In this document: one piece after another, positions 1-64,000 of the stretch
Layout of the letters: every line of letters starts with the position of its first letter
Numbering within the stretch: the first letter of the stretch is position 1
NCBI RefSeq assembly: GCF_032842345.1
Contig: NZ_WBKO01000003.1
Location: 186,001 to 250,000, forward strand
Direction: 5' to 3'
DNA from: Methanoculleus caldifontis
Lineage (GTDB): Archaea; Halobacteriota; Methanomicrobia; Methanomicrobiales; Methanoculleaceae
Length of the DNA: 64,000 nucleotides
Made by a program: the position numbers and the translations under genes
The notes under the pieces: generated by a model
The model's input: the letters and a program-made list of their open reading frames with translations, nothing else
What the model was told of the DNA's origin: nothing
Database searches by the model: none

Positions 1-465
1 GCCACGCTCCTCTTCGCCGTCCCTATCCTGCCGGTATGGCTCCCGTCGGTCTTTGCCGTGGTGCTCGTGGTGGTGATCGCCATTCAGGTCGCCATCAGCA
101 TCCGCGAGCGGCAGTACTCCCTCCGCGACCTCGCGCTCTCGCAGGCGATCTTCAACACGCTCGCGTTCGTCTACGCCCGGGCGATCCTGTACGCCGTCTC
201 CGGCAAGGATCTCCCGTTCGTCGTGACACCCAAGGTGGCGGCGGGACCGGCCGGCCGGACGCCCCGCGTCAGGATCGCGCCGGTCCTCCTCGTGATCGCC
301 GCCATCCTGGTCTCGATGGCCGCCGCCATCCTCCGGCTCGCCGCCGGGGAGCCGGGAGCCGCATCGGTGATCCCGTTCTTCTGGGCCGGGTACACGCTCC
401 TCGTCCTCTCGTCGTTCCTGGTCGTCTGGCGGCGGGACGGGAGACGGGTGCCGGAGAGCGGGTGA
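1..465 (+). CDS. C-terminal part of a membrane glycosyltransferase (GT2, cellulose-synthase-like)
   Basis: The reading frame is open from the first base, so the gene begins upstream of the window. What remains is about 154 residues with three or four hydrophobic helices, separated by a cytoplasmic loop carrying the F-V-V-T-P-K segment typical of the C-terminal membrane part of processive GT2 enzymes. The catalytic domain (DxD, QxxRW) is outside the window, so sugar and product cannot be told. The family normally makes or exports polysaccharide across the cytoplasmic membrane. The family call rests on this tail only and is moderately secure. Confidence 0.6.
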   Translation, partial: ATLLFAVPILPVWLPSVFAVVLVVVIAIQVAISIRERQYSLRDLALSQAIFNTLAFVYARAILYAVSGKDLPFVVTPKVAAGPAGRTPRVRIAPVLLVIAAILVSMAAAILRLAAGEPGAASVIPFFWAGYTLLVLSSFLVVWRRDGRRVPESG

Positions 466-502
466 AGATCTGACGGGGCGTTGCCGGCGAAAAAAAGATG
501 GA

Positions 503-2545
503 TTATCTGAATCGCTGCCAGAGGATCCGGCCCATCACGCGGAAGGTGAAGTCGAGTTCCTCGAAGCTCGGGATCCCGTTCTCCTTGAGGACCTTGCGGC
601 CCCGTTCCATCGAGTCGCCGCCGAGCAGCGTCCCGACGATCATGTTCTCGGTCTTCTCCGAGAACCGGGTGATCTGGTTTGCGAGCTGCTCGGAGCCGAT
701 GACGAGGTTCGGGAACCCGACGACGAACGCGATGTCCCAGCAGTCCTGGTGCCTGGCGAGGATGCTGAACGTCTGCTCGAACCGCTTCTCGTTAGCGTCG
801 CCGAGGAGGTCGATCGGGTTGCCTTTGTTCCAGAACTCGGGCAGGAGTTCGTTGAGTTCTTTCAAGACATCCGGCGGCAGGGTGATGATGTCGATCCCGT
901 AGCGCTCGGCGTAGTCGGAGGAGAGCACCGCAAACCCGCCGGCGTTCGTGATCACGACCGCGCGCTTGCCCCGCGGGTAGCCCTTCGGGAGCGCGAGCAT
1001 CTCCGCGACCTGGAACGCTCCGGTCAGGGTGTGGACGGGGATCACGCCGGCCTCGCGGAAGGCTTCCATGTAGACGTCGTACGACCCGGAGAGGGAACCC
1101 GTATGGGACGAGGCTGCTGCCTGGCCTTTGGCGGAGGAGCCGGACTTGATCGCCACGACGGGCTTGGTCTTCGCGACCTCGCTGACCACCTTCATGAAGG
1201 TCTTGCCGTCCTGGACCTCCTCGATGTAGAGGATGATGCCCTTGGTCTTGGGGTCGCGCTCCACGAACCTGAGGTAGTCGATGAAGTTGAGGTCCGCCTG
1301 GTTACCCACCGAGACGACCGCCGAAAAGCCGATGTCCTGCTTGATGCTCCAGTCGACCACCGTGTTGACGATGGCGCCGCTCTGGGAGATGAAGGCGATG
1401 CTACCGGGTTTCGGGGACTCGTGGACGTAGGTGGTGTCGATGCCCTTGGGGGGGACGATCAGGCCGAGGCAGTTCGGACCTATGATCCGCGTGCCGTAAC
1501 CCTTTGCGATCTGGAGGACCCGGTCCTCGAGCGCCTTGCCTCCTTCGCCCATCTCCTTGAAACCGGCGGTGATGACGATCGCCATTGAGACGCCTTTCTG
1601 GCCGCACTCCTCGATGACGCTCGGCACGTGCTTTGCGGGGACGGTGATGACCGCCATGTCAACGGGGTTCGGGATATCGAGGATGGAGGGGTAGGCTTTG
1701 AGTCCCTGGACCTCGCCACGCTTGTTGTTGACGGGGTAGAGCTGTCCGGGGAAGTGGAGGAGGTTGTGCATCACGGCGTAACCCATCTTCTTGGGCTCCG
1801 ACGAGGCCCCGATGACCGCGATCGACCGGGGGGTGAAGTACTCGATCGGGACGAACGGCCGCTCTTTCACCGTCCGCTCGACCGCTTCGTCGTCGACGAA
1901 GATACGGGCGTCGACGATGCAGGCCCCCGACTCGTACAGCCTGACAGGGTTGATGTCGAACTCGACGACGTTGGTGTTCTCGGCGAAGAAGCAGTTGACC
2001 GCCCAGATGATCTTGACCAGGGTCTCCTCGTCACGGGGCTTCGTCCCGCGGTAGCCCTGGATCATCGGGTAGCCGTGGATCTCCCTGACCATCTGCCGGA
2101 TGTCCTCTTCGGAGACCGGGAGAATCCGCAGGGTGACGTCCTTCATCAGCTCGACGAGGGTGCCGCCCATACCGAAGGTGAGCACCTTCCCAAACGCCGG
2201 ATCGGTCTTCCCGCCGATGATCAGTTCGAGTCCCGGTGCCGCCTGCTGCTCGACGATGACGCCTTTGATCTCGGCGTCGGGGTTATACGCCTTCGCGTTC
2301 GAGACGATCTTCGCGAACGCCTCCTCAGCAGCCTGTTTTGAGGATATACTGACGATAACGCCGCCAGCATCGCTCTTGTGGATGATCTGGGGCGAATAGA
2401 TCTTCATGACGACCGGGAAGCCGATCTTCTCTGCCGCCTTGCCTGCTTCGGCAGGGGTCTGGACGATTGCGTGCTCCGGTACCGGGACACCGTACTGTTT
2501 CAGGAAGTCGTACGATTCAAACTCGCTCAGCATTCTCTTTGCCAT
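503..2545 (-). CDS. ADP-forming acetyl-CoA/acyl-CoA synthetase, fused beta-alpha subunits
   Basis: 680 residues. Residues about 1-215 form an ATP-grasp domain (the beta subunit) and about 230-680 hold the CoA-binding and succinyl-CoA-ligase-like domains (alpha). The motif SSHTGSLSG near residue 480 contains the histidine that is phosphorylated in this family, and GPNCLG and ISQSGA belong to the CoA-ligase fold. The enzyme interconverts acyl-CoA, ADP and Pi with acid, CoA and ATP. In a methanogen it could conserve energy from acetyl-CoA or aryl-acyl-CoA; the substrate is not readable from sequence. The ATG is preceded by GAGGCGA, and a TATA-like box lies about 130 bp upstream. It is monocistronic, convergent with the glycosyltransferase. 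Confidence 0.92.
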   Translation of the reverse strand: MAKRMLSEFESYDFLKQYGVPVPEHAIVQTPAEAGKAAEKIGFPVVMKIYSPQIIHKSDAGGVIVSISSKQAAEEAFAKIVSNAKAYNPDAEIKGVIVEQQAAPGLELIIGGKTDPAFGKVLTFGMGGTLVELMKDVTLRILPVSEEDIRQMVREIHGYPMIQGYRGTKPRDEETLVKIIWAVNCFFAENTNVVEFDINPVRLYESGACIVDARIFVDDEAVERTVKERPFVPIEYFTPRSIAVIGASSEPKKMGYAVMHNLLHFPGQLYPVNNKRGEVQGLKAYPSILDIPNPVDMAVITVPAKHVPSVIEECGQKGVSMAIVITAGFKEMGEGGKALEDRVLQIAKGYGTRIIGPNCLGLIVPPKGIDTTYVHESPKPGSIAFISQSGAIVNTVVDWSIKQDIGFSAVVSVGNQADLNFIDYLRFVERDPKTKGIILYIEEVQDGKTFMKVVSEVAKTKPVVAIKSGSSAKGQAAASSHTGSLSGSYDVYMEAFREAGVIPVHTLTGAFQVAEMLALPKGYPRGKRAVVITNAGGFAVLSSDYAERYGIDIITLPPDVLKELNELLPEFWNKGNPIDLLGDANEKRFEQTFSILARHQDCWDIAFVVGFPNLVIGSEQLANQITRFSEKTENMIVGTLLGGDSMERGRKVLKENGIPSFEELDFTFRVMGRILWQRFR

Positions 2546-3146
2546 GTTGTCGCCTCAAATTTGTAATCGAGCATCTCAATGTTACTGTGGTCACGTTCCT
2601 GACGGCTGAACCGTCTCCCGGAATCCCGGACCAGCAGGGCGGAATGAACCTTACAGCGTGGTCTCATATCGGTTTTATAGGTTTTGTAATGATTCAACAT
2701 GATAAATTCGCCAGAGGGGCCCTGCGACCTTCTGAACCCTCCCATTGATCTCCCCGGTCGTCCGAATTGCAGAGCAAAGGGACCATTTGCGGCCGCATGC
2801 GCAAGGGGGGCCGGGGTCGCCGCCGGAGATCGCCGGCCGGAACGGGTGCCGCAGACGCCGCTCAGGCTTGAGCGGGGCGGGGTGCGGGGTAATGTTTAAC
2901 CCGTCCGGAGCAGATTCAGAATGAAGACTCATGCCGGGGACGGCCTGCCGTGCCCGCTCTCCGGGGAGTGTTCCGGGACGGAGGCCTCCGGAGGGTCTGG
3001 CGGCCGCCGCCCGGAGCACCTCTTCCTCTGCTGTCTCTCTCACCGAACTGCCCGAAGCTCTCCTCCGGCTCTGCCGGGCGTAGCGCGGCACCGGAGGCCA
3101 AAGAACCGCCGGTACGAGTCAACAGGGGATGCACGGAGAGCCAGCC
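2546..3146. other. Long intergenic spacer between divergent genes
   Basis: About 600 bp separate the divergent acyl-CoA synthetase and helicase genes. The left 150 bp is AT-richer and holds the promoter of the synthetase. A short AT patch (ATGTTTAACC near 2892) is the only promoter-like site I see for the helicase. Open frames here overlap each other on both strands and match nothing I recognise, so I treat them as chance frames in GC-rich DNA. Confidence 0.5.
2673..2681 (-). promoter_or_regulatory. Putative TATA box of the acyl-CoA synthetase gene
   Basis: On the minus strand the sequence reads CTATAAAAC in a local AT-rich patch within a GC-rich spacer. Its place about 130 bp before the ATG implies a 5' leader of roughly 100 nt, long for an archaeal gene. 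Confidence 0.4.
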
Positions 3147-5771
3147 ATGCGACGGTTCCTGCCACACGAGATCGAATACCTCTCGGACCCCGACCGGTTC
3201 ACCTTCGACTCCTTCAAAAGAAGCGTCCTCGACCCGCTTCCGCCAGCCGCCGCGCTCGGCGTGGCGGACGAAGAGCTCCTGAACTACTACGAGAACGCTC
3301 TCCGTCAGGACGGCCGCTTCGTCCTCCGGCTGGACCCGAACGGCGATCACTACGAGCGCCTCGAGCGCTACGTCGCAGAGACCGCCTTCCTCCTCTTCTG
3401 GGGCCGGGACGGAGACGGACTCCCCGGTGAGAGGTTTGAGGAGTTCTCCCGGTTCCGCCACCTCTGCTACCGGACGCTCCATCCGTTTGCGGAGAGCCAG
3501 AAGGTTGCGGTCTTGAAGAAGATCGGCCTCGAGACCGGACTTCTTCCGGAGATCATCGACGAGGTCTCGACACTCTTTTCAGTCGGGAGCGGCCTCTTTG
3601 CGATGGAGCTCCTCGCCCGGCTCACGGAGACGGGAAGAGCCGACCGGTTCTCTGCACGGCTGGAGGAGGCCGACGCGCTTATGGACCTCGCCGCCCGGCC
3701 CGCTCTCCTCTGCCCCCTCTGGCCGCACCAGCAACGGGCGCTCGAGGCCTGGCTCCGTGCCGGCGGGAGGGGGATCCTCGAGATGGCGACGGCGAGCGGG
3801 AAGACCCTCGTCGGGCTTGCCGCCGCTTTGAAGCTCTACGAGGTCCACGGGCGGCTGGAGGTGCTGGTGCTCGCCCACTCCCGTGCCCTGCTGAACCAGT
3901 GGCGGCGGGAGGCCATGGAGAAGCTCGGCCTTGCCGGCAACCCCGGCGCCGATTATACGGTGCCGCTTGAGTACGGCGGCCGGTTCGTCCTCCGGTTCGA
4001 GACGCTCCAGAAAGTCTACCGCTCCCCGGACCGCTACCGGGTCGACCTCCTGATCGTCGACGAGGTGCACCACGGTGCCGGAATCCAGTTCCGGAAAGCC
4101 CTCGCCGTCGCCGCGAAGTGGAAGATGGGGCTCTCGGCGACGGTCGAGGGGGAGGAACGCCGCCAGCCGCTCGACCGCGCTCTCGGCCCGACGGTCTACA
4201 CCTACACCTTGAAGGATGCCCGCGAAGACGCGGTCGTCCCGTCGTTCTCCCTCCACCTCCACACGACCTACCTCGACGTGCGGGAGAACGAGGAGTTCCG
4301 GGAGATCTCGGAGCAGATCGTCCGGGAACTCGCCGTCATCAACGGCCGGCACCGGGATATCATCCGGCGGCTCTCCGGCTCCCGGTTCGACCGCTTTGCG
4401 AGCATAGCAGAGTTTGTCGGCCTGATGCGCCACCTCCGCTACCGGACGGCCGAGGTGCCGGAGGCGTGGTACCGGCTGATCGGCCTCGTCTACCGGCGCA
4501 GGATGATCATCCACCGGTCGGCCCCGAAGACGGGCCGGGCGATCGAGCTTGCCCGGCACCTCGGGACGACGAAGAAGTGCATCGTCTTCTCGATGGACAT
4601 CGCGACCTGCGAGGCCATCTACAGTGCGCTCGGCGAGACGGTGGAGGCCTACCGCGTCCACTCGGAGATGCCCCGGGCCGAGGTGCAGCGTTCCCTCAGC
4701 CGGTTTCGATCGGCGCGTTACGGCGTCCTGGTCGCGCCGAAGATGCTCGACGAGGGTATCGACGTCCCCGACGCGGAGATCGGGATCAACGTCGCGTCCT
4801 CAAAGACGCGGCTGCAGCTGGTGCAGCGCATGGGCCGGATCCTGCGGAAGCGGCCGGGAAAGGACCCGGTCTTTCACCACTTCGTCGCCCTGCCGCAGGC
4901 GTACGTCGAGGCGGAGGACGCGTTCGCCTACCAGGGCGATCTCGCCTGGATCCGCGACACCGCACTCCTCCTCGACATCCCGGTTCTGCAGACGCCCGAT
5001 GAGGACGACGGGCTTGCCGGGGTCTGCCGGAGGAGCGAAGCGGCCGTGCGCGACTACCTCCGGAGCCGGCGGCACGTCGTGGCGGACGACTTCGGCACGG
5101 TCAGGATCGATGCGATCCTGGAGTCGATCCCGGAGCGCCTCCGCCGTGACCTCGCCGCGTCGCTCGATTCGTGCCCGGGAGACCTCACCGACGAGGCGTG
5201 GGAGGCAGTGGTGCGGAGCGCCTGGCGCACCGGCGAGGCTCCGGGCCTTTGTGGCATGCACTGGCTCCTCGTCCTCGCCGGCCGCGACCCCCGGGCGCTT
5301 TCCGGGCTGCTCCTGACCGGCCTTGCGCCCGCTCCCGCGGCCGGCGCTCCTCCGGGCCGGATCCGGGCGGAATCCCTGGTGCCTCCCGGCCGCGAGCGTC
5401 CCGTGGAGGATACAGTCCGGGCACTCGCACGGGCGGCGGGGCCGGAGCAGGAGCGGGCCGCACGCCGCCGGCTCGCGGAGATCGGGTCGCCGGCTCTCCC
5501 GCTGCTGATACCGCTGCTCAAATCGCGAAACGACGAGGTTGTCCTCCGTGCAATCGGGGCGATGGAGGCGATCGGGGATCCGGCGGCAATCGACCTGCTC
5601 ATCCCCCATCTCTCCGACCGGCGTTACAGTGTTCGGGTGGGGGCGGCCCGGGCGCTCGGCCGGCTCGGCGATCCCCGCGCCCGCCTCGCGCTGATGCGGG
5701 CCTTGAAAGACCGGGAGCCGGAGGTGCGGAGGGCTGCGCGGGCGGCTCTCGACGCGATGGAAGGAAGGTAA
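3147..5771 (+). CDS. SF2 (XPB-like) DNA/RNA helicase with C-terminal HEAT repeats
   Basis: 874 residues from the chosen ATG, which follows GGAG at a normal distance; an in-frame ATG 18 bp upstream has no such site. After an unrecognised N-terminal region of about 190 residues come the helicase motifs: Q-like PHQQRAL, Walker A TASGKT, DEVH (motif II), GLSAT (III) and QRMGRILRK (VI), which resemble XPB/RAD25-type enzymes. The last 100 residues are three PBS-lyase-type HEAT repeats with the G-DPxA/VR pattern. Known family members translocate on nucleic acid using ATP; the HEAT part is likely a protein-binding platform. Substrate and role are unknown. It stands alone between divergent and convergent neighbours. 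Confidence 0.88.
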   Translation: MRRFLPHEIEYLSDPDRFTFDSFKRSVLDPLPPAAALGVADEELLNYYENALRQDGRFVLRLDPNGDHYERLERYVAETAFLLFWGRDGDGLPGERFEEFSRFRHLCYRTLHPFAESQKVAVLKKIGLETGLLPEIIDEVSTLFSVGSGLFAMELLARLTETGRADRFSARLEEADALMDLAARPALLCPLWPHQQRALEAWLRAGGRGILEMATASGKTLVGLAAALKLYEVHGRLEVLVLAHSRALLNQWRREAMEKLGLAGNPGADYTVPLEYGGRFVLRFETLQKVYRSPDRYRVDLLIVDEVHHGAGIQFRKALAVAAKWKMGLSATVEGEERRQPLDRALGPTVYTYTLKDAREDAVVPSFSLHLHTTYLDVRENEEFREISEQIVRELAVINGRHRDIIRRLSGSRFDRFASIAEFVGLMRHLRYRTAEVPEAWYRLIGLVYRRRMIIHRSAPKTGRAIELARHLGTTKKCIVFSMDIATCEAIYSALGETVEAYRVHSEMPRAEVQRSLSRFRSARYGVLVAPKMLDEGIDVPDAEIGINVASSKTRLQLVQRMGRILRKRPGKDPVFHHFVALPQAYVEAEDAFAYQGDLAWIRDTALLLDIPVLQTPDEDDGLAGVCRRSEAAVRDYLRSRRHVVADDFGTVRIDAILESIPERLRRDLAASLDSCPGDLTDEAWEAVVRSAWRTGEAPGLCGMHWLLVLAGRDPRALSGLLLTGLAPAPAAGAPPGRIRAESLVPPGRERPVEDTVRALARAAGPEQERAARRRLAEIGSPALPLLIPLLKSRNDEVVLRAIGAMEAIGDPAAIDLLIPHLSDRRYSVRVGAARALGRLGDPRARLALMRALKDREPEVRRAARAALDAMEGR

Positions 5772-5907
5772 GTTGCGAGATTCCCCGGTCGAGTGCCTCC
5801 CGGTGCTCCGGATTTGAGCCGATGGCGTAGACTGACCTGCCGTGCTGCTCCATACGCCGAAGGTCGCGTTCGGCGACCCCGTGGCGGGGCTCCTCGCCCG
5901 GACCTGA

Positions 5908-7146
5908 TCACGCCTTCTTCAGCGCAAAGCGGAACGCCGTCCCGCGGTCGGGATGCCCCGGCACCCGGTCCTCGATCCAGATCCTGCCACCGTAGCGCTG
6001 GATGAGGATCCGGACCAGGTAGAGCCCGAGCCCTTCGCCTTTGCCGTGCGCTTTCCCTCGCTCGAACCGGATGAAGAGCTTCTCCTTCACCTCATCGGGG
6101 ATACCCGGGCCGGTATCCTCGACCGAGACCAGCACCTCGCTGTCCTGCTCCCCGACCCGGACGGTGACCACGACGTCCGGCCCGCCGAACTTGACGGCGT
6201 TGCCGATGAGGTTGTTGAAGACGGTCGAGAGGAGACCGTCCGCCAGGACCTTGACCGGATAGCCCTGATAGCGGATCGACGCCTGGGGGAAAGTGCCGAT
6301 CTCGGTCCGGATGACCGCATCGAGGTTCACCGGCACCAGGCAGACGGTCTCCTGCTGCGTCCGCCGGATGGTGGCGACGGTCTTGAGGATCTCGCTGCTC
6401 CGCTCGATGCTGTCGTGCAGCTTCTCTGCATATGTCCTCAGGTCGCCTGTCGCCAGGTCGATCAGGAGATCGGCGTACATGCCTGAAACGCTGTTTGCGT
6501 TCCGGACATCGTGGGTCATGATGTCGAGATAGAGGTGCGCCTCGTTTCGTGCCGCCTCGACCTCCCGATTGAGCCGGACAAGGTCGTCGGTGCGGCGCAT
6601 GAGCGCTTCTTCCGCCTGCTTTCGCCCGGTGATGTCGATCAGGGCGGCCCGGAACGTCTGCCCCTCCGCGGCCTTCCCCTCTACGAGGACCCAGGTGGAC
6701 TCGTGTTCCCGCGTCGCCCTGAGCCGCACCACGACTGTCTCTTTCCCCCCGGCCGCGAGCACCCGGTCACGGAACGCGATGAAGTCCGGGATACTCTCCC
6801 GTTCCAGGAAGTACTGGAACCGCTGATTTACAAGGGATGCCCGGGGCTCCCCGAGGAGTGAAGCGGCCATCAGGTTTGTCTCACGGATCTGCCCGTCTGC
6901 ATTCAGGGTGATGTAGCCGATGGGGGCGAAGTCGTAGAGGTCGCGGTACTTCTCTTCGGAGATCTGCAGGTTATGCTGCAACTCCCGCAGCGCCTCGTTC
7001 TGGAGTTCGAGCTCGACCTGGTGCACCTCGAGCTCGTTACAGAGTCTTCGCACGTCCTGCTCCGGAAGATGTGCGGTGCGCTCTCTCTTTCGCGCTTCTT
7101 CCTCCGCGCGTTGTCGAAGGTCCGGGTCCGGGTCGGGGTTCTGCAT
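5908..7146 (-). CDS. PAS-domain sensor histidine kinase
   Basis: 412 residues from an ATG that lies 8 bp after the stop of the upstream CheB-CheR gene; a GTG at 7188 is possible but would overlap it. An N-terminal coiled coil is followed by a PAS domain (about 70-190) and a kinase core. The phospho-acceptor is the His of MTHDVRN; FNNLIGNAVKF is the N box, VEDTGPGI the G1 box and GEGLGLYLV the G2 box. No transmembrane helix is visible, so it is probably cytosolic. It should autophosphorylate in response to the PAS ligand. No response regulator is encoded nearby. Confidence 0.88.
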   Translation of the reverse strand: MQNPDPDPDLRQRAEEEARKRERTAHLPEQDVRRLCNELEVHQVELELQNEALRELQHNLQISEEKYRDLYDFAPIGYITLNADGQIRETNLMAASLLGEPRASLVNQRFQYFLERESIPDFIAFRDRVLAAGGKETVVVRLRATREHESTWVLVEGKAAEGQTFRAALIDITGRKQAEEALMRRTDDLVRLNREVEAARNEAHLYLDIMTHDVRNANSVSGMYADLLIDLATGDLRTYAEKLHDSIERSSEILKTVATIRRTQQETVCLVPVNLDAVIRTEIGTFPQASIRYQGYPVKVLADGLLSTVFNNLIGNAVKFGGPDVVVTVRVGEQDSEVLVSVEDTGPGIPDEVKEKLFIRFERGKAHGKGEGLGLYLVRILIQRYGGRIWIEDRVPGHPDRGTAFRFALKKA

Positions 7147-7153
7147 GGTACTG

Positions 7154-10132
7154 TTACCGTTCTTCCGGGGCGGTCTCGTGAATCTCACCGGTCTGTGACG
7201 CGGTGACGTCCTCGATGGCGAGCAGGATCAGGTCGGGTCCTGTCTCGGAAGCGATCCGGCGTGCGTTGAGGCGCATCTTCTTCTGCCCGATCTCCGGGAA
7301 GTCGTACGTCACCTCGAACCCTTCGAACCGCACCTTCTCCGGGAGGATCTCCTCGAGCAGCCGGCGCAGGTCGGAGAGATCCCACTGCCCGCTTCCGAGC
7401 GTATAAAGGAGTCTCCCTTCGGTTTCGCCGGGCGTGACCCGGAATGTCCGGTAGAACGACCGGTTCGCTGAGACGACCCGGAGATCAACGTCAAGGACGA
7501 CAAGAGGCTCCCGGATCGTCTCGATGATCTTCTCTGCATAGGTCCGGGCGTCCCGGAGCGACCGTTCGAGTTCTTTGATCTGCGTGATCTCAACGAACGT
7601 GATGACCACCCCGTCGATCTGGTTGCTCGCTGTCCGGTAGGGCAGGATCCGCATCTGGAACCACTGCCCGCCCACCGTCTGCACCTGCTTCTCCAGGGGT
7701 AGCAGTGTATCGAGCACCTCCCTGACGTCCCCGATGAGCGACTCGTTCCGGAGGCTGACGGCGAGATCCGTGACCGGCCGGTCGAGGTCGGTCGATCGCA
7801 GGCTGATGATCCCCGTGACGGCCCTGGTGAACCGGCGCACCCGGAGGTTGCTGTCCAGGAAGAGCATGGGTATCCCGGTGCCCCGGAGGAGGTTCTGCAG
7901 GTCGTCGGTCGTCGTGGAGAGCTCGTCGATCTTGGTCTGAAGCTCGCTGTTCACCGTGAGGAGCTCCTCGTTGAGCGACTGGAGTTCTTCCTTGGAGGTT
8001 GTCAGCTCCTCGTTCGTCGACTGGAGCTCTTCGTTCATCGACTGGAGCTCCTCGTTCATCGATCTCTCTACCTCCTGCGAAGCCTGCATCTCTTCGATGG
8101 TGCTCCGGAGCTGTTCCCTGGTCACGGTGAGGTCCCGCTCGAGTTCGGCGCACCGGACATCGTCCCGCACCTCTACCGGCACCTCGCGGGCCTGCTTCGT
8201 CTCTGCCTCCTCGACATCCTCAAAGGCTACCAGGAAGAGGTCTTCCGCTCTGCCCGACCGCTCGATCGGTTCGACGGTCAGGCGGATTTTCTGAAGATCG
8301 CCGTTGGTCTTCACGGATATGGGCTCTGTTACGGCTCCTTTCTTCTCCTGCCGTGCAGAGCGGAGAGCCGTGATCAACGGGTAACCGAGCCCCTCCCTGA
8401 CCATCGCGTGAATGTTCAGGTTCGCCCTGCCCGGGGACGGCTCCAGGTACTTCCCCGTCTTGCCGTGGATGTACAGGATGTCCCCGTTCTCGTTGACGAT
8501 CACCGCAGGCGGGGCAAACCGCTCGAGCAGCGCCCGTGGCGCGAGTTCATCGACGGGGGTTGGATGTCTCTCGCGGATGCCGGCAGTGCCGGCTGGCAGG
8601 GTGGAGGTGGCGGGGATATTGATCCTGTCTATGATGGGGGCAGACGTCTCCCGGCGCCGGAAGATCTTCTGCCTGCTGTCGACGGTTATGAAGAGCTCGC
8701 CATAACTGCCGATCGTCTCTGCCGTTCCGAGGAAGAGCACCCCCCCGGGTTTGAGCGCGTAGTGGAAGACGGGGATGAGCTTCTCCTGCAGCTCCCCGGA
8801 GAGGTAGATGAGCAGGTTCCGGCAGCAGAGGATGTCGAGATGAATGAACGGGGGAGCGGTGATGATGTTCTGCTGGGCGAAGACGATGGTCTCACGGATC
8901 TCCTGGCGGATCCGGTAGTGCTCGTCCTCTCTGACGAAGTAGCGTTCCAGGCGCTCCGGAGAGACATCCGCTGCGATGGAGGCGACGTATCGGCCGTGCC
9001 GGGCAACCTCGATGGCCTCTTCGTCAAGGTCGGTTGCGAAGATCTGGTAGCGGATCTCTCCGTGGCGGTCCTGGGCGTCCAGGCACTCGCGGAGCACGAT
9101 CGCCATGGTGTAGGCCTCCTCGCCGGTGGAGCACCCCGCCACCCAGACCCGGATCACGCTCCCCTCCGGCGCGCTGCGGACGAGATCGCGGATCTTTTTC
9201 TCCTGTAAGGCCTGCCAGGCGTCAGGATCGCGGAAGAACCGGGTCACGCCGATGAGCAGTTCCTTTGCCAGGATCTCGGTCTCCTGCGGGTTTTCCTGGA
9301 GATAGCGGACGTAATCCTCGATCCGGGTCAGCTGGTGCAGCCCCATCCGGCGTTCGATACGACGCCGGATCGTGTTCTGCTTGTACATCGAGAAGTCCTG
9401 GCCGGTGCGCGTTCGGATGAGGATGAAGACCTTCTTCAGCCCGTCTACCATCGTTCTCGTCGGGGCTGCCGGTTCCCGGGCGATGGTGTCTGCGGAGCGG
9501 ATGTAGGTCGTGAGCAGGCGCGGGAGTTCGGCCGCCGGTGCGACGTAGTCGGCAAGCCCGGTGGCGATGGCGTTCTCCGGCATACTGCTGTACGATGCGG
9601 AGGTGGGTTCCTGTACCAGCACCGCCCCTAATTTCTCTTTGATGGCCCGGACGCCCTGGGTTCCGTCGTGGCCCATCCCGGAGAGGACGATGCCGACTGC
9701 TCTGCCGTCCTGGTCTTCGGCGAGATACCGGAAGAAGAGGTCGATGGGCGTCCGGCTCATCCGCGTTGCCACCGGTTCAAGGAGGTTGAGGGTGCCGTGC
9801 AGGATGGCGAGGTCGGCGTTCGCCGGTTTGACGTAGACGGCGTTCGGCGCGACCGCCATGCCGTCTTCGGCCCACATCACCGGCATCTCCGTCACTCGCT
9901 GGATGAGTTCCGGGAGCATGCCTTTCTGGTTCGGGTCCATGTGCGTGACCAGCACGAATGCCATCCCGGTATCCGCCGGCATATGCGTGAAGAACTGCTC
10001 GAGCGCTTCAAGCCCTCCTGCGGATGCCCCTATCCCGACGATGGCGCGGAGAGCCTCGGGAGCCGGCACCGCGGGCATCTCCTGGCGTCCGTTCTCTTCT
10101 TCCGGTGAATCGTCCGTCTCTTCGCCTCTCAT
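7154..10132 (-). CDS. CheB-CheR-PAS fusion protein (methylesterase/methyltransferase sensor)
   Basis: 992 residues. Residues about 25-205 are a CheB methylesterase with its triad: Ser in GASAGG, His in HMDP, Asp in GMGHDG. Residues about 225-480 are a CheR methyltransferase with the SAM motif AGCSTGEEAY. A long coiled coil follows (about 640-740), made of repeated NEELQS-like heptads, then two PAS domains to the C terminus. There is no receiver domain on CheB. It is co-transcribed with the downstream histidine kinase. GAGGAGAAGGGAC precedes the ATG. Proteins of this build occur widely in bacteria and methanogens as sensory proteins; their methylation target is largely unknown. No chemoreceptor is in the window. 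Confidence 0.92.
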   Translation of the reverse strand: MRGEETDDSPEEENGRQEMPAVPAPEALRAIVGIGASAGGLEALEQFFTHMPADTGMAFVLVTHMDPNQKGMLPELIQRVTEMPVMWAEDGMAVAPNAVYVKPANADLAILHGTLNLLEPVATRMSRTPIDLFFRYLAEDQDGRAVGIVLSGMGHDGTQGVRAIKEKLGAVLVQEPTSASYSSMPENAIATGLADYVAPAAELPRLLTTYIRSADTIAREPAAPTRTMVDGLKKVFILIRTRTGQDFSMYKQNTIRRRIERRMGLHQLTRIEDYVRYLQENPQETEILAKELLIGVTRFFRDPDAWQALQEKKIRDLVRSAPEGSVIRVWVAGCSTGEEAYTMAIVLRECLDAQDRHGEIRYQIFATDLDEEAIEVARHGRYVASIAADVSPERLERYFVREDEHYRIRQEIRETIVFAQQNIITAPPFIHLDILCCRNLLIYLSGELQEKLIPVFHYALKPGGVLFLGTAETIGSYGELFITVDSRQKIFRRRETSAPIIDRINIPATSTLPAGTAGIRERHPTPVDELAPRALLERFAPPAVIVNENGDILYIHGKTGKYLEPSPGRANLNIHAMVREGLGYPLITALRSARQEKKGAVTEPISVKTNGDLQKIRLTVEPIERSGRAEDLFLVAFEDVEEAETKQAREVPVEVRDDVRCAELERDLTVTREQLRSTIEEMQASQEVERSMNEELQSMNEELQSTNEELTTSKEELQSLNEELLTVNSELQTKIDELSTTTDDLQNLLRGTGIPMLFLDSNLRVRRFTRAVTGIISLRSTDLDRPVTDLAVSLRNESLIGDVREVLDTLLPLEKQVQTVGGQWFQMRILPYRTASNQIDGVVITFVEITQIKELERSLRDARTYAEKIIETIREPLVVLDVDLRVVSANRSFYRTFRVTPGETEGRLLYTLGSGQWDLSDLRRLLEEILPEKVRFEGFEVTYDFPEIGQKKMRLNARRIASETGPDLILLAIEDVTASQTGEIHETAPEER

Positions 10133-10689
10133 GTCCCTTCTCCTCTATGCAGGCGGCCCGCTCCACCGTTGTCGTACGCCGCAATTGCCGGGGGGTTTCC
10201 CGGGATGCTCCTCTCCCGGCATCGCCGGAAGGCCGTGCAGGGGTATTCGCGCCCCTGCGGCGCGCCGGGGTTCTGCATGCGTTCTGCCGGTACGATTGCA
10301 ACGGCCAACCCCGTCTGAATGTTTCCGGATAACAGAGAAAAACAGCGGGGCATATTAGCTCATCGTGGTGTTCAAAGGGTTATCAAAGCTTCTCCGGGAG
10401 TCCCGATCAACGGCCCGCGGGCATGGGCACCGTTCCCGGCTCGCGGGTTTTGCCCTTTCATCTCCTCCGGAGTTGTGCTCCGGAGAGGGGGGTGCAGCGG
10501 GCCGATTGACGGCGGTTCCGGATGTGGTGCTCGATACCTGTGTCCGTGTCGGCGTTCTCTGCGTGACCGCAGGCCGGAGAGATGGACTCCGACTGATTTT
10601 GCGGCCGAATTCCGGGAGAGCCGGAGGCAGGGAGCGGGCCCGCAATCAGCGCGACGGCGTTGCGGGCGAAGTAGAAACTACAGTACTCC
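10133..10689. other. Intergenic spacer with one short inverted repeat
   Basis: About 560 bp without a gene I can support. At 10465-10485 the octamer CTCCGGAG occurs twice, 5 nt apart, and could form a hairpin. The overlapping open frames on both strands show no recognisable protein. Confidence 0.4.
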
Positions 10690-11757
10690 CTACGCCTCCC
10701 GCCCGTAATGCATCGTGAAGAGCGTCGTCTGCTCGTCCGCGTGGCAGGGGGAGTGGCAGCCGGGGGTGAATTCCGGGCCCAGGCATTCCGTGAAGAGCGC
10801 ATGCCACTGGCTCTGCAGCATGTGATAATCGGTCCTCACACCGCGGGGCTGCGTGAGGAACGAGAGGACTTCCGTCATCAGGAAGAGGTCCACGCAGGCG
10901 ACGGCCACGTCCACCGGGGCATCGTGCGAGAAGACCGCATCGATGACGCCCCCGTAGGACTGGTAGACCGAGAGCGCGAGGTCGGGGGAGTAGATCTCCG
11001 GGGTGTCGTTGTTCGCGTCCATCTCGAAGAGGACGAAGTGGTCGATCCAGGGTTTGAGCTGCGTGAGGTGGATCTTCTTCTGCTCGAGAGGCATGTGGTG
11101 GTAGGCAAGCGAGCTGACGGCGAGATCGAAACGGCGATCGATGCTGCCGGAACAGTCCTGGATCCGGTTGTTCACGGTCTTTATACGGACATCGGGGAAT
11201 GCATCGCGGACGGTCTTCCCGGCGAGGGTGAGCATTGCAGGCGACGAATCGATGAGGAGGACCTCAGCAATCTCAGAGACCTTGCCGGTGTCTTGCAGGC
11301 GCCGTAACAGCGATACGGTGAGCCCTCCGTCGCCGCACCCGATGTCCATCATGGAGAACGGCGTATCGAATTGCGGCAGGGTGTTGCCGCACTGTGCGAT
11401 GAACCGCTTTCGCGCCTCCCGCATCATGGGGACGCCGGCAAAGTGCATGAACGGGCGCGGGTCGGCAAACGCCACCGTGGGCATGGCGAGTTTGCCGTTG
11501 TGGCGCTCGAGAAAGCCGAGGAGGAAGCCCGCAGAGAGGAGATCCCTCTCTTCCTCCAGGGCAGCGGCGTTCAGCCATTCGATCCCTTCTGCGGCCCGTC
11601 CGTGGGCGGCAAGCACCGTCCCTGTGTAATAGTCGAAGGCGGAGAGCAGATTCGGCCGGATATCGGCGTCGTAGGTGCCCGGCGCAGTCCCGTTCCTGAG
11701 GACCTCATCTGCAAGGCCGGACCACTCCGCCGACTCCTGCGCTGAAAGGAAGAGCAT
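10690..11757 (-). CDS. Class I SAM-dependent methyltransferase
   Basis: 355 residues. The N-terminal 130 residues are helical and unrecognised. The Rossmann-type methyltransferase core starts at MMDIGCGDGG (motif I, SAM binding) near residue 137, with an acidic motif II (LLIDSS) and a later FDLAVSSLAYHH stretch as motif IV. The substrate is not evident; the fold is similar to small-molecule methyltransferases. It sits alone next to tRNA-Glu. Function beyond SAM binding is inference. Confidence 0.75.
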   Translation of the reverse strand: MLFLSAQESAEWSGLADEVLRNGTAPGTYDADIRPNLLSAFDYYTGTVLAAHGRAAEGIEWLNAAALEEERDLLSAGFLLGFLERHNGKLAMPTVAFADPRPFMHFAGVPMMREARKRFIAQCGNTLPQFDTPFSMMDIGCGDGGLTVSLLRRLQDTGKVSEIAEVLLIDSSPAMLTLAGKTVRDAFPDVRIKTVNNRIQDCSGSIDRRFDLAVSSLAYHHMPLEQKKIHLTQLKPWIDHFVLFEMDANNDTPEIYSPDLALSVYQSYGGVIDAVFSHDAPVDVAVACVDLFLMTEVLSFLTQPRGVRTDYHMLQSQWHALFTECLGPEFTPGCHSPCHADEQTTLFTMHYGREA

Positions 11758-11909
11758 GCTGATTGTATTTTGCCGGCAACCGGTATGAGCGTTCGTATTC
11801 TCTCCTGGATTCAGGATTCATGATACGGGAGAGCCGCGAGCAGGTGTTGGTGATGCCGGGGAGAAAGGTCGCTATATCAAGTTAAAACTTCAAAACAGTC
11901 GCAAAATGA

Positions 11910-11984
11910 TGCTGCTATGGGGATTCGAACCCCAGTCGAGGGAGTGAGAGTCCCTCATGATTGGCCGGTCTACACTATAGCAGC
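11910..11984 (-). tRNA. tRNA-Glu (CTC)
   Basis: The acceptor stem GCTGCTA/TAGCAGC, the T arm with GGTTCGAATCC and a 5-bp anticodon stem around loop CTCTCAC are all visible. The anticodon CTC reads GAG. No CCA is encoded and there is no intron. A TATA-like TTTAAATAG lies about 45 bp upstream on the minus strand. Confidence 0.95.
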
Positions 11985-12173
11985 GCGTTTGCACCTGAGT
12001 GCTCTACATTGTTCGATGTAATTCTATTTAAACCTATCTCATGGCCGTCGGTATCCGGTCCTCCCGGCAACCGGGTAATCGGAGCCGTATCCGGGCCGGG
12101 ATCTCCCCGCCAATCCGCGATTTTCATCACAGACACCAATAAGTAGCTTCCCCGCATATCTGTACCGGCAGTA

Positions 12174-13289
12174 ATGAGCAGTGTCGAAGAACAGATACGG
12201 GAACTTGAGGACGAGATCAAGAATACCCCGTACAACAAAGCGACCTCGAAGCACATCGGCCGCGTAAAGGCGAAACTCGCGAAGATTCGTGACGAAGCAG
12301 TAGTCCGGGCCATGGCCTCCTCAGGTGGGGGCGAGGGCTACTCCGTGAAGAAGTCGGGTGATGCCACTGTTGTCCTGGTCGGTTTCCCTTCCGTAGGTAA
12401 GAGTACGCTGCTCAACAGGCTCACCGGCTCTGATATAAGCGAGACGGCAGCCTATGCTTTCACGACCGTCTCCGTCATCCCGGGCTCGATGGAGCACCGG
12501 GGCGCAAAGATCCAGATCCTGGATATCCCCGGCCTGATCGCCGGCGCCGCCATGGGCAAGGGCCGCGGGAAAGAGGTGATCGCCGTCGTCCGGAGCGCGG
12601 ACCTGATCCTGGTCCTGGTCGACGTCTTCAACGAGAAGCATGTCGACGTCCTCCTCCGCGAGCTCCACGACGCAGGGATCCGGATCAACCGCCCGAAACC
12701 CGATATCACCATCAAGAAGTCCGGGATCGGCGGTATCAGGCTGAACACCGTCGGCGCCGTCGACCTCGACATCGACGAGATCCGTTCGATCCTTGCAGAG
12801 AGCAAGATCGTCAACGCGGACGTCCTGATACGGAACGAGGTCAGCCAGGACGACTTCATCGACGCAATGATCGGCAACCGGGTCTACGTCCCCGCGTTCA
12901 TCGCGGTCAACAAGGTCGACCTGGTCGACGAGAAGACGCGGGCAACGATCGAGGAAGAACTGGGCGAGCGGTTCGGTGACGCACCGATCATGGTCTCGGC
13001 GCACAGCGGCTACAACATCGAAGACCTCAAAGACGCCATATTCGAGAACCTGGGGTTCATGCGGGTCTACTTAAAGCCGGTCGGCGGCCCCGCGGACATG
13101 GACGAGCCGCTGATCGTCCGGAGCCCGGCGACCGTCGAGGATATCTGCAACCGGCTTCACCGGGACTTCGCGGACAAGTTCCGGTATGCAAAAGTCTGGG
13201 GGGACTCGGCCAAGCACGACGCGCAGCGTGTCGGCCTCACCCACACCCTCGCGGACGGGGACGTCCTCACCATCGTCACCCGCCGCTGA
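12174..13289 (+). CDS. DRG-family GTP-binding protein with TGS domain
   Basis: 371 residues. A helical N terminus precedes the G domain: G1 GFPSVGKST, G3 DIPGL, G4 NKVD and G5 SAHSG. The C-terminal 75 residues form a TGS domain. This build and length match the archaeal and eukaryotic DRG (developmentally regulated GTPase) branch of the Obg family, which is linked to ribosomes and translation. The gene converges on trm1 with a 14-bp overlap at the stop codons. Confidence 0.93.
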   Translation: MSSVEEQIRELEDEIKNTPYNKATSKHIGRVKAKLAKIRDEAVVRAMASSGGGEGYSVKKSGDATVVLVGFPSVGKSTLLNRLTGSDISETAAYAFTTVSVIPGSMEHRGAKIQILDIPGLIAGAAMGKGRGKEVIAVVRSADLILVLVDVFNEKHVDVLLRELHDAGIRINRPKPDITIKKSGIGGIRLNTVGAVDLDIDEIRSILAESKIVNADVLIRNEVSQDDFIDAMIGNRVYVPAFIAVNKVDLVDEKTRATIEEELGERFGDAPIMVSAHSGYNIEDLKDAIFENLGFMRVYLKPVGGPADMDEPLIVRSPATVEDICNRLHRDFADKFRYAKVWGDSAKHDAQRVGLTHTLADGDVLTIVTRR

Positions 13290-14391
13290 TCACTTCTTTG
13301 AGGACCGCGAGCGGCGCGTCGGTCTTGAGGGCGGTGCCCGAATAGTGCGCGCGGCTCGCCCGGTAACCCCGGGCCACAAGCCGCGCGATCACCGTCTCGA
13401 TGCTGCCGGGCGAGACCCGCAGCGATTTTGCCACGACATGGTAGTCGTAGTGGCTCGATGTCTCCAGTTCCTGCCGGCAGGTCGAAAGCAGCCGCGCGAT
13501 CCGCTGCCCGGTCCGGGCCGTGACGGCGGGAAGCGCCTCCTGCATCGTGGAGAGGGTCGCGTCGTCGTTGATCCTCCCGGTCCAGAGCGGGCCGACAGGG
13601 ACGAGTTTGGCCCCGCAGAGCGGGCACTCTTCCGGTTCGGGAAGCATCCCCATCTGCTCCGACCGGTAGAGGCAGCGCGGGCACTGCATCACGTAACCGA
13701 GCCTCGATAGCGACCGGTCGGCCGCCGCCGCCCCGTCCCGGATCCTGAGGTGCAGCCGGTGGAAGTGCTCGTGCGCGTAGCAGAAGAGGGGCTCCACCCC
13801 GCGGTCGTACTTGATCACCTCGCGCACCACAAAGCCGAGGAGCGTCCGGAGGCCGACTTCGGGGTGGTACTCGGTGTTCCGGGGCCGGGAGAAGTAGCGG
13901 CGCATCCCGGCCTTGAGGTGCGCTCCGCAGAGGGGCGCGGTGTCGGTCGCGGTGACGAAGAGGTACTTCCCGGCGCTCCGGGCCGCTGAGTCGACGAACG
14001 GCGCCGGCGTCCCGAAGGGGTCGAGGTCGACGGCGTTGAACTTCCGCTCGCTCATCAGCGCGTTCGCGTCGCCTCTGGTGACCTCGGCGCCGAGGCTCAG
14101 CGCTTCCACGTTCTGCCGGATGAGATCGACCGCTCTCTGGCTCCAGTCGTTGATCGTGACCGGGATACCCACTTCGTTCGCCACCCGGAGCCCCCGGACG
14201 CCGGATGCCCCCATGGCGTCGAGGTAGTTCTCCGGCCGCAGAACGGAGAGGAGAAGAACGGTAGAATCCCGGTTCAGTTCCATGCGCGAGTTGTAAAAGA
14301 CCGGGCCGCTTCCCGGTGGGAACTGGAGGTTCGGATCCTGTCTTGGCACACAAAACCGGGTCTTTCCTTCCGTAACCTCAACGATATCCAT
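13276..14391 (-). CDS. trm1: tRNA (guanine26-N2/N2)-dimethyltransferase Trm1
   Basis: 371 residues. Trm1 features are clear: early NPxM-like FYNSRMELNRD, SAM-binding YLDAMGASGVRGLR, and the catalytic-region motif VDLDPFGTPAPF. A zinc-finger-like segment follows (CPRC about residue 235, CPLCG about residue 255). The enzyme methylates G26 of tRNA twice using SAM. It is transcribed toward the DRG gene and diverges from the tRNA-Arg gene. Confidence 0.95.
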   Translation of the reverse strand: MDIVEVTEGKTRFCVPRQDPNLQFPPGSGPVFYNSRMELNRDSTVLLLSVLRPENYLDAMGASGVRGLRVANEVGIPVTINDWSQRAVDLIRQNVEALSLGAEVTRGDANALMSERKFNAVDLDPFGTPAPFVDSAARSAGKYLFVTATDTAPLCGAHLKAGMRRYFSRPRNTEYHPEVGLRTLLGFVVREVIKYDRGVEPLFCYAHEHFHRLHLRIRDGAAAADRSLSRLGYVMQCPRCLYRSEQMGMLPEPEECPLCGAKLVPVGPLWTGRINDDATLSTMQEALPAVTARTGQRIARLLSTCRQELETSSHYDYHVVAKSLRVSPGSIETVIARLVARGYRASRAHYSGTALKTDAPLAVLKEVISGG

Positions 14392-14459
14392 GCTTCCGGA
14401 AAGGTGGATGCTCGATACCCTTATACCTTCTTATGAGTAATACTACTACTCCGATGTGT

Positions 14460-14534
14460 GGGCTTGTGGCCTAGCCTGGACATGGCGTCAGCCTCCTAAG
14501 CTGAATGCCGGGGGTTCAAATCCCCCCAAGCCCG
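14460..14534 (+). tRNA. tRNA-Arg (CCT)
   Basis: Acceptor stem GGGCTTG/CAAGCCC, T arm GGTTCAAATCC, and anticodon loop CTCCTAA in a 5-bp stem. The anticodon CCT reads AGG. No CCA is encoded and no intron is present. A short T run follows directly (14536-14541) and is the likely terminator. Confidence 0.95.
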
Positions 14535-14606
14535 TCCTTTTTCGTGATCCCCGTTCGTAAAACCTCTGGTTATTTATCGTCCGCGAAAGAACCTAACTCT
14601 TCGAGA

Positions 14607-15446
14607 ATGAGCGCCGCTGCCTTTGTCAGGATCACCCGCCCGCACAACGCCGTCGTTGCCGGGCTTACCGCGCTCATCGGCTATCTCGTCGCGACCGGGA
14701 CGCTCACGCCGCCGACGCTCCTGCTCGCCGTGGCCGTCGGACTCATCACCGCCGCGGGGAACGTCATCAACGATGTCTACGACGTCGAGATCGACCGGAT
14801 CAACCGGCCCGACCGGCCCATACCCGCCGGGCTGATAAGCCTTGCCGGCGCCAGGACATACACGGTGGCGCTCTTTGCAGGCGGGCTTCTCGCCGCCGCC
14901 ATGACGACGGCGCTCAGCTTTGCGATCGCTCTCGTAAACACGGTGGTCCTGATCGCGTACGCCGTCTGGCTGAAGCGGACGCCGGGCCTCGGGAACATCG
15001 CGGTCGCCTACCTGACGGCGAGCGTCTTCCTCTTTGGAGGGGCGTTTGCCGGGGTCGAGGGGCTCGTCCAGAACCTCTCGCTCGCGGCGATCACGTTCCT
15101 TGCGACCATTGCGCGGGAGGTCCTCAAAGACGCAGAGGACGTCGAGGGCGACGCCGTGGGGGGCGCACGCACCCTCCCCATGATCATCGGCGTCCGGGAG
15201 ACCGGGTGGCTCGCGCTTGCCTGCGCCTGCGGTGCCGTGGTGGCGAGCCTCCTCCCGTCCGGGGACTGGTGGAGCCCCTTCTACCTCGTCGCCATCGCGG
15301 TCGTGGATGCCGTCATCCTCTTTGCGGCCTTCCGCGGGGCGAGATGCGCGACGCCGGCCTGTGTCCGGGCTTCAGGGGCGACCTCGATCCTGCGGGCGGG
15401 CATGTTCGCGGCGCTCGCGGTCTTTGCGGTTGCCGCGGTGATATAG
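14607..15446 (+). CDS. Digeranylgeranylglyceryl phosphate synthase (UbiA family)
   Basis: 279 residues from the ATG at 14607; the frame runs upstream into the tRNA and that part is not coding. The protein has about eight hydrophobic helices and both Asp-rich motifs of UbiA prenyltransferases: NDVYDVEIDRINRPDRPIPAG-like first motif near residue 55 and KDAEDVEGD near 175. In archaea this group adds the second geranylgeranyl chain to geranylgeranylglyceryl phosphate, making the membrane lipid core. A TATA-like TTATTTAT is about 35 bp upstream. Other UbiA enzymes are possible, but the motif spacing fits DGGGPS. Confidence 0.85.
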   Translation: MSAAAFVRITRPHNAVVAGLTALIGYLVATGTLTPPTLLLAVAVGLITAAGNVINDVYDVEIDRINRPDRPIPAGLISLAGARTYTVALFAGGLLAAAMTTALSFAIALVNTVVLIAYAVWLKRTPGLGNIAVAYLTASVFLFGGAFAGVEGLVQNLSLAAITFLATIAREVLKDAEDVEGDAVGGARTLPMIIGVRETGWLALACACGAVVASLLPSGDWWSPFYLVAIAVVDAVILFAAFRGARCATPACVRASGATSILRAGMFAALAVFAVAAVI

Positions 15447-15473
15447 GCCTGTTCTCTGTATCGACGCGACCTC

Positions 15474-15710
15474 TCGCGTTGGACGCGAAGCCGCGAAGAA
15501 CGACCTCCCCGAAGGGGGGGAGTTTGAGCGCCGCCAGGTGTGAGGGGGGATCAGTAACTCCCTGCCGAGTTCACGTTCTTCGCGGGTCGCACCTCCGGTG
15601 CTCCCGCTTCGCTCCTGACGGCTTCTCACGCTCGCTACGCCCGCGGCTCGAAGCCTGGACGGTGCCTACACTAATCCGACCATTCTTCGCGCTCTTCGCG
15701 CCTTCGCGTG
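15474..15710. repeat. Dispersed intergenic element, copy A
   Basis: The left edge carries ACGCGAAGCCGCGAAGAACG and the right edge its inverted relative, CTTCGCGCTCTTCGCG followed by CCTTCGCGTG. Between them are GACGGCTTCTCACGCTC and GGCTCGAAGCCT, modules that recur near 20.4 and 41.6 kb. The element fills most of the 420-bp spacer between the DGGGP synthase and bactofilin-like genes. No open frame in it looks real. Confidence 0.75.
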
Positions 15711-15869
15711 CGCCAACACTGCAGAGATGCCGATGTTGTCTTGCGTGAAGTTGCAGGGTGGCCGGCGGCCTTTTGCCGCTAAAAATCTATATTGCCCCGC
15801 ACCGCGCCAAAAGCCTGTACTGATCATTTTATGTTGTCCGGGACAAAGTTATGATCGCGGGAGATCTTC

Positions 15870-16280
15870 ATGAAAGTTTACCGGCACGGGGACACATATA
15901 TAGCGCCGAAGGGTTCCTATTTCGACGGAAACGTGAAGATAGACGGGAATTTCATCGCCCCCCCGGAGACGCATATCTGGGGCAATATCGTCGTTGCCGG
16001 ACGCCTCGAACTCGGCCCCTGCTCGACGGTCGGGGGCTCTGTCGAGGCGGAGAGCATCATCGTCGGCCGTGACGTCAGGATAAAAGGGCCGCTTCATGTC
16101 AGAACGACCGCCACCATCTGCGACAACGCCTGCCTCCGCTCGGTCCAGGCGGGAGGCAACATCACCCTCCGGCCGGGCGTCAGGGTCGGGGACGTCAACA
16201 GCGACGAGACGATCTTCGTCTACGGCAAGGTCACGAGCGAGCGCCTATTCGGCCGGGCCGTGAAGGTCTACGGCACCTGA
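15870..16280 (+). CDS. Bactofilin-like polymer-forming protein
   Basis: 136 residues with no long hydrophobic stretch. Short turns repeat (GNVKIDGNF, GNIVVAGRLELG, GGSVEAESIIVG, DVRIKGPLHV), the hallmark of the right-handed beta-helix of the bactofilin/DUF342-like group. Such proteins self-assemble into filaments in bacteria; in archaea the role is unknown. A GGGAGAT site precedes the ATG. It converges on the DUF116 gene. The fold call is fairly safe, the function is inference. Confidence 0.75.
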   Translation: MKVYRHGDTYIAPKGSYFDGNVKIDGNFIAPPETHIWGNIVVAGRLELGPCSTVGGSVEAESIIVGRDVRIKGPLHVRTTATICDNACLRSVQAGGNITLRPGVRVGDVNSDETIFVYGKVTSERLFGRAVKVYGT

Positions 16281-16949
16281 CGGGTGCTCGACGCCGAGCA
16301 GGGCGACGTCTCTCACCGTGGCCCAGTCCGCCATCGTCTCCACGCAGCCGTCCTTGAAGTTCACGACGCCCATGGGGACGATCCCGACGTGGTCGCACAT
16401 CTCGATCCCGTCCTTCACCTCCATGAGGCAGCCGACACCGATGATCCCCCGCGGCCGGTATTTTTTGACTATCCGTTTGATGAACGTCGAGCCTGGAATG
16501 ATGAAGACGCGGTAGCCGACGCTCTCCAGCCAGACAGTGTTCTCCCCGACCTGGCAGCGGCCGCAGTTCCGGCATTTCAGGCCTTCCGGCGTCAGGTGCG
16601 CCGGGCACTGGGCCGACCGCAGACAGTGGGGCAGAAAGACCGCCCGTTGCTCCACCGGGGTCTCCGAGAACGCCTTTGTGTTCATCGTGTTCCGGAGCGT
16701 TATGAAGAACGTGACGAGGTCCCGGTCGTCAAGGCCGAGGAGCTTGCAGAACGCCTTCACGAGCCCTTCGAGGAGGACCATCCCGGGGATCAGGATCCGG
16801 GGGAGGTAGAACTTCCCCCGGGTGATCGAGGCGGTGACGATGATGGCGAGGATTATTGCCGCAAGGAGCATCCCGAGAATGACGAAGAACGTGATCTCCC
16901 CGATGACGGTCATCAGCTGGATCCAGATCTCGGACTCAAAGAACATCAT
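16245..16949 (-). CDS. DUF116 membrane-anchored cysteine protein
   Basis: 234 residues. The start is an ATGA overlap with the end of the mtnA-like gene; the open frame that continues upstream is only a shadow of that gene. One strong transmembrane helix spans about residues 8-35. The soluble part has conserved cysteines, including CLRSAQCPA and CRNCGRCQVGE, and later GVGCLMEVKDG. This matches DUF116, a family of unknown function common in methanogens and clostridia; the cysteines suggest a metal centre. Last gene of a gamma-CA/HdrA-like/MtnA/DUF116 operon. Its end overlaps the convergent bactofilin-like gene by 36 bp. Confidence 0.8.
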   Translation of the reverse strand: MMFFESEIWIQLMTVIGEITFFVILGMLLAAIILAIIVTASITRGKFYLPRILIPGMVLLEGLVKAFCKLLGLDDRDLVTFFITLRNTMNTKAFSETPVEQRAVFLPHCLRSAQCPAHLTPEGLKCRNCGRCQVGENTVWLESVGYRVFIIPGSTFIKRIVKKYRPRGIIGVGCLMEVKDGIEMCDHVGIVPMGVVNFKDGCVETMADWATVRDVALLGVEHPSGAVDLHGPAE

Positions 16950-18004
16950 CGCCGGGATTCCTCTCCGGTTCTGATAAACCTGAACGATGCGGCATACGGG
17001 GGCCGGAGCACCCCTACCTCGGTGACGATGGCGTCGACGAGATCGAGCGGCGTGGCGTCGAAGGCGTAGTTGAGCACCTTCACGTCGTCGGGGGCGAGCT
17101 TTCTTTCGCCGCACCAGGCGAGTTCTTCCCGTCCCCGCTCCTCGACGGTGATCTCCGCCTCCCTCCGGGAGAGGTCGAACGTCGAGACCGGCGCCGCGAC
17201 GTAGAATGGTATGCCGTGGTGGCGGGCGGCGACGGCGTGCATGTAGGTCCCGATCTTGTTGAAGACCGCGTCCTGCGTGATCCGGTCGGCGCCGACGATG
17301 ACGAGATCGATCTTGCCCTTCCGCATCAGGTATGCGGCCGAGGAGTCGGGGATGAGGGTCACGTCGATCCCGTCCCGGGCAAGCTCCCAGCAGGTGAGCC
17401 GGGAACCCTGGTTCAGCGGCCGGGTCTCGCAGGAGATCACCCGGACGTTCTTGCCGGCCGCGACGGCTGAGCGGATCACGCCGAGCGCCGTTCCCCAGCA
17501 CCGGCAGGCGAGCGCTCCCGCGTTGCAGTGGGTGAGCACCGTACAGTCGTCCGCAAAGAGTTCTGCGCCGAACCCGCCGAGCCTCCGGCAGGTCAGTTCG
17601 TCCTCTTCTGCGACGGCGTTCGCTTCCGCGACCGCGAGGGCCTTCGCCTCGTCGACCGATGCGGCCATCGCGATCTTTCTTATCGCCCGGTCGATCCCCC
17701 AGGCGAGGTTGACCGCGGTCGGGCGGGTGCTCTTGAGGAAATCTCCGGCCCGCCGGACCTCGTCCTGGAACCGGTCGAGGTCCGTTGCGGTGCTCCGGAC
17801 GGCCGCGAGCGCCACGCCCATCGCCCCGGCGATGCCGAGGGCCGGGGCCCCCCGGATCTCGAGCCGCCGGATCGCCCGGGCGAGGTCCGTTGTGGTGGTG
17901 CACCGCATCACCTCATACCTGCCGGGGAGGAGGGTCTGGTCGATGTAGACGATGCTCCCGGTCTCCGCCTCCCACGCGACGGTGTAGGGCTCGCTCTCCG
18001 GCAT
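16946..18004 (-). CDS. mtnA: S-methyl-5-thioribose-1-phosphate isomerase family (MtnA)
   Basis: 352 residues from the ATG 2 bp after the HdrA-like stop. It carries the eIF2B/MtnA hallmarks: RRLEIRGAPALG near the N terminus, catalytic Cys in THCNAGALA, CETRPLNQGSRLT, and catalytic Asp in VGADRI. The known reaction converts 5-methylthioribose-1-phosphate to the ribulose form in methionine salvage. In methanogens the same enzyme type also acts on 5-deoxyribose-1-phosphate. A ribose-1,5-bisphosphate isomerase role is possible but less likely because the full MtnA motifs are present. Confidence 0.9.
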   Translation of the reverse strand: MPESEPYTVAWEAETGSIVYIDQTLLPGRYEVMRCTTTTDLARAIRRLEIRGAPALGIAGAMGVALAAVRSTATDLDRFQDEVRRAGDFLKSTRPTAVNLAWGIDRAIRKIAMAASVDEAKALAVAEANAVAEEDELTCRRLGGFGAELFADDCTVLTHCNAGALACRCWGTALGVIRSAVAAGKNVRVISCETRPLNQGSRLTCWELARDGIDVTLIPDSSAAYLMRKGKIDLVIVGADRITQDAVFNKIGTYMHAVAARHHGIPFYVAAPVSTFDLSRREAEITVEERGREELAWCGERKLAPDDVKVLNYAFDATPLDLVDAIVTEVGVLRPPYAASFRFIRTGEESRR

Positions 18005-18006
18005 GC

Positions 18007-19281
18007 TCACCCCGCCCTGATGACGTCGAGGTAGGCCCGCATCGCCGCTGCGCCGCCCATGGCGACCGAGTCGGGGATATCCCGCGGCGCGGTGGCCGTC
18101 CCCGCCACGTAGATCCCGGGCTTCACCGTGAGCACGGGGCCGACCTTCTGGTCGGCGACCCCGAAGAATCCCGACTCGTCCTGCGGGATGCCGAGCATCC
18201 GGGCGATCACCTCCGCCCCCCCGGCGGGTTCGAGCCCGACGGAGAGGACCACCAGGTCCGGGTGGAACGTCTCGACCTCGCCGGTCTCGGTGTTCTCTGC
18301 GGTCATCATCAGGTGGTCGTTTGCCGCGAGCACCTCGCCGGGGAACCCGCGGACGAACCGGACGCCGAGGTTCCTCGCCCGCTCGTAATACTCCTCGTAA
18401 CCCTTCCCGTATGCCCTGACGTCGTTGTAGAAGACGGTGACCTCGATGCCCGGGTTCTTCTCGCGGATGAGCACCGCGTTCTTCATCGCGTACATGCAGC
18501 AGACGCCGGAGCAGTAGGGGCGGCCGGCGGCGATGTCGCGGGAGCCGACGCACTGGACAAACGCCACGCTCTGCGGGGGTTTGCCGTTCGAGAGCCGCTT
18601 CAACTTGCCGCCCGTGGGGCCGGACGCGTTGATCATCCGCTCGAACTCAAGGCTCGTGATGACGTCGGGGATGGTGAGGTAGCGGAGCTGCGTCTTGTTC
18701 CGGGCGTCGAACGTCGCATAACCGGTCGTGACGACGATGCTCGCCGCCTCGATCTCGATCAGCCGCTCCTCGTCCTCGCGGAGGATAGCCTCCCTCCCGC
18801 AGACGTCGTAGCAGAGGCCGCACTCGATGCAGTGCTCCTTGTCCTTGACGACGACGTCGGGGACCGCCTGGGCATGGGGCTTGTAGATCGCCTTTCGCAC
18901 ACCGATCCCGGCGTCGAACCGGTTGTAGACCTCGACCGGGCAGATCCGGGTGCAGTCGCCGCAGCCGTTGCACTCGTCCTCGACGATGTAGCGGGGGTGC
19001 TTCCTGACCCGGACGTGGAACCTGCCGACCTCCCCCTCGACCGACTCGACCTCGGCGCAGGTGTGGATCGTGATCTTCGGGTGCCGGGCCACCTCCACCA
19101 TCTTCGGGGAGAGGATGCACATCGAGCAGTCATTGGTGGGGAACGTCTTGTCGAGCTGGGCCATGTGCCCGCCGATGGTCGGTTCGCGCTCGATGAGGTG
19201 GACGTGGATATCATGGCCGGCAAGGTCGAGCGCCGCCTGGATGCCCGCGACCCCGGCGCCGATGACGACGACCTCAGCCAT
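18007..19281 (-). CDS. HdrA-like FAD/iron-sulfur protein (short form)
   Basis: 424 residues from the ATG preceded by GGGAGGT; the frame upstream of it is not needed. The N terminus has the FAD-binding GAGVAGIQAA motif, then NDCSMCILSPKM, two 4Fe-4S clusters of ferredoxin type (CNGCGDCTRICP, CIECGLCYDVC), and the HdrA motif CVGSRD with a further CSGVCC. Classical HdrA is about 650 residues with extra ferredoxin domains, so this is a short paralog. Such proteins bifurcate or transfer electrons; here no hdrBC or mvhD is adjacent. It overlaps the carbonic-anhydrase-like gene by 8 bp. Confidence 0.85.
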   Translation of the reverse strand: MAEVVVIGAGVAGIQAALDLAGHDIHVHLIEREPTIGGHMAQLDKTFPTNDCSMCILSPKMVEVARHPKITIHTCAEVESVEGEVGRFHVRVRKHPRYIVEDECNGCGDCTRICPVEVYNRFDAGIGVRKAIYKPHAQAVPDVVVKDKEHCIECGLCYDVCGREAILREDEERLIEIEAASIVVTTGYATFDARNKTQLRYLTIPDVITSLEFERMINASGPTGGKLKRLSNGKPPQSVAFVQCVGSRDIAAGRPYCSGVCCMYAMKNAVLIREKNPGIEVTVFYNDVRAYGKGYEEYYERARNLGVRFVRGFPGEVLAANDHLMMTAENTETGEVETFHPDLVVLSVGLEPAGGAEVIARMLGIPQDESGFFGVADQKVGPVLTVKPGIYVAGTATAPRDIPDSVAMGGAAAMRAYLDVIRAG

Positions 19282-19765
19282 GGCGGTACCTCCCTGCGAG
19301 TTTGACGTATTCACGTGCGTTGTGGACGGTTCCCTCCCGCTGCTCTGGCGTCGTCTCCCTGACCACCTTGCCGGGGACGCCGAGGACGAGCGAGTTTGCA
19401 GGGATCTCCTTTCCTTCCGTCACCACGGCGCCGGCGCCGAGGATCGATCCTTCGCCGACGACCGCGCCGTTCAGGACGATGGCGCCCATCCCGACGAGCA
19501 CGCGGTCACGGATGGTGCAGCCGTGCAGGATGGCGCCGTGGCCGACCGAGACGTCCGTCCCGATCGTGACCGGGAACCCCGGCGTGGTATGGACGACGGC
19601 GTTGTCCTGAACATTCGAGCCTGCCCCCACCGTGATCCTGTCCCTGTCGGCCCGGACGACGGCCCCGAACCATACGCTCACGTCGTCGGCGAGCGTCACG
19701 TCTCCGATGACTGTTGCGTTCTCCGCGATAAAGACGCGGTCCCCCACAAACGATCCGCTCTCCAT
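19274..19765 (-). CDS. Gamma-class carbonic anhydrase-like hexapeptide protein
   Basis: 163 residues starting at the ATG at 19765; the frame upstream runs into repeat DNA. The left-handed beta-helix repeats (IGDVTLADDVSVWFG, VGAGSNVQDNAVVH) and three histidines placed as in Cam/YrdA proteins (VVHT, GHGAILHG) are present. These bind zinc or iron in gamma carbonic anhydrases. The acidic loop of Methanosarcina Cam is not seen, so it is closer to the YrdA/PaaY group, where CO2 hydration is not always shown. First gene of the operon with the HdrA-like protein, MtnA and DUF116. Confidence 0.85.
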   Translation of the reverse strand: MESGSFVGDRVFIAENATVIGDVTLADDVSVWFGAVVRADRDRITVGAGSNVQDNAVVHTTPGFPVTIGTDVSVGHGAILHGCTIRDRVLVGMGAIVLNGAVVGEGSILGAGAVVTEGKEIPANSLVLGVPGKVVRETTPEQREGTVHNAREYVKLAGRYRHG

Positions 19766-19865
19766 AGTACGTTTAGTATTGGTTGCGGCGATAGAAAATC
19801 CTCTCCCTTGATGGAGATGGGTGGCACAGACGCCGCGGTCAGGGGAGGCATGAGTCCCTATGAGA

Positions 19866-20405
19866 TATTGCGACTCCACGCGAAGTGTGAGCACGAGCAG
19901 AGCACGAGCACCGCAGGTGCGAGTCGCGATGGACGTGAAGTTCAGTATAGTAACTCCCCTTCGCGGCTCCGCGTCCAACGCGAGAGGCCCCGTCATCGCT
20001 CATGAACTTTCAGCTCACGCGAAGCCGCGAAGAACGCGAAGAATGGTAGATGGGTATGATACTCCCCTTCGCACCTGAGGGTGCTCAAACTCCCTCCCCA
20101 TCGGGGAGGTCGTTCTTCGCGGCTTCGCGCTCTTCGCGTGAGGCCGTGTCATCGCTCATGAACTTTCAGCTCACGCGAAGCCGCGAAGAACGCGAAGAAT
20201 GGTAGATGGGTATGATACTCCCCTCCGCACCTGGGTGCTCAAACTCCCTCCCCATCGGGGAGGTCGTTCTTCGCGGCTTCGCGTCTTTCGCGTGAGGCCG
20301 TGTCATCGCCAATAAACTGTCCGCTCACGTGAAGAACGGTGTTCCTGCTGAACGGGATTGGAGCACCGCAGGTGCGACTTGCAGGCGGAGCGTGAGAGAC
20401 CGTCA
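19866..20405. repeat. Dispersed intergenic element, copy B, with a 155-bp tandem duplication
   Basis: Two near-identical units lie head to tail: 19992-20147 (156 bp) and 20148-20301 (154 bp), with a partial third beginning at 20302. Each unit holds inverted arms: GCTCACGCGAAGCCGCGAAG with AACGCGAAG on the left, and TTCTTCGCGGCTTCGCG then TCTTCGCGTGAG on the right. The right flank (about 20360-20405) has GGAGCGTGAG and GGCTTCGAGCC, also found in copies A and F. It fills the 710-bp spacer between the divergent gamma-CA and coaD genes. Confidence 0.85.
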
Positions 20406-20477
20406 GGCTTCGAGCCGCTCTCCTCTCCCCCGCTGCCAACCACTACCCATAAAACCCCTCGCGCCAAACGCCTCCGG

Positions 20478-20936
20478 ATGAGAGTGATGGTCGGGGGGAC
20501 GTTCGATCCCCTGCATGCCGGGCACAGGAAACTCCTCGCCCGCTCCTTCGAGCTCGCCGGGCCCGACGGAGAGGTGGTCATCGGGCTGACGACCGACGAG
20601 TTTGCCGGCGCCAAGGTGCATCCCGTCCACACCTACGAGGAGCGGCTCGAGAACATCAGGGGCTTCATCCGCGAGCACGGCTACACCGCGGCCTGGAAGG
20701 TCGAGCAACTCGTCGACCGCTACGGCAGCGCGCTCGATGCGGACTTCGATATCCTCGTCGTCTCCGAGGAGACCTTCCCGGTCGCCGTCGAGATCAACGT
20801 CCTCCGTCGGGAACAGGGGCGAAAAAAAGTGGATCTCCACGAGATCTCGTGCGTCCTTGCCGAAGACGGCCGGCGGATCTCGAGCACCCGGATCTACCGG
20901 GGCGAGATCGACCGGCAGGGCCGCCTGATCAGATGA
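20478..20936 (+). CDS. coaD: Archaeal phosphopantetheine adenylyltransferase
   Basis: 152 residues. The nucleotidylyltransferase signature GGTFDPLHAGH is at the N terminus and ISSTRIYRGEI at the C terminus. Length and motifs match the archaeal PPAT family, which makes dephospho-CoA from 4'-phosphopantetheine and ATP. The ATG follows a CCGG with little ribosome-binding sequence. It converges on pyrI with an 8-bp overlap. Confidence 0.9.
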   Translation: MRVMVGGTFDPLHAGHRKLLARSFELAGPDGEVVIGLTTDEFAGAKVHPVHTYEERLENIRGFIREHGYTAAWKVEQLVDRYGSALDADFDILVVSEETFPVAVEINVLRREQGRKKVDLHEISCVLAEDGRRISSTRIYRGEIDRQGRLIR

Positions 20937-21396
20937 TGTGTTCGGCGATATCGTCCTTGAGCAGCCAGTCGCAGTAGAGGCAGTGCAGCCCCTTCGGCAG
21001 CACCTCGAACGCGCTCGCGACGGGCTCGTTCGTGTTCGTGATGCAGCCCGGGTTCGGGCACCGCACCACGCCCCTGATGATCTCGGGGATCTCGACGCCT
21101 TTCTTCTCCACGACCCGGAAGTCGCGGATGATGTTGATCTTTGCCTGCGGCGCGATCAGGGCGATACGGTCGACCTCCTCGGTCCGGAGTTCCCTGTTCT
21201 CGATCTTGACGACATCTTTGCGCCCCATCCGCTTGCTCCTGACGTTCGTCGCGATGCTCAGGCACTCCCGCGTCGACCCGGTGATGCCGAGGATCCGCAG
21301 GACGTTTAAGGCCTCGCCGGCGGTGATATGATCGATGACGGTGCCGTTCTTGATAGGGCTGATGATCAGCCCGCCTGACGGGTCTTTCTTGGTCAC
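20929..21396 (-). CDS. pyrI: Aspartate carbamoyltransferase regulatory subunit
   Basis: 155 residues from a GTG that overlaps the pyrB stop (GTGA). The N-terminal allosteric domain contains the ISPIKNGTVIDHI segment, and the C-terminal zinc domain has the four cysteines in CPNPGCITN and CLYCDW. It binds CTP/ATP and holds the PyrB trimers together in pyrimidine synthesis. Confidence 0.97.
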   Translation of the reverse strand: MTKKDPSGGLIISPIKNGTVIDHITAGEALNVLRILGITGSTRECLSIATNVRSKRMGRKDVVKIENRELRTEEVDRIALIAPQAKINIIRDFRVVEKKGVEIPEIIRGVVRCPNPGCITNTNEPVASAFEVLPKGLHCLYCDWLLKDDIAEHII

Positions 21397-22289
21397 TTCA
21401 TCACCTCATGGAGGAGCGCCATCCTGACCGGCACCCCGTTCTTTGCCTGCTCGAAGTACCGTGCATACGGCGTGTTGTCCACCGCGGGATCGATCTCCCC
21501 CGCGCGCGGGAGCGGGTGGAGGATCATCAGGTTGTCGCGGACACCGGAGAGGAGGTCGGGCGTGATCCGGTAGCTGGACGCGACGTTATAGAACGACGCC
21601 GAGTCCGGGAACCGCTCACGCTGGATCCTGGTGACGTAGAGGACGTCGAGGTCCCGGATCACCTCCTCGACGTTCTCGTGCTCGATCACCTCCATCCCGC
21701 GCTCCCGAAGTTCGAGGGTGATGTTTGCCGGCATCTCGAGCCCTCCGGGCGCGATCGTGTGGAGCGTCACGCCGTAGAGCGAGAGGGCGAGCGCGAGCGA
21801 GTGCGCCGTCCTCCCGTAGCGGAGATCGCCGAGCAGCCCGACGTCGATCCCGTCGACCGGCATCGACTGCCGGATGGTGTAGAGGTCAAGCAGCGTCTGG
21901 CTCGGGTGCTGCCCCGCGCCGTCTCCTGCGTTGATGACCGGGACCGTGGCGAACTCGCTTGCGAGCCTGGCTGCGCCTTCTTTCGGGTGGCGGAGGACGA
22001 TGGCGTCCGCGTAACCGCTCACCACCCGGATGGTGTCGGCCAGCGTCTCTCCCTTGACGATGGAGCTTGCCTCCACGGAGTCCACGCTGATCGACCGCCC
22101 GCCGAGCCGGGCCATGGCCGTCGCAAACGACATCCGTGTGCGGGTGCTGGGTTCGAAGAAGAGGAGGGCCGCCAGTTTGTCCTCAAGCCTGCAGGAGCGG
22201 CAGTTCCCCGTCTCGAACTCCCGTGCCCGGTCGAGCAGGTAATCGAGGTCCTTTCGTTCAAGATCGCGGATCGATATAATGTGGTACAT
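21393..22289 (-). CDS. pyrB: Aspartate carbamoyltransferase catalytic subunit
   Basis: 298 residues from the ATG at 22289; GGAAGGT lies upstream. The carbamoyl-phosphate motif FEPSTRTRMSF is near residue 45 and the aspartate-binding HPLPR motif near residue 260. It condenses carbamoyl phosphate with aspartate, the first committed step of pyrimidine synthesis. The pair pyrBI is translated with overlap, giving subunits in equal amounts. Confidence 0.97.
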   Translation of the reverse strand: MYHIISIRDLERKDLDYLLDRAREFETGNCRSCRLEDKLAALLFFEPSTRTRMSFATAMARLGGRSISVDSVEASSIVKGETLADTIRVVSGYADAIVLRHPKEGAARLASEFATVPVINAGDGAGQHPSQTLLDLYTIRQSMPVDGIDVGLLGDLRYGRTAHSLALALSLYGVTLHTIAPGGLEMPANITLELRERGMEVIEHENVEEVIRDLDVLYVTRIQRERFPDSASFYNVASSYRITPDLLSGVRDNLMILHPLPRAGEIDPAVDNTPYARYFEQAKNGVPVRMALLHEVMK

Positions 22290-22467
22290 CGTGTGGCTAC
22301 CTTCCGGGGCCTGCCTCCTGCCGGATCGCCGCCGGGATACAGGGTAAGCCCCTCTTCTCTCCTGAATAATGGTTCTCCGCAAACCCACTAATACCTTTTT
22401 TCCCTGCCCGGCAGACGGCAACCTTTCTCACCTCCGCCTGCCTAACACTACTCCGGGAGGATAACCT

Positions 22468-22653
22468 ATGTCCGAAGAGAAGGAAACATACGCCCCCGAG
22501 ACCTGTTGCCACTGCGGGGGACTGGGATGCCTGTACTGTAATAAAAACGGCACGGTGATGGTGCCGCAGCCCTCGCAGAAGTGCAGGCACTGCGACGGGG
22601 ACTGCTGCATCTACTGCGGCTACACCGGGTGGGAACGCCCGCTCCGCGAGTAA
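22468..22653 (+). CDS. Small cysteine-rich zinc-finger-like protein
   Basis: 61 residues, preceded by GGGAGGATAACCT, so a real gene by signal. It has two CxxC-CxxC blocks (CCHCGGLGCLYC and CRHCDGDCCIYC), resembling the CxxCxGxG fingers of DnaJ; two zinc ions could be bound. It is transcribed divergently from pyrB. I do not know a function for it; a nucleic-acid or chaperone-linked role is only a guess. Confidence 0.7.
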   Translation: MSEEKETYAPETCCHCGGLGCLYCNKNGTVMVPQPSQKCRHCDGDCCIYCGYTGWERPLRE

Positions 22654-22659
22654 CCCCAC

Positions 22660-23385
22660 CTATTTTCGTGCGATCGTGACGTAGCCGCTGTGGGCGACCC
22701 TGGTCGACGGGCGGGTCCCGCGGGCGGAGCGCGTCAGTTCCCGTTCCATGCACTCGTAGCAGTGGACGTCGCGGAAGAGCGGCGCTGCGGCGTCGAGCGC
22801 CGTGAAGGTGTGCTCGAGGAACGGCGTGTAACAGGCGAGGTAGCCCCCTGGACGGAGGAGCGAGAAGGCGTGCTCCACGTGCGCCGGTGTCAACGTCAGG
22901 TCCAGGTGGACGACGTCGAACTCGCCCGTCGCCTCGAGCATATCGGCCGCGACCACCTCGACGTTCTCGAGCCGCGCTTCCCTGACGTTCTTCTCCGCAA
23001 TCCGGGCAAACTCCGGGCGCACCTCGTAGGTCTTCACCTCGCGGGCGATCTTCCCGAAGTAGATCGCGGCGACACCGCTCCCGGTCCCGGCGTCGAGGAC
23101 CGTGTCCTCGCGGTTCATCCCCGTGTAAGCGATGACGATCCCGATATCCTTCGGGAGCATGGGCGCCCCGCTCCTTTTCGCGTGGACAAAGAAGTCGGTC
23201 GGCCGGGGGCGCAGGACCGTGAACGGGACGTCGAGGTGGGTCCGGATCTCGTCGCCGGAGTTCATCCCCGCGAGCGCTCCGCGGTCGATCATCCCCCGGT
23301 CGGTGGAGAACTGCCCTTCGCCAGCCGTCACGAAGTACTCGCGGTCCTCGCCGACGAGCAGGAGGCGTTCGCCGTCTTCGATCAT
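22660..23385 (-). CDS. tRNA (adenine58-N1)-methyltransferase TrmI-like
   Basis: 241 residues. The N-terminal beta domain (GEGQFSTDRGMIDRG) is followed by RPRPTDF, the family segment before the SAM site, and DAGTGSGVAAIYF, motif I. HLDLTLTP resembles the active-site motif. This matches archaeal TrmI, which methylates A57/A58 of tRNA. It is the last gene of the RecJ-like/PUA/NAC/TrmI operon and overlaps the NAC gene by 4 bp. Confidence 0.9.
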   Translation of the reverse strand: MIEDGERLLLVGEDREYFVTAGEGQFSTDRGMIDRGALAGMNSGDEIRTHLDVPFTVLRPRPTDFFVHAKRSGAPMLPKDIGIVIAYTGMNREDTVLDAGTGSGVAAIYFGKIAREVKTYEVRPEFARIAEKNVREARLENVEVVAADMLEATGEFDVVHLDLTLTPAHVEHAFSLLRPGGYLACYTPFLEHTFTALDAAAPLFRDVHCYECMERELTRSARGTRPSTRVAHSGYVTIARK

Positions 23386-23723
23386 TGCTGCGAGAGTTTC
23401 AGGATCGCTTCGGCGATGTCGCCGCGGGTCTCGCCGAGCGCTTTCCTCGCGGCCTCTTCGGCAACCCCGGTCTGGGATGCGACGAGGGCGACGTCCTCGT
23501 CGGGGATCTCCGGGGCGGCCTCCTCGAACCGGGCCTCCCCGGTGAGCTGGTAGGTGGTGACCCCCTGCATGGTCGTCGCGACGACCTGGGCATCGTCAAA
23601 GACGTAGTTCCCCGCGGGCGTATAGATCACCACTTTCTCGACGCCCTCGATCTCCTCCATCTCCATGCCCATCTGCTTCATCATCTGCTTCATCTTTTTC
23701 GGGTTTACTTTGCCTGGAAACAT
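23382..23723 (-). CDS. nac: Nascent polypeptide-associated complex protein
   Basis: 113 residues. A methionine- and lysine-rich start (KKMKQMMKQMGM) is the ribosome-binding part, then the NAC beta-barrel domain, and a C-terminal UBA domain (VALVASQTGVAEEAARKAL). Archaeal NAC is a homodimer that meets nascent chains at the ribosome exit. It overlaps both neighbours by ATGA junctions. Confidence 0.95.
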   Translation of the reverse strand: MFPGKVNPKKMKQMMKQMGMEMEEIEGVEKVVIYTPAGNYVFDDAQVVATTMQGVTTYQLTGEARFEEAAPEIPDEDVALVASQTGVAEEAARKALGETRGDIAEAILKLSQQ

Positions 23724-24205
23724 CAGGATCCTCTCCCCTGCCGTACTTTTACCGCTACACCATAATTAAATGCCAGCATCTCCCTGCCGGAGAGCAGGGC
23801 GGCCCCGGTTGCGAGGAGCCGGTCGTCGGCGGCCACCACCAGCACCTCGTCTCCGGCGCGGATGCCCTCGTCGGCGGCGACGACATGCTTTGCCATCGCA
23901 TTCTTCCCGTCGGCGACAAACGGCGCCACGTCCTCCTGGACCGTCACCCGGTAGGCCGGGGGAGGAAGGTGGGCTGCCAGTCGCGCCGCTCCGGCGACGC
24001 CGATGGTCAGGCGGCCGTCCTGTGCCCTGACGGTGGCGACCCGCTCGTTTCCCAGCCGCACCTGGCGGATGCGCCCCGTCGTCGAGAGCTGGAAGGTGCA
24101 GCCGTCGGGGAAGAGGGCCTCCCCCGCCCCGGCGCCGAACTGGAAGTCAGCTATTGTCCGGATCCGCCGAAGCGGATTGTCGTTTGAGTATTCGGTTGAC
24201 ACGAT
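23723..24205 (-). CDS. PUA-domain RNA-binding protein
   Basis: 160 residues from GTG 24205, 10 nt after a GGAG; a TTG two codons earlier is closer to that site and possible. The start lies inside the end of the RecJ-like gene (59-bp overlap). RRIRTIADFQFGAGAGEALFP is the N-terminal part known from archaeal PUA proteins, and the last 80 residues form the PUA fold (VADGKNAMAKHVVAADEGIRAGDEV). PUA domains bind structured RNA, often tRNA or rRNA. Precise role unknown. Confidence 0.85.
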   Translation of the reverse strand: MVSTEYSNDNPLRRIRTIADFQFGAGAGEALFPDGCTFQLSTTGRIRQVRLGNERVATVRAQDGRLTIGVAGAARLAAHLPPPAYRVTVQEDVAPFVADGKNAMAKHVVAADEGIRAGDEVLVVAADDRLLATGAALLSGREMLAFNYGVAVKVRQGRGS

Positions 24206-25550
24206 CAACAAACTCCTCTTCTGTAGTCTTCGGTATGAAGGCGCCTGCGGCGATCCGGTGCCCGCCGCCCGCGCCGCCGACCGCCGCCGACGCCTCGACG
24301 AGCGCCTCCTGCAGGTCGACGCCCCGGGCGAGCGCCCACTCGTTCGTCCGCATCGAGACCTTGGTAGTCTCCGGTTCGTCCACCATCGCGGAGAGCACCA
24401 TGATCGGCTTTCTCCAGTTCAGTTTGGAGAGCGCCATCCCCGCCCCGATCCCGACGATGGTGTCGGGGAACTTATCGCCGGTGTGGACGTACTGGATGTG
24501 CGAGAGTTCCGTCACCCCCGTATCGAGGATGTACTGGAGCAGGTCGCGGATGATCGTCCGGTGGTGCGCGAGCATCTGCTCCGCGTCGCGGTAGGCGTCG
24601 CCGCGGTCCCCGCGACAGATCCTCCCGCCGATGCCGGGCCTGGCCCACCGGCCGCAGGCGTTGAGCAGGGTGGCGTACTCGGAGGCGTTCCGGAGCGCCG
24701 TCCGTTCGGGTTCGTCGGGGAAGATGTAGGTCTCTGCGAGCAGCCGGTCGGTTTCCCGCCCGTGCGCGATGAGCTGCTGGGCGAGGGCGCTGATGATCCT
24801 GCGCCGGTCCTCAAACGCGAGTTCCTCCCAGACGAACCAGCCGCCCCGGGAGTTCTTCAGTGTGACGCCGAGCCGCTCGAGGAACCGGAGCGCCGAACTG
24901 GTGCTGTTTGAGATCCCGTCGATGTAGGGGTCGTCGCAGTAGCCCAGGCAGACGTGGATGGGGCGGGTGGACGTCCCGTAGCAGTTCAAGTCCCGGCTCT
25001 GGACGATAATATTGCCGTACTCGACGCCGTCAGAGACGATCTCGCGGGCCGGGCCGACCAGCCCGCAGTTCTCGCGGGCCATCATGTCCCCGACGTTCCC
25101 GACGACGGCGAGTTTGGCGAGGTCGATGTTTGTGGAATCGAGCGCCTTCGCGACCAGGTAGGCGACGCCGGCGGCGCTCATCCGGGTGATCCCGTGGTCG
25201 AGGGAGTTCACCTGGGGGTAGGCCGTGCCGCAGGGCTGGCTGACGTGGTGGTCGAGGATCAGGACCTCGTCGGCGGAGAGGCCGTGCTCCTCAATGAGGC
25301 TCTGCTGGCCGGCGCCGAGGTCGGTGAAGAGTTTTAAGGAGTCGTCCTTTTCGACGTGCCGCATCGCCATCGGCTCGAGCTGGCGGACGAAGACTGACTT
25401 GACGGTCATGCCCTCGCGGGCGAGCGCCTGCGCGAGGATCGACTCCGTGCTGATGCCGTCGGCATCGATGTGGGAGACGATCGTTACCGAGTCCGCTTCG
25501 CAGATCAGATCCGCCGCTCTCCGCACATCTGTTTCGAGGCCCATCTCCAT
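24147..25550 (-). CDS. DHH-family single-strand nuclease, archaeal RecJ-like (GAN-like)
   Basis: 467 residues from ATG 25550. Metal-binding motifs of the DHH phosphoesterases are present: SHIDADGI near residue 25, LDHH near 100, and the DHHA1 substrate motif GGAGGGHRIAAGA near 435. Archaeal relatives are the GINS-associated nuclease and related exonucleases acting on ssDNA or RNA. Upstream a TATA-like GCTTTATTG sits about 30 bp before the ATG, so the mRNA is probably leaderless. First gene of a four-gene operon with RNA and ribosome proteins, which suggests RNA work. Confidence 0.88.
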   Translation of the reverse strand: MEMGLETDVRRAADLICEADSVTIVSHIDADGISTESILAQALAREGMTVKSVFVRQLEPMAMRHVEKDDSLKLFTDLGAGQQSLIEEHGLSADEVLILDHHVSQPCGTAYPQVNSLDHGITRMSAAGVAYLVAKALDSTNIDLAKLAVVGNVGDMMARENCGLVGPAREIVSDGVEYGNIIVQSRDLNCYGTSTRPIHVCLGYCDDPYIDGISNSTSSALRFLERLGVTLKNSRGGWFVWEELAFEDRRRIISALAQQLIAHGRETDRLLAETYIFPDEPERTALRNASEYATLLNACGRWARPGIGGRICRGDRGDAYRDAEQMLAHHRTIIRDLLQYILDTGVTELSHIQYVHTGDKFPDTIVGIGAGMALSKLNWRKPIMVLSAMVDEPETTKVSMRTNEWALARGVDLQEALVEASAAVGGAGGGHRIAAGAFIPKTTEEEFVDRVNRILKRQSASADPDNS

Positions 25551-25643
25551 AGTAGTGGGTCGTGAAGTGTCAATAAAGCATGGGACCCAGGTCATCTCTT
25601 TACATCTGTCAAATAACTCATGCCTTTGCGCAGGCTACATTGC

Positions 25644-25721
25644 CTCACGCGAAGCCGCGAAGCCGCGAAGTTGGTTCTTGTGTCGGCGGTCCACTTCGCG
25701 TTCTTCGCGGCTTCGCGTGAG
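25644..25721. repeat. Dispersed intergenic element, copy C (cleanest inverted repeat)
   Basis: The left arm is CTCACGCGAAGCCGCGAAG and the right arm its exact reverse complement; a further 8 bp of arm match with two changes. The loop is about 20 bp. The arm itself has a 9-bp rhythm of GCGAAG blocks. The following 150 bp contain TCGGTGCTC and GGCAGTCGCACTTC pieces like those in other copies. It lies between the divergent RecJ-like and nnr genes. Confidence 0.88.
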
Positions 25722-25932
25722 ACTTTACTGCTACCCCTGCATCGCCTTCGCAACGTTTCGGTGCTCCTGCTCGGAAACGCTTCGCGTTTTCTCGTGTTCC
25801 GTTCCTACGGGCAGTCGCACTTCGGACCTTCGGTGCTCGAGCTCCTGCCCTACGCGGGCAGTCGCACTTTCAAAAATTATCTAAGATTATACCACCATAG
25901 CACCGATCAGACAACCGCCGGAGGGACGGCAC

Positions 25933-27336
25933 ATGGCAACAAACGAAATGCGTGAGTTCTTGGAGACCGGCGTGATCGATGCCGGCAGGATGCGGGCGAT
26001 CGAGGAGAACGCCGTCGCGCTCGGCTACCCGGCGCTCCTGATGATGGAGAGCGCCGGGCGGGCCGTCGCGGATGCTGTTCTCGCCCGCAACCCCTCCCGC
26101 GTCCTCGTCCTCTGCGGGAGGGGGAACAACGGCGGCGACGGGATGGTGGCGGCCCGGTACCTCCAGCACCTCGATTCCGTCGACGTGGTCTATCCGGACT
26201 GCGGGTCGATGACCCCCCCGGCCACGGTCCAGGCCTCGCTTCTCTCGCACTCCTCCGTCGGCGTCCACCCGGTCAGGTGCGCCGCCGATATCGAGTCACT
26301 CGGCCGGCTCTTTGAGGAGGCGGATGTCGTCGTCGACGCGATGCTCGGCACCGGGGCGTCGGGGGCGGTGCGGGAGCCGCTCGCGAGCCTTGTTTCCCGG
26401 GCGAACGCGAGCGCCGCATCGGTCGTCGCCGTCGATATCCCCACCCCCGGCATCCGGGCGGACCGGATCGTATCGTTCCACCGGCCCAGGGTTGCGGGGG
26501 CGGACGTCGCGGATATCGGGATCCCCCTCGAGGCCGAGATCTATACCGGGCCGGGGGATCTCACGCTCGTCCCGGCGCGGGCAGAGGGGGCCCACAAGGG
26601 CGTCGGCGGCGAGGTCCTCGTTGTCGGGGGCGGGCCTTACCAGGGGGCGCCCTACATCGCGGCGATGGGAGCGCTCCGCGCCGGGGCCGATATCGTCCGG
26701 GTCGCCTCCCCGGCATACATTCCCATGCCCGACCTGATCTACGAGCGCCTGGAGGGGAAGGCGATCACGGGTGAGCACCTCGAGGCGATCCTCCCCCTCG
26801 TCGACCGGGCCGACGCGGTCGTCTGCGGGATGGGGCTTGGCAAAGAGAGCCACGACGTCGTCCTCGCCGTCGCGGAGGCGGCAAAGCGGGCGGTCTTTGA
26901 CGCCGACGCACTCGTCCGTCCCCTCCCTGTGGCGAAGGAGACGATCTATACCCCCCACGCGGGCGAGTTTTCCCGGATCGCCGGGACAAAACCCCCGGCC
27001 GACCTCCTCTCGCGCGGCCGGTGCGTGAAGGCCGCCGCAACCGCCGGGACCATCCTCCTCAAAGGCCCGGTCGACGTCGTCTCCGACGGGACGCGGGTCC
27101 GGTTCAACCGGACCGGAAGCCCCGCGATGACCGTCGGGGGGACGGGCGACCTGCTTGCCGGTGTCGCGGGGGCGCTCTTCTGCCACCTCCCGGCGTTTGA
27201 GGCCGCCTGCGTCGCCGCGTACGTCTGCGGCAGGGCCGGGATGCGGGCGGCAGAGGGGCGGGGGTCCGGCATGATCGCGACCGATATGCTGGCCTACATC
27301 CCCGGCGAGCTCTTCGGCCGGGCACCCCGTGAGTGA
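25933..27336 (+). CDS. nnr: Bifunctional NAD(P)H-hydrate epimerase / ADP-dependent dehydratase
   Basis: 467 residues. The N-terminal half is the epimerase (CGRGNNGGDG near residue 65), the C-terminal half the ribokinase-like dehydratase with VGGTGDLLAGV near residue 400 and TPHAGEFSRI. Together they repair hydrated NADH and NADPH. GGAGGG precedes the ATG. Followed closely by moaC. Confidence 0.95.
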   Translation: MATNEMREFLETGVIDAGRMRAIEENAVALGYPALLMMESAGRAVADAVLARNPSRVLVLCGRGNNGGDGMVAARYLQHLDSVDVVYPDCGSMTPPATVQASLLSHSSVGVHPVRCAADIESLGRLFEEADVVVDAMLGTGASGAVREPLASLVSRANASAASVVAVDIPTPGIRADRIVSFHRPRVAGADVADIGIPLEAEIYTGPGDLTLVPARAEGAHKGVGGEVLVVGGGPYQGAPYIAAMGALRAGADIVRVASPAYIPMPDLIYERLEGKAITGEHLEAILPLVDRADAVVCGMGLGKESHDVVLAVAEAAKRAVFDADALVRPLPVAKETIYTPHAGEFSRIAGTKPPADLLSRGRCVKAAATAGTILLKGPVDVVSDGTRVRFNRTGSPAMTVGGTGDLLAGVAGALFCHLPAFEAACVAAYVCGRAGMRAAEGRGSGMIATDMLAYIPGELFGRAPRE

Positions 27337-27389
27337 CCTCCCCCGATACGCCCCCTTTTATCCCGCGAGGAAAAAGATCTCCTGATAAC

Positions 27390-27884
27390 ATGAGCGAGTC
27401 CGGCGAACACGGCAAGACCCCGGTCTTCACCCACATCGAGAACGACCGTGCACAGATGGTGGATATCTCGGGAAAGACCGAGGTCACCCGCGAAGCGGTC
27501 GCGAGCGGGCGGATCTACCTCCGGGACGAGACCCTCCGGGCCATCCGGGAAGGAACCACGGTCAAGGGCAACGTCCTCGCAACCGCGCGGGTTGCCGCCA
27601 CCCTTGCGGTGAAGGATACTCCGCGCCTCATCCCCATGTGCCACCCCATACCGCTTGCGGGCATCACCATCGACTTTGAGGAAGGCGACGGCTACATCGA
27701 GGCGATCGCCCGCGTCAAGTCCTACGGAAGGACGGGCGTCGAGATGGAGGCGCTCACCGGCGTCTCGGTCGCTCTCCTCACCGTCTGGGATATGGTCAAG
27801 TCGGCCGAGAAGGACGAGAACGGGCAGTATCCGGTCACCCGGATGGATGCCATCCACGTCGTCGAGAAGCGCAAGGGTGTTTAG
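27390..27884 (+). CDS. moaC: Cyclic pyranopterin monophosphate synthase
   Basis: 164 residues from ATG 27390. Motifs MCHPIPL and [17 protein letters not shown] are diagnostic of MoaC, which converts the MoaA product to cPMP in molybdopterin/tungstopterin synthesis; formylmethanofuran dehydrogenase needs this cofactor. It follows nnr by 53 bp. Confidence 0.96.
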
Positions 27885-27920
27885 ACCTCCCGGACGGGCA
27901 AGGGCCCTCCGGGGGAATCC

Positions 27921-27929
27921 TTTATATCG
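27921..27929 (+). promoter_or_regulatory. TATA box of the translation-proteasome superoperon
   Basis: CTTTATATC lies about 85 bp before the eL15 start. It is the clearest promoter signal ahead of the ten-gene run that ends with prefoldin. Confidence 0.55.
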
Positions 27930-28012
27930 GCTCTCGTCGACCTGCTAGGAACCACGGGATGCGTCCCGGAAAGGAATGTGGCGGAAACGCTGAACCTGAG
28001 GTGATTAAAAAC

Positions 28013-28603
28013 ATGGCAAAGTCAATGTATGCCTACGTTCGTGAGGCATGGAAGCGGCCGGACAGGTCCGCAGTGAAGGGCCTGCTCTGGGAGCGTCTCC
28101 AGGTGTGGCGGCGCGAAGGGACCGTCGTGCGCGTGGAGCACCCGACCCGGATCGACCGGGCCCGCTCGCTCGGCTACAAGGCAAAGCAGGGCATCGCCGT
28201 TGCGCGGGTCAAGATCCGCCGCGGTGGCCGGAGGAAGTCCCGGTACGTCCGCGGACGCAGATCCGCACGCATGGGCATGCGCCGGACGACCCCGGGCAAG
28301 AGCCTGCAGCGGATGGCCGAAGAGCGTGCATCCCGCAAGTTCCCGAACATGGAGGCCTTGAACTCCTACTGGGTCGGGGAGGACGGACGGTCCAAGTGGT
28401 ATGAGGTCATCCTCGTCGACGGGCACCACCCCTCGATCCGGAGCGACCCCCACCTCGCGTGGCTCGCCAACCCGGTCCACCGGGGCAGGGCGGAGCGCGG
28501 CAAGACCTCCGCCGGCATGAAGGGGCGCGGAATGCGGACGCGCGGGCGCGGAACCGAGAAGACCCGTCCGAGCATCCGTTCCAACGCGAACCGCGGCAAG
28601 TAA
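28013..28603 (+). CDS. rpl15e: Ribosomal protein eL15
   Basis: 196 residues from the ATG of MAKSMYAYV, after GAGGTGATTAAAAAC. Highly basic, with the family segments [15 protein letters not shown] and [14 protein letters not shown], and the lysine/arginine-rich C terminus. A component of the large ribosomal subunit. First gene of the superoperon. Confidence 0.98.
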
Positions 28604-28634
28604 ATACCTCTCCTTTTTTATACGGCTACCCACG

Positions 28635-29279
28635 ATGAAGATCACAGACGCCTGTGTGTATCCATATCCTGCCGGCGACTCTACACCGGCACGGATGGCG
28701 TTCGAGGCTCGCGATCTCGGGTTCGACAGCATCATCGCCGTCGGAGCGGGCGTCCGTCCCTCGCCCGGGGCCGAGGTTCTCCGGGGCGCCGTGATCGGTG
28801 CCGCGTCCATAAAGGACGTCCTCAAGCAGGTGCGCGACCCCGCCGTCCGGCGTGCCGACGTGGTATCCGTCAATGCACGGGACATCGCCTTCAACCGGGC
28901 CGTCGTCTCCTTAAAGGAGATCCGGGTCGTCCGGGGCATCCACGCCACCCAGAGAAACGCCTTCGACCACGTCGCCGCACGCTCGGCAGCAGAGCACGGC
29001 GTGGCGGTCGACATCTCGCTCGCCCCTCTCATCCAGCTCCGCGGGACGAGGCGCCAGAGGGCCCTCCAGCGCTACGCGGACATCCTGACGCTTCAGCGGC
29101 GCTACGGCTTTCCACTGACGATCTCGTCGGACGCACGCTCGATCCTCGAGCAGCGGCCGGTCCGCGACGTCCAGGGCCTCTGCGGCCTCTTCGGGATGAC
29201 CGGGACGGAAGTGAGCGAGGCCCTCGCGTCCGTGGGGAGGCTTGTTACGCCCGATAGCCCGGTGAAGGTGGTCCGATGA
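28635..29279 (+). CDS. rnp3: RNase P protein component 3 (Rpp30/p30)
   Basis: 214 residues with a TIM-barrel-like pattern, starting MKITDACVYPY and including HGVAVDISLAPLIQ and PLTISSDARSI, typical of archaeal Rpp30. It partners with Rnp2, encoded next with an ATGA overlap, to activate RNase P RNA in tRNA 5' maturation. Confidence 0.93.
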   Translation: MKITDACVYPYPAGDSTPARMAFEARDLGFDSIIAVGAGVRPSPGAEVLRGAVIGAASIKDVLKQVRDPAVRRADVVSVNARDIAFNRAVVSLKEIRVVRGIHATQRNAFDHVAARSAAEHGVAVDISLAPLIQLRGTRRQRALQRYADILTLQRRYGFPLTISSDARSILEQRPVRDVQGLCGLFGMTGTEVSEALASVGRLVTPDSPVKVVR

Positions 29280-29758
29280 AGCCGAGACCCCCCGCGATGC
29301 GGACGAAGCGGCGCTATATCCTGGTCCGGATCCTCCCCTACGGGATGGTCGCGGACCAGAAGCAGGTCTACCTCTCGGTCATCGAGGCGGCGACCTCTCT
29401 CCTTGGAGATGCTGTCGTCGGCCTTGCGCAGCCGGCAGTGGTCTCCTGCGACGGAGGATATGCCGTCGTCAGGTGCCGGCGCGGGAGCGAGGCGGATATC
29501 ACCACGGCTCTTGCAACCGTCACCTCGGTCGCCGACGAACGGGCAGCACTCCGGACGGTCGCCGTCTCAGGAACCATCCACGCACTGCGCCGGCGCATGA
29601 AACCGATCCGGCCTGCTCAGGATCCGGCGGAGACGGCGGTCGGGGACGGTTGTTTCACGGCGTATCGCTATCCCCGTCAAAAAGTTGATTTGCTTGAAAA
29701 GGGTATTAAGCATCAGAAGTTATTGTTTTTCACCGAAGCTGATTTGGAGGAACGATAA
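29276..29758 (+). CDS. rnp2: RNase P protein component 2 (Pop5)
   Basis: 160 residues. The ferredoxin-like fold of Pop5 is suggested by RRYILVRILP at the start and RCRRGSEADITTALATV in the middle. Start overlaps rnp3 and the stop abuts the psmA start codon. Forms a heterotetramer with Rpp30. Confidence 0.92.
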   Translation: MKPRPPAMRTKRRYILVRILPYGMVADQKQVYLSVIEAATSLLGDAVVGLAQPAVVSCDGGYAVVRCRRGSEADITTALATVTSVADERAALRTVAVSGTIHALRRRMKPIRPAQDPAETAVGDGCFTAYRYPRQKVDLLEKGIKHQKLLFFTEADLEER

Positions 29759-30481
29759 ATGCAACCACAATATCAGATGGGATATGACCGGGCGATCACG
29801 GTGTTCAGCCCGGACGGAAGGCTCTATCAGGTTGAGTACGCCAGAGAAGCGGTGAAACGGGGCACGACGGCCGTAGGGATCAAGTGCAGCGAAGGCGTCG
29901 TGCTGATCGTCGACAAAAGGGTGACCTCCCGTCTCCTCGAGCCGGTCTCCATCGAGAAGATCTTCAAGATCGATTCGCACATCGGCGTAGCGTCCTCCGG
30001 GCTCGTCGGCGATGCGCGGTCCCTCGTGGACAGGGCGCGGGTCGAGTCCCAGATCAACCGGGTCTCCTACAGCGAGCCGATCAACGTCGAGATCCTCGCA
30101 AAGAAACTCTGCGACCACATGCAGACCTACACCCAGTTCGGCGGTGCACGTCCCTACGGGACCGCTCTCCTGATCGCCGGGATCAGCGACGGGGAAGCCC
30201 GTCTCTTCGAGACCGACCCGAGCGGCACGCTGCTCGAGTACAAGGCGACCGGGATCGGCACGGGCCGGCCCGCGGTCATGAAGGTCTTCGAGGAGGAGTA
30301 CCGGGAGGAGGCAGACCTTGCCGGCGCCGTCAGGCTCGGCATCAAGGCCCTGCACGCCGCGACCGAGGGGAAGCTCGACGTGAGCGCCATCGAGATCGGC
30401 ATCGTCTCCACCGCGACCCGCGAGTTCCGGAAGCTGGAGAAGGATGAGGTAAAGACCTACGTCGACCAGTCCGAAGAGTGA
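29759..30481 (+). CDS. psmA: 20S proteasome alpha subunit
   Basis: 240 residues. The N-terminal YDRAITVFSPDGRLYQVEYAREAV is the alpha-subunit signature (no catalytic Thr), forming the gate of the 20S core. Starts immediately after the rnp2 stop. Confidence 0.98.
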   Translation: MQPQYQMGYDRAITVFSPDGRLYQVEYAREAVKRGTTAVGIKCSEGVVLIVDKRVTSRLLEPVSIEKIFKIDSHIGVASSGLVGDARSLVDRARVESQINRVSYSEPINVEILAKKLCDHMQTYTQFGGARPYGTALLIAGISDGEARLFETDPSGTLLEYKATGIGTGRPAVMKVFEEEYREEADLAGAVRLGIKALHAATEGKLDVSAIEIGIVSTATREFRKLEKDEVKTYVDQSEE

Positions 30482-30493
30482 GCGTCATCCTCT

Positions 30494-31198
30494 ATGATAC
30501 CCCTCGATCAGGCAGTAGTAGCGCGGCTTGAGAGCCACGGCGAGCGGTTCGAAGTCCTTGTCGACCCGGACCTGGCTCAACGCATCCGGCAGGGGGAGGA
30601 GATCGATCTCGAGGATGTCGTTGCAGCCATCCATATCTTCTCGAACGCCGCCCATGCCGAGCGGGCCGCCGACGAGGACCTCCTGAAGGTCTTCAAGACG
30701 ACCGAGTTCGAACCGGTCGCCATGCGGATCATCCAGAAGGGCGAGATCCATCTCACCTCCGAGCAGCGCCGCCACCTCACCGCGGAGAAGCGGAACCGTG
30801 TCATCACGTTCATCTCGCGGAACGCCGTCAACCCGCAGACCGGCTTCCCCCACCCGCCGCAGCGGATCGAGCTTGCGATGGAGGAGGCGAGGGTGAACAT
30901 CGACCCCTTCAAGTCCGTCGAGGAGCAGGTCAAAGAGGTCGTCAAGGCGCTCCGCCCCATCCTCCCCATACGTTTCGAGGAGATCCGGATCGCCGTGAAG
31001 ATGCCGCCCGACCATGCCGCGCGGGCCTACGGGGAACTCCAGGGCGCCGTGACGCTCGAGCAGAGCGAGTGGCAGAAGGACGGATCCTGGATAGCCGTCG
31101 TCAGGATTCCCGCGGGTATCCAGGAGGAATTCTACGACCTGGTGAACAAACTCTCTAAAGGAAACGCAGAGACGCGGATCCTCGAACGCAAGTTGTGA
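30494..31198 (+). CDS. Ribosome maturation protein SBDS
   Basis: 234 residues. FYSH domain first ([26 protein letters not shown]), then the helical domain with the family segment [11 protein letters not shown] and [24 protein letters not shown], then a C-terminal domain. SBDS helps release aIF6 from new 60S-like subunits. In many archaea the exosome genes follow; here they do not. Confidence 0.96.
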
Positions 31199-31202
31199 GT
31201 AA

Positions 31203-31210
31203 CTATATTA
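31203..31210 (+). promoter_or_regulatory. Internal promoter at the SBDS/eL43 junction
   Basis: CTATATTA stands in a short AT-rich spacer of 55 bp, 44 bp before the eL43 start. The spacer is where other archaea carry rrp4-rrp41-rrp42. Confidence 0.45.
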
Positions 31211-31253
31211 ATCGACAGCACAAAAATTAGAGGACATACAAGAGGTACGCGAA

Positions 31254-31544
31254 ATGGCAAATCGCAAACAGAGTGCAAAGGGCAGGGTAGTAGGAAGTTC
31301 CGGGCGTTTTGGTCCGAGGTATGGCCGGTTTATCCGGAAGAGAGTGAACCAGATCGAGCAGCTCACCAACGCGCGCCACGTCTGTCCCCGCTGCGACCAG
31401 GCAACGGTCAAGCGCGAGGGCACGGGAATCTGGGCATGCCGCAAGTGCGGGTTCAAGTTCGCCGGCGGCAGCTACGTCCCCGAGACGCCCGCGATGCGCG
31501 TCGCCGTACGGAGCATCGAGCGCTCGCTGCAGAGGGAGGGCTAA
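31254..31544 (+). CDS. rpl37ae: Ribosomal protein eL43 (L37Ae)
   Basis: 96 residues with the zinc finger CPRCDQ and CRKCGFKFAGG, basic N terminus SSGRFGPRYGR. Large-subunit protein; AGAGG upstream of the ATG. Confidence 0.97.
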   Translation: MANRKQSAKGRVVGSSGRFGPRYGRFIRKRVNQIEQLTNARHVCPRCDQATVKREGTGIWACRKCGFKFAGGSYVPETPAMRVAVRSIERSLQREG

Positions 31545-31550
31545 TCGGCC

Positions 31551-31682
31551 GTGGCCGCCTACAAGTGCGCTCGCTGTAAGCAGAAAGTGGAGATCGACGT
31601 CAATATACGCTGTCCCTACTGTGGACACCGTATCCTCTTCAAGGAACGCGGGGCCGGCATAAAAGATCTGAAGGCCCGATGA
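31551..31682 (+). CDS. rpoP: DNA-directed RNA polymerase subunit P (RpoP)
   Basis: 43 residues starting with GTG 6 bp after eL43. Two CxxC pairs, YKCARCKQ and [15 protein letters not shown], bind one zinc, as in archaeal Rpo12/RpoP. The stop overlaps the start of the Brix gene (ATGA). Confidence 0.96.
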
Positions 31683-32083
31683 CGGTCTTCACGACGTCAC
31701 GGAAACCGCTCCCCGAAGTGCGCTCCCTCTCCCGGGATATGGCGTTCGCGATCGGCGCTGAGTACGTCACCCGCGGCAAGTCAAGCCTGGGTGACCTCTT
31801 TGCCCTCGACCCGTCGATCGTGATCGTCTCCAGATCAGGTCCCATTTTTCTCGTCCAGGTCTTCGTGAACGAAGAGCCGATGGTGGAGTTCGCCGTCCGG
31901 TCGTTCTCCGTCGAGGAGCGGGCGGGAGAGATCACCCGCGGGCTTTTTGTCTCCGGTCGGCCGCTTTACGAGGCGCTCAAAGACCTGCTCGACGTCGCGT
32001 ATGCCGGTGAAGCCCTCCCGGCACATCGTATCGTCTTTGACGGAAGGCAGCGGAAGCGCTACGTCCTGGAGGTCCCCGGGTGA
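31679..32083 (+). CDS. Brix-domain ribosome biogenesis protein (Imp4-like)
   Basis: 134 residues, beginning [19 protein letters not shown], the start of the archaeal Brix/Imp4 family, and ending with the short beta-rich half. Known relatives act in rRNA processing and large-subunit assembly. It overlaps both rpoP and pcc1 by 4 bp, consistent with shared translation. Confidence 0.88.
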
Positions 32084-32325
32084 CGCATACCGCGGTCTTC
32101 CGGTTCACGACTCACGATGCCCGTGCCCTCTATCTCTCCGTCTGCCAGGAGATGGGCGACGTGGGAGACCGGTCGTCCGTCCGCGTGCGGCTGGAAGGTG
32201 AGGAGACGCTCGTCCTCGAGGTGGCCGCCACCGATATTCCTGCCCTCCGCGCAGCCCTCAACACCTGGCTCCGGCTGATCAATATCGCGATCGAGATGCG
32301 TGAGCTCGCCGCTCCGTCCGGGTGA
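32080..32325 (+). CDS. pcc1: KEOPS complex subunit Pcc1
   Basis: 81 residues from GTG. Contains SSVRVRLEGEETLVLEVAATDIPALRA-like beta strands and the C-terminal helix segment LNTWLRLINIA of the Pcc1 family. In KEOPS it dimerises and binds tRNA for the t6A modification. Other KEOPS genes are not in this window. Confidence 0.88.
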   Translation: MTHTAVFRFTTHDARALYLSVCQEMGDVGDRSSVRVRLEGEETLVLEVAATDIPALRAALNTWLRLINIAIEMRELAAPSG

Positions 32326-32478
32326 CGGCCGTTCCCCGTCGCCGGGGACGCCGGACCCTCACCTTTTAAGGCTTCCCCGCCCTATCATGTAGAGAAAGGG
32401 CATCGGGCCGGGACGGCCCCCTGTCCGCCACCCGAAGTATTGTTACAGTTCCCGTCCAGTTGAGGAGGGTTGATGATC

Positions 32479-32844
32479 ATGGAGAATATACCACCCAAAG
32501 TACAGAACCAGCTGGCGATGCTCCAGCAGATGCAGCAGCAGCTGCAGACCGTGGTCTCGCAGAAGGCCCAGTACGAGATGACGATCCGCGAAGCCCGGCG
32601 TGCAGTCGAGGACCTCGGCGACATCCCGGAGGATGCGGCGGTCTTCATGAACGTCGGCAGCGTCATGATGCAGAAGAGCCGCGAGCAGGTGCTCGCCTCC
32701 TTAAACGAGCGGGTCGAGACCCTCGAACTCCGGATCAAGTCTCTTGAGAAACAGGAGAAGGCCCTGCAGGGGCGGTTCGAACAGCTCTCGACGCAGATCC
32801 GCGGAGCCCTCGAAGGGAAACAGCAGCCCCCCGGTGCTGCCTGA
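32479..32844 (+). CDS. pfdB: Prefoldin subunit beta
   Basis: 121 residues from ATG 32479, 9 nt after AGGAGGG; ATG 32473 is too close to that site. Two long coiled-coil helices (PPKVQNQLAMLQQMQQQLQ and LNERVETLELRIKSLEKQEK) flank the short hairpin with VFMNVGSVMM. Hexameric chaperone partner of prefoldin alpha. Last gene of the superoperon. A T run at about 32862-32867 may terminate it. Confidence 0.95.
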   Translation: MENIPPKVQNQLAMLQQMQQQLQTVVSQKAQYEMTIREARRAVEDLGDIPEDAAVFMNVGSVMMQKSREQVLASLNERVETLELRIKSLEKQEKALQGRFEQLSTQIRGALEGKQQPPGAA

Positions 32845-32971
32845 ATCTAAAACCAATCTTTTTTAGCTCTGGGGAAATCCCGCTTTCAGAGGTCATACCG
32901 CCAGTCACGATTGCCAGCGAGGCACTTTCGGGGGCTGTATGAAGCATTTCTCCAGAGCCATCGATACCTCG

Positions 32972-33090
32972 TTCACGCGAAGAACGATGGATGGAACATC
33001 CGGAGTTTGAGCCCCGCAAGGTGCGAGGCGCAAAGCCGCGAAGTCGGGCCGGTGCTGGCAGTCCCTTCGTGTCCTTCGCGGCTTCGCGTG
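32972..33090. repeat. Dispersed intergenic element, copy D
   Basis: The left end TTCACGCGAAGAACG and right end TTCGCGGCTTCGCGTG face each other, with an internal CGCAAAGCCGCGAAG. The inside has GGAGTTTGAGC and AAGGTGCGAGG, echoing copies A and B. It lies between the convergent prefoldin and LeuA-family genes, so it cannot be a promoter for either. Confidence 0.7.
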
Positions 33091-33157
33091 CGATTCCTGT
33101 GAAAAACCAGGTATTTCTCCAGAGTTTCTTTGAATTGGCAAAAATGGGGTGAGATGT

Positions 33158-34736
33158 TCACTCCTCATGCCTGAGGTCGTTCTTTCGCGTCCGGCAGACG
33201 AGGTTGATCGCGTTGATCACCGCCTCGACGGATGCAAGGACGATGTCGTCGCTTGAGGCGCTGGCATCGAATACCCGGCCCCGCTCGTCCTCGACGGCGA
33301 TGGTGACGTGGCCGAGCGCGTCGGTCCCCCCGGAGATCGCCTCGATGTTGAACTCCTTCAACTGGACCGGGGCGGGGATGATCCCGAGGATCGCCCGCAC
33401 GGCCGCATCTACCGGGCCGTTGCCGACGCTCGAGAAGATGTGCTCGACCCCGTCGACGGTCGCCCGAACGCTCGCCGTCGGGATGACGTGGTTCCCGGTC
33501 ATGATGGCGACGTCCTGGAGTTCCAGGGTTCTCTCGTCGGGGGCAACCTGCATGACGCTTCCGGCGATCTCATAGAGGTCCGCATCCGTCACCCGCTTGC
33601 CCTTGCCGGCGATCCCCTTCATCCGCACGACGATCTCGTCGAGCTGGGCGTCGGTGGGCTCTATATGCGTATCGAGGAGCATCTGCCTGACCGCATGCCT
33701 CCCGGCGTGTTTGCCGAGTTTCAGCCTGCGCCGGTGGCCGACCATCTCCGGGGTCATGATCCCGGGCTCAAACGTGTCCGACCGGGTGATCACGCCGTGG
33801 GAGTGGATCCCGCTCTCGTGGGCGAAGGCGTTCTCGCCGACGACCGGCTGCGTGGCGGGGATGCTCATCCCGGCGTAGCGGGAGACGAGCCTTGAGGTCT
33901 CGACGAGCCTCGTCGTCCGGATCCCGGTCTCGATCCCGTAGATCGACTCGAGCGCCATCACCGTCTGCGCGAGGTCTGCGTTGCCCGCCCGCTCGCCGAG
34001 GCCGTTCACGGTCACCTGGACCTGTGAGGCGCCGCCCTCGACCGCCGCGATGGTGTTTGCCACCGCGAGACCGAAGTCGTTGTGGCAGTGGACGTCGATC
34101 GGGCAGTTCACCTCCCGGTCTATCCGGGTGATGAGGCGTTTCATGGCCGCCGGGGTGATCACGCCGACCGTGTCGGGGACGTTGATGATCGTCGCCCCCG
34201 CGTCCACCGCGACGCGGTAGACATCGATCAGGTAATCCCAGTCGGTCCTCGTCGCGTCCATCGCGGAGAACATGCACCGGTCGACGTGGTCGCGGGCGTA
34301 GGCAATGATCTCGCCGGTGGCCTCGAGGACCTGCTCGCGGGTCTTTTTGATGGTATACTCGCGCTGGACGTCGGACGTCGGGATGAAGACATGGATCATG
34401 TCGACGTCGCATTCGATGCAGGCGTCCACGTCGGCCCGGATCGACCGTGCCAGGCCGCAGACCCGGGTCGCCAGATCGAGGGCCTTGATGGCTTTGACTA
34501 TCTCGTGCTCGGCGTCCGAGGATGCGGGAAAGCCCGCTTCGATGGTCTGGACTCCTATGGCGGAGAGCTGCTCTGCAATACCGAGTTTCTCTTCACGGGT
34601 GAATGAGATGCCCGGTGTTTGTTCACCGTCGCGCAGTGTGGTGTCGAAAACAGTGACGTTGCTTTTCGCACGGCTATCGGTGAAGAAGACAGTACGCTTC
34701 AGCGTTCCCAGGTGCTTCGGCGTTTGTAGGGTTCAT
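33158..34736 (-). CDS. 2-isopropylmalate synthase family protein (LeuA/CimA type), start region frameshifted
   Basis: The open frame encodes [17 protein letters not shown] (acyl-CoA/keto acid site), HCHNDFGLA (metal histidines) and a C-terminal LeuA dimerisation/regulatory domain, so it is LeuA- or citramalate-synthase-like rather than AksA. Odd: in this frame there is no ATG, GTG or TTG between the stop at 34735 and residue GTG 34429, far inside the conserved domain. An ATG at 34736 is in the next frame. Removing one C from the CCC at 34729-34731 joins it to [14 protein letters not shown] and the catalytic domain without a break. So either a one-base insertion, a sequencing error or a non-AUG start applies. 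The promoter is about 25 bp upstream. Confidence 0.85.
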
Positions 34737-34758
34737 ATGATATCATTATCCAGTTGAG

Positions 34759-34767
34759 TATATAAAG
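34759..34767 (-). promoter_or_regulatory. TATA box of the LeuA-family gene
   Basis: Minus-strand CTTTATATA lies 23-31 bp before the ATG at 34736, the distance of a leaderless archaeal mRNA. This supports that ATG as the intended start. Confidence 0.6.
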
Positions 34768-34849
34768 AATGGCGTCCACGCCGCGTGGCGTCCCGGCGAT
34801 TCGGCGAAACATATATTAACAACCACTACCAACATTAGTAGAGCAGAGA

Positions 34850-34956
34850 CCCGCCTTAACTCAGACTGGTAGAGTGCGCGGCTGTAGTATAGTCTTCGTC
34901 TTCGGGCGAACTGCGCGGCTACCGCGATGTCCCCGGTTCGAATCCGGGAGGCGGGA
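34850..34956 (+). tRNA. tRNA-Tyr (GTA) with a 33-nt intron
   Basis: Acceptor stem CCCGCCT/AGGCGGG, T arm GGTTCGAATCC, anticodon loop CTGTAG split after position 37. The intron covers 34888-34920. Exon-intron pairing gives a bulge-helix-bulge: bulge AG^U, four-pair helix CUGU/GCGG, bulge CU^A. No CCA is encoded. A TATA box (ATATATTA near 34811) lies about 35 bp upstream. Splicing needs EndA (not in window) and RtcB (46.6 kb). Confidence 0.95.
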
Positions 34957-34971
34957 TCTATAGCAACATGT

Positions 34972-35044
34972 GCCCAGGTAGTGTAGTGGCCTATCATGAC
35001 GGCCTGTCACGCCGTCGACACGGATTCGAATTCCGTCCTGGGCG
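34972..35044 (+). tRNA. tRNA-Asp (GTC)
   Basis: Acceptor GCCCAGG/CCTGGGC, anticodon loop CTGTCAC in a stem ACGGC/GCCGT, T arm GGATTCGAATTCC. No intron, no CCA. It follows tRNA-Tyr by 15 bp and is probably co-transcribed. Confidence 0.95.
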
Positions 35045-35218
35045 TCAACTTCTTTCATTTCCGTTGCCGGGAGCAGAGCCTGTCTCGGTCCCATGCCGAA
35101 ACCTGCTGCGCGTCCCCTGTTCCTCATGATTTTGCCGCGAATTCCTGACCGTCGCACTCCGGCAGCCCGCGCGATCAGATGTTTTTAAATATGTGAACTT
35201 ATTTTTATTTCTCTGATA

Positions 35219-35247
35219 AAATATATATACCCGAATGCAGTATTCGG
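35219..35247 (+). promoter_or_regulatory. Promoter with a short inverted repeat ahead of a small gene
   Basis: A strong TATA run (AATATATATAC, 35219-35230) is followed by CCGAAT-GCAGT-ATTCGG (35231-35247), a 6-bp inverted repeat just before the small ORF at 35252. The spacing fits a nearly leaderless mRNA; the repeat may be an operator. Confidence 0.4.
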
Positions 35248-35251
35248 TCTC

Positions 35252-35377
35252 ATGCACGTTCTGGCAAAACTGGTTAAGGGCGATCCCCTGTTCAACACTC
35301 TGGGGGCGCTCATCATCGGGACCGGCGTCTTCGTCTTCGTGAGTATGCTCTTATATGCCTGCGGTTTTCTGACCTGA
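35252..35377 (+). CDS. Small single-pass membrane protein (41 aa)
   Basis: An ATG 22 bp after a strong TATA run opens a 41-residue frame: a basic N terminus (LAKLVKGDP), then one hydrophobic helix (LGALIIGTGVFVFVSMLLYA) and a short tail. No homolog is recognised. The promoter position is the main evidence; the frame is short enough to arise by chance, yet its helix is well formed and the N terminus is cytosolic by charge. Confidence 0.45.
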   Translation: MHVLAKLVKGDPLFNTLGALIIGTGVFVFVSMLLYACGFLT

Positions 35378-35547
35378 CAACAGACTCCGGCCGCCGGGAA
35401 ACGGTGTGAAGGCACCGTCCCGGCGGCCCGGAGCGGCCCCGGCAGAGGAAGTCCGGATCGCTCTTCTCCGGGGCGAATGATCAACCCTTATGAGAGATCC
35501 GTCTCAACGTGTGATACGAGCGGCAACAGCCCGCGGATGTGACTCTG

Positions 35548-36048
35548 ATGACCCTGACCACGAACGAACAGGACCTGCAGGCCCTCCTCGCCCGTATCGC
35601 CGACCCGGACAAGAGCGTGCGGGCGGAGGCGATGCGCGGGCTTGCTGCGCTTGGAACCCCGGCCGTGCCTGCCTGCACAGCCTTACTTCAGAATCCCGAC
35701 TGGCGGGTGCGCTACCGTGCGGCGGAAGCCCTCGGCCTCATCAGAGATGCCGGGGCGTATGCGCCCCTCGTCGCCGCCCTCGGCGACGGGAAGGACCACG
35801 TCCGCTACATGGCGTCAAAAGGGCTCGGACTGCTCGGCGACCGCGGCGCGGTTGCCCACCTTGCGGCCATGCAGCGCGACTCAAACGAGTTCGTCCGGCG
35901 CTCCGCGGCCGGCTCCCTCGGGAAACTTGGCGGCGAAGAGGCGGTCAGCGCGCTCGCCGCCGCCCTCCCCGGCGAGACGGTCGAGAGCGTCCGCCAGGCG
36001 ATCCTTGCGGCGCTCCGCGAGGCGGGAGCGGAGGGGTATTACAGCTGA
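35548..36048 (+). CDS. HEAT-repeat protein (PBS lyase type)
   Basis: 166 residues from ATG 35548 (GTG 35539 is an alternative). It is made of four to five HEAT repeats with the DPDxxVRxxAxxxLGxxG pattern, e.g. RIADPDKSVRAEAMRGLAAL. No catalytic residues; a protein-interaction scaffold. The same repeat type ends the helicase at 5.7 kb. Convergent with the PP2C gene, with copy E of the repeat between. Confidence 0.85.
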   Translation: MTLTTNEQDLQALLARIADPDKSVRAEAMRGLAALGTPAVPACTALLQNPDWRVRYRAAEALGLIRDAGAYAPLVAALGDGKDHVRYMASKGLGLLGDRGAVAHLAAMQRDSNEFVRRSAAGSLGKLGGEEAVSALAAALPGETVESVRQAILAALREAGAEGYYS

Positions 36049-36057
36049 TTATACAAA

Positions 36058-36134
36058 ACTTCGCGTTCTTCGCGCCTTCGCGTGAGCTATCAGGTGCAGA
36101 TCACGATACAGTCTCACGCGAAGACGCGAAGGAC
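36058..36134. repeat. Dispersed intergenic element, copy E (arms reversed)
   Basis: CTTCGCGTTCTTCGCGCC with TTCGCGTGAG (36060-36086) and CTCACGCGAAGACGCGAAGG (36113-36132) face outward relative to copy C, so the arms are in the opposite order. The pair spans a convergent gene junction. Confidence 0.7.
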
Positions 36135-36204
36135 GACACTCCATCAGGAGTGGAGCACCTGATGAGGCGACGGGGACTACCAATCCTCGCGCAGGTGAGC
36201 CCCG

Positions 36205-36924
36205 TCATCCTCTCGCGACGATCACGGTGATGTTGTCGGTGCTCGCCGCATCCTTTGCGGCCTCTATCAACCTCCGGCACGCCGTGGCAGGGTCGCTCTC
36301 AAGCGCGATCACCCGGATAACGGTCGCCGGGACATAGTCGTGAAGCCCGTCCGAACTGATGACCAGGACCGCCCCGGCGATCTCCTGTTCGTCGATCTCG
36401 GCCCGCACCCGGCTTTCGAGGCCGAGCGCCTGGGTGACGATATTCCTGCCCGGATGGCGCATCGCCTCGGCGGGGGAGAGGATACCTGCATCCACCAGGC
36501 TCTGGACGTAACTCTGGTCGCGCGTCTGCCAGACCGACGCCGGCGTGATGATCTGCGTCCTGCTGTCGCCGACCGTGCCGATCCAGCACTTCCCCGACTG
36601 GTCGACGATCGCCGCGGAGAGCGTCGTAGCCGCGTTCAGCCCGTTCTCACGGTTATATGCATATATCGCGGCGTTCGCGCGCAGAAATGCATGCTCGAGG
36701 ACGACAGCGGGCTTCAGCCCCGGGAGGCACTCGTCTGCGGTCTCCTCGAGGATCCTGACCGCCATCTCGCTCGCGACCTCCCCGCGGGCATGCCCCCCGA
36801 CGCCGTCCGCGACGGCGAAGATGTCGTAGCCCCCCGTCCGGCCGGCAACCCAGGCGTCCTCGTTCTGCTCCCGCCCGCCTACGTCGCTCATCGCCGCATA
36901 CCTGAGCCCCGGCTTCTCTTTCAC
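36205..36924 (-). CDS. PP2C-family Ser/Thr protein phosphatase
   Basis: 239 residues from GTG 36924. A GTG at 36978 overlapping the radical SAM stop is the alternative start. PP2C metal motifs are present: SDVGGREQNEDA, VADGVGGHARGE, and the C-terminal SSDGLHDYV and STDNITVIVA. It removes phosphate from Ser/Thr using Mn/Mg. No kinase partner is adjacent. It follows the radical SAM gene directly. Confidence 0.9.
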   Translation of the reverse strand: MKEKPGLRYAAMSDVGGREQNEDAWVAGRTGGYDIFAVADGVGGHARGEVASEMAVRILEETADECLPGLKPAVVLEHAFLRANAAIYAYNRENGLNAATTLSAAIVDQSGKCWIGTVGDSRTQIITPASVWQTRDQSYVQSLVDAGILSPAEAMRHPGRNIVTQALGLESRVRAEIDEQEIAGAVLVISSDGLHDYVPATVIRVIALESDPATACRRLIEAAKDAASTDNITVIVARG

Positions 36925-36974
36925 GCTGTACCACTCTCTGTGTCCGGGGGAATAGTCTTTTGGTGCCCCCTGTC

Positions 36975-37916
36975 TCACGGGAACCCGCGGGAGAGCCCGC
37001 TCTCCCGTGCGCACCCGATAGCGTACTCGTACTCCCGCGCGGTGATCGGACGCTGCAGCGCGGCAAGCACCGGGCTCCTCCCTCCCTCGGCCGCACGCCA
37101 CGCCGGGTGGTACTGGGCCATGACGTTCACGTAGGAGTCCCGCGAGATCTCGTCGGCGATGAACTTCATCACGATCTCGCTGTTCGCAAGGTTGCCGGGG
37201 AGCACCAGGTGACGGATGATCATCCCCCGTTCTGCAACTCCGTCGCTGCCGACGACAAGGTCCCCGACCTGCCGGTGCATCTCTCTGAGTGCCGCCTGCA
37301 TGCGGCCGGTGTAACCGGGAGCATGGGAGAGTTCCCACGCGACATCGTCCCGCCCGTACTTCGCGTCCGGCATGTAGATCTCGATGACGCCCTCAAGGAG
37401 CCGGAGGGTCTCGACGGACTCGTAACCGCCGCTGTTGTAGACCAGCGGGAGGGAGAGGCCGCTGCCGGCGGCGATGGCGACCGCACGGAGGATCTGCGGG
37501 ACGACGTGCGAGGGGGAGACGAGGTTGATGTTGTGGCACCGGCGCTCCTGCAGGCGGAGCATGATCTCCGCGAGGTCCTCGCACGTGACGGCCGCGCCCG
37601 CCCCGCACTGGCTGATGGTGTAGTTCTGGCAGAACTCGCACCGCATGTTGCAGCCTGCAAAGAATATCGTCCCGGACCCGTATCTTCCCACCAGCGGGGG
37701 CTCCTCGCCGAAGTGCGGGCTGTAACTGGAGACCCTTGGTTGGAGGCCGGTCCGGCAGAACCCCTCCTCGCCTTCGATCCGGTTGACCCGGCACTCCTGC
37801 GGGCAGACGACGCAGTCGCGGAGCACCTCCAGCGCCCGGTCGGCCCGCCTCTCGAGTTCGCCGGTCCTGAGAAGGTGCAGGTATCCGGGTAGTCGGGATT
37901 GTTCTGCTTCCGCCAT
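36975..37916 (-). CDS. Radical SAM protein, PflA-like
   Basis: 313 residues. The Cys cluster CNMRCEFCQN near residue 92 is the CxxxCxxC radical SAM site; an upstream CVVCPQECRVNR segment and EGFCRTG mark the archaeal group related to pyruvate formate-lyase activating enzyme. It makes a 5'-deoxyadenosyl radical; its target is unknown because no glycyl radical enzyme is nearby. GGGGGATC precedes the ATG. Confidence 0.85.
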   Translation of the reverse strand: MAEAEQSRLPGYLHLLRTGELERRADRALEVLRDCVVCPQECRVNRIEGEEGFCRTGLQPRVSSYSPHFGEEPPLVGRYGSGTIFFAGCNMRCEFCQNYTISQCGAGAAVTCEDLAEIMLRLQERRCHNINLVSPSHVVPQILRAVAIAAGSGLSLPLVYNSGGYESVETLRLLEGVIEIYMPDAKYGRDDVAWELSHAPGYTGRMQAALREMHRQVGDLVVGSDGVAERGMIIRHLVLPGNLANSEIVMKFIADEISRDSYVNVMAQYHPAWRAAEGGRSPVLAALQRPITAREYEYAIGCARESGLSRGFP

Positions 37917-38151
37917 GATCCCCCTTCATGGGCCCGGGAGAGAAGAAGGTTGACCCTCCCGGGGCGGCGGGAGCGCGGCCGGGAGTGCCTGTCACGGGTG
38001 CCCTGCGGGCGGCCTCCTCACTCCCCGGCCATGGGGGCGGAGGTTCATACCGCTGTAAAAGCGGCGAATATTCTTCGGATCCATCCCTCGCCTGTAGAAA
38101 TAATTTTAGCAACATTTATAGTTGGGATGATGAATTTCTCACCGAAAGGAG

Positions 38152-38760
38152 ATGATCGGCGAACGCAACCGGGTCTGGAATACGGGCCGCCATACCGGGC
38201 CCCGCCCGCCCGGCGCTTCCCGCACAGCGCCGCGGTCCCCTCCCCGGCGGGCGCCGGAGAGCGAGCATGCCCTCTCGCAGACCCATGCCTCGCTCCTGAT
38301 GGTCGCCATCACCATCATCCTCGCTCTGCTTCTTCTCCTGCTGCTCCTCTCGATGATCCCCTCGTGGTCATGGACGGAGCCTCCGCTGCCCCCGATCATC
38401 ATCACCGACGTTCTGCACACCAGCGGCGATACCGGGGCGCTGACCTGTGCGAGCCGGATCTTCCTCTATAACAACGGCAGCACCGTCTACGAAAACGACC
38501 TCTTAAAAGCGGTCATCTACCGCGACGACTGGAGGGTATGCACCGTCCAGACCTTGAACGGCCACCTCCTCATCCCGTCGCACCATTACGGGGTGAGATA
38601 CCTCAAGGGCGCAGGCTGCCGCACCCCTTACTGGAACCCCGGCGAGGAGATAGAGGTCGATCTCACCGACGGGACCCTTGTTCTGGGTGCGAAGGTCACC
38701 GTGGAGATCTTCGATAAACGGAACGGGAAGGCGATATCGAAGCATACGGTGGAGGCGTAG
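38152..38760 (+). CDS. Archaeal pilin-like secreted protein
   Basis: 202 residues, with GGAG next to the ATG and a TATA box (ATTTATAG) about 35 bp before. After a Pro/Arg-rich N-terminal 40 residues comes SLLMVAITIILALLLLLLL, close to the hydrophobic helix of archaeal type IV pilin N domains (PF07790 type). The C-terminal 110 residues are beta-rich with two pairs of cysteines, suggesting an Ig-like surface domain. A pilin-like, surface-bound role is inferred; the class III cleavage site is not clear-cut. Confidence 0.55.
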   Translation: MIGERNRVWNTGRHTGPRPPGASRTAPRSPPRRAPESEHALSQTHASLLMVAITIILALLLLLLLLSMIPSWSWTEPPLPPIIITDVLHTSGDTGALTCASRIFLYNNGSTVYENDLLKAVIYRDDWRVCTVQTLNGHLLIPSHHYGVRYLKGAGCRTPYWNPGEEIEVDLTDGTLVLGAKVTVEIFDKRNGKAISKHTVEA

Positions 38761-38813
38761 GCCGGCAGGCCCCTCCAGACATCTATTTGTACCCGAACGC
38801 TCCTAGAGACTGT

Positions 38814-39260
38814 ATGTTCGGATTGGTACTCGTGGCGGTCGACGGGTCGGAGATCGGGAGCCGTGCGCTTGCAGAGGCTCTGGACGTCGCCCGCGCCATG
38901 CACGCCCCCATACACGTCGTGCATGTCGTCCAGACCGGGATCTACCCTGCACTGATGCTCAACCCGCTCGAGCCCCCGGACCTCGCCCAGCAGGCGGTCC
39001 TCGACTCGCTCGAGCGGGAAGCGGACGAGATCCTGGCCGAGGCGGAGCGGCGGGGAACCGCCGCCGGCGTCCCGGCAACCGTCCACAAGCGCCACGGCCA
39101 CCCGGGAGCCGAGATCACCGCGCTGGCCCTGGAGATCGGGGCCGACCTGACCGTGGTCGGTTCCCACGGGAGGGGCCGGCTCGACCGGTTCTTCCTCGGG
39201 AGCGTCAGCTCCTACGTCGTCGACCACGCGGAGTCGACGGTGATGGTCGTCAGGGGCTGA
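38814..39260 (+). CDS. Universal stress protein (UspA family)
   Basis: 148 residues from ATG 38814, probably leaderless. VAVDGSEIGSRAL is the N-terminal part of the ATP site and GSHGRGRLDRFFLGSVS the G-2X-G-9X-G(S/T) nucleotide motif. It should bind ATP. Stop overlaps the convergent DUF99 gene by 11 bp. Confidence 0.93.
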   Translation: MFGLVLVAVDGSEIGSRALAEALDVARAMHAPIHVVHVVQTGIYPALMLNPLEPPDLAQQAVLDSLEREADEILAEAERRGTAAGVPATVHKRHGHPGAEITALALEIGADLTVVGSHGRGRLDRFFLGSVSSYVVDHAESTVMVVRG

Positions 39261-39831
39261 CGGCCCCGCTGCACCTTGAAGACCTGACGAGCCCGCGGGC
39301 GACGAGCCGCGCCACTCTGAGCGGTTCGGGCACCCGCCCTTCGTGCGTGAAGTCGTTGCAGAGCCGTGCCGCGTCGCCGGAAGAGAGGCCGTAGGGGCGG
39401 ATGAAGAGCGTGTACCCCGTGCGGAGACGGACTGGTGTCCGGTCGCCGAGACGCCGGTATGCCGCGAGCCTTTCGGCATCGCCCGGGAAATGGTGCCGGA
39501 TCTCCTCCTCGAGCCCCTCGGACTCCTCGTAGGTGGCGACGATGACGGGTAGACCCGTCGCCTCCTGAACCGCGGCCGGATCGATGATGTTGTACCAGGC
39601 GATGACGCTCCCGCTGATCATCAGGAGGTTGATGTCGCGGCGGGCAAGATCGGCAACGATCCCGATGACCGCATCGGTCGCGTCCGTTCCCCCGACGGTC
39701 ACCGGGGCGAAGGCCACTCCGTCGATTCTGAGGTCTTTTCGCATGACGACGCCGGCAAGGGTGGACCGCTCCCGTCCCGAGTAACTCTCGGCGATACCGA
39801 GAGCGCGGAGCCCCTGTTTGGCTACGTGCAT
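39250..39831 (-). CDS. DUF99 family protein
   Basis: 193 residues. LRALGIAESYS near the start and the acidic DLRIDGVAFAPVTVGGTDAT are the family signature of archaeal DUF99, related in fold to endonuclease V. Function unknown. Convergent with UspA; divergent from the glycosyltransferase. Confidence 0.85.
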   Translation of the reverse strand: MHVAKQGLRALGIAESYSGRERSTLAGVVMRKDLRIDGVAFAPVTVGGTDATDAVIGIVADLARRDINLLMISGSVIAWYNIIDPAAVQEATGLPVIVATYEESEGLEEEIRHHFPGDAERLAAYRRLGDRTPVRLRTGYTLFIRPYGLSSGDAARLCNDFTHEGRVPEPLRVARLVARGLVRSSRCSGAVSP

Positions 39832-39870
39832 ACGAAGCCCTTATGTTGCTCAATCGGATATAGTACTCCG

Positions 39871-40797
39871 ATGAACATCGAGCGAGATGAGGTCTGTATC
39901 TTCATCCCCACGTTAAACGAAGCCCCGACGATCGCCGAACTGGTCGGGGAGTTCAGGGAGCGCGGTTTTCGCCATGTCCTCGTCATGGACGGGAACAGCA
40001 CCGACGGGACACCCGATATCGCCCGGTCCGCGGGAGCGGTCGTCCGGACGCAGACGGGGAAGGGGAAGGGCAACGCCATCATCGAGGCAGTGGAGGCCAT
40101 CGATAAGCCCTACGTGCTCATGCTCGACGGCGACGGCACGTACGCGCCGGAGGATGCGGAGCGGATGCTCGCCCCCCTTGCCCAGGGATTCGACCACGTC
40201 ATCGGCGACCGCCTCGCCGACCCCGACGGCGGGGCGTTCACCCGGTTGAACCTCCTCGGCAACCAGATTCTCAACCATATGTTCAGGATTGCGCACGGCC
40301 GCGACCTCCGCGATATCCTCTCCGGCTACCGTGCCTTCACCCTCCAGTCGATCCGGCAGATGACCCTCAAAGAGGCGGGATTCGAGATCGAGACGGAGAT
40401 GGCGGTCGAGGCGGTGCGGCACGGGCAGCAGATCACGGTCGTCCCGGTCCGATACATCGCGAGGCCCGGTACCGTCACGAAACTGAACCCCGTCCAGGAC
40501 GGCGCGAGGATCTTCTCGACGATATACCGGCTCGCGAAGATGAACAACCCGATCTTTTACTTCGGGATCATCGGCCTCTTCATCTCGCTCGTGGGGGGCG
40601 TCATCGGTATCTACGTCGTCTACGAGTGGCTCAGGAACATCGAACACCTGCCGCTCACCATCCTCACGGTCCTCCTGATCACCATAGGCTTTCAGATCTT
40701 CATGTTCGGGGTCATCAGCGACATGCTGCTCGGGTTCCACCGCGAGACGCTCCGCCAGATCGAGCAGTTGCAGGAGGCTTCAAAGCCTCCCCGATAA
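39871..40797 (+). CDS. Dolichyl-phosphate hexosyltransferase (AglJ-like GT2)
   Basis: 308 residues from ATG 39871. The GT2 nucleotide fold has IPTLNEAPTI and DGDGTYAPED, giving the DxD-type metal motif. Two C-terminal transmembrane helices (about 225-250 and 265-290) follow. This build fits AglJ, which loads the first sugar onto dolichyl phosphate for protein N-glycosylation. Its end overlaps the aldolase gene by 18 bp. Confidence 0.85.
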   Translation: MNIERDEVCIFIPTLNEAPTIAELVGEFRERGFRHVLVMDGNSTDGTPDIARSAGAVVRTQTGKGKGNAIIEAVEAIDKPYVLMLDGDGTYAPEDAERMLAPLAQGFDHVIGDRLADPDGGAFTRLNLLGNQILNHMFRIAHGRDLRDILSGYRAFTLQSIRQMTLKEAGFEIETEMAVEAVRHGQQITVVPVRYIARPGTVTKLNPVQDGARIFSTIYRLAKMNNPIFYFGIIGLFISLVGGVIGIYVVYEWLRNIEHLPLTILTVLLITIGFQIFMFGVISDMLLGFHRETLRQIEQLQEASKPPR

Positions 40798-41310
40798 GAA
40801 GAGTATCCGGCAGGCGTACTCGGCGATCGAGGTGTAGATGTACGCCTCATCGAGCGTTTTTCCGGCACCGAACGTCCCGTGCCCGCGGACGATGACGATG
40901 TGGCCGTCACGGAGCGCTTCTGCGACGTTTCTCGCGATCTCCTCAGAGCCGGGGCTCCCCGTGACGACCGGGATCTCCGGGCAGAGCATCCCCCCCTCGC
41001 TGTCGGCCGGCCGGAGGGTATCGGTATCAAGCGAGGCGGCGACGGCGTGGACCGGGTGGGCGTGGACGATCGCCTGGTGGGGAGTCTCCCGGTAGACTGC
41101 CCGGTGGACCCGGTACTCGCTTGAGGCCTCACGAGGGGCGTCTCCCGTCTCCGGGACATAGACCGGCATCTCGCGGGCGTCGAGGTACGCGCCGGTCCGG
41201 GTGATATAAAAACCCCCATCCCCCCGGACGCTCATGTTCCCGAAGTTCGCTCCGACAAGCCCTTCACGGAAGAGCCGCAGTCCGATCCGTTCGAATTCCT
41301 GATCCAGCAT
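40780..41310 (-). CDS. Class II aldolase, fuculose-1-phosphate aldolase-like
   Basis: 176 residues, short for FucA but typical for archaea. GNMSVR near residue 24, zinc histidines HAHPVH near 82 and GHGTFGAG near 143. In methanogens such an aldolase cleaves sugar 1-phosphates to lactaldehyde, a precursor for F420; this role is by family, not shown here. It fits with the MtnA-like isomerase at 17 kb. Confidence 0.85.
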   Translation of the reverse strand: MLDQEFERIGLRLFREGLVGANFGNMSVRGDGGFYITRTGAYLDAREMPVYVPETGDAPREASSEYRVHRAVYRETPHQAIVHAHPVHAVAASLDTDTLRPADSEGGMLCPEIPVVTGSPGSEEIARNVAEALRDGHIVIVRGHGTFGAGKTLDEAYIYTSIAEYACRILFLSGRL

Positions 41311-41518
41311 TCTCTATTCCCTGATGAGTATGTTGGCGCGGCGAGGGATATCTGCATGCCTCTTCGGGGTCCGGGACGAGCGCACGGGGCGGTGAGGTGT
41401 CGGACGGGTTGTGGGGGTGTGGTGGCGTTGCTATAGGATCGGGCACGGATCCACCGGGACCTGCACTTCGCTAACGCCATGAGGAAGCCCCCCTGGAAGT
41501 CAACCCACTGAATTCCCT

Positions 41519-41770
41519 TCGCGACTCGAAGCCTGATGACTTCTCACGCTCTGGTCCTGATGGATCATCGCGGCTCGAAGCCTGATGGCTTCTCACGCTC
41601 CGGTCCTGATAGACCATCGCGGCTCGAAGCCTGATGGCTTCTCACGCTCCGGTCCTGATAGACCATCGCGGCTCGCACTTCGCGTGAGGCCGTCATCGCT
41701 ACCCGCACCAGGCCGGATACCTCACGCGGAGCCGCGAAGAGCGCGAAGTGCGACTTCACCAGAGGGAAGA
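41519..41770. repeat. Dispersed intergenic element, copy F, with 49-bp tandem repeats
   Basis: Three head-to-tail 49-bp units start at 41521, 41570 and 41619, with a partial fourth at 41668. Each begins GCGGCTCGAAGCCTGATGGC (first unit GCGACTCGAAG) and has TTCTCACGCTCCGGTCCTGA. The block is followed by CACTTCGCGTGAGG and CTCACGCGGAGCCGCGAAG, the arms of the dispersed element. No gene is seen between 41311 and 41879. Confidence 0.88.
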
Positions 41771-41879
41771 GGTGTTCAGCTACCGGGCACGGGCCATCAG
41801 TCCGCCCCGGACCCGAGATCTGCCCGGGAGGTCGGTCGGGCAACACCCCGCGCCATCCTCCCGGATAACGAAAAACAGC

Positions 41880-42530
41880 TTATACAAACCTGACGCCGAC
41901 GTCCCTCATCCTGTTGAAACGAGCGATGTTGAGGAGGAGCGGCGTGACGCTCTCGACGATGGATGCGGCCGCAAGCGGCCCCCCGTCGTAGGCGCGGAGG
42001 CTTGAGACGGAGTTGACGATATCCATGACTTTGTGCTTCGCTCCATCGTCGTCGCAGCAGACGGCGACCGAGTAGTCGAGTTCTTCGTCGAGCATCTTCC
42101 ACTTGTTCGCGGCGATGTTGTTGAACGCGGCGCAGACGGTCGTGCTCTCCGGGAGCATCCCCTTGATCATCATCGCGGCGGAACCCTCCGGCGGAGGAGC
42201 GTAGTAGAAGTAAGCCGTCCGCTCGATCGGGTTGACGGGGGTGACGACGATCTTCCCCTCAAACCCGGTCAGGGTCTTCAAGGTGGGAGTCACGTGCTTG
42301 AACGGGATCGCGAGGACGATGATATCCGCCTCGTCGACCGCCTGCTGGTTGCTGGCGCCGACGAGGCTGCACTGCATCCCCTGGACCTGCAGCGTCTCCC
42401 GGCAGGTGTCGCAGGTCGCGACCGCCTTTATCTCCTCGCGCGACCCGACGATCACATCGTACTTCGGAGAGAGCCGGAGTGCCATGCCCTCCCCGATATC
42501 TCCAGTTCCGCCGACGATGCCGATCTTCAC
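41880..42530 (-). CDS. fno: F420H2:NADP oxidoreductase (Fno)
   Basis: 216 residues. KIGIVGGTGDIGEGMA is the NADP-binding start and IKGMLPESTTVCAAFNN the F420 site region of the family. It moves hydride between F420H2 and NADP+, the main NADPH supply of hydrogenotrophic methanogens. Its ATG overlaps the thioredoxin stop (ATGA), so the two are co-translated. Confidence 0.96.
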   Translation of the reverse strand: MKIGIVGGTGDIGEGMALRLSPKYDVIVGSREEIKAVATCDTCRETLQVQGMQCSLVGASNQQAVDEADIIVLAIPFKHVTPTLKTLTGFEGKIVVTPVNPIERTAYFYYAPPPEGSAAMMIKGMLPESTTVCAAFNNIAANKWKMLDEELDYSVAVCCDDDGAKHKVMDIVNSVSSLRAYDGGPLAAASIVESVTPLLLNIARFNRMRDVGVRFV

Positions 42531-42814
42531 TGCTCCACCAGCGGTTTTAAGATGCTCTCAAGCGTGCCGAGGTCCTGGACGCCGACCAGTTTCCGGACGA
42601 GGTTCCCGTCCTTCTCGATGACGAGCGTCGGTACGAACTGGATGTCGTACTGGGCGGCATACCGCCGCGTCTCCTCGGAATCGACACCTACGTCGATCTT
42701 CCTGATCTCCACCTGGTCACCCATCTTTGCTTTGAGCTCGTCGATGATCGGTGACTGCTGGTGGCACGGGCCGCACCACTCGGCAAAGAAGTCCATTAAA
42801 ACCGGTTTTGCCAT
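42527..42814 (-). CDS. Thioredoxin
   Basis: 95 residues. The active site WCGPC is at residues 14-18, and FVPTLVI provides the cis-proline. A cytosolic disulfide reductant. It is first in the operon with fno. In place of a leader it has a perfect palindrome 9 bp before the ATG. Confidence 0.95.
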   Translation of the reverse strand: MAKPVLMDFFAEWCGPCHQQSPIIDELKAKMGDQVEIRKIDVGVDSEETRRYAAQYDIQFVPTLVIEKDGNLVRKLVGVQDLGTLESILKPLVEQ

Positions 42815-42823
42815 AAAACTATA

Positions 42824-42852
42824 CCCCGTTCACACATTGTGTGTGAACGGGG
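42824..42852. promoter_or_regulatory. Perfect 12-bp inverted repeat between TATA box and thioredoxin start
   Basis: CCCCGTTCACAC, 5 nt, then GTGTGAACGGGG. On the minus strand it follows a TATA-like CTTTATTG (42853-42860) and spans the expected transcription start, 9 bp before the ATG. It may be a repressor operator, or a terminator for the SecFD genes upstream; no T run follows on that strand. Confidence 0.6.
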
Positions 42853-42873
42853 CAATAAAGGTTGTGTAGGGTT

Positions 42874-44334
42874 CTATTTGGAGAGGATCGCCATGATTAT
42901 CTTCCCGTAGGCGGGCCTCGTGACAAGGACGCCGATCAGGACACCGAGTATGGTGATGATGGCAAAGCCCCGGAGCGTCGAGAGATCCATCAGTGCCAGC
43001 GGGAGCATGGCGATGAAGACCGTCGCTGCGGCGATGGCGATGATGCCGAACGCCCGCCCGTACCGCTTCATGTAGAGGTTCTGCGACGGGACACGCCCTT
43101 CGTGGAGAACCTCGTCCGTGATGATGACGAGCTGGTCGATGCCGGTACCCACCACCGCGATCAGGCCGGCGATCGTGGCGAGGTCGAGCTGGATGATGTA
43201 CCGGGAGATCCCGAGCAGGATGATGATCTCTGCAAAGTTGATGGCCACCATCGGGATCACGATCGCCGGCTCGCGGTAGCGGTAGTAGACGACGACCGCA
43301 ACGGTGAGCAGCGCGAGCAGTCCGGCAAGGGCGACCGTCATCTTGAACTGATCGCCGAGCGACGCAGGTACCGAGCCGGAGCCGACGATATCCACCTGCA
43401 CCGGCAGGGCGCCGGCACGGAGGTGGATCTCGAGGGTCATCGCATCCTCAAGCCCGGCGTCGCCGGCCCCGGTGCTCGCGGAGAGCGACCTGACCGGGCC
43501 GGACCGGAGCTCCGCCGCAAGCCCGCTGGAGAGAGGAGCGCTGTAGACGGTCTCGTTATCGAGGAGCATCACAAGCTGGTGGGCTTCCGGGTTGTTGACC
43601 GCGCCGTGGCTGATGGCGGCATTCCGGAAGGCCTGCGCACCCGCCTCGGAGAGCGTGAACCCGACGCCCCACTGCTGGGTCCCGGGCTCCCTCTGCGGCA
43701 CGCCGACGCTGGTGATCTGGTCTCCGTAGAGGACGTGCTCGGTCTGGTTTCCGGTAGTCTGGATCCGGATCTCGAAGAGACCCTGCGTGCCGACGATCTC
43801 CTGCGCCGTCGCCATGTCAACGCCGGCAAGCTCTATCCGGACGTACTGCGGATACTCGCTTCCCGTCGGGGTGAGAAGGTTGATCCTGGCGTCCTGCATG
43901 CCGAGAGCGTTCACCTTCTCGTTCAAGATCCGCTTCACCTCATCCGCGGTGAAGGCGGATACGCCCTCGTGGTAGGTGACGATCGTGGCGCCCGACGCCG
44001 CGAAGAGCGGTTCGAGCTCGGCCCGCGAGACCTCTTTTCGGATCTCGATGTGGTTCTCGTCGATCCGGATGACGTCTGCCTCAAGGCTCGTCTGCAGGTT
44101 CTCGATGAGGTCTCCGACCGAACCGTCGGTCGAATACGCGACGACCACGGACTGGAACTCCAGCTGGAGCCACGAGCCGCCCTCGAGGTCGAGGCCGAAC
44201 TGGAGGTTCCCCTCAAGCCCTCTCTCCGGATTCGGGGGTGCAAGGTAGATGCCGACGAGGGAGGCGACGATCAGGACGAGCAGCAGGGCTACACGCCAGT
44301 CCTTGACAAGGTTCTTGATGGTTTCGCTGTTCAT
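42874..44334 (-). CDS. secD: Protein export protein SecD
   Basis: 486 residues. One N-terminal helix, the P1 periplasmic-type region starting FGLDLEGGSWLQLEF, then five helices (TVALAGLLALLTVAVVV onward). The conserved GTGIDQLVII segment corresponds to the proton-conducting region. Works with SecF and SecYEG at the membrane. Encoded after secF, overlapping by ATGA. Confidence 0.96.
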   Translation of the reverse strand: MNSETIKNLVKDWRVALLLVLIVASLVGIYLAPPNPERGLEGNLQFGLDLEGGSWLQLEFQSVVVAYSTDGSVGDLIENLQTSLEADVIRIDENHIEIRKEVSRAELEPLFAASGATIVTYHEGVSAFTADEVKRILNEKVNALGMQDARINLLTPTGSEYPQYVRIELAGVDMATAQEIVGTQGLFEIRIQTTGNQTEHVLYGDQITSVGVPQREPGTQQWGVGFTLSEAGAQAFRNAAISHGAVNNPEAHQLVMLLDNETVYSAPLSSGLAAELRSGPVRSLSASTGAGDAGLEDAMTLEIHLRAGALPVQVDIVGSGSVPASLGDQFKMTVALAGLLALLTVAVVVYYRYREPAIVIPMVAINFAEIIILLGISRYIIQLDLATIAGLIAVVGTGIDQLVIITDEVLHEGRVPSQNLYMKRYGRAFGIIAIAAATVFIAMLPLALMDLSTLRGFAIITILGVLIGVLVTRPAYGKIIMAILSK

Positions 44335-45185
44335 TTCTTACCCTCCCGGAGGATGTACGCCTTGAGAATCCCGGCGTTCAGCATCCAGGTCATCATCATG
44401 TCGACAAAGAGCCCGATGATGAGGACGCCTGCGATCTCGCTGATGATCTGGATCTGTCCCGCCGTGGCGACGACCCACATGGCCGCGATGGCGGCAAGGG
44501 TCGTGGTCGTCATGATGATGCCGGTCCTGAAAGCCCCGGAGAGCTTCTCATCGAGCTTCCCCTTGCGCTTCAGGAGGCGCGTGGTCAGCAGGATGTCGCT
44601 GTCGACGGAGTACCCGATCAGCATCAGGAGCGCCGCCGTCGTCCCCAGAGAGAGCGGGATCCCGATGATCTGCATGATTCCGGCAGTGATGGTGATATCG
44701 GCGAAGGCCGAGAGGACGACCGCACCCGCCGGCACCACGTTGCGGAACGCTACGAAGACCACGATCGCCATCCCGATGAACGAGAAGATCAGGGCGAGGA
44801 AGGCCTGGCCCTGAAGGGTCTTTCCGAAGGTCTCGCCGATCTGGTCTATCTTTGCGTCGGGATACTGCTCGTTGATGAGCGCGACGAGGCTCCGGTACTG
44901 GGCGTCGTCCATGGGCCCGAACTGGATATATTTTCCATTCCCGAGCCCCTCACCCACAGAAAGCAGCGGGTACCCGGCGAAGGTCGCTTCTATGGTCTCC
45001 CTGCTGTCAGAGGTGAATGCGGTGACCGCCGTTCCTCCCGCGAAGTCGATGCCCGGTGTTATGGGCAGGCCGGTGGTGAGCGTGGTGTAGCCCAGCAGGA
45101 CCCCGGCGAGGAGGAGAAGAACGAGGGGTAGCACTACCATCTGCCGCGGAGAGTATTTGTTGATGTCATATCCGGCAAATTCCAT
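44331..45185 (-). CDS. secF: Protein export protein SecF
   Basis: 284 residues, six helices. PGIDFAGGTAVTAF is the SecF signature after helix 1, and LMLIGYSVDSDILLTTRLL the conserved membrane motif. Partner of SecD. Archaea place secF first, as here. Confidence 0.96.
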   Translation of the reverse strand: MEFAGYDINKYSPRQMVVLPLVLLLLAGVLLGYTTLTTGLPITPGIDFAGGTAVTAFTSDSRETIEATFAGYPLLSVGEGLGNGKYIQFGPMDDAQYRSLVALINEQYPDAKIDQIGETFGKTLQGQAFLALIFSFIGMAIVVFVAFRNVVPAGAVVLSAFADITITAGIMQIIGIPLSLGTTAALLMLIGYSVDSDILLTTRLLKRKGKLDEKLSGAFRTGIIMTTTTLAAIAAMWVVATAGQIQIISEIAGVLIIGLFVDMMMTWMLNAGILKAYILREGKK

Positions 45186-45586
45186 GCTGTATCAGTGTAC
45201 GATTGTGAAAGGTTAAAGGGTTGCTCATGTCTATGCGGTGGGAATCCGGATATGCCCGGATAACGGCCCGATGGCCCTGAGTGTGCGGCAGAACGACGCT
45301 CCATCCGGCCGACGCCTCGCCGCGTGCGCCGTAGGGGTTCGCCGGCCGGGGCGAAATCCGCGAGCAGCCGACGCAGGGCGAGGAACAAAGGAGCCCATCG
45401 TGAGATATCCCGGCAAATGTCCGGATAAAAGGCGGTTTAACCCTCGAAATAGGTCCGTATGGTAAACGATCGTATTATATCCCTGATTTTACGGTTTCGT
45501 CAGACAATTGTCGCCTCAGCGAGATAATCTCCAAGCAAATGAGTGAAAAGAAAAAATATATATAAAATACAGAATCACAAGCACAT
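45186..45586. other. Spacer between divergent secF and DUF2551 genes
   Basis: About 400 bp. It contains no supported gene. The right 130 bp is strongly AT-rich, ending in the DUF2551 promoter; the left half is GC-rich and has CCGGATAA repeated at about 45259 and 45420. Confidence 0.4.
45556..45568 (+). promoter_or_regulatory. TATA box of the DUF2551 gene
   Basis: ATATATATAAAAT lies 19-31 bp before the ATG, one of the strongest promoter signals in the window, implying a leaderless mRNA. Confidence 0.55.
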
Positions 45587-45901
45587 ATGAGATCGCCCTC
45601 GGAGTTCAAGAGAGAGATAGAGGCCCGACTCAAAGGTTATCTCTCGCGCGACCGGGACGGAATCCGGCATGAGCTCCTCAAACTCTTCGTAAAGATCAAG
45701 GCTCTCACCATCCCCCAGATCTACGAGAAACTGCAGGCACAGTTCTCCATCAGTTACCACTCCGTCGCATCCATGGTCGGGACGATCGCGTCCCGGATAG
45801 GTATTCTGCGCGTCAGGCGGAACGCAGAAGGAACAAATACCATCTATGAGTTGAAAGACCAGTACGTGGACGTGGTGGCGGGCATCCTCGGGACGACATA
45901 G
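45587..45901 (+). CDS. DUF2551 winged-helix protein
   Basis: 104 residues. An N-terminal helix is followed by a winged-helix pattern (TIPQIYEKLQAQFSISYHS, recognition helix VASMVGTIASRIG). It matches DUF2551, found in methanogens. Likely DNA-binding regulator; target unknown. A T run follows the stop. Confidence 0.8.
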   Translation: MRSPSEFKREIEARLKGYLSRDRDGIRHELLKLFVKIKALTIPQIYEKLQAQFSISYHSVASMVGTIASRIGILRVRRNAEGTNTIYELKDQYVDVVAGILGTT

Positions 45902-45954
45902 CACTCCGAAACCATACTTCTTTTTTACACGCAGAACCAATATGTGGGACTATC

Positions 45955-46224
45955 ATGCAGAGCGATAGAGGGGAGTCCGGACCATCGCAGGATATCTACA
46001 TCACGGAAGATGTCCGATCGTATATCCTTGAGCGTAAACGCGACTTCAGGGTAAGCACATCCTGCAGCGGTCCCATCCTCCTGCCGACCTCGGTCAAGCC
46101 CCCGAAGGCCACCGACCTGCGGGTTCCGGTCGAGGGGTATACCGTCTACATCTCAAAATACCAGGCACGTTACATCGATTCCATCCACCGGGGAATGATT
46201 CCCATATTCTTTGAAGATTTCTGA
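45955..46224 (+). CDS. Conserved hypothetical protein (89 aa)
   Basis: 89 residues with no motif I recognise: TEDVRSYILERKRDF, one Cys-Ser-Gly-Pro (STSCSGPILLP) and VEGYTVYISKYQARYIDSI. It precedes archease by 2 bp, which suggests a shared mRNA and perhaps a role in the same RNA process. Function not assigned. Confidence 0.65.
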   Translation: MQSDRGESGPSQDIYITEDVRSYILERKRDFRVSTSCSGPILLPTSVKPPKATDLRVPVEGYTVYISKYQARYIDSIHRGMIPIFFEDF

Positions 46225-46226
46225 TC

Positions 46227-46634
46227 ATGAGTTTCGAAGAACTGGACCACACGGCCGACGTCCTCATGCGGGTGCGGGGCGCGAGCATCAACGAGGTCTT
46301 TGCCGACGCAGGCCGGGCCATGTTCCAGGTGATGTACGGCCCCTGCGAGGACCGGGGTGTCGAACGGAAGGTCAGCCTCGAGGCGGAGGACCTCGAGTCC
46401 CTTCTCATCGACTACCTCTCGGAACTCCTCTTCATCACCGAGGTCGAGTACGCCGTCTTCTGCACGTTCGAGGTCGAGGTTCGGGATACCCGGCTCTCCG
46501 CCACCCTCCGGGGCGAGCCGTTCGACCCTGCGCGGCATTCGGCAGGGACGCTCGTCAAGGGCATATCTTACTTCGGGCTCGAAATCGTTAAAGAAGAAGA
46601 GGGTTACGTGGTGGAGATCATCTTCGATATCTGA
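46227..46634 (+). CDS. Archease
   Basis: 135 residues, beginning FEELDHTADV with the family DHTAD motif, later LLIDYLSELLFITE, and ending with a GISYFGLEIVKEEEGYVVEIIFDI-like strand pair. Archease activates RtcB by aiding its guanylylation cycle. RtcB is the next gene. Confidence 0.96.
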   Translation: MSFEELDHTADVLMRVRGASINEVFADAGRAMFQVMYGPCEDRGVERKVSLEAEDLESLLIDYLSELLFITEVEYAVFCTFEVEVRDTRLSATLRGEPFDPARHSAGTLVKGISYFGLEIVKEEEGYVVEIIFDI

Positions 46635-46644
46635 GGGTTTTTCC

Positions 46645-48081
46645 ATGCTTACCGGAATCAACAGGATCGGGGACCTCGAATGGGAGGTCCCTATCGGATA
46701 TGTCCCCGGGATGCGGGTGCCGGGGCGCTTCTTCCTCTCCCCGCTGCTTGCCGAGACGCTCGAGGAGGGGGCCGTCCGCCAGCTCGCGAACGTCGCGACC
46801 CTGCCGGGGATCGTGAAGAACTCGCTTGCCATGCCCGATATCCACTGGGGTTACGGGTTTCCCATCGGCGGCGTCGCCGCGTTCGATATGACCGAGGGGG
46901 TCATATCGCCCGGCGGGGTCGGATTCGACATCAACTGCGGCGTCCGGCTGATCACGACCCCCCTGACCGAGGCCGACCTTGCGAAGAAGAAACGCGACCT
47001 GATCGAGCGGCTCTTTAACGCCGTCCCGACCGGCGTGGGGGCGAAGAGCACTCTCCGGGTCTCGAACAAGGACCTCTCCGCGATCCTGGCCGACGGCGCG
47101 GGGTGGGCGGTCGAGCGCGGGCTCGGCACAGGGGCGGATCTCGTCCGGTGCGAGGAGGAGGGCGCGATGCCGGGCGCGGACCCCGATGCCGTCAGCGCCA
47201 AGGCGCGGCAGCGGGGCATCCCGCAGTTAGGTACTCTCGGCGCCGGGAACCACTTCCTGGAACTCCAGGTGGTGAAGGAGGTCCCCGACCCGGAGGCAGC
47301 ACGTACCTTCGGGGTCCACGAGGGGCAGATCTGCTTCATGGTCCACTGCGGCTCCCGGGGCCTCGGCCACCAGGTCGCCACCGATTACCTGCGGACGATC
47401 GAGGGGGCGCTTGCCCGCTACGGGATCCATCTCCCCGACCGGCAGCTCGCCTGCGCTCCGATCGACTCGCCTGAAGCCCGCGCTTACTTCGGCGCCATGG
47501 CCTCGGCCGCAAACTATGCCTGGGCGAACCGGCAGGTCATCATGCACGAGGTCCGCAAGGTCTTCTCGCAGGTCTTCGGGATCGAGTACGACGAGATGCG
47601 GCTCATCTACGATGTCGCGCACAACGTCGCGAAGTTCGAGCGCCACGATATCGGCGGCACCGCGACGGAGGTCTGCGTCCACCGGAAAGGCGCAACCCGG
47701 GCGTTCGGACCCGGAGCCCCCGGCATCCCCCGCGAATATGCCGCGGTCGGGCAGCCGGTGATCATCCCCGGGAGCATGGGGACGTCCTCCTACCTCCTCC
47801 ACGGCACGACGACCGCGATGGAGAAGACCTGGGGGAGCACCTGTCACGGGGCCGGGAGGGTGCTCAGCCGGTCGAAGGCGAAGAAGGAGGTCAGGGGGCG
47901 GGAGCTCCGCGAGCAGCTTGCGGGCGAAGGCATCGTGGTGCGCGCCCATAGCGACGCCGCCCTTGCGGAGGAGGCGCCCGAGGTCTACAAGCCGAGCGGA
48001 GAGGTGGTCCGCGTCGTGCACGAGGCGGGGCTATCCGATATCGTCGCGAGGCTTGGCCCGCTCGGGGTGATCAAGGGATGA
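46645..48081 (+). CDS. rtcB: tRNA-splicing ligase RtcB
   Basis: 478 residues from ATG 46645. Metal and GTP motifs: DIHWGYGFPIGG, GGVGFDINCGVRL (catalytic Cys), GAGNHFLE, HCGSRGLGHQ, and the guanylylated His in CHGAGR near the C terminus. It joins tRNA exons after intron removal. The two intron-containing tRNAs of this window (Tyr, Met) are its expected substrates. Confidence 0.97.
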   Translation: MLTGINRIGDLEWEVPIGYVPGMRVPGRFFLSPLLAETLEEGAVRQLANVATLPGIVKNSLAMPDIHWGYGFPIGGVAAFDMTEGVISPGGVGFDINCGVRLITTPLTEADLAKKKRDLIERLFNAVPTGVGAKSTLRVSNKDLSAILADGAGWAVERGLGTGADLVRCEEEGAMPGADPDAVSAKARQRGIPQLGTLGAGNHFLELQVVKEVPDPEAARTFGVHEGQICFMVHCGSRGLGHQVATDYLRTIEGALARYGIHLPDRQLACAPIDSPEARAYFGAMASAANYAWANRQVIMHEVRKVFSQVFGIEYDEMRLIYDVAHNVAKFERHDIGGTATEVCVHRKGATRAFGPGAPGIPREYAAVGQPVIIPGSMGTSSYLLHGTTTAMEKTWGSTCHGAGRVLSRSKAKKEVRGRELREQLAGEGIVVRAHSDAALAEEAPEVYKPSGEVVRVVHEAGLSDIVARLGPLGVIKG

Positions 48082-48656
48082 CCGGCAGGACCGGGCTGCT
48101 CTGGGACAACCCCCTCATGTTCTCGCGGCTCATCGAGGACTGCGGCGCTTGCTGCGAGGCGGTCAATCCCCACATGCTCGCCTCGCCCTTCTGGCGCGGG
48201 AAGTTCGTCTCGCTCATCGTGCCGACGGGGTTTGCCAACCCGGCCTACTCGAACCTCCTCCCGGCGCTTCGGGCTGCACAGGGCCGCATCAGGCGTTTCG
48301 TCGAGGGCGGGGGGCGGCTGCTGGTCTTCGGCGCGGGCTGCTCAAGGGAGGAAGCCTACGACTGGCTCCCGTTCCCGGTGACCTACACGTTCTCCTACGG
48401 GCCGCGAGCGGTCAACTTCAACGGGGAGAGCAGGTACAACTCCCTCTTTGCCGGCTACGACCTTGCCGCCGTCGAGTGCGACGGGTCGTTTCCCGCACAC
48501 GGCGGCGAGACGCTCGTGGCATCGGCCTCCGGCGAGGCGCTTCTCATCGCAAAAGCAGTCGGGGAGGGCATGATCCTGGTCTCCAGCATCCATGAGTATC
48601 CGTCGCGCGAATTCCTGAAGGAATTCTCGTGCGGCGAGAGGGAAACCTTATTCTAG
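48078..48656 (+). CDS. Conserved hypothetical protein after rtcB
   Basis: 192 residues; the start overlaps the rtcB stop by ATGA, a sign of coupled translation. LIVPTGFANPAYSNLLPAL, then RRFVEGGGRLLVFGAGC, resembles a class I glutamine-amidotransferase-like fold with a Cys after the nucleophile-elbow-like turn, but the usual triad is not evident. A conserved CGACCEAV lies near the N terminus. Function unknown; placement suggests a link to RNA ligation or to the archease pair. Confidence 0.65.
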   Translation: MTGRTGLLWDNPLMFSRLIEDCGACCEAVNPHMLASPFWRGKFVSLIVPTGFANPAYSNLLPALRAAQGRIRRFVEGGGRLLVFGAGCSREEAYDWLPFPVTYTFSYGPRAVNFNGESRYNSLFAGYDLAAVECDGSFPAHGGETLVASASGEALLIAKAVGEGMILVSSIHEYPSREFLKEFSCGERETLF

Positions 48657-48666
48657 TTAAACCTTG

Positions 48667-49110
48667 ATGGAAAGTATGGGTATGACCATGGGGCACTATA
48701 CCATCTCTGCATCTTCAGGCGCGCGCGATCTCGCTCCCGTTGCGCTCTGCATCCATGATCTGCTTGGTCATCTGCCTGTCACGGCGCGTTCCCGCGACCA
48801 GCCGGGCGTCCGGGTGGAGGACGGCAACGTCATCGACGAGGCATATACGGGCCCGGTCTTGGAGGAGGTCCTCCGCGAGAACGTCATAAAAAGGGTCCAG
48901 CCTCCTGCCGGTCCCTATAAAGGCATTCCGGTGGTGGTGGCGCCGGTGAGGGACAATGAGGGCAGGGCCATCTGCGCCGTCGGCATCGTCGACGTGACCG
49001 GCATCTTCGACCTTGCCGATCTCATGAGACAGAACGCGAAGATCAAAAGAGAGGTATGCGGTGAGGACCCCTGTCCGCTCCCGACCGAGTCGTCCGCAGC
49101 GAAAAGGTAA
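48667..49110 (+). CDS. DUF2111 methanogen-specific protein
   Basis: 147 residues from ATG 48667 (a later ATG is possible). The family pattern is clear: APVALCIHDLLGHLPVTARS, GVRVEDG, YTGPVLEEVL and VGIVDVTGIFDLADLM. DUF2111 is limited to methanogens and has no known function. It precedes birA by 5 bp. Confidence 0.85.
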   Translation: MESMGMTMGHYTISASSGARDLAPVALCIHDLLGHLPVTARSRDQPGVRVEDGNVIDEAYTGPVLEEVLRENVIKRVQPPAGPYKGIPVVVAPVRDNEGRAICAVGIVDVTGIFDLADLMRQNAKIKREVCGEDPCPLPTESSAAKR

Positions 49111-49115
49111 TCGAC

Positions 49116-50096
49116 ATGAAGGACACGGCAATCAACCTATTGAAGATTCTCGAAGAAGCGCCTGGCCCGATATCGGGCGAGCGGATTGCAGAGCAGCTGG
49201 GTGTCACCCGTTCGGCCGTCTGGAAACAGATTCGTGAACTCAGGAGGCTCGGATACGGCATATCGTCGTCGCGGACGGAAGGCTACCGGCTCGAGTCGAA
49301 GACGAACAGGCTCCTCCCCTACGAGATCCATAAGCGGCTCCGCACCCGGTTCATCGGCAAGCAGATCCGCCACTTCGACAGCACCGCCTCGACGAGCTGG
49401 ATCGGGAAGAAACTCGCCGCCGAGAACGATCCCGCGAACCTGCACGGGATGGTGATCATCGCCGAGGAGCAGACGGGCGGCGTGGGAAGGCTCGGCCGCG
49501 CCTGGGTCTCGCCTGCAGGCGGCATCTGGGCCACCATCGTCTTGAAGCCGAAAGTTCCGTTCGATCACCTCTTCATGATCACGATGGCCGGGTCGATCGC
49601 GGTCGCCCGCGCCATCCGGAAGGAGTACAACATCAGCGCCCTCATCAAGTGGCCCAACGATATCTTCATCGGAGATAAGAAGGTCGCCGGGCTCCTCCTT
49701 GAACTGGCCGCGGAGGCGGATACCGTCCACTACGCCCTGCTCGGGATGGGGATCGACGTGAACGTCGCTCTCGACGATCTCTCCTCGAACCTGAGGGATA
49801 CGGTGACGACGCTCCAGGAGGAGGTCGGCCGCGAGGTCGACCGCGTGGCACTTCTTGCGCGGATCCTGCGGGAGTTCGAGCTGCGCTACCAGCAGCTGGA
49901 GGACGGGGAGTACGATTCGATCATCCGCGAGTGGAAGAGCCTCTCCCTGACGCTCGATCACCGGGTGGCGATCACGACCGTCAACAAGACCTTCGCGGGA
50001 GAGGCGATCGATATCGACGAGCACGGCGCCCTGATCATCCGCAAGGACAACGGGAAGATCGAGCGGGTCATCGCCGGGGACTGCTTCCAGCTCTAG
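49116..50096 (+). CDS. birA: Bifunctional biotin ligase/biotin repressor BirA
   Basis: 326 residues. The N-terminal winged helix (ISGERIAEQLGVTRSAVWKQI) is DNA-binding; the ligase has GGVGRLGRAWVSPAGG (biotinyl-AMP loop) and IKWPNDIFIGDKKVAG (Lys of the active site). It joins biotin to the BCCP domain of PycB and with the HTH can repress by binding the operator at 50170, upstream of bioY. Confidence 0.95.
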   Translation: MKDTAINLLKILEEAPGPISGERIAEQLGVTRSAVWKQIRELRRLGYGISSSRTEGYRLESKTNRLLPYEIHKRLRTRFIGKQIRHFDSTASTSWIGKKLAAENDPANLHGMVIIAEEQTGGVGRLGRAWVSPAGGIWATIVLKPKVPFDHLFMITMAGSIAVARAIRKEYNISALIKWPNDIFIGDKKVAGLLLELAAEADTVHYALLGMGIDVNVALDDLSSNLRDTVTTLQEEVGREVDRVALLARILREFELRYQQLEDGEYDSIIREWKSLSLTLDHRVAITTVNKTFAGEAIDIDEHGALIIRKDNGKIERVIAGDCFQL

Positions 50097-50169
50097 TCCC
50101 CCGGCTCCCGCCAATCCCTGTATACTTTTTTGTTGAGACTCTATCGCTTGCACATCAACAGGATTTTTC

Positions 50170-50201
50170 TTGTCAACCGTCCAAAATATTCTGGTTGACA
50201 T
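50170..50201 (+). promoter_or_regulatory. BirA-type operator upstream of bioY
   Basis: TTGTCAACC, 14 nt, GGTTGACAT: an almost perfect inverted repeat in the layout of the known BirA site (TTGTAAACC-N14/15-GGTTTACAA). Its right end reaches the bioY ATG (50200). Because a BirA with an HTH is encoded just upstream, biotin-dependent repression of the uptake genes is the natural reading. A TATA-like GTATACTTT is at about 50120. Confidence 0.85.
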
Positions 50202-50700
50202 GATGCACCGCGCCCGTATCCTCGCCCACAGCAGCACGTTCATCGCGCTGATCGCTGCCGGAAGCTGGTTATCCATCCCGCTGCCCCCGGTCCCGATCAC
50301 GCTCCAGACACTCTTTATCCTCCTTGCCGGTATCGTCATGAAGCGGTATGCGGCGATCCCCGTCACGCTCTTCGTCCTCCTCGGCGCGGCAGGCCTCCCG
50401 GTCTTTCACAACGGCACGGCGGGCCTCGGAGTGCTCCTCGGCCCCACGGGCGGGTTCCTGGTGGGCTTCATCCCGGCTGCCGTCATCGTCGGGCTCGCTT
50501 ACGAGCGGCAGTCGAAGGCGTGCCGCGTGGGAGGCCTCCTCGCAGCGACCTTCGTGACCTACCTCTTCGGCGTCTCATGGCTCGCCTGGTCGGCGTCGCT
50601 CTCGCCGGCTCAGGCGGTCCTCCTCGGCGTCGCCCCGTTCGTCGTCGGCGAGGTCGTGAAGGTCGCGGCCGCGTACGTCATCGGGGAGCGGGTGGCGTGA
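50200..50700 (+). CDS. bioY: Biotin ECF transporter substrate-binding protein BioY
   Basis: 166 residues from ATG 50200 (or 50203), within the operator. Six hydrophobic helices; LSIPLPPVPITLQTLFILLAG is the BioY signature, and GPTGGFLVGF the conserved loop. It binds biotin in the membrane and delivers it with the ECF module encoded directly after (GTGA overlap). Confidence 0.96.
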   Translation: MMHRARILAHSSTFIALIAAGSWLSIPLPPVPITLQTLFILLAGIVMKRYAAIPVTLFVLLGAAGLPVFHNGTAGLGVLLGPTGGFLVGFIPAAVIVGLAYERQSKACRVGGLLAATFVTYLFGVSWLAWSASLSPAQAVLLGVAPFVVGEVVKVAAAYVIGERVA

Positions 50701-51368
50701 TCCGGATTGCCGGGCTCCGGCACCGGGTCCTCGATATCCCCGATCTCGCGCTCGAAGCCCGGCAGATCGCCGTGATCGGGGAGAACGGGAGCGGCAAGAC
50801 CACGCTCCTTGAAGTCTGTGCCGGGATCGAGGAGCCCGGCGAAGGGACGGTCCGGTTCCTCGATCACCCGACTTCCGCCGTGAAGGTCGGGTGGGTGGGG
50901 GAGTTTCCGGACCGGACGCTCCTCTTCTCCCGGGTCTATGACGAGATCGCGTCGTCTCCCCGGTTCCGCCACCGCTCCTGCTCCGAGACCGACGGGCGGG
51001 TCCGGGCGGCCGCCGAGCGGGTCGGCATCCCGCACCTTCTCAAGAGATCGGTCGCGACGCTATCGGGGGGCGAGAAAGCCCTCGTCGCGCTCGCTGCGGC
51101 CGTCGCCGACGATCCCGATCTGCTCATCCTGGACGAGGCCGACTCGCACCTCGACGCCGGGACGGCGGAACGTGTGAGGGGGGTCGTCCGGGAGAGCACG
51201 GCGGCTCACGTCCTCTGGTGTACCCAGTCGATGGAGACGGCGGCCGGAGCGGACTATCTCCTCTTCATGGCAGCCGGTGCGGTCCGGCACCACGGCACAC
51301 CCGAGGAGGTCTTCTCGCTGCTTGAGGAGACCTGCTTCTATCCCACGCTCTGGAGGATGCTCCGGTGA
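50697..51368 (+). CDS. ECF transporter ATPase, first copy (BioM-like)
   Basis: 223 residues from GTG overlapping bioY's stop. Walker A GENGSGKTT, signature LSGGEK, Walker B LLILDEAD; the switch histidine position reads VLWCTQ, so it may be degenerate. Pairs with the next ATPase, giving two unequal nucleotide sites. Confidence 0.9.
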   Translation: MIRIAGLRHRVLDIPDLALEARQIAVIGENGSGKTTLLEVCAGIEEPGEGTVRFLDHPTSAVKVGWVGEFPDRTLLFSRVYDEIASSPRFRHRSCSETDGRVRAAAERVGIPHLLKRSVATLSGGEKALVALAAAVADDPDLLILDEADSHLDAGTAERVRGVVRESTAAHVLWCTQSMETAAGADYLLFMAAGAVRHHGTPEEVFSLLEETCFYPTLWRMLR

Positions 51369-52063
51369 GGGTGGAGGTCGAGGGTCTCCGTTTCTCCCGC
51401 GGTTCGTTCACCCTTCGGGGCGACGGGACCTTCGGGGAGGGCGTGCACCTGGTCAGCGGGCCGGTGGGGAGCGGGAAGTCGACGCTCGCTCTTCTCCTCG
51501 CCGGCCTCCTCTCGCCCACGGGAGGGGCGATCCGGCAGCACGGCGTCTCCTCCACGCTGCTCCTGCTCCAGTTTCCCGAATACCACATCACCAGCCCGAC
51601 CGTCGCCGGCGAGGTCCGGTCGTGGGGGCTCGATGCGGACGACGTGCTTCTCCGGGCGGACCTCCTCCGGCGGGCGGACGACGACCCGTTCCACCTCTCC
51701 CGCGGCGAACTCCGGAGACTGACCCTTGCCTGCGCGGTTATGCGGGACCCGGACCTGCTGATGCTCGACGAACCGTTCGGCTCGCTCGACTGTGCCGCAA
51801 AACGGACCGCCTGCAGGATGATCGAGGAGCGCGATGCGGGGATCACCATCATCTTCTCGCACGAGCAGGCGGTCCTCCCCCGGGTGGACACGATCTCCGA
51901 GGTGGAGGCCGGGACCCTGACCCCCCTCGGCAGCGTGCCGGGAGCGATCCTCCGGTGGCGGCACGCCCCCTCCTACCTCCGGTATGCCCTGGAGCAGGGG
52001 GCCAGCCCGGAGAACATCAGGCTCGCGGATGCACGGGAGGCACTATGCAGGACCCGCGGCTGA
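51365..52063 (+). CDS. ECF transporter ATPase, second copy (BioM-like)
   Basis: 232 residues from GTG (GTGA overlap). Walker A GPVGSGKST, signature LSRGELRR, Walker B LLMLDEPFGS and an intact switch histidine in IIFSHE. Q loop LQFPEYH resembles the coupling-region motif of ECF ATPases. Coordinates with the first copy. Its last 19 bp overlap the EcfT gene. Confidence 0.92.
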   Translation: MRVEVEGLRFSRGSFTLRGDGTFGEGVHLVSGPVGSGKSTLALLLAGLLSPTGGAIRQHGVSSTLLLLQFPEYHITSPTVAGEVRSWGLDADDVLLRADLLRRADDDPFHLSRGELRRLTLACAVMRDPDLLMLDEPFGSLDCAAKRTACRMIEERDAGITIIFSHEQAVLPRVDTISEVEAGTLTPLGSVPGAILRWRHAPSYLRYALEQGASPENIRLADAREALCRTRG

Positions 52064-52707
52064 GGCTTTTTGCCGTTACGGCCCTCTCGGTTGCCGCATT
52101 TACGAGCACGGCGGGAGCCGTCGCCGCCCTCGCCTGGTGGCTGCTTTTCACGCCGCGCACAAGATCCCTCCCGCGGCCTGGGCTGCTCCTCCCCCTCGTC
52201 GCGATGATCGCCGCCACAGCCCTCGTCTCGGAATTGGGTGGCGGCGCAGGGCTCTCGTACTTTATCCGGATGACCGTGCTCCTCCTCCTCGCCGCATGGG
52301 CATACGCCGCGACGGAGGAGGGGGAGGTGCTTGCCGTCGCGGTCTGGGCGCTCGGCAACCGGATCGGGTTCGAGATCGGGCTCATCGCCGAGATGGGCCT
52401 CTCCGGTCTTGGGGTTCTGCGACAGGAGATCGACCAGGTGCGGGTTGCGATGGCGCTGAAAGGAATCCGGCCGGGACTCCGGTCGATCGTTCCGCTTGCG
52501 GTCACCCTCATCGTCACCGAGCTCCGGAGGTCCGAGGAGATCGCCCGCCTGCTGGTGGTCCGCGGATACACGCATGGGGGGCGGATCTGCCCCCGGTTCA
52601 GAAAAAGCACCGCGGATACCCCTGCAGCCCTATCGGCCCTTATCCCTCTGCTTTTATCCGTTCTGCCCGTTGGTGATGTTTTTATATTATTAGGAAGAAG
52701 TTTTTAG
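52045..52707 (+). CDS. ECF transporter transmembrane component EcfT (BioN-like)
   Basis: 220 residues, five to six helices, GGGAGG before the ATG. Coupling motifs are in the cytosolic loop (VRVAMALKGIRPGL and LLVVRGYTHGG), variants of the Ala-Arg-Gly signature. It links BioY to the ATPases. Completes the four-gene biotin importer. Confidence 0.88.
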   Translation: MQDPRLRLFAVTALSVAAFTSTAGAVAALAWWLLFTPRTRSLPRPGLLLPLVAMIAATALVSELGGGAGLSYFIRMTVLLLLAAWAYAATEEGEVLAVAVWALGNRIGFEIGLIAEMGLSGLGVLRQEIDQVRVAMALKGIRPGLRSIVPLAVTLIVTELRRSEEIARLLVVRGYTHGGRICPRFRKSTADTPAALSALIPLLLSVLPVGDVFILLGRSF

Positions 52708-52751
52708 AGGCTTTATTGATATCTTCTCAGCCCTTCGAGGTGCAGAATTCG

Positions 52752-54503
52752 ATGTGTGCTGCCAAATTTGATTCACTCAATATTACCGATACCACGCTTA
52801 GGGACGCGCATCAGTCGCTTATTGCCACCCGGCTCAGGACTGAGGACATGGTCCCTCTTGCCCGTGCGATCGACGAAGTCGGTTTCTTCTCTGTCGAAGC
52901 CTGGGGCGGGGCGACCTTTGACAGCTGCATCCGGTACCTCAACGACGATCCCTGGGACCGGCTCAGGATGCTGAAGACCGAACTGAAACGCACCCCCATC
53001 CAGATGCTCCTGCGGGGCCAGAACCTCGTGGGCTACCGGCACTATCCCGACGACGTGGTCGAGAGGTTCGTCGAGGTATCGTCACGAAACGGTGTCGATA
53101 TCTTCCGGGTCTTCGATGCGCTGAACGATATCCGGAACATGAAGAAGGCGATGGAGGAGGTCAGGAACGTCGGGGCGCACCTGCAGGGCGCGATATCCTA
53201 CACGACGAGCCCGGTCCACTCCGTCGCGACATTCATCGATATGGCGGAGGAGCTCTACGCGCTCGGGTGCGACTCGATCTGCATCAAGGACATGGCCGGC
53301 CTGATCATGCCCCACGACGCCCGGGATCTGATCTCCGGGATCAAGGGGCGGGTGGACGCAAAGGTCTGCCTCCACTCCCACTGCACGAGCGGCGTCGCAC
53401 CGCAGAGTTACCAGGCGGCGATCGATGCAGGCGTGGATATCCTCGATACGGCGATGTCGCCGTTCGCCCTCGGCACCTCCCAGCCCCCGACGGAGAGCGT
53501 CGTGGCGAGCGTTGCCGGGACGCCCCGCGACACGGGGATCGATCTCATCCCGCTCAGGAACGTCCGTAACATCTGTCAGGACCTGCGGGAGAAGTACGGG
53601 CCGCTCTTCTCCCCGATCACGGAGAGGGTCGACTCCGATGTGTTGATCTACCAGCTCCCCGGCGGGATGATCTCGAACCTCGTCTCCCAGCTCAAGGAGC
53701 AGGACGCGCTCGGCCGCCTGGACGAGGTCTTCCGCGAAGTCCCGCGAGTGAGGAAGGATCTCGGCTACCCGCCGCTCGTGACCCCGACGAGCCAGATTGT
53801 CGGGACCCAGGCGGTCTTCAACGTCCTCATGGGCGGGGAGCGCTACCAGAACGTGACCAAAGAGGTGAAGGACTACGTCCTCGGCCTCTACGGGCGTTCG
53901 CCCGCCCCGATCAGCCCGGAGGTGCGGAGACTGATCATCGGCGACCAGGAGCCGGTCACGGTCCGGCCGGCAGACCTCCTCACCCCCATCTACGAGCAGA
54001 TGCGGGCAGAAGCGACGGAGCAGGGCCTCGTCAGGCGTGAGGAGGACGTCCTCACCTACATCCTCTACCCGAGCATCGCCCCCTCGTTCCTGAAGGGCGA
54101 GCGCCAGGCCGAAGTGATCCCGCAGCCGGTCGCCGTCGAGCCGGCGCGGGCCGTGGATATCCCGAGCGCCATGGAGGTGGAGGTGGACGGGGAGATCTTC
54201 TCCGTCCGGATCATCACCGTGGAAGGGGGTTCGGTCACAGCGCCGTCGGCAGCTGCGTCGGCAAAGGAGAGGATCCCACGCGGGGATGTCGCCGGCGGCG
54301 TCAAGAGCAACATGCAGGGCATGGTCCTGAAGGTGCTGGTCGAGCGCGGGAGCGCCGTGAAGAAGGGAGACACGCTCATCGTCCTCGAGGCGATGAAGAT
54401 GGAGAACCCCATAAGGAGCCCGCGCGACGGAAAGGTTGTGGATATCTTCGCGAGTGCCGGGGACGTCGTGCAGAACGGCGACGTGCTGATGGTTATCGAG
54501 TGA
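52752..54503 (+). CDS. pycB: Pyruvate carboxylase subunit B (carboxyltransferase plus BCCP)
   Basis: 583 residues from ATG 52752 after GAGGT. Carboxyltransferase domain: DTTLRDAHQSL, SVEAWGGATFD, FRVFDALND, IKDMAGL, HSHCTSG. C-terminal biotin carrier with EAMKMENP, where BirA attaches biotin. It transfers carboxyl to pyruvate to give oxaloacetate for the reductive TCA route. Follows the importer by 45 bp. Confidence 0.95.
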   Translation: MCAAKFDSLNITDTTLRDAHQSLIATRLRTEDMVPLARAIDEVGFFSVEAWGGATFDSCIRYLNDDPWDRLRMLKTELKRTPIQMLLRGQNLVGYRHYPDDVVERFVEVSSRNGVDIFRVFDALNDIRNMKKAMEEVRNVGAHLQGAISYTTSPVHSVATFIDMAEELYALGCDSICIKDMAGLIMPHDARDLISGIKGRVDAKVCLHSHCTSGVAPQSYQAAIDAGVDILDTAMSPFALGTSQPPTESVVASVAGTPRDTGIDLIPLRNVRNICQDLREKYGPLFSPITERVDSDVLIYQLPGGMISNLVSQLKEQDALGRLDEVFREVPRVRKDLGYPPLVTPTSQIVGTQAVFNVLMGGERYQNVTKEVKDYVLGLYGRSPAPISPEVRRLIIGDQEPVTVRPADLLTPIYEQMRAEATEQGLVRREEDVLTYILYPSIAPSFLKGERQAEVIPQPVAVEPARAVDIPSAMEVEVDGEIFSVRIITVEGGSVTAPSAAASAKERIPRGDVAGGVKSNMQGMVLKVLVERGSAVKKGDTLIVLEAMKMENPIRSPRDGKVVDIFASAGDVVQNGDVLMVIE

Positions 54504-54518
54504 GAGGCTGCGAGGGCG

Positions 54519-55994
54519 ATGAAATACTTCGATAAGATCCTGATCGCAAACCGCGGCGAGATCGCCATCCGGGTGATGCGCGCCTGCCGGGAGCTCGGCA
54601 TCGATACGGTCGCGATCTACTCCGAACCGGACAAGAACTCGCTCCACGTCAAGTATGCCGACGAGGCCTTCTGTGTCGGCGAGGCGCACCCGTCCAAAAG
54701 CTATCTCAACAAGGAGCGGATCTGCGACGTGGCGCGGAAGACCGGGGCGGAGGCGATCCACCCTGGCTACGGGTTCCTTGCCGAGAACGCCGGGTTTGCG
54801 AAGCTCGTCGAGGACCAGGGGCTGACGTTCATCGGGCCCTCGTGGAAGACGATCGAGGCGCTGGGTTCGAAGATCGGGTCGAAGCGGATGATGCGCGAGG
54901 CGGGCGTCCCGGTCCTGCCGGGCACGCCGGAAGGCGTCACGAGCATCGACGAGGCGAAGAAGGTCGCCGCGGAGATCGGTTACCCGGTGATCGTGAAGGC
55001 GAGCGCGGGCGGCGGCGGCATCGGGATGCACATCGTCGAGAGCGAGGGAGAGCTCGAGGAGGCGCTCGACAAGTCGATGCGGATCGCCCAGTCGGCCTTC
55101 GGGGACCCGACGATCTTCGTCGAGAAATACCTCACGAAACCGCGCCACATCGAGATCCAGATCCTTGCCGACGCGAACGGCCACACCCTTCACCTCTACG
55201 ACCGCGAGTGTTCGATCCAGCGCCGGCACCAGAAGCTGGTCGAGGAGGCGCCCTGCCCGATCATGACCCCGGACCTCCGGGACCGGATGACTGCCTCCGC
55301 CATCACGGCCGCGAAGGCGGCGAACTATAAGAACGCGGGCACGGTGGAGTTTCTCTACTCAAACGGCAACTACTACTTCATGGAGGTGAACACCCGGCTG
55401 CAGGTGGAGCACACGGTCACGGAGTTCATCACCGGGATCGATATGGTGAAGCAGCAGATCGCGATCGCCGCAGGCGAAGACCTCGCGATGGGCCAGGAGG
55501 ACGTCACCATCCGGGGGCACGCGATCGAGTGCCGGATCAACGCGGAGGACCCGTTGAACAACTTCACGGCCGACCCGGGCAAGATCGTCCGCTACCGGTC
55601 GCCGGGAGGCCCGGGGATCCGGGTCGACTCGGGGATCCACATGGGCTACGCCATCCCCGCGCACTACGACTCGATGATCTCGAAGCTCTGCGCCTGGGGG
55701 TCCGACCGCGAGGAGGCGATCCAGCGGATGCGCCGGGCGATCTACGAGTACGTCATCCTGGGCGTGAAGACGACGCTCCCGCTCCACTACGCGATCATGC
55801 AGAACGCCCACTTCATCGCGGGCGATACCCATACGCACTTCCTCAAGGAGGAGCATATCGCAGCGAGTCTCCGGCGCTACCTCCACGACGAGGAGGCCCG
55901 GATGCAGACCCTGGCCGCATCCCTCCGCCAGGGGAAGCACGTCGCGGCGATCACGGCTGCGGTGGACATCTACCTCCGGAAGACCGCGAAGTGA
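54519..55994 (+). CDS. pycA: Pyruvate carboxylase subunit A (biotin carboxylase)
   Basis: 491 residues. [18 protein letters not shown] at the start, ATP-grasp loop [27 protein letters not shown] and the RxEAEDP-like CRINAEDP are standard for biotin carboxylases. It carboxylates biotin on PycB using bicarbonate and ATP. 15 bp after pycB; the order B then A is as in several methanogens. The T run after the stop is a likely terminator. Confidence 0.96.
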
Positions 55995-56065
55995 GCCTCT
56001 TCAATTTTTTGGAGGGGCCACAAGGTTTATTTGTCAATACGTCATTGTTATACTGCACTTTGTGC

Positions 56066-56176
56066 GCTGCGGTGGCCTAGCCGGTTAGGGCGCCAGACTC
56101 ATAGGGTTTTGAGCAAAAACGGAGCGTCCAGACCTGGGACATCTGGAGATCGTGGGTTCGGATCCCACCCGCAGCA
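56066..56176 (+). tRNA. tRNA-Met (CAT) with a 37-nt intron
   Basis: Acceptor GCTGCGG/CCGCAGC, T arm GGGTTCGGATCCC, anticodon CAT in loop CTCATA+A. The intron is 56104-56140. Bulge-helix-bulge pairing is canonical: bulge UA^G, helix CUCA/UGGG, bulge AC^A. Elongator Met is the likely identity; an isoleucine tRNA with modified C34 cannot be excluded. It borders the accessory region to the right. Confidence 0.93.
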
Positions 56177-56340
56177 TAATCTTAGCACGTTCGTAATCCA
56201 ATTTTGCAAAGAAGCCTTTTCCTTCGAGATTTCTCTCTCACGATCCTACTCCACTATCGAGGATAAAGACCTTTTTCATGTGCGCGATGCCGCACTGCTT
56301 CATAACTGAGGGTCCGTTCGACTGTGCTTTGGTCACGGCA

Positions 56341-56366
56341 ACCTCCCGGCAGAATTGCCGGGAGGT
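56341..56366. promoter_or_regulatory. Perfect 11-bp palindrome ahead of the wHTH-RelE operon
   Basis: ACCTCCCGGCA, GAAT, TGCCGGGAGGT. It ends 5 bp before the TATA box TTATATTT (56372-56379), which lies about 25 bp before the ATG. The position fits an autoregulatory operator of a toxin-antitoxin operon. Confidence 0.6.
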
Positions 56367-56402
56367 CATGGTTATATTTACTTATACAACTAAAAGCCAC
56401 TC

Positions 56403-56672
56403 ATGCCAGCGTGTAAACCGAGCACACACAGTCCCCAGCTCGACACGATCCGGATGGTCGAAGAGTTCATTCAGGAGCACAGCGGCGAATACAAACGGCG
56501 GGCCTTGTGGGAGAACCTGCCGAAGAAGATGATGTACCAGACGTTCAAGACGATCATCGAGTATCTCCTGGAGTCGGGGAAGATAGCGAGTGATTCACGG
56601 GGGACGATCTGCTGGATTCACGACCCGGAACTGGTCCGGAAGTATGCAATGCGCGAAGACCTGCGGTTCTGA
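56403..56672 (+). CDS. Winged-helix protein, probable antitoxin
   Basis: 89 residues, leaderless by promoter spacing. After DTIRMVEEFIQ comes a winged-helix-like pattern (KRRALWENLPKKMMYQTFKTIIEYLLESGKI, then a GTICWI wing). The next gene, a RelE-like protein, starts within its stop codon. As first gene of such a pair it is probably the antitoxin and repressor; I do not recognise a named family. Confidence 0.7.
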   Translation: MPACKPSTHSPQLDTIRMVEEFIQEHSGEYKRRALWENLPKKMMYQTFKTIIEYLLESGKIASDSRGTICWIHDPELVRKYAMREDLRF

Positions 56673-57004
56673 TGAAGTGTCGCATCTATTTTGCAGACGA
56701 GCAGGTGCGAGAGGCCTTCCTGGCTCTTCAGGCCTCCCAGGATCCGGGAGATCGTCGGCTAGCCGAACTGCTGGTCCGGGCTCTCGGCAGAATCGCGGCA
56801 GATGCCTTCTGCGGGATCCAGGTGCCGAAGAAGTTGATCCCGAAAGACTACCACCAGAAATACGGGCCGCTGAAGAATCTCTGGAAGTATAATCTCACTC
56901 GTTCGTGGCGGCTCATGTACACCGTAGCCAGCGACGGCGACACAATCGCGGTCATCATCGAGTGGCTGGACCACACCGGCTACGATCGCCGGTTCGGGTA
57001 CTGA
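56672..57004 (+). CDS. RelE/Txe-like toxin
   Basis: 110 residues. The tail LWKYNLTRSWRLMYTV and DGDTIAVIIEWLDHTGYDRRFGY follow the RelE-superfamily fold with its terminal basic and aromatic residues (Arg of SWRLMY; Tyr of the last line). Such toxins cut mRNA on the ribosome. One-base overlap with the wHTH gene. Activity is inferred. Confidence 0.7.
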   Translation: MKCRIYFADEQVREAFLALQASQDPGDRRLAELLVRALGRIAADAFCGIQVPKKLIPKDYHQKYGPLKNLWKYNLTRSWRLMYTVASDGDTIAVIIEWLDHTGYDRRFGY

Positions 57005-57009
57005 GTGTA

Positions 57010-57430
57010 ACCTCCCTGGACCTGCGGCTCTCCCTGCTCTTGTCGCATGGATCTCAAGGTCCGGTGCATATTCATCGACCAGCACCCGGAGGCTGAGGTC
57101 GCTGTCGGCTGTATTCGTCCCTTGTCCATAACTTCCGTAAACCCCTATACCCCGGATATTCCGGGAACGGAACCACCGTCATAAGGAGATCGGTGTTGAG
57201 CAGGCGCTTCGCCGCCAGACTCCGGGCATTCTGGTTCCAGGTGTATTCCCGGCAATGTTGTACGCAAAAGCCGTTCTTAGCCAGCAGGCGCAGGTAGCGT
57301 GAGACAAGAGGTTTTGAGGTCCCTGTTGCCCCGGGAACTGCTGTCGCTGTTACTGGACTCCGTTTGGCAACATACCGAAGGATGCGTATCCTCTCCTTGG
57401 TTTTGAAGAGTTCGATAAAGACCGTTTTTC
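57010..57430 (-). pseudogene. Decayed wHTH-nucleotidyltransferase
   Basis: Minus strand. From about 57423: VFIELFKTKERIRILRYVAK, a winged-helix segment (TSKPLVSRYLRLLAKNGF) and LLNTDLL, the N-terminal part of a known archaeal nucleotidyltransferase family. At the run GGGG (57142-57145) the frame breaks; one base over, it continues GVYGSYGQGTNTADSDLSL and VLVDEYAPDLEIHATRAG, i.e. the GS...DxD active site, whose second Asp is now Ser. The rest is missing: the homology stops close to the RelE stop codon. Confidence 0.7.
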
Positions 57431-57638
57431 CATGCCGCTCCTGTCCGTGAACAGGTGTTTCCAGAATGAAAACAAAATGTTTCTGATTCGGAAACTTCTG
57501 CGGGCGGAGGTGCATCGCTCGGGGTCCCGTTCGCGCTAATTCCGAAGCCGAGGCGTGAGACTGGTAGACTCTACTGCGGACGGCAACATTCATCATCTCC
57601 TCACCCCCAGGTACGATCAGGAGGCAAGCAGAACCCGT

Positions 57639-57959
57639 ATGGCAGCCCGGACGCAGCGTGAAGAGAAGAGCGAGTTCGTCGCGAAGCTTGAGGGAGTTCT
57701 CCCGGATCTCCGGGAGCGGTTCGGTGTCACGAAGATCGGCATCTTCGGATCTACCGCACGAGGAGAGGAACGGCCCGATAGCGACGTGGATGTGCTGGTC
57801 GAGTTTGCACCGGGGCAGACGACGTTTCGGAACTTCATGGAACTTGCGTTTTACCTGGAGGACCTCTTCGGACGCCGGGTAGACCTCGTCACCGAACAGG
57901 GGCTCAGCCGATACATCCGGCCCTATGTCGAACAGGAGGTGGTCTGGTGTGATGCGTGA
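57639..57959 (+). CDS. mntA: MNT-domain nucleotidyltransferase (MntA antitoxin)
   Basis: 106 residues from ATG 57639 after GGAGGCAAG. The minimal nucleotidyltransferase site GIFGSTARGEERPDSDVDVLVEF has the GS and both Asp residues; RVDLVTEQGLSRYIRP follows. In the known MntA-HepT pair, MntA adds AMP to HepT and silences it. Overlaps the hepT start. Confidence 0.88.
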   Translation: MAARTQREEKSEFVAKLEGVLPDLRERFGVTKIGIFGSTARGEERPDSDVDVLVEFAPGQTTFRNFMELAFYLEDLFGRRVDLVTEQGLSRYIRPYVEQEVVWCDA

Positions 57960-58236
57960 CGAACTTTTTCTCCGCCATATCCTTGACGAGATCGTGCTTC
58001 TCCGTGAGATCGGTAGAGATCTGACGTACGAGGAGTTGCTTCGTGACCCGATACGACAGCATGCGATCGTCCGGGCAATTGAGATCATCGGAGAGGCTAC
58101 GAAGAACATCTCCGAGCACCAAAAAGAGCAGCATCCGGAGATTCCCTGGAGGCTGATGGCCGGATCGCGGGACAAGCTGATTCACGCATATTTTGAGGTA
58201 GACTGGAGGATTGTCTGGGCTATTCTCAAGACCTAG
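57952..58236 (+). CDS. hepT: HepT-like RNase toxin, truncated by an amber codon
   Basis: 94 residues from ATG 57952 (GTG 57949 also possible) behind AGGAGGT. The RX4H motif is present as RDKLIH, with AYFEVDW after it. The frame is closed by TAG at 58234-58236, but the same frame goes on with IPVLEPKVQAVLLALDA to TGA 58306, which looks like the normal last helix and would give the family length of about 118. So the last helix is lost, or the stop is read through. Confidence 0.8.
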   Translation: MRDELFLRHILDEIVLLREIGRDLTYEELLRDPIRQHAIVRAIEIIGEATKNISEHQKEQHPEIPWRLMAGSRDKLIHAYFEVDWRIVWAILKT

Positions 58237-58434
58237 ATCCCGGTTCTCGAACCGAAGGTTCAGGCAGTTCTGCTCGCTCTTGACGCATCAACCAGAAATG
58301 GTGAGTGAAAGATCCATTGAGTTTCAAATCTCGATCTTTGGTAGAGGAACTGGCCGTCCTCCCGAACAGGGCCTTCGAGGCGATGTTCGTCAACGCTTGT
58401 TGCGCCACGCGGGTTCAAAAGAGGCAGATCCCGG

Positions 58435-58456
58435 ACGTCCGGAAAAAACCGGACGT
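58435..58456 (-). terminator. Hairpin after the hydrolase gene
   Basis: ACGTCCGG-AAAAAA-CCGGACGT, on the minus strand with a six-T loop, starts 5 bp past the hydrolase stop. A transcription or mRNA end is likely, though no T run trails it. Confidence 0.45.
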
Positions 58457-58461
58457 GCGGT

Positions 58462-59448
58462 TCACCGTCGACTCTGCCCGCTGAGCCAGTCCACGATCAC
58501 GCCGAGAGCCTCCGGGTCGAGCCTGCGCCCTTCGCTGTTGTATCGTGCTCCGACGTCGGCGGCGACGAGCGCATCCCGCGGTTGCTCCTCGTGCTTCAGC
58601 ACATGGTCCGCATCGGGCGGGTATGCAAACGTGACGTTGCCGTCCCGGGCAGCCGCACTCTCCAGCGCACCGCCGTCTGCCTGCCAGTCGGCCTGGATAT
58701 CCTTCTTCCCGATAACGACGAGGACGGGTTCCGTCACCTTCGCGAGGAGGGCAGCCGGATCGCTCGACCAGAGCTCCCGCGAGAAGGGCAGGTTGACGGG
58801 ACTTGCCAGACTGAGGAGCAGGCCCCTCATCCCTTCCGGGAGAGAGGGATCGGGCGTCACCGGCTGCCCTGCCATGAAAGCGGCGATGGCGGCATCGTAT
58901 TTGTTCATCAGGAGATCGCCGTCTTCCAGGCTCGCTGTCCGGGCAAGGAGCTGGCTGCGGGCCACCTGCCCGACGGAACGGCCGGGGGCGCCGGTGAGCA
59001 CGAGGCCTGCGAATCGCCGGTCCATCGCCTGCAGCTGATAGTTCAGGGCGTGGATGGTTCCTTCGCTGCTGGTCAGCACGAACAGCCGGCCGGGATCCAT
59101 ATCTCCATCGGAGCAGAGGGCGTCGACGGCACCGATCAGTTCGTCGAGGTGGCTCTGCATGCTGATCCTGCCCACGAGCCGGCGGACATTCTCCTGTGCA
59201 TGCGGTCCGGAGGCCCGCTTGTCGTAGCGCAACGTCATGAACCCCTCATGGGTAAGGGCCTCGGCCATCAGGCGGCCGCTGCAATTGGTGCCCGGGATCA
59301 GGGGGGAGCACCAGTCACGGTCGGTCGGCCCGCTCCCGGCGACGAAGACGACTCCCGGGTGAGGGCCCGTGCCTAGAGGCCGGGTCAGGGTGCCCCGGAC
59401 AGGAATCCCGTCCACGTCCCACGCGACCTCCTCGGATATGAGCGTCAT
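58462..59448 (-). CDS. Alpha/beta hydrolase
   Basis: 328 residues. HPGVVFVAGSGPTDRDW forms the oxyanion-hole region, LTSSEGT the nucleophile elbow (first Gly replaced by Thr), and DADHVL carries the catalytic His. LVVIGKKDIQADW gives the Asp region. It resembles esterase/dipeptidyl-peptidase-like hydrolases of bacteria; the substrate is unknown. A methanogen copy beside TA genes may have been transferred. Monocistronic. Confidence 0.8.
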   Translation of the reverse strand: MTLISEEVAWDVDGIPVRGTLTRPLGTGPHPGVVFVAGSGPTDRDWCSPLIPGTNCSGRLMAEALTHEGFMTLRYDKRASGPHAQENVRRLVGRISMQSHLDELIGAVDALCSDGDMDPGRLFVLTSSEGTIHALNYQLQAMDRRFAGLVLTGAPGRSVGQVARSQLLARTASLEDGDLLMNKYDAAIAAFMAGQPVTPDPSLPEGMRGLLLSLASPVNLPFSRELWSSDPAALLAKVTEPVLVVIGKKDIQADWQADGGALESAAARDGNVTFAYPPDADHVLKHEEQPRDALVAADVGARYNSEGRRLDPEALGVIVDWLSGQSRR

Positions 59449-59477
59449 GATGCACCCCTGGCGCGGGAATGGTATTA

Positions 59478-59590
59478 ATATCTACGAGCGAGGCGCGTTT
59501 CCGCGCCTTCGTGACCGCCGGTTCGGAGGCGGTCTATCGCATGAATCCGGGCTGGGTCTACTCGCAGGTGATCCTAACCTGGATGCCGGG
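59478..59590 (+). pseudogene. Fragment of a PAS-domain sensor protein
   Basis: STSEARFRAFVTAGSEAVY with RMNPGW matches the first 25 residues of a common methanogen PAS domain (SEARFRAFVTASSD... pattern), but the expected GRDF and HPDD parts do not follow. The open frame continues to 59921 with no recognisable domain. A remnant of a once longer gene. Confidence 0.5.
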
Positions 59591-59913
59591 CGGAGAGGTC
59601 ATCGAGCGGTTCGGCACGGCCGGGCTCCTCTCCCCCGACAACCATCTCCTCGCTGTCCGGGAACTGAAAAAGATCTGCATGGTCCTCTTCCTATCCTGCA
59701 GCACCTGCAGCCGTGCCGGTAATCCGGGCATACCCGTCGCACAACCCAATCACGGATCGTACTCGCGAGCACCAGCCCCGCCCATGCACCGGCATTCAGT
59801 TACTTTTATGATGACTGACCGGGATGTGAGGGTCGTTCCCACCGACGGCCGGCAACCTGCGGCGCAGCAGTGCAGGGCACCGGCCAGGGTGAGGGGGATG
59901 CAGGTGAGGGTGT

Positions 59914-62037
59914 ATGGATGAGAGAAGGAAGGTAAACGAGAAGAGCAAACAGGAGCAGCTGGACAAGGTCCGCGAAGACCCGGAGCGCGAATATCTCACG
60001 ACGAACCAGGGGGTCCGGGTGAGCCACACCGACGACTCGCTCAAGGCGGGAGAGCGGGGGCCGACACTCCTTGAAGACTTTCATTTCCGCGAAAAACTGA
60101 CGCACTTCGACCACGAGCGGATCCCCGAGCGGGTGGTCCACGCCCGGGGATCGGGCGCTCACGGCTATTTCCAGGTCTACGAACCGATGACCGAGTATAC
60201 GCGAGCAGGGTTCCTGCAGGACCCTGCGAAGAAGACGCCGGTCTTCGTCCGGTTCTCGACCGTCGTCGGATTCAGGGGGTCTGCCGATACGGTCAGGGAT
60301 GTCCGGGGGTTCGCGACGAAGTTCTACACGGAGGAGGGGAACTACGACCTGGTCGGGAACAACATGCCTGTCTTCTTCATCGTGGACGCGATCAAGTTCC
60401 CCGACCTCGTCCACGCCATCAAGCCGGAGCAGCACCACCAGATGCCGCAGGCCTCCGCCGCCCACGACACCTTCTGGGACTTTGTCGGGAACCTCCCTGA
60501 GATCACGCATATGATCATGTGGGTCCTCTCAGACCGCGCGCTCCCGCGGAGTTACCGGATGATGGAGGGCTTCGGGGTCAACACCTTCCGGTTCGTCAAC
60601 GCCGAGGGGAAGGCGCGGTTCGTCAAGTTCCACTGGCGGCCGCTGCTCGGCGTCCACTCGCTCGTCTGGGACGAGACCCAGAAACTGGCCGGAAAGGACC
60701 CGGACTTCAACCGCCGCGATCTCTGGGAAGCGATCGAGATGGGAGACTACCCGGAGTTCGAGTTCGGGGTGCAGATGATCGAGGAGGCGGACGAGCACAA
60801 CTTCGACTTCGACATCCTGGACGCGACGAAGATCTGGCCCGAGGAGGAGGTGCCGATCCGGTGGATCGGGAAGATGATCCTGAACCAGAACCCGGACAAC
60901 TTCTTCGCGGAGACTGAGCAGGTCGCCTTCTGCCCGGCGAACATCGTGCCGGGGATAGACTTCTCAAACGACCCGCTCCTGCAGGGCCGGCTCTTCTCCT
61001 ACCTCGACACCCAGCTGATCCGCCTCGGCGGCCCGAACTTCCAGGAGATCCCGATCAACCGGCCGCTCGCGCCCGTCGCGAACAACCAGCGCGAGGGCTA
61101 CAACCGGATGACGATCAACAGGGGCGTGACGAGTTACTTCCCGAACGCGCTCGGCGCAAACAAACCCCGGCCGGCATCGGTGAAGGAAGGGGGCTTCGCC
61201 CACTACCAGGAGAAGATCGATGCGAGGAAGATCCGCGCACGGAGCGAGAAGTTCAACGATCACTTCAGCCAGGCGAAACTCTTCTGGAACAGCATGTCCG
61301 ACGCCGAGAAAGAGCATATCGTCAAGGCCTTCCACTTCGAGCTCGGGAAGGTCTCGGACGAAGGGGTCCGCAAGCGGGTGGTGGACCTCATCAACAACGT
61401 CGACGGCAACCTCGCGATACGGATCGCAGAGGGGATCGGGGTGCCGCCTCCCGCAGAGAAGGGCGCGTCGCCCGGCACGAAGAAGTCGCCGAACCTCAGC
61501 CAGGAGAGGACTATCAAGGATACCGTCAAGAGCAGAAAGGTCGCGATCCTCGCCGTGGAGGGGTATAACCACGACGAGGTGATGCAGGTCAAGCAGGTGC
61601 TCAAAGACGGCGGGGCTCACCCGCTGATCGTCTCGCAGTTCCTCGGCAAGATCAGGTCCGCCGACGGAAAGGAGATGGAAGTGGACAAGAGCTACGTCAC
61701 GACCGGCTCCATCATGTACGACGCCGTGTACGTCCCGGGCGGGAAGCACGCGGAGACCCTGAAGAACCAGGGCTATGCGATCCACTTCGTCAACGAGGCC
61801 TTCAAGCACTGCAAGCCGATCGGGGCGATGGGAGAGGGGATCGAACTCCTGAAGGCGTCGGATATCAAGGGCGTGGCCTTTGCCGACGCCGGCTCCGGGG
61901 GAGAGGCCGTGGCCGAGATGGGGGTCGTGACCTGCGGGAGCCGGGGGGACGTGAACTCGTTTGCCGGAAAGTTCAAGACGGCCATCGCTCAACACCGTCA
62001 CTGGGACCGGGAGAAGAAGGAGCAGGTCCCGGCCTGA
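59914..62037 (+). CDS. katE: Large-subunit catalase (HPII type)
   Basis: 707 residues. Haem pocket: distal His in RVVHARGSGAHGYF, distal Asn in GNNMPVFFI, proximal Tyr in GRLFSYLDTQLIRLGGPNF. After about residue 530 comes a flavodoxin/GATase-like C-terminal domain (KVAILAVEGYNHDEV...DAVYVPGG), as in E. coli KatE. It breaks H2O2. Large catalases are mostly bacterial, so transfer is likely. A TATA-like TACTTTTATG lies about 110 bp upstream. Confidence 0.95.
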   Translation: MDERRKVNEKSKQEQLDKVREDPEREYLTTNQGVRVSHTDDSLKAGERGPTLLEDFHFREKLTHFDHERIPERVVHARGSGAHGYFQVYEPMTEYTRAGFLQDPAKKTPVFVRFSTVVGFRGSADTVRDVRGFATKFYTEEGNYDLVGNNMPVFFIVDAIKFPDLVHAIKPEQHHQMPQASAAHDTFWDFVGNLPEITHMIMWVLSDRALPRSYRMMEGFGVNTFRFVNAEGKARFVKFHWRPLLGVHSLVWDETQKLAGKDPDFNRRDLWEAIEMGDYPEFEFGVQMIEEADEHNFDFDILDATKIWPEEEVPIRWIGKMILNQNPDNFFAETEQVAFCPANIVPGIDFSNDPLLQGRLFSYLDTQLIRLGGPNFQEIPINRPLAPVANNQREGYNRMTINRGVTSYFPNALGANKPRPASVKEGGFAHYQEKIDARKIRARSEKFNDHFSQAKLFWNSMSDAEKEHIVKAFHFELGKVSDEGVRKRVVDLINNVDGNLAIRIAEGIGVPPPAEKGASPGTKKSPNLSQERTIKDTVKSRKVAILAVEGYNHDEVMQVKQVLKDGGAHPLIVSQFLGKIRSADGKEMEVDKSYVTTGSIMYDAVYVPGGKHAETLKNQGYAIHFVNEAFKHCKPIGAMGEGIELLKASDIKGVAFADAGSGGEAVAEMGVVTCGSRGDVNSFAGKFKTAIAQHRHWDREKKEQVPA

Positions 62038-62080
62038 CGCGGCCTCTCTTTTTTTCATCAGCAGAGCGAGAGAACGATCC

Positions 62081-63097
62081 TTACTGGCTGATTGGCTCCC
62101 TCTCCTCGATGAGGATCCGGTAGACCGTCACAACCCAGGTCAGGATCAGCGGCCCGAAGACGAAGCCGAAGAGCCCCATCACGTGCAGGCCCCCAAAGAT
62201 CCCGATCCAGAGGATGACCGGGCTGATCCCGGTGTGCCCGCCCATCAGGATAGGACGGATGTAGGCGTCGGGAAAGGCCGCGACGACGGGATACCCGACG
62301 GCGATGAGGAGTGCGGCACGGACGATATCACCCTCAATCACGGCAAGGAGGGCAAGGAGGATCATGATGAACGAAGGCCCTATGATGGGCACCAGCTGAA
62401 AGGCGCCCGTGATGAAGGAGAAGAAGAGGATGCGGTCGTATCCCATGAGGTAGAAGAACGGGATGGCGATGAAGAACGTGATTGCGGCGACGATGACCTC
62501 GACGATGTAGATCGCGTGGAGCGTATCCACCGACCGTGCCGAGACCTCTTCGACGGCGTAGCCGAGCCGCTCCGGCAGCCTCTGCCGGATCTCGGCGTAG
62601 ACCTTCTCTCCGAAGAGCAGGGCCAGGTAGAGGATCAGGAAGAATGTTGCGGCACGGAGAAAGAGACCCGGAGCCGCAAATGCCTGCACGGCCAGATACT
62701 CAAGGCCTCCGGCCATCCCTGCATCCAGCCCTCCCCGGATGGTTTCTGGGGGGATGAATGGCAGGAACTCAAGATCGCCGGCCTGAATCTCGCCGACGGC
62801 CGAGGCGATGCGTGCCGCCGTATCCCTGAGGTAATCGATATTCTGGTAGAGTATGCCGACGACGAAGAGCCCCAGGATCAGGAGGAGGGCAAAGGCCGTG
62901 ATCGTCGTCACCATGGCGGCGAAAGGGGCGCCGAGCCTGCGGTTCAGCCATCGTTTGAGCGGCATCGCGACCACGGCGAACGTCAAAGATAAGACTATCA
63001 CGTCGAGGAGCGGCCGGAATACCACGATCGCAACGATGAAGATCGCGGCTGCCAGGAGGAGATCCTCGTAGCCGCGGAGGAAGTGGTCTCTGTCCAT
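62081..63097 (-). CDS. AI-2E family (PerM-like) membrane transporter
   Basis: 338 residues from ATG 63097; the frame upstream is not coding. Seven to eight helices and the family segments GAFQLVPIIGPSFIMI and FVFGPLILTW are present. The family includes proposed autoinducer-2 exporters and Na+/H+ antiporters; substrate unknown. Convergent with katE. Confidence 0.88.
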   Translation of the reverse strand: MDRDHFLRGYEDLLLAAAIFIVAIVVFRPLLDVIVLSLTFAVVAMPLKRWLNRRLGAPFAAMVTTITAFALLLILGLFVVGILYQNIDYLRDTAARIASAVGEIQAGDLEFLPFIPPETIRGGLDAGMAGGLEYLAVQAFAAPGLFLRAATFFLILYLALLFGEKVYAEIRQRLPERLGYAVEEVSARSVDTLHAIYIVEVIVAAITFFIAIPFFYLMGYDRILFFSFITGAFQLVPIIGPSFIMILLALLAVIEGDIVRAALLIAVGYPVVAAFPDAYIRPILMGGHTGISPVILWIGIFGGLHVMGLFGFVFGPLILTWVVTVYRILIEEREPISQ

Positions 63098-63620
63098 GAG
63101 CCGTCGTGAGTAGACCGACGAGGTGATAATGGGTGAGGGGGAGGTGCTGGTTCGATACACTTCCTCACCTCCGGCGGGGAAGAGAGACCGCCCCGGAAGG
63201 GGGGCTGTCCCGGAAAATTCTCCGGGCGGCGGCATCCGGGCAGGCGTTCTTCTCCTCCCGGTCGGGATGGGCATCCTGCTCACCTACGGCAGATGCCTCG
63301 GACGGTATCTTCAGGAGCGTCGCGGTGATCGCCGTCTCCGGCATCACCTCTACCGCGTGCTCTCTCATCCTGCCTGCCGTGCTTCTGACAGAACCCTCCC
63401 GTGGGTCAGACTCCGGTGCCTTATCTGCCTCTGCAGCAGATCGTACCTGGTGGACTGCAAACCGCCCCGGGAGGCAGAAGGCCCGGCCCGGCGCAACCGT
63501 TATGTGTATGAAGCGCGAAATAGTCTGCTTCTTCCCGGCGCCGACCGAAGGTGCCCGGGAGAACCACGATTTCTCTTCTCCCGGCCCCTATTACGAGAAA
63601 ACCTGATCTGAAGGATACCT
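63098..63620. other. Spacer between the transporter and MATE genes
   Basis: About 520 bp, GC-rich. Two long overlapping plus-strand frames (63123-63611 and 63133-63606) show no family motif and cover each other in different frames, so I do not call a gene. A GAAGGATACCT sequence precedes the MATE ATG. Confidence 0.4.
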
Positions 63621-64000
63621 ATGAGCGAAATCACCCCCCTCACATCCGATCCGCAATCGACCGAACGAAAGGACGCGATCACCGAAGGTGTCGCCGTCCT
63701 CACCGGCGACCCGAAGCGCGCCGTCCTCAAGATCGCCGTCCCGATCATGGTCGCCATGCTCTTTCAGGCGGTCTATAATCTTGCCGATGCCGTCTGGGTC
63801 GCCGGCCTCGGTCCGGATGCCCTTGCCGCCGTCGGGTTCATCACCCCGATCTTTCTGATCTTCATCGGTCTTGGGAGCGGGCTTGGGGCCGGCGTCACCT
63901 CGGCCGCCTCCCGCCGCATCGGGGCCGGGGATAAGGCAGGGGCGGACAGCGTAGCCATGCACGGCATCGTCATCGTGCTCGCCCTCTCGGCCGTCGTCAC
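63621..64000 (+). CDS. MATE-family efflux protein, N-terminal part
   Basis: 126 residues, cut by the window end. After a polar N terminus the MATE pattern appears: PKRAVLKIAVPIMVAMLFQAVYNLADAVWVAGLGPDALAAVG, then GLGAGVTSAASRRIGAGDKAGAD. It exports drugs or cations using Na+ or H+. The start follows GAAGG. Confidence 0.93.
   Translation, partial: MSEITPLTSDPQSTERKDAITEGVAVLTGDPKRAVLKIAVPIMVAMLFQAVYNLADAVWVAGLGPDALAAVGFITPIFLIFIGLGSGLGAGVTSAASRRIGAGDKAGADSVAMHGIVIVLALSAVV

What the first reader, a model, noticed from the sequence alone, without database searches (positions are those of the whole stretch)
58200..58310. HepT toxin ends at an in-frame amber codon before its last helix
After TAG at 58234 the same frame continues for 23 codons (IPVLEPKVQAVLLALDA...), bringing the total to the normal family length. 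Loss of the last helix could inactivate the toxin, or leave a shortened one. The intact MntA next door keeps its active site, so the pair may be caught in decay.
Basis: partly seen in the sequence, partly recalled or inferred. Interest (0 to 1): 0.6.

Follow-up and report, generated by a model that had tools for sequence, protein, structure and literature searches.

The report
Truncated toxin gene in archaeal toxin-antitoxin pair
In this Methanoculleus (methane-making archaeon) genome, the toxin half of an ordinary HepT-MntA toxin-antitoxin pair has acquired a recent premature stop codon that cuts its last helix, so the toxin is very probably dead while its antitoxin survives; this fits a pattern of toxin-first decay seen across the genus, but it is not a new mechanism.

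Summary
The amber codon is real: TAG at 58234-58236, then 23 in-frame codons and TGA. Those codons encode a genuine HepT C terminus: the Pfam score rises from 89.7 to 99.7 bits with them, and they are about 95% identical in DNA to the closest relatives. All sixteen related Methanoculleus genes aligned at this codon have glutamate there, two of them at the same chromosomal site; the intact ones end at about 116-119 residues, none at 94. The stop is a recent nonsense mutation seen only in this genome.

One correction: the stop lies inside the last helix, not before it. The ortholog's predicted helix spans 85-113; the truncated protein keeps 85-93. The RX4HXY motif survives, but most of a core helix is lost, so inactivation is likely, though unproven.

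MntA is intact and conserved. No pyrrolysyl-tRNA synthetase or amber-reading tRNA was found, and TAG is an ordinary stop here.

New observation: across 35 genomes, stop-broken hepT genes mostly sit beside an open mntA (11 cases), and no broken mntA was found beside an intact hepT, the expected order of toxin-antitoxin decay. Ordinary, mildly interesting.

The parts
57639..57959 (+). mntA: intact antitoxin gene, minimal nucleotidyltransferase, 106 aa, overlapping the start of hepT
   Evidence: Pfam NTP_transf_2 E 4.9e-17; 87-91% identical to close orthologs; dN/dS 0.035-0.12 over codons 32-106
57747..57791 (+). GSX10DXD adenylyltransferase motif of MntA (GSTARGEERPDSDVD)
   Evidence: sequence; motif definition from PMC11586414
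57949..58236 (+). hepT, truncated: 94 codons from ATG 57952 (95 from GTG 57949, the start position conserved in relatives), ending at TAG
   Evidence: Pfam HepT-like E 1.5e-25
58168..58191 (+). RX4HXY motif (RDKLIHAY, residues 73-80), retained
   Evidence: sequence; invariant R73, H78, Y80 in alignment A2
58204..58233 (+). first nine or ten residues of the C-terminal helix that remain (residues 85-94)
   Evidence: AlphaFold model of the 94-aa protein: helix 85-93; ortholog: helix 85-113
58234..58236 (+). premature amber codon TAG (a Glu codon in all sixteen aligned relatives)
58237..58308 (+). untranslated remainder of hepT: 23 codons plus TGA, encoding the rest of the last helix

Best explanation
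A HEPN/MNT (HepT-MntA) toxin-antitoxin operon in a Methanoculleus genome has suffered a recent single-codon nonsense mutation in hepT. Translation ends inside the C-terminal helix of the HEPN helical bundle. That removes about two thirds of that helix together with its conserved hydrophobic face, while the RX4HXY motif and the tyrosine that MntA would modify are left in place. The shortened protein most likely misfolds or is inactive, so the pair is no longer a working addiction module. MntA, which is expected to be harmless alone, is still intact. Shown: the stop, the homology of the tail, the absence of the stop in relatives, the intact MntA frame and motif. Inferred: the loss of toxin activity, and that MntA is now an orphan.
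For: The TAG is private to this genome; sixteen aligned relatives have GAG there and the intact ones run on to about 116-119 aa. Two orthologs are at the same chromosomal site by flanking synteny, L036 and L039. Codons 1-94 show dN/dS of 0.05-0.11 against close relatives, and the tail is still 94-96% identical, so the gene was constrained until recently. In the predicted ortholog structure one helix spans 85-113, of which the window protein keeps 85-93; the lost part holds the nearly invariant L99. The ortholog model's best solved matches are HepT toxins (7ae8, 5yep, 7ae6, 6m6u, 7bxo). PylS is absent, no CUA tRNA was seen, and 9 of 42 crude gene calls in the window end in TAG. Ten other hepT genes in the genus with internal stops also sit beside an mntA that is open as far as visible.
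Against: The 94-residue frame keeps the RX4HXY motif and most of the HEPN fold, and its model is fairly confident (pLDDT 85.5), although that model used full-length relatives as its alignment. No activity was measured. A base error in the assembly cannot be excluded: only one genome per species is held. The tRNA list lacks some expected species (for example Tyr), so an unusual suppressor tRNA could have been missed.
Confidence: 0.83

Rival explanations
1. The 94-residue protein is still a functional, shortened HepT toxin neutralised by MntA.
For: RX4HXY and the modifiable tyrosine remain; most of the helical core is still encoded and the truncated model is confident; the main dimer interface of a solved HEPN toxin is formed by helices 1 and 2 and the loop bearing the motif, not by the last helix (PMC11586414).
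Against: No HepT relative found ends here: nearly all listed PF01934 matches in the genus reach profile position 114-120. The lost helix carries conserved hydrophobic residues. A solved MNT antitoxin is reported to dock on helices 1 and 6 of its HEPN partner (PMC11586414), so a C-terminal cut could also weaken neutralisation, which a cell with an active toxin could hardly afford (inference).
Confidence: 0.1
2. The stop is a sequencing or assembly error and the gene is intact.
For: Only one genome of this species is held, so the codon could not be checked in a second assembly; it is a single-base difference from relatives.
Against: The assembly is of good quality (4 contigs, completeness 99.93) and the neighbouring reading frames mntA and the hydrolase are open. 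Many other hepT genes in the genus are broken too, including in single-contig assemblies, so a real break is not surprising.
Confidence: 0.06
3. The TAG is read through, by pyrrolysine or a suppressor tRNA, to give a full-length toxin.
For: The frame after TAG is conserved and open, and some methanogens decode TAG as pyrrolysine (general knowledge).
Against: No pyrrolysyl-tRNA synthetase above cut-off, while one of the control genomes passes with the same model. No CUA-anticodon tRNA among the tRNAs found or by pattern. TAG ends ordinary genes in the window. Relatives have Glu, not TAG, at this codon.
Confidence: 0.01

Closest known systems
HepT-MntA (HEPN/MNT) type VII toxin-antitoxin pair of Shewanella oneidensis (SO_3166-SO_3165)
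   Same: A small MNT protein with GSX10DXD beside a small HEPN protein with RX4HXY; the intact ortholog model matches the solved HepT chains 5yep, 6m6u and 7bxo
   Different: Here hepT is cut by a nonsense codon; sequence scores of both proteins, intact orthologs included, stay below NCBI's curated cut-offs for these families
Intact HepT-MntA pairs of other Methanoculleus genomes (for example Methanoculleus sp. FWC-SCC3, L036; MAG HGW-Methanomicrobiales-6, L039)
   Same: 95-96% identical HepT proteins, same gene order; same chromosomal site in L036 and L039
   Different: They carry a sense codon where the window has TAG and encode the complete last helix
Other broken hepT genes of the genus (L013, L023, L025, L026, L029, L121, L123, L124, L125, L127, L128)
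   Same: hepT interrupted by a stop or frameshift beside an mntA that is open as far as visible
   Different: They are broken at different places, so they look like independent events

Membership tests
HepT-like HEPN ribonuclease family (PF01934) | Profile match above the gathering score | tested here: met
   89.7 bits for the 94-aa form against 23.5
HepT-like HEPN ribonuclease family (PF01934) | RX4HXY motif | tested here: met
   RDKLIHAY at residues 73-80; R73, H78 and Y80 invariant across A2
HepT-like HEPN ribonuclease family (PF01934) | Complete domain up to the end of the C-terminal helix | tested here: not met
   The translated form stops at profile position 107 of 120; helix 85-113 of the ortholog is cut at 94. 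A broken member, not an intact one
Type VII toxin-antitoxin HepT/MntA (NCBIfam NF047751/NF047752) | Score above NCBI's equivalog cut-off (60 bits) | tested here: not met
   HepT 41.2 (intact ortholog 42.7), MntA 47.1-48.2 bits; relatives of the named equivalogs, not members by that curated standard
Type VII toxin-antitoxin HepT/MntA | MNT antitoxin with GSX10DXD next to a HEPN gene | tested here: met
   GSTARGEERPDSDVD in MntA, overlapping hepT
Type VII toxin-antitoxin HepT/MntA | Fold like solved HepT toxins | tested here: met
   For the intact ortholog only: the 21 best PDB matches are all HepT/HEPN toxin chains, probability 0.94-1.00, although E-values are weak (0.05-0.6)
Type VII toxin-antitoxin HepT/MntA | RNase toxicity neutralised by AMPylation of the HXY tyrosine | not testable with these tools
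   needs expression experiments

The most novel reading that the evidence does not exclude
The truncated HepT is kept as a non-toxic partner, for example as a decoy or dominant-negative subunit for MntA or for the other HepT-like proteins of this genome, or MntA is kept as an antidote against those or incoming HepT toxins, rather than both simply decaying.
Probability: 0.06. Interest if true: 0.45.

Novelty: new member of a known kind. Interest (0 to 1): 0.2.

Why it matters
On its own it is a pseudogene in the making. Together with its relatives it is a useful natural series: many Methanoculleus genomes carry HepT-MntA pairs at different stages of breakage, in which the toxin breaks first and the antitoxin outlives it. 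That is the order expected if HepT is toxic in these archaea, and so is indirect genomic evidence that these archaeal pairs act as real toxin-antitoxin modules.

Tried and rejected
Pyrrolysine or suppressor read-through: no PylS, no CUA tRNA. The tRNA-like pattern search hit only D-arms of known tRNAs and one site that does not look like a tRNA. Natural early ending of the family: rejected by orthologs and by genus-wide family matches. Searching PDB by sequence, with one ortholog and with the profile, found nothing, although the fold search did. Literature searches for decayed toxins beside intact antitoxins returned no paper. The 90-base match at 58346-58435 to upstream sequence of orthologs looked like a mobile repeat at first; in L036 it lies in the RelE-like gene region, so it is probably a gene relic. 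Whole-genome download was not available, so stop usage was judged on the window only.

Full report
Observation. From ATG 57952 the frame encodes 94 residues and stops at TAG 58234-58236; the same frame goes on for 23 codons to TGA 58306-58308. Most relatives lack the ATG but share a GTG (or ATG) one codon earlier, preceded in the window by an AGGAGGTG ribosome-binding sequence, so the true start is probably GTG 57949 and residue counts rise by one.

The tail is the genuine C terminus of the gene. Pfam HepT-like (PF01934) matches the 94-residue form to profile position 107 of 120 with 89.7 bits, and the read-through form to position 119 with 99.7 bits. An independent whole-genome scan with the family also runs through the TAG to position 119. 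The window lies in a Methanoculleus genome: contigs of its genus mates have the same lengths as named Methanoculleus records. Sixteen close relatives aligned at this codon all have a Glu codon there; one of these is itself broken upstream, and the intact ones end at about 116-119 residues. Two of them, L036 (Methanoculleus sp. FWC-SCC3) and L039 (a metagenome-assembled genome), lie at the same chromosomal site: the flanking DNA matches for two kilobases upstream, and in L039 downstream as well. This genome has ten HepT-like matches; among the five listed individually, this is the only one with an internal stop.

Age. Codons 1-94 differ from the closest relatives with dN/dS of 0.05-0.11, and the 18 codons compared after the stop are still 94-96% identical in DNA. 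The gene was therefore under constraint until recently, and the nonsense mutation is young. MntA has dN/dS of 0.035-0.12 over codons 32-106 and keeps GSX10DXD.

What is lost. AlphaFold of the intact L036 ortholog (pLDDT 89) gives a single terminal helix from 85 to 113; the window protein (pLDDT 85.5) keeps 85-93. So the stop is within the last helix and removes about two thirds of it, including the nearly invariant L99. The RX4HXY motif at 73-80 remains. The ortholog model's best PDB matches are HepT/HEPN toxins: 7ae8, 5yep, 7ae6, 7ae2, 6m6u, 7bxo and 6m6w, at probability 0.94-1.00 but with weak E-values. In the Legionella structure the dimer interface is made of helices 1 and 2 and the motif loop, and the same paper cites docking of another MNT antitoxin on HEPN helices 1 and 6 (PMC11586414). 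Truncation may thus spare dimerisation while destabilising the bundle and the antitoxin contact. That it inactivates the toxin is inference, not measurement.

Decoding. There is no pyrrolysyl-tRNA synthetase above the cut-off. No CUA-anticodon tRNA was found among 46 tRNA matches or by a pattern for one; two intron-containing tRNAs that ARAGORN missed read as CAU and CCA by eye. The list is not complete (tRNA-Tyr was not found), so this is strong but not absolute. In the window 9 of 42 crude gene calls end in TAG.

Pattern in the genus. A HepT query in 35 Methanoculleus genomes listed 17 matches with an internal stop besides this one. In ten of these plus the window, the adjacent mntA is open as far as the contig shows; in three it is frameshifted; in the rest it is truncated, not found or beyond the contig end. 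Two further hepT genes broken by frameshift (L024, L025) also sit beside an open mntA, although in L024 the DXD motif has changed to GVD. The converse search with MntA listed seven matches with an internal stop; none lies beside an intact hepT that could be detected. Two sit beside a frameshifted hepT and five have no detectable hepT. Eleven against zero would be unlikely (about 0.0005) if either gene were equally likely to break first, with the caveats that relatives share history and that assemblies contain errors. This is the order expected for toxin-antitoxin decay, since losing the antitoxin first would expose the cell to the toxin.

Neighbourhood. Other small modules lie between the tRNA at 56066-56176 and the hydrolase at 58462-59448. 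There is a probable RelB/RelE-like pair (56403-57004). There is also a frameshifted and shortened relative of a helix-turn-helix plus nucleotidyltransferase protein on the minus strand (57025-57496) that is intact in L009 (379-1146, 255 aa). A 90-base RelE-region relic lies downstream (58346-58435). The site looks like a parking place for such modules, with debris around them.

Verdict. A real, recent, probably inactivating nonsense mutation in one member of a well-known family.

Noticed in passing
window 57025-57496 (-): A decayed gene: helix-turn-helix plus nucleotidyltransferase protein, frameshifted and C-terminally shortened; an intact 255-aa relative is at L009 379-1146 (-).
   Followed up: partly
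window 58346-58435 (+): A 90-base relic, 88% identical to part of the RelE-like gene region upstream of mntA in L036, L037 and L038, but here downstream of hepT.
   Followed up: partly
window 56403-57004 (+): Two adjoining small genes; the second matches RelE/StbE weakly (E 0.0025, below cut-off), so probably a divergent RelBE-type pair.
   Followed up: no
window 56066-56176 (+): Intron-containing tRNA-Met (CAU, read by eye), missed by ARAGORN, at the edge of the toxin-antitoxin cluster and a possible integration landmark.
   Followed up: partly
L109 147-205: The intron of the tRNA-Trp gene carries a box C/D guide RNA (Rfam sR3, 58.5 bits).
   Followed up: no
L024 (G027:C44), 1117-1761: hepT is frameshifted and the adjacent mntA has lost the first Asp of DXD (GSTARGEDRPGSGVD): a later stage of decay in which the antitoxin has begun to go too.
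   Followed up: partly
L124 (G015:C135), 778-1017 (-): A paralogous hepT has a TAA exactly at the tyrosine of RX4HXY, beside an intact mntA.
   Followed up: partly
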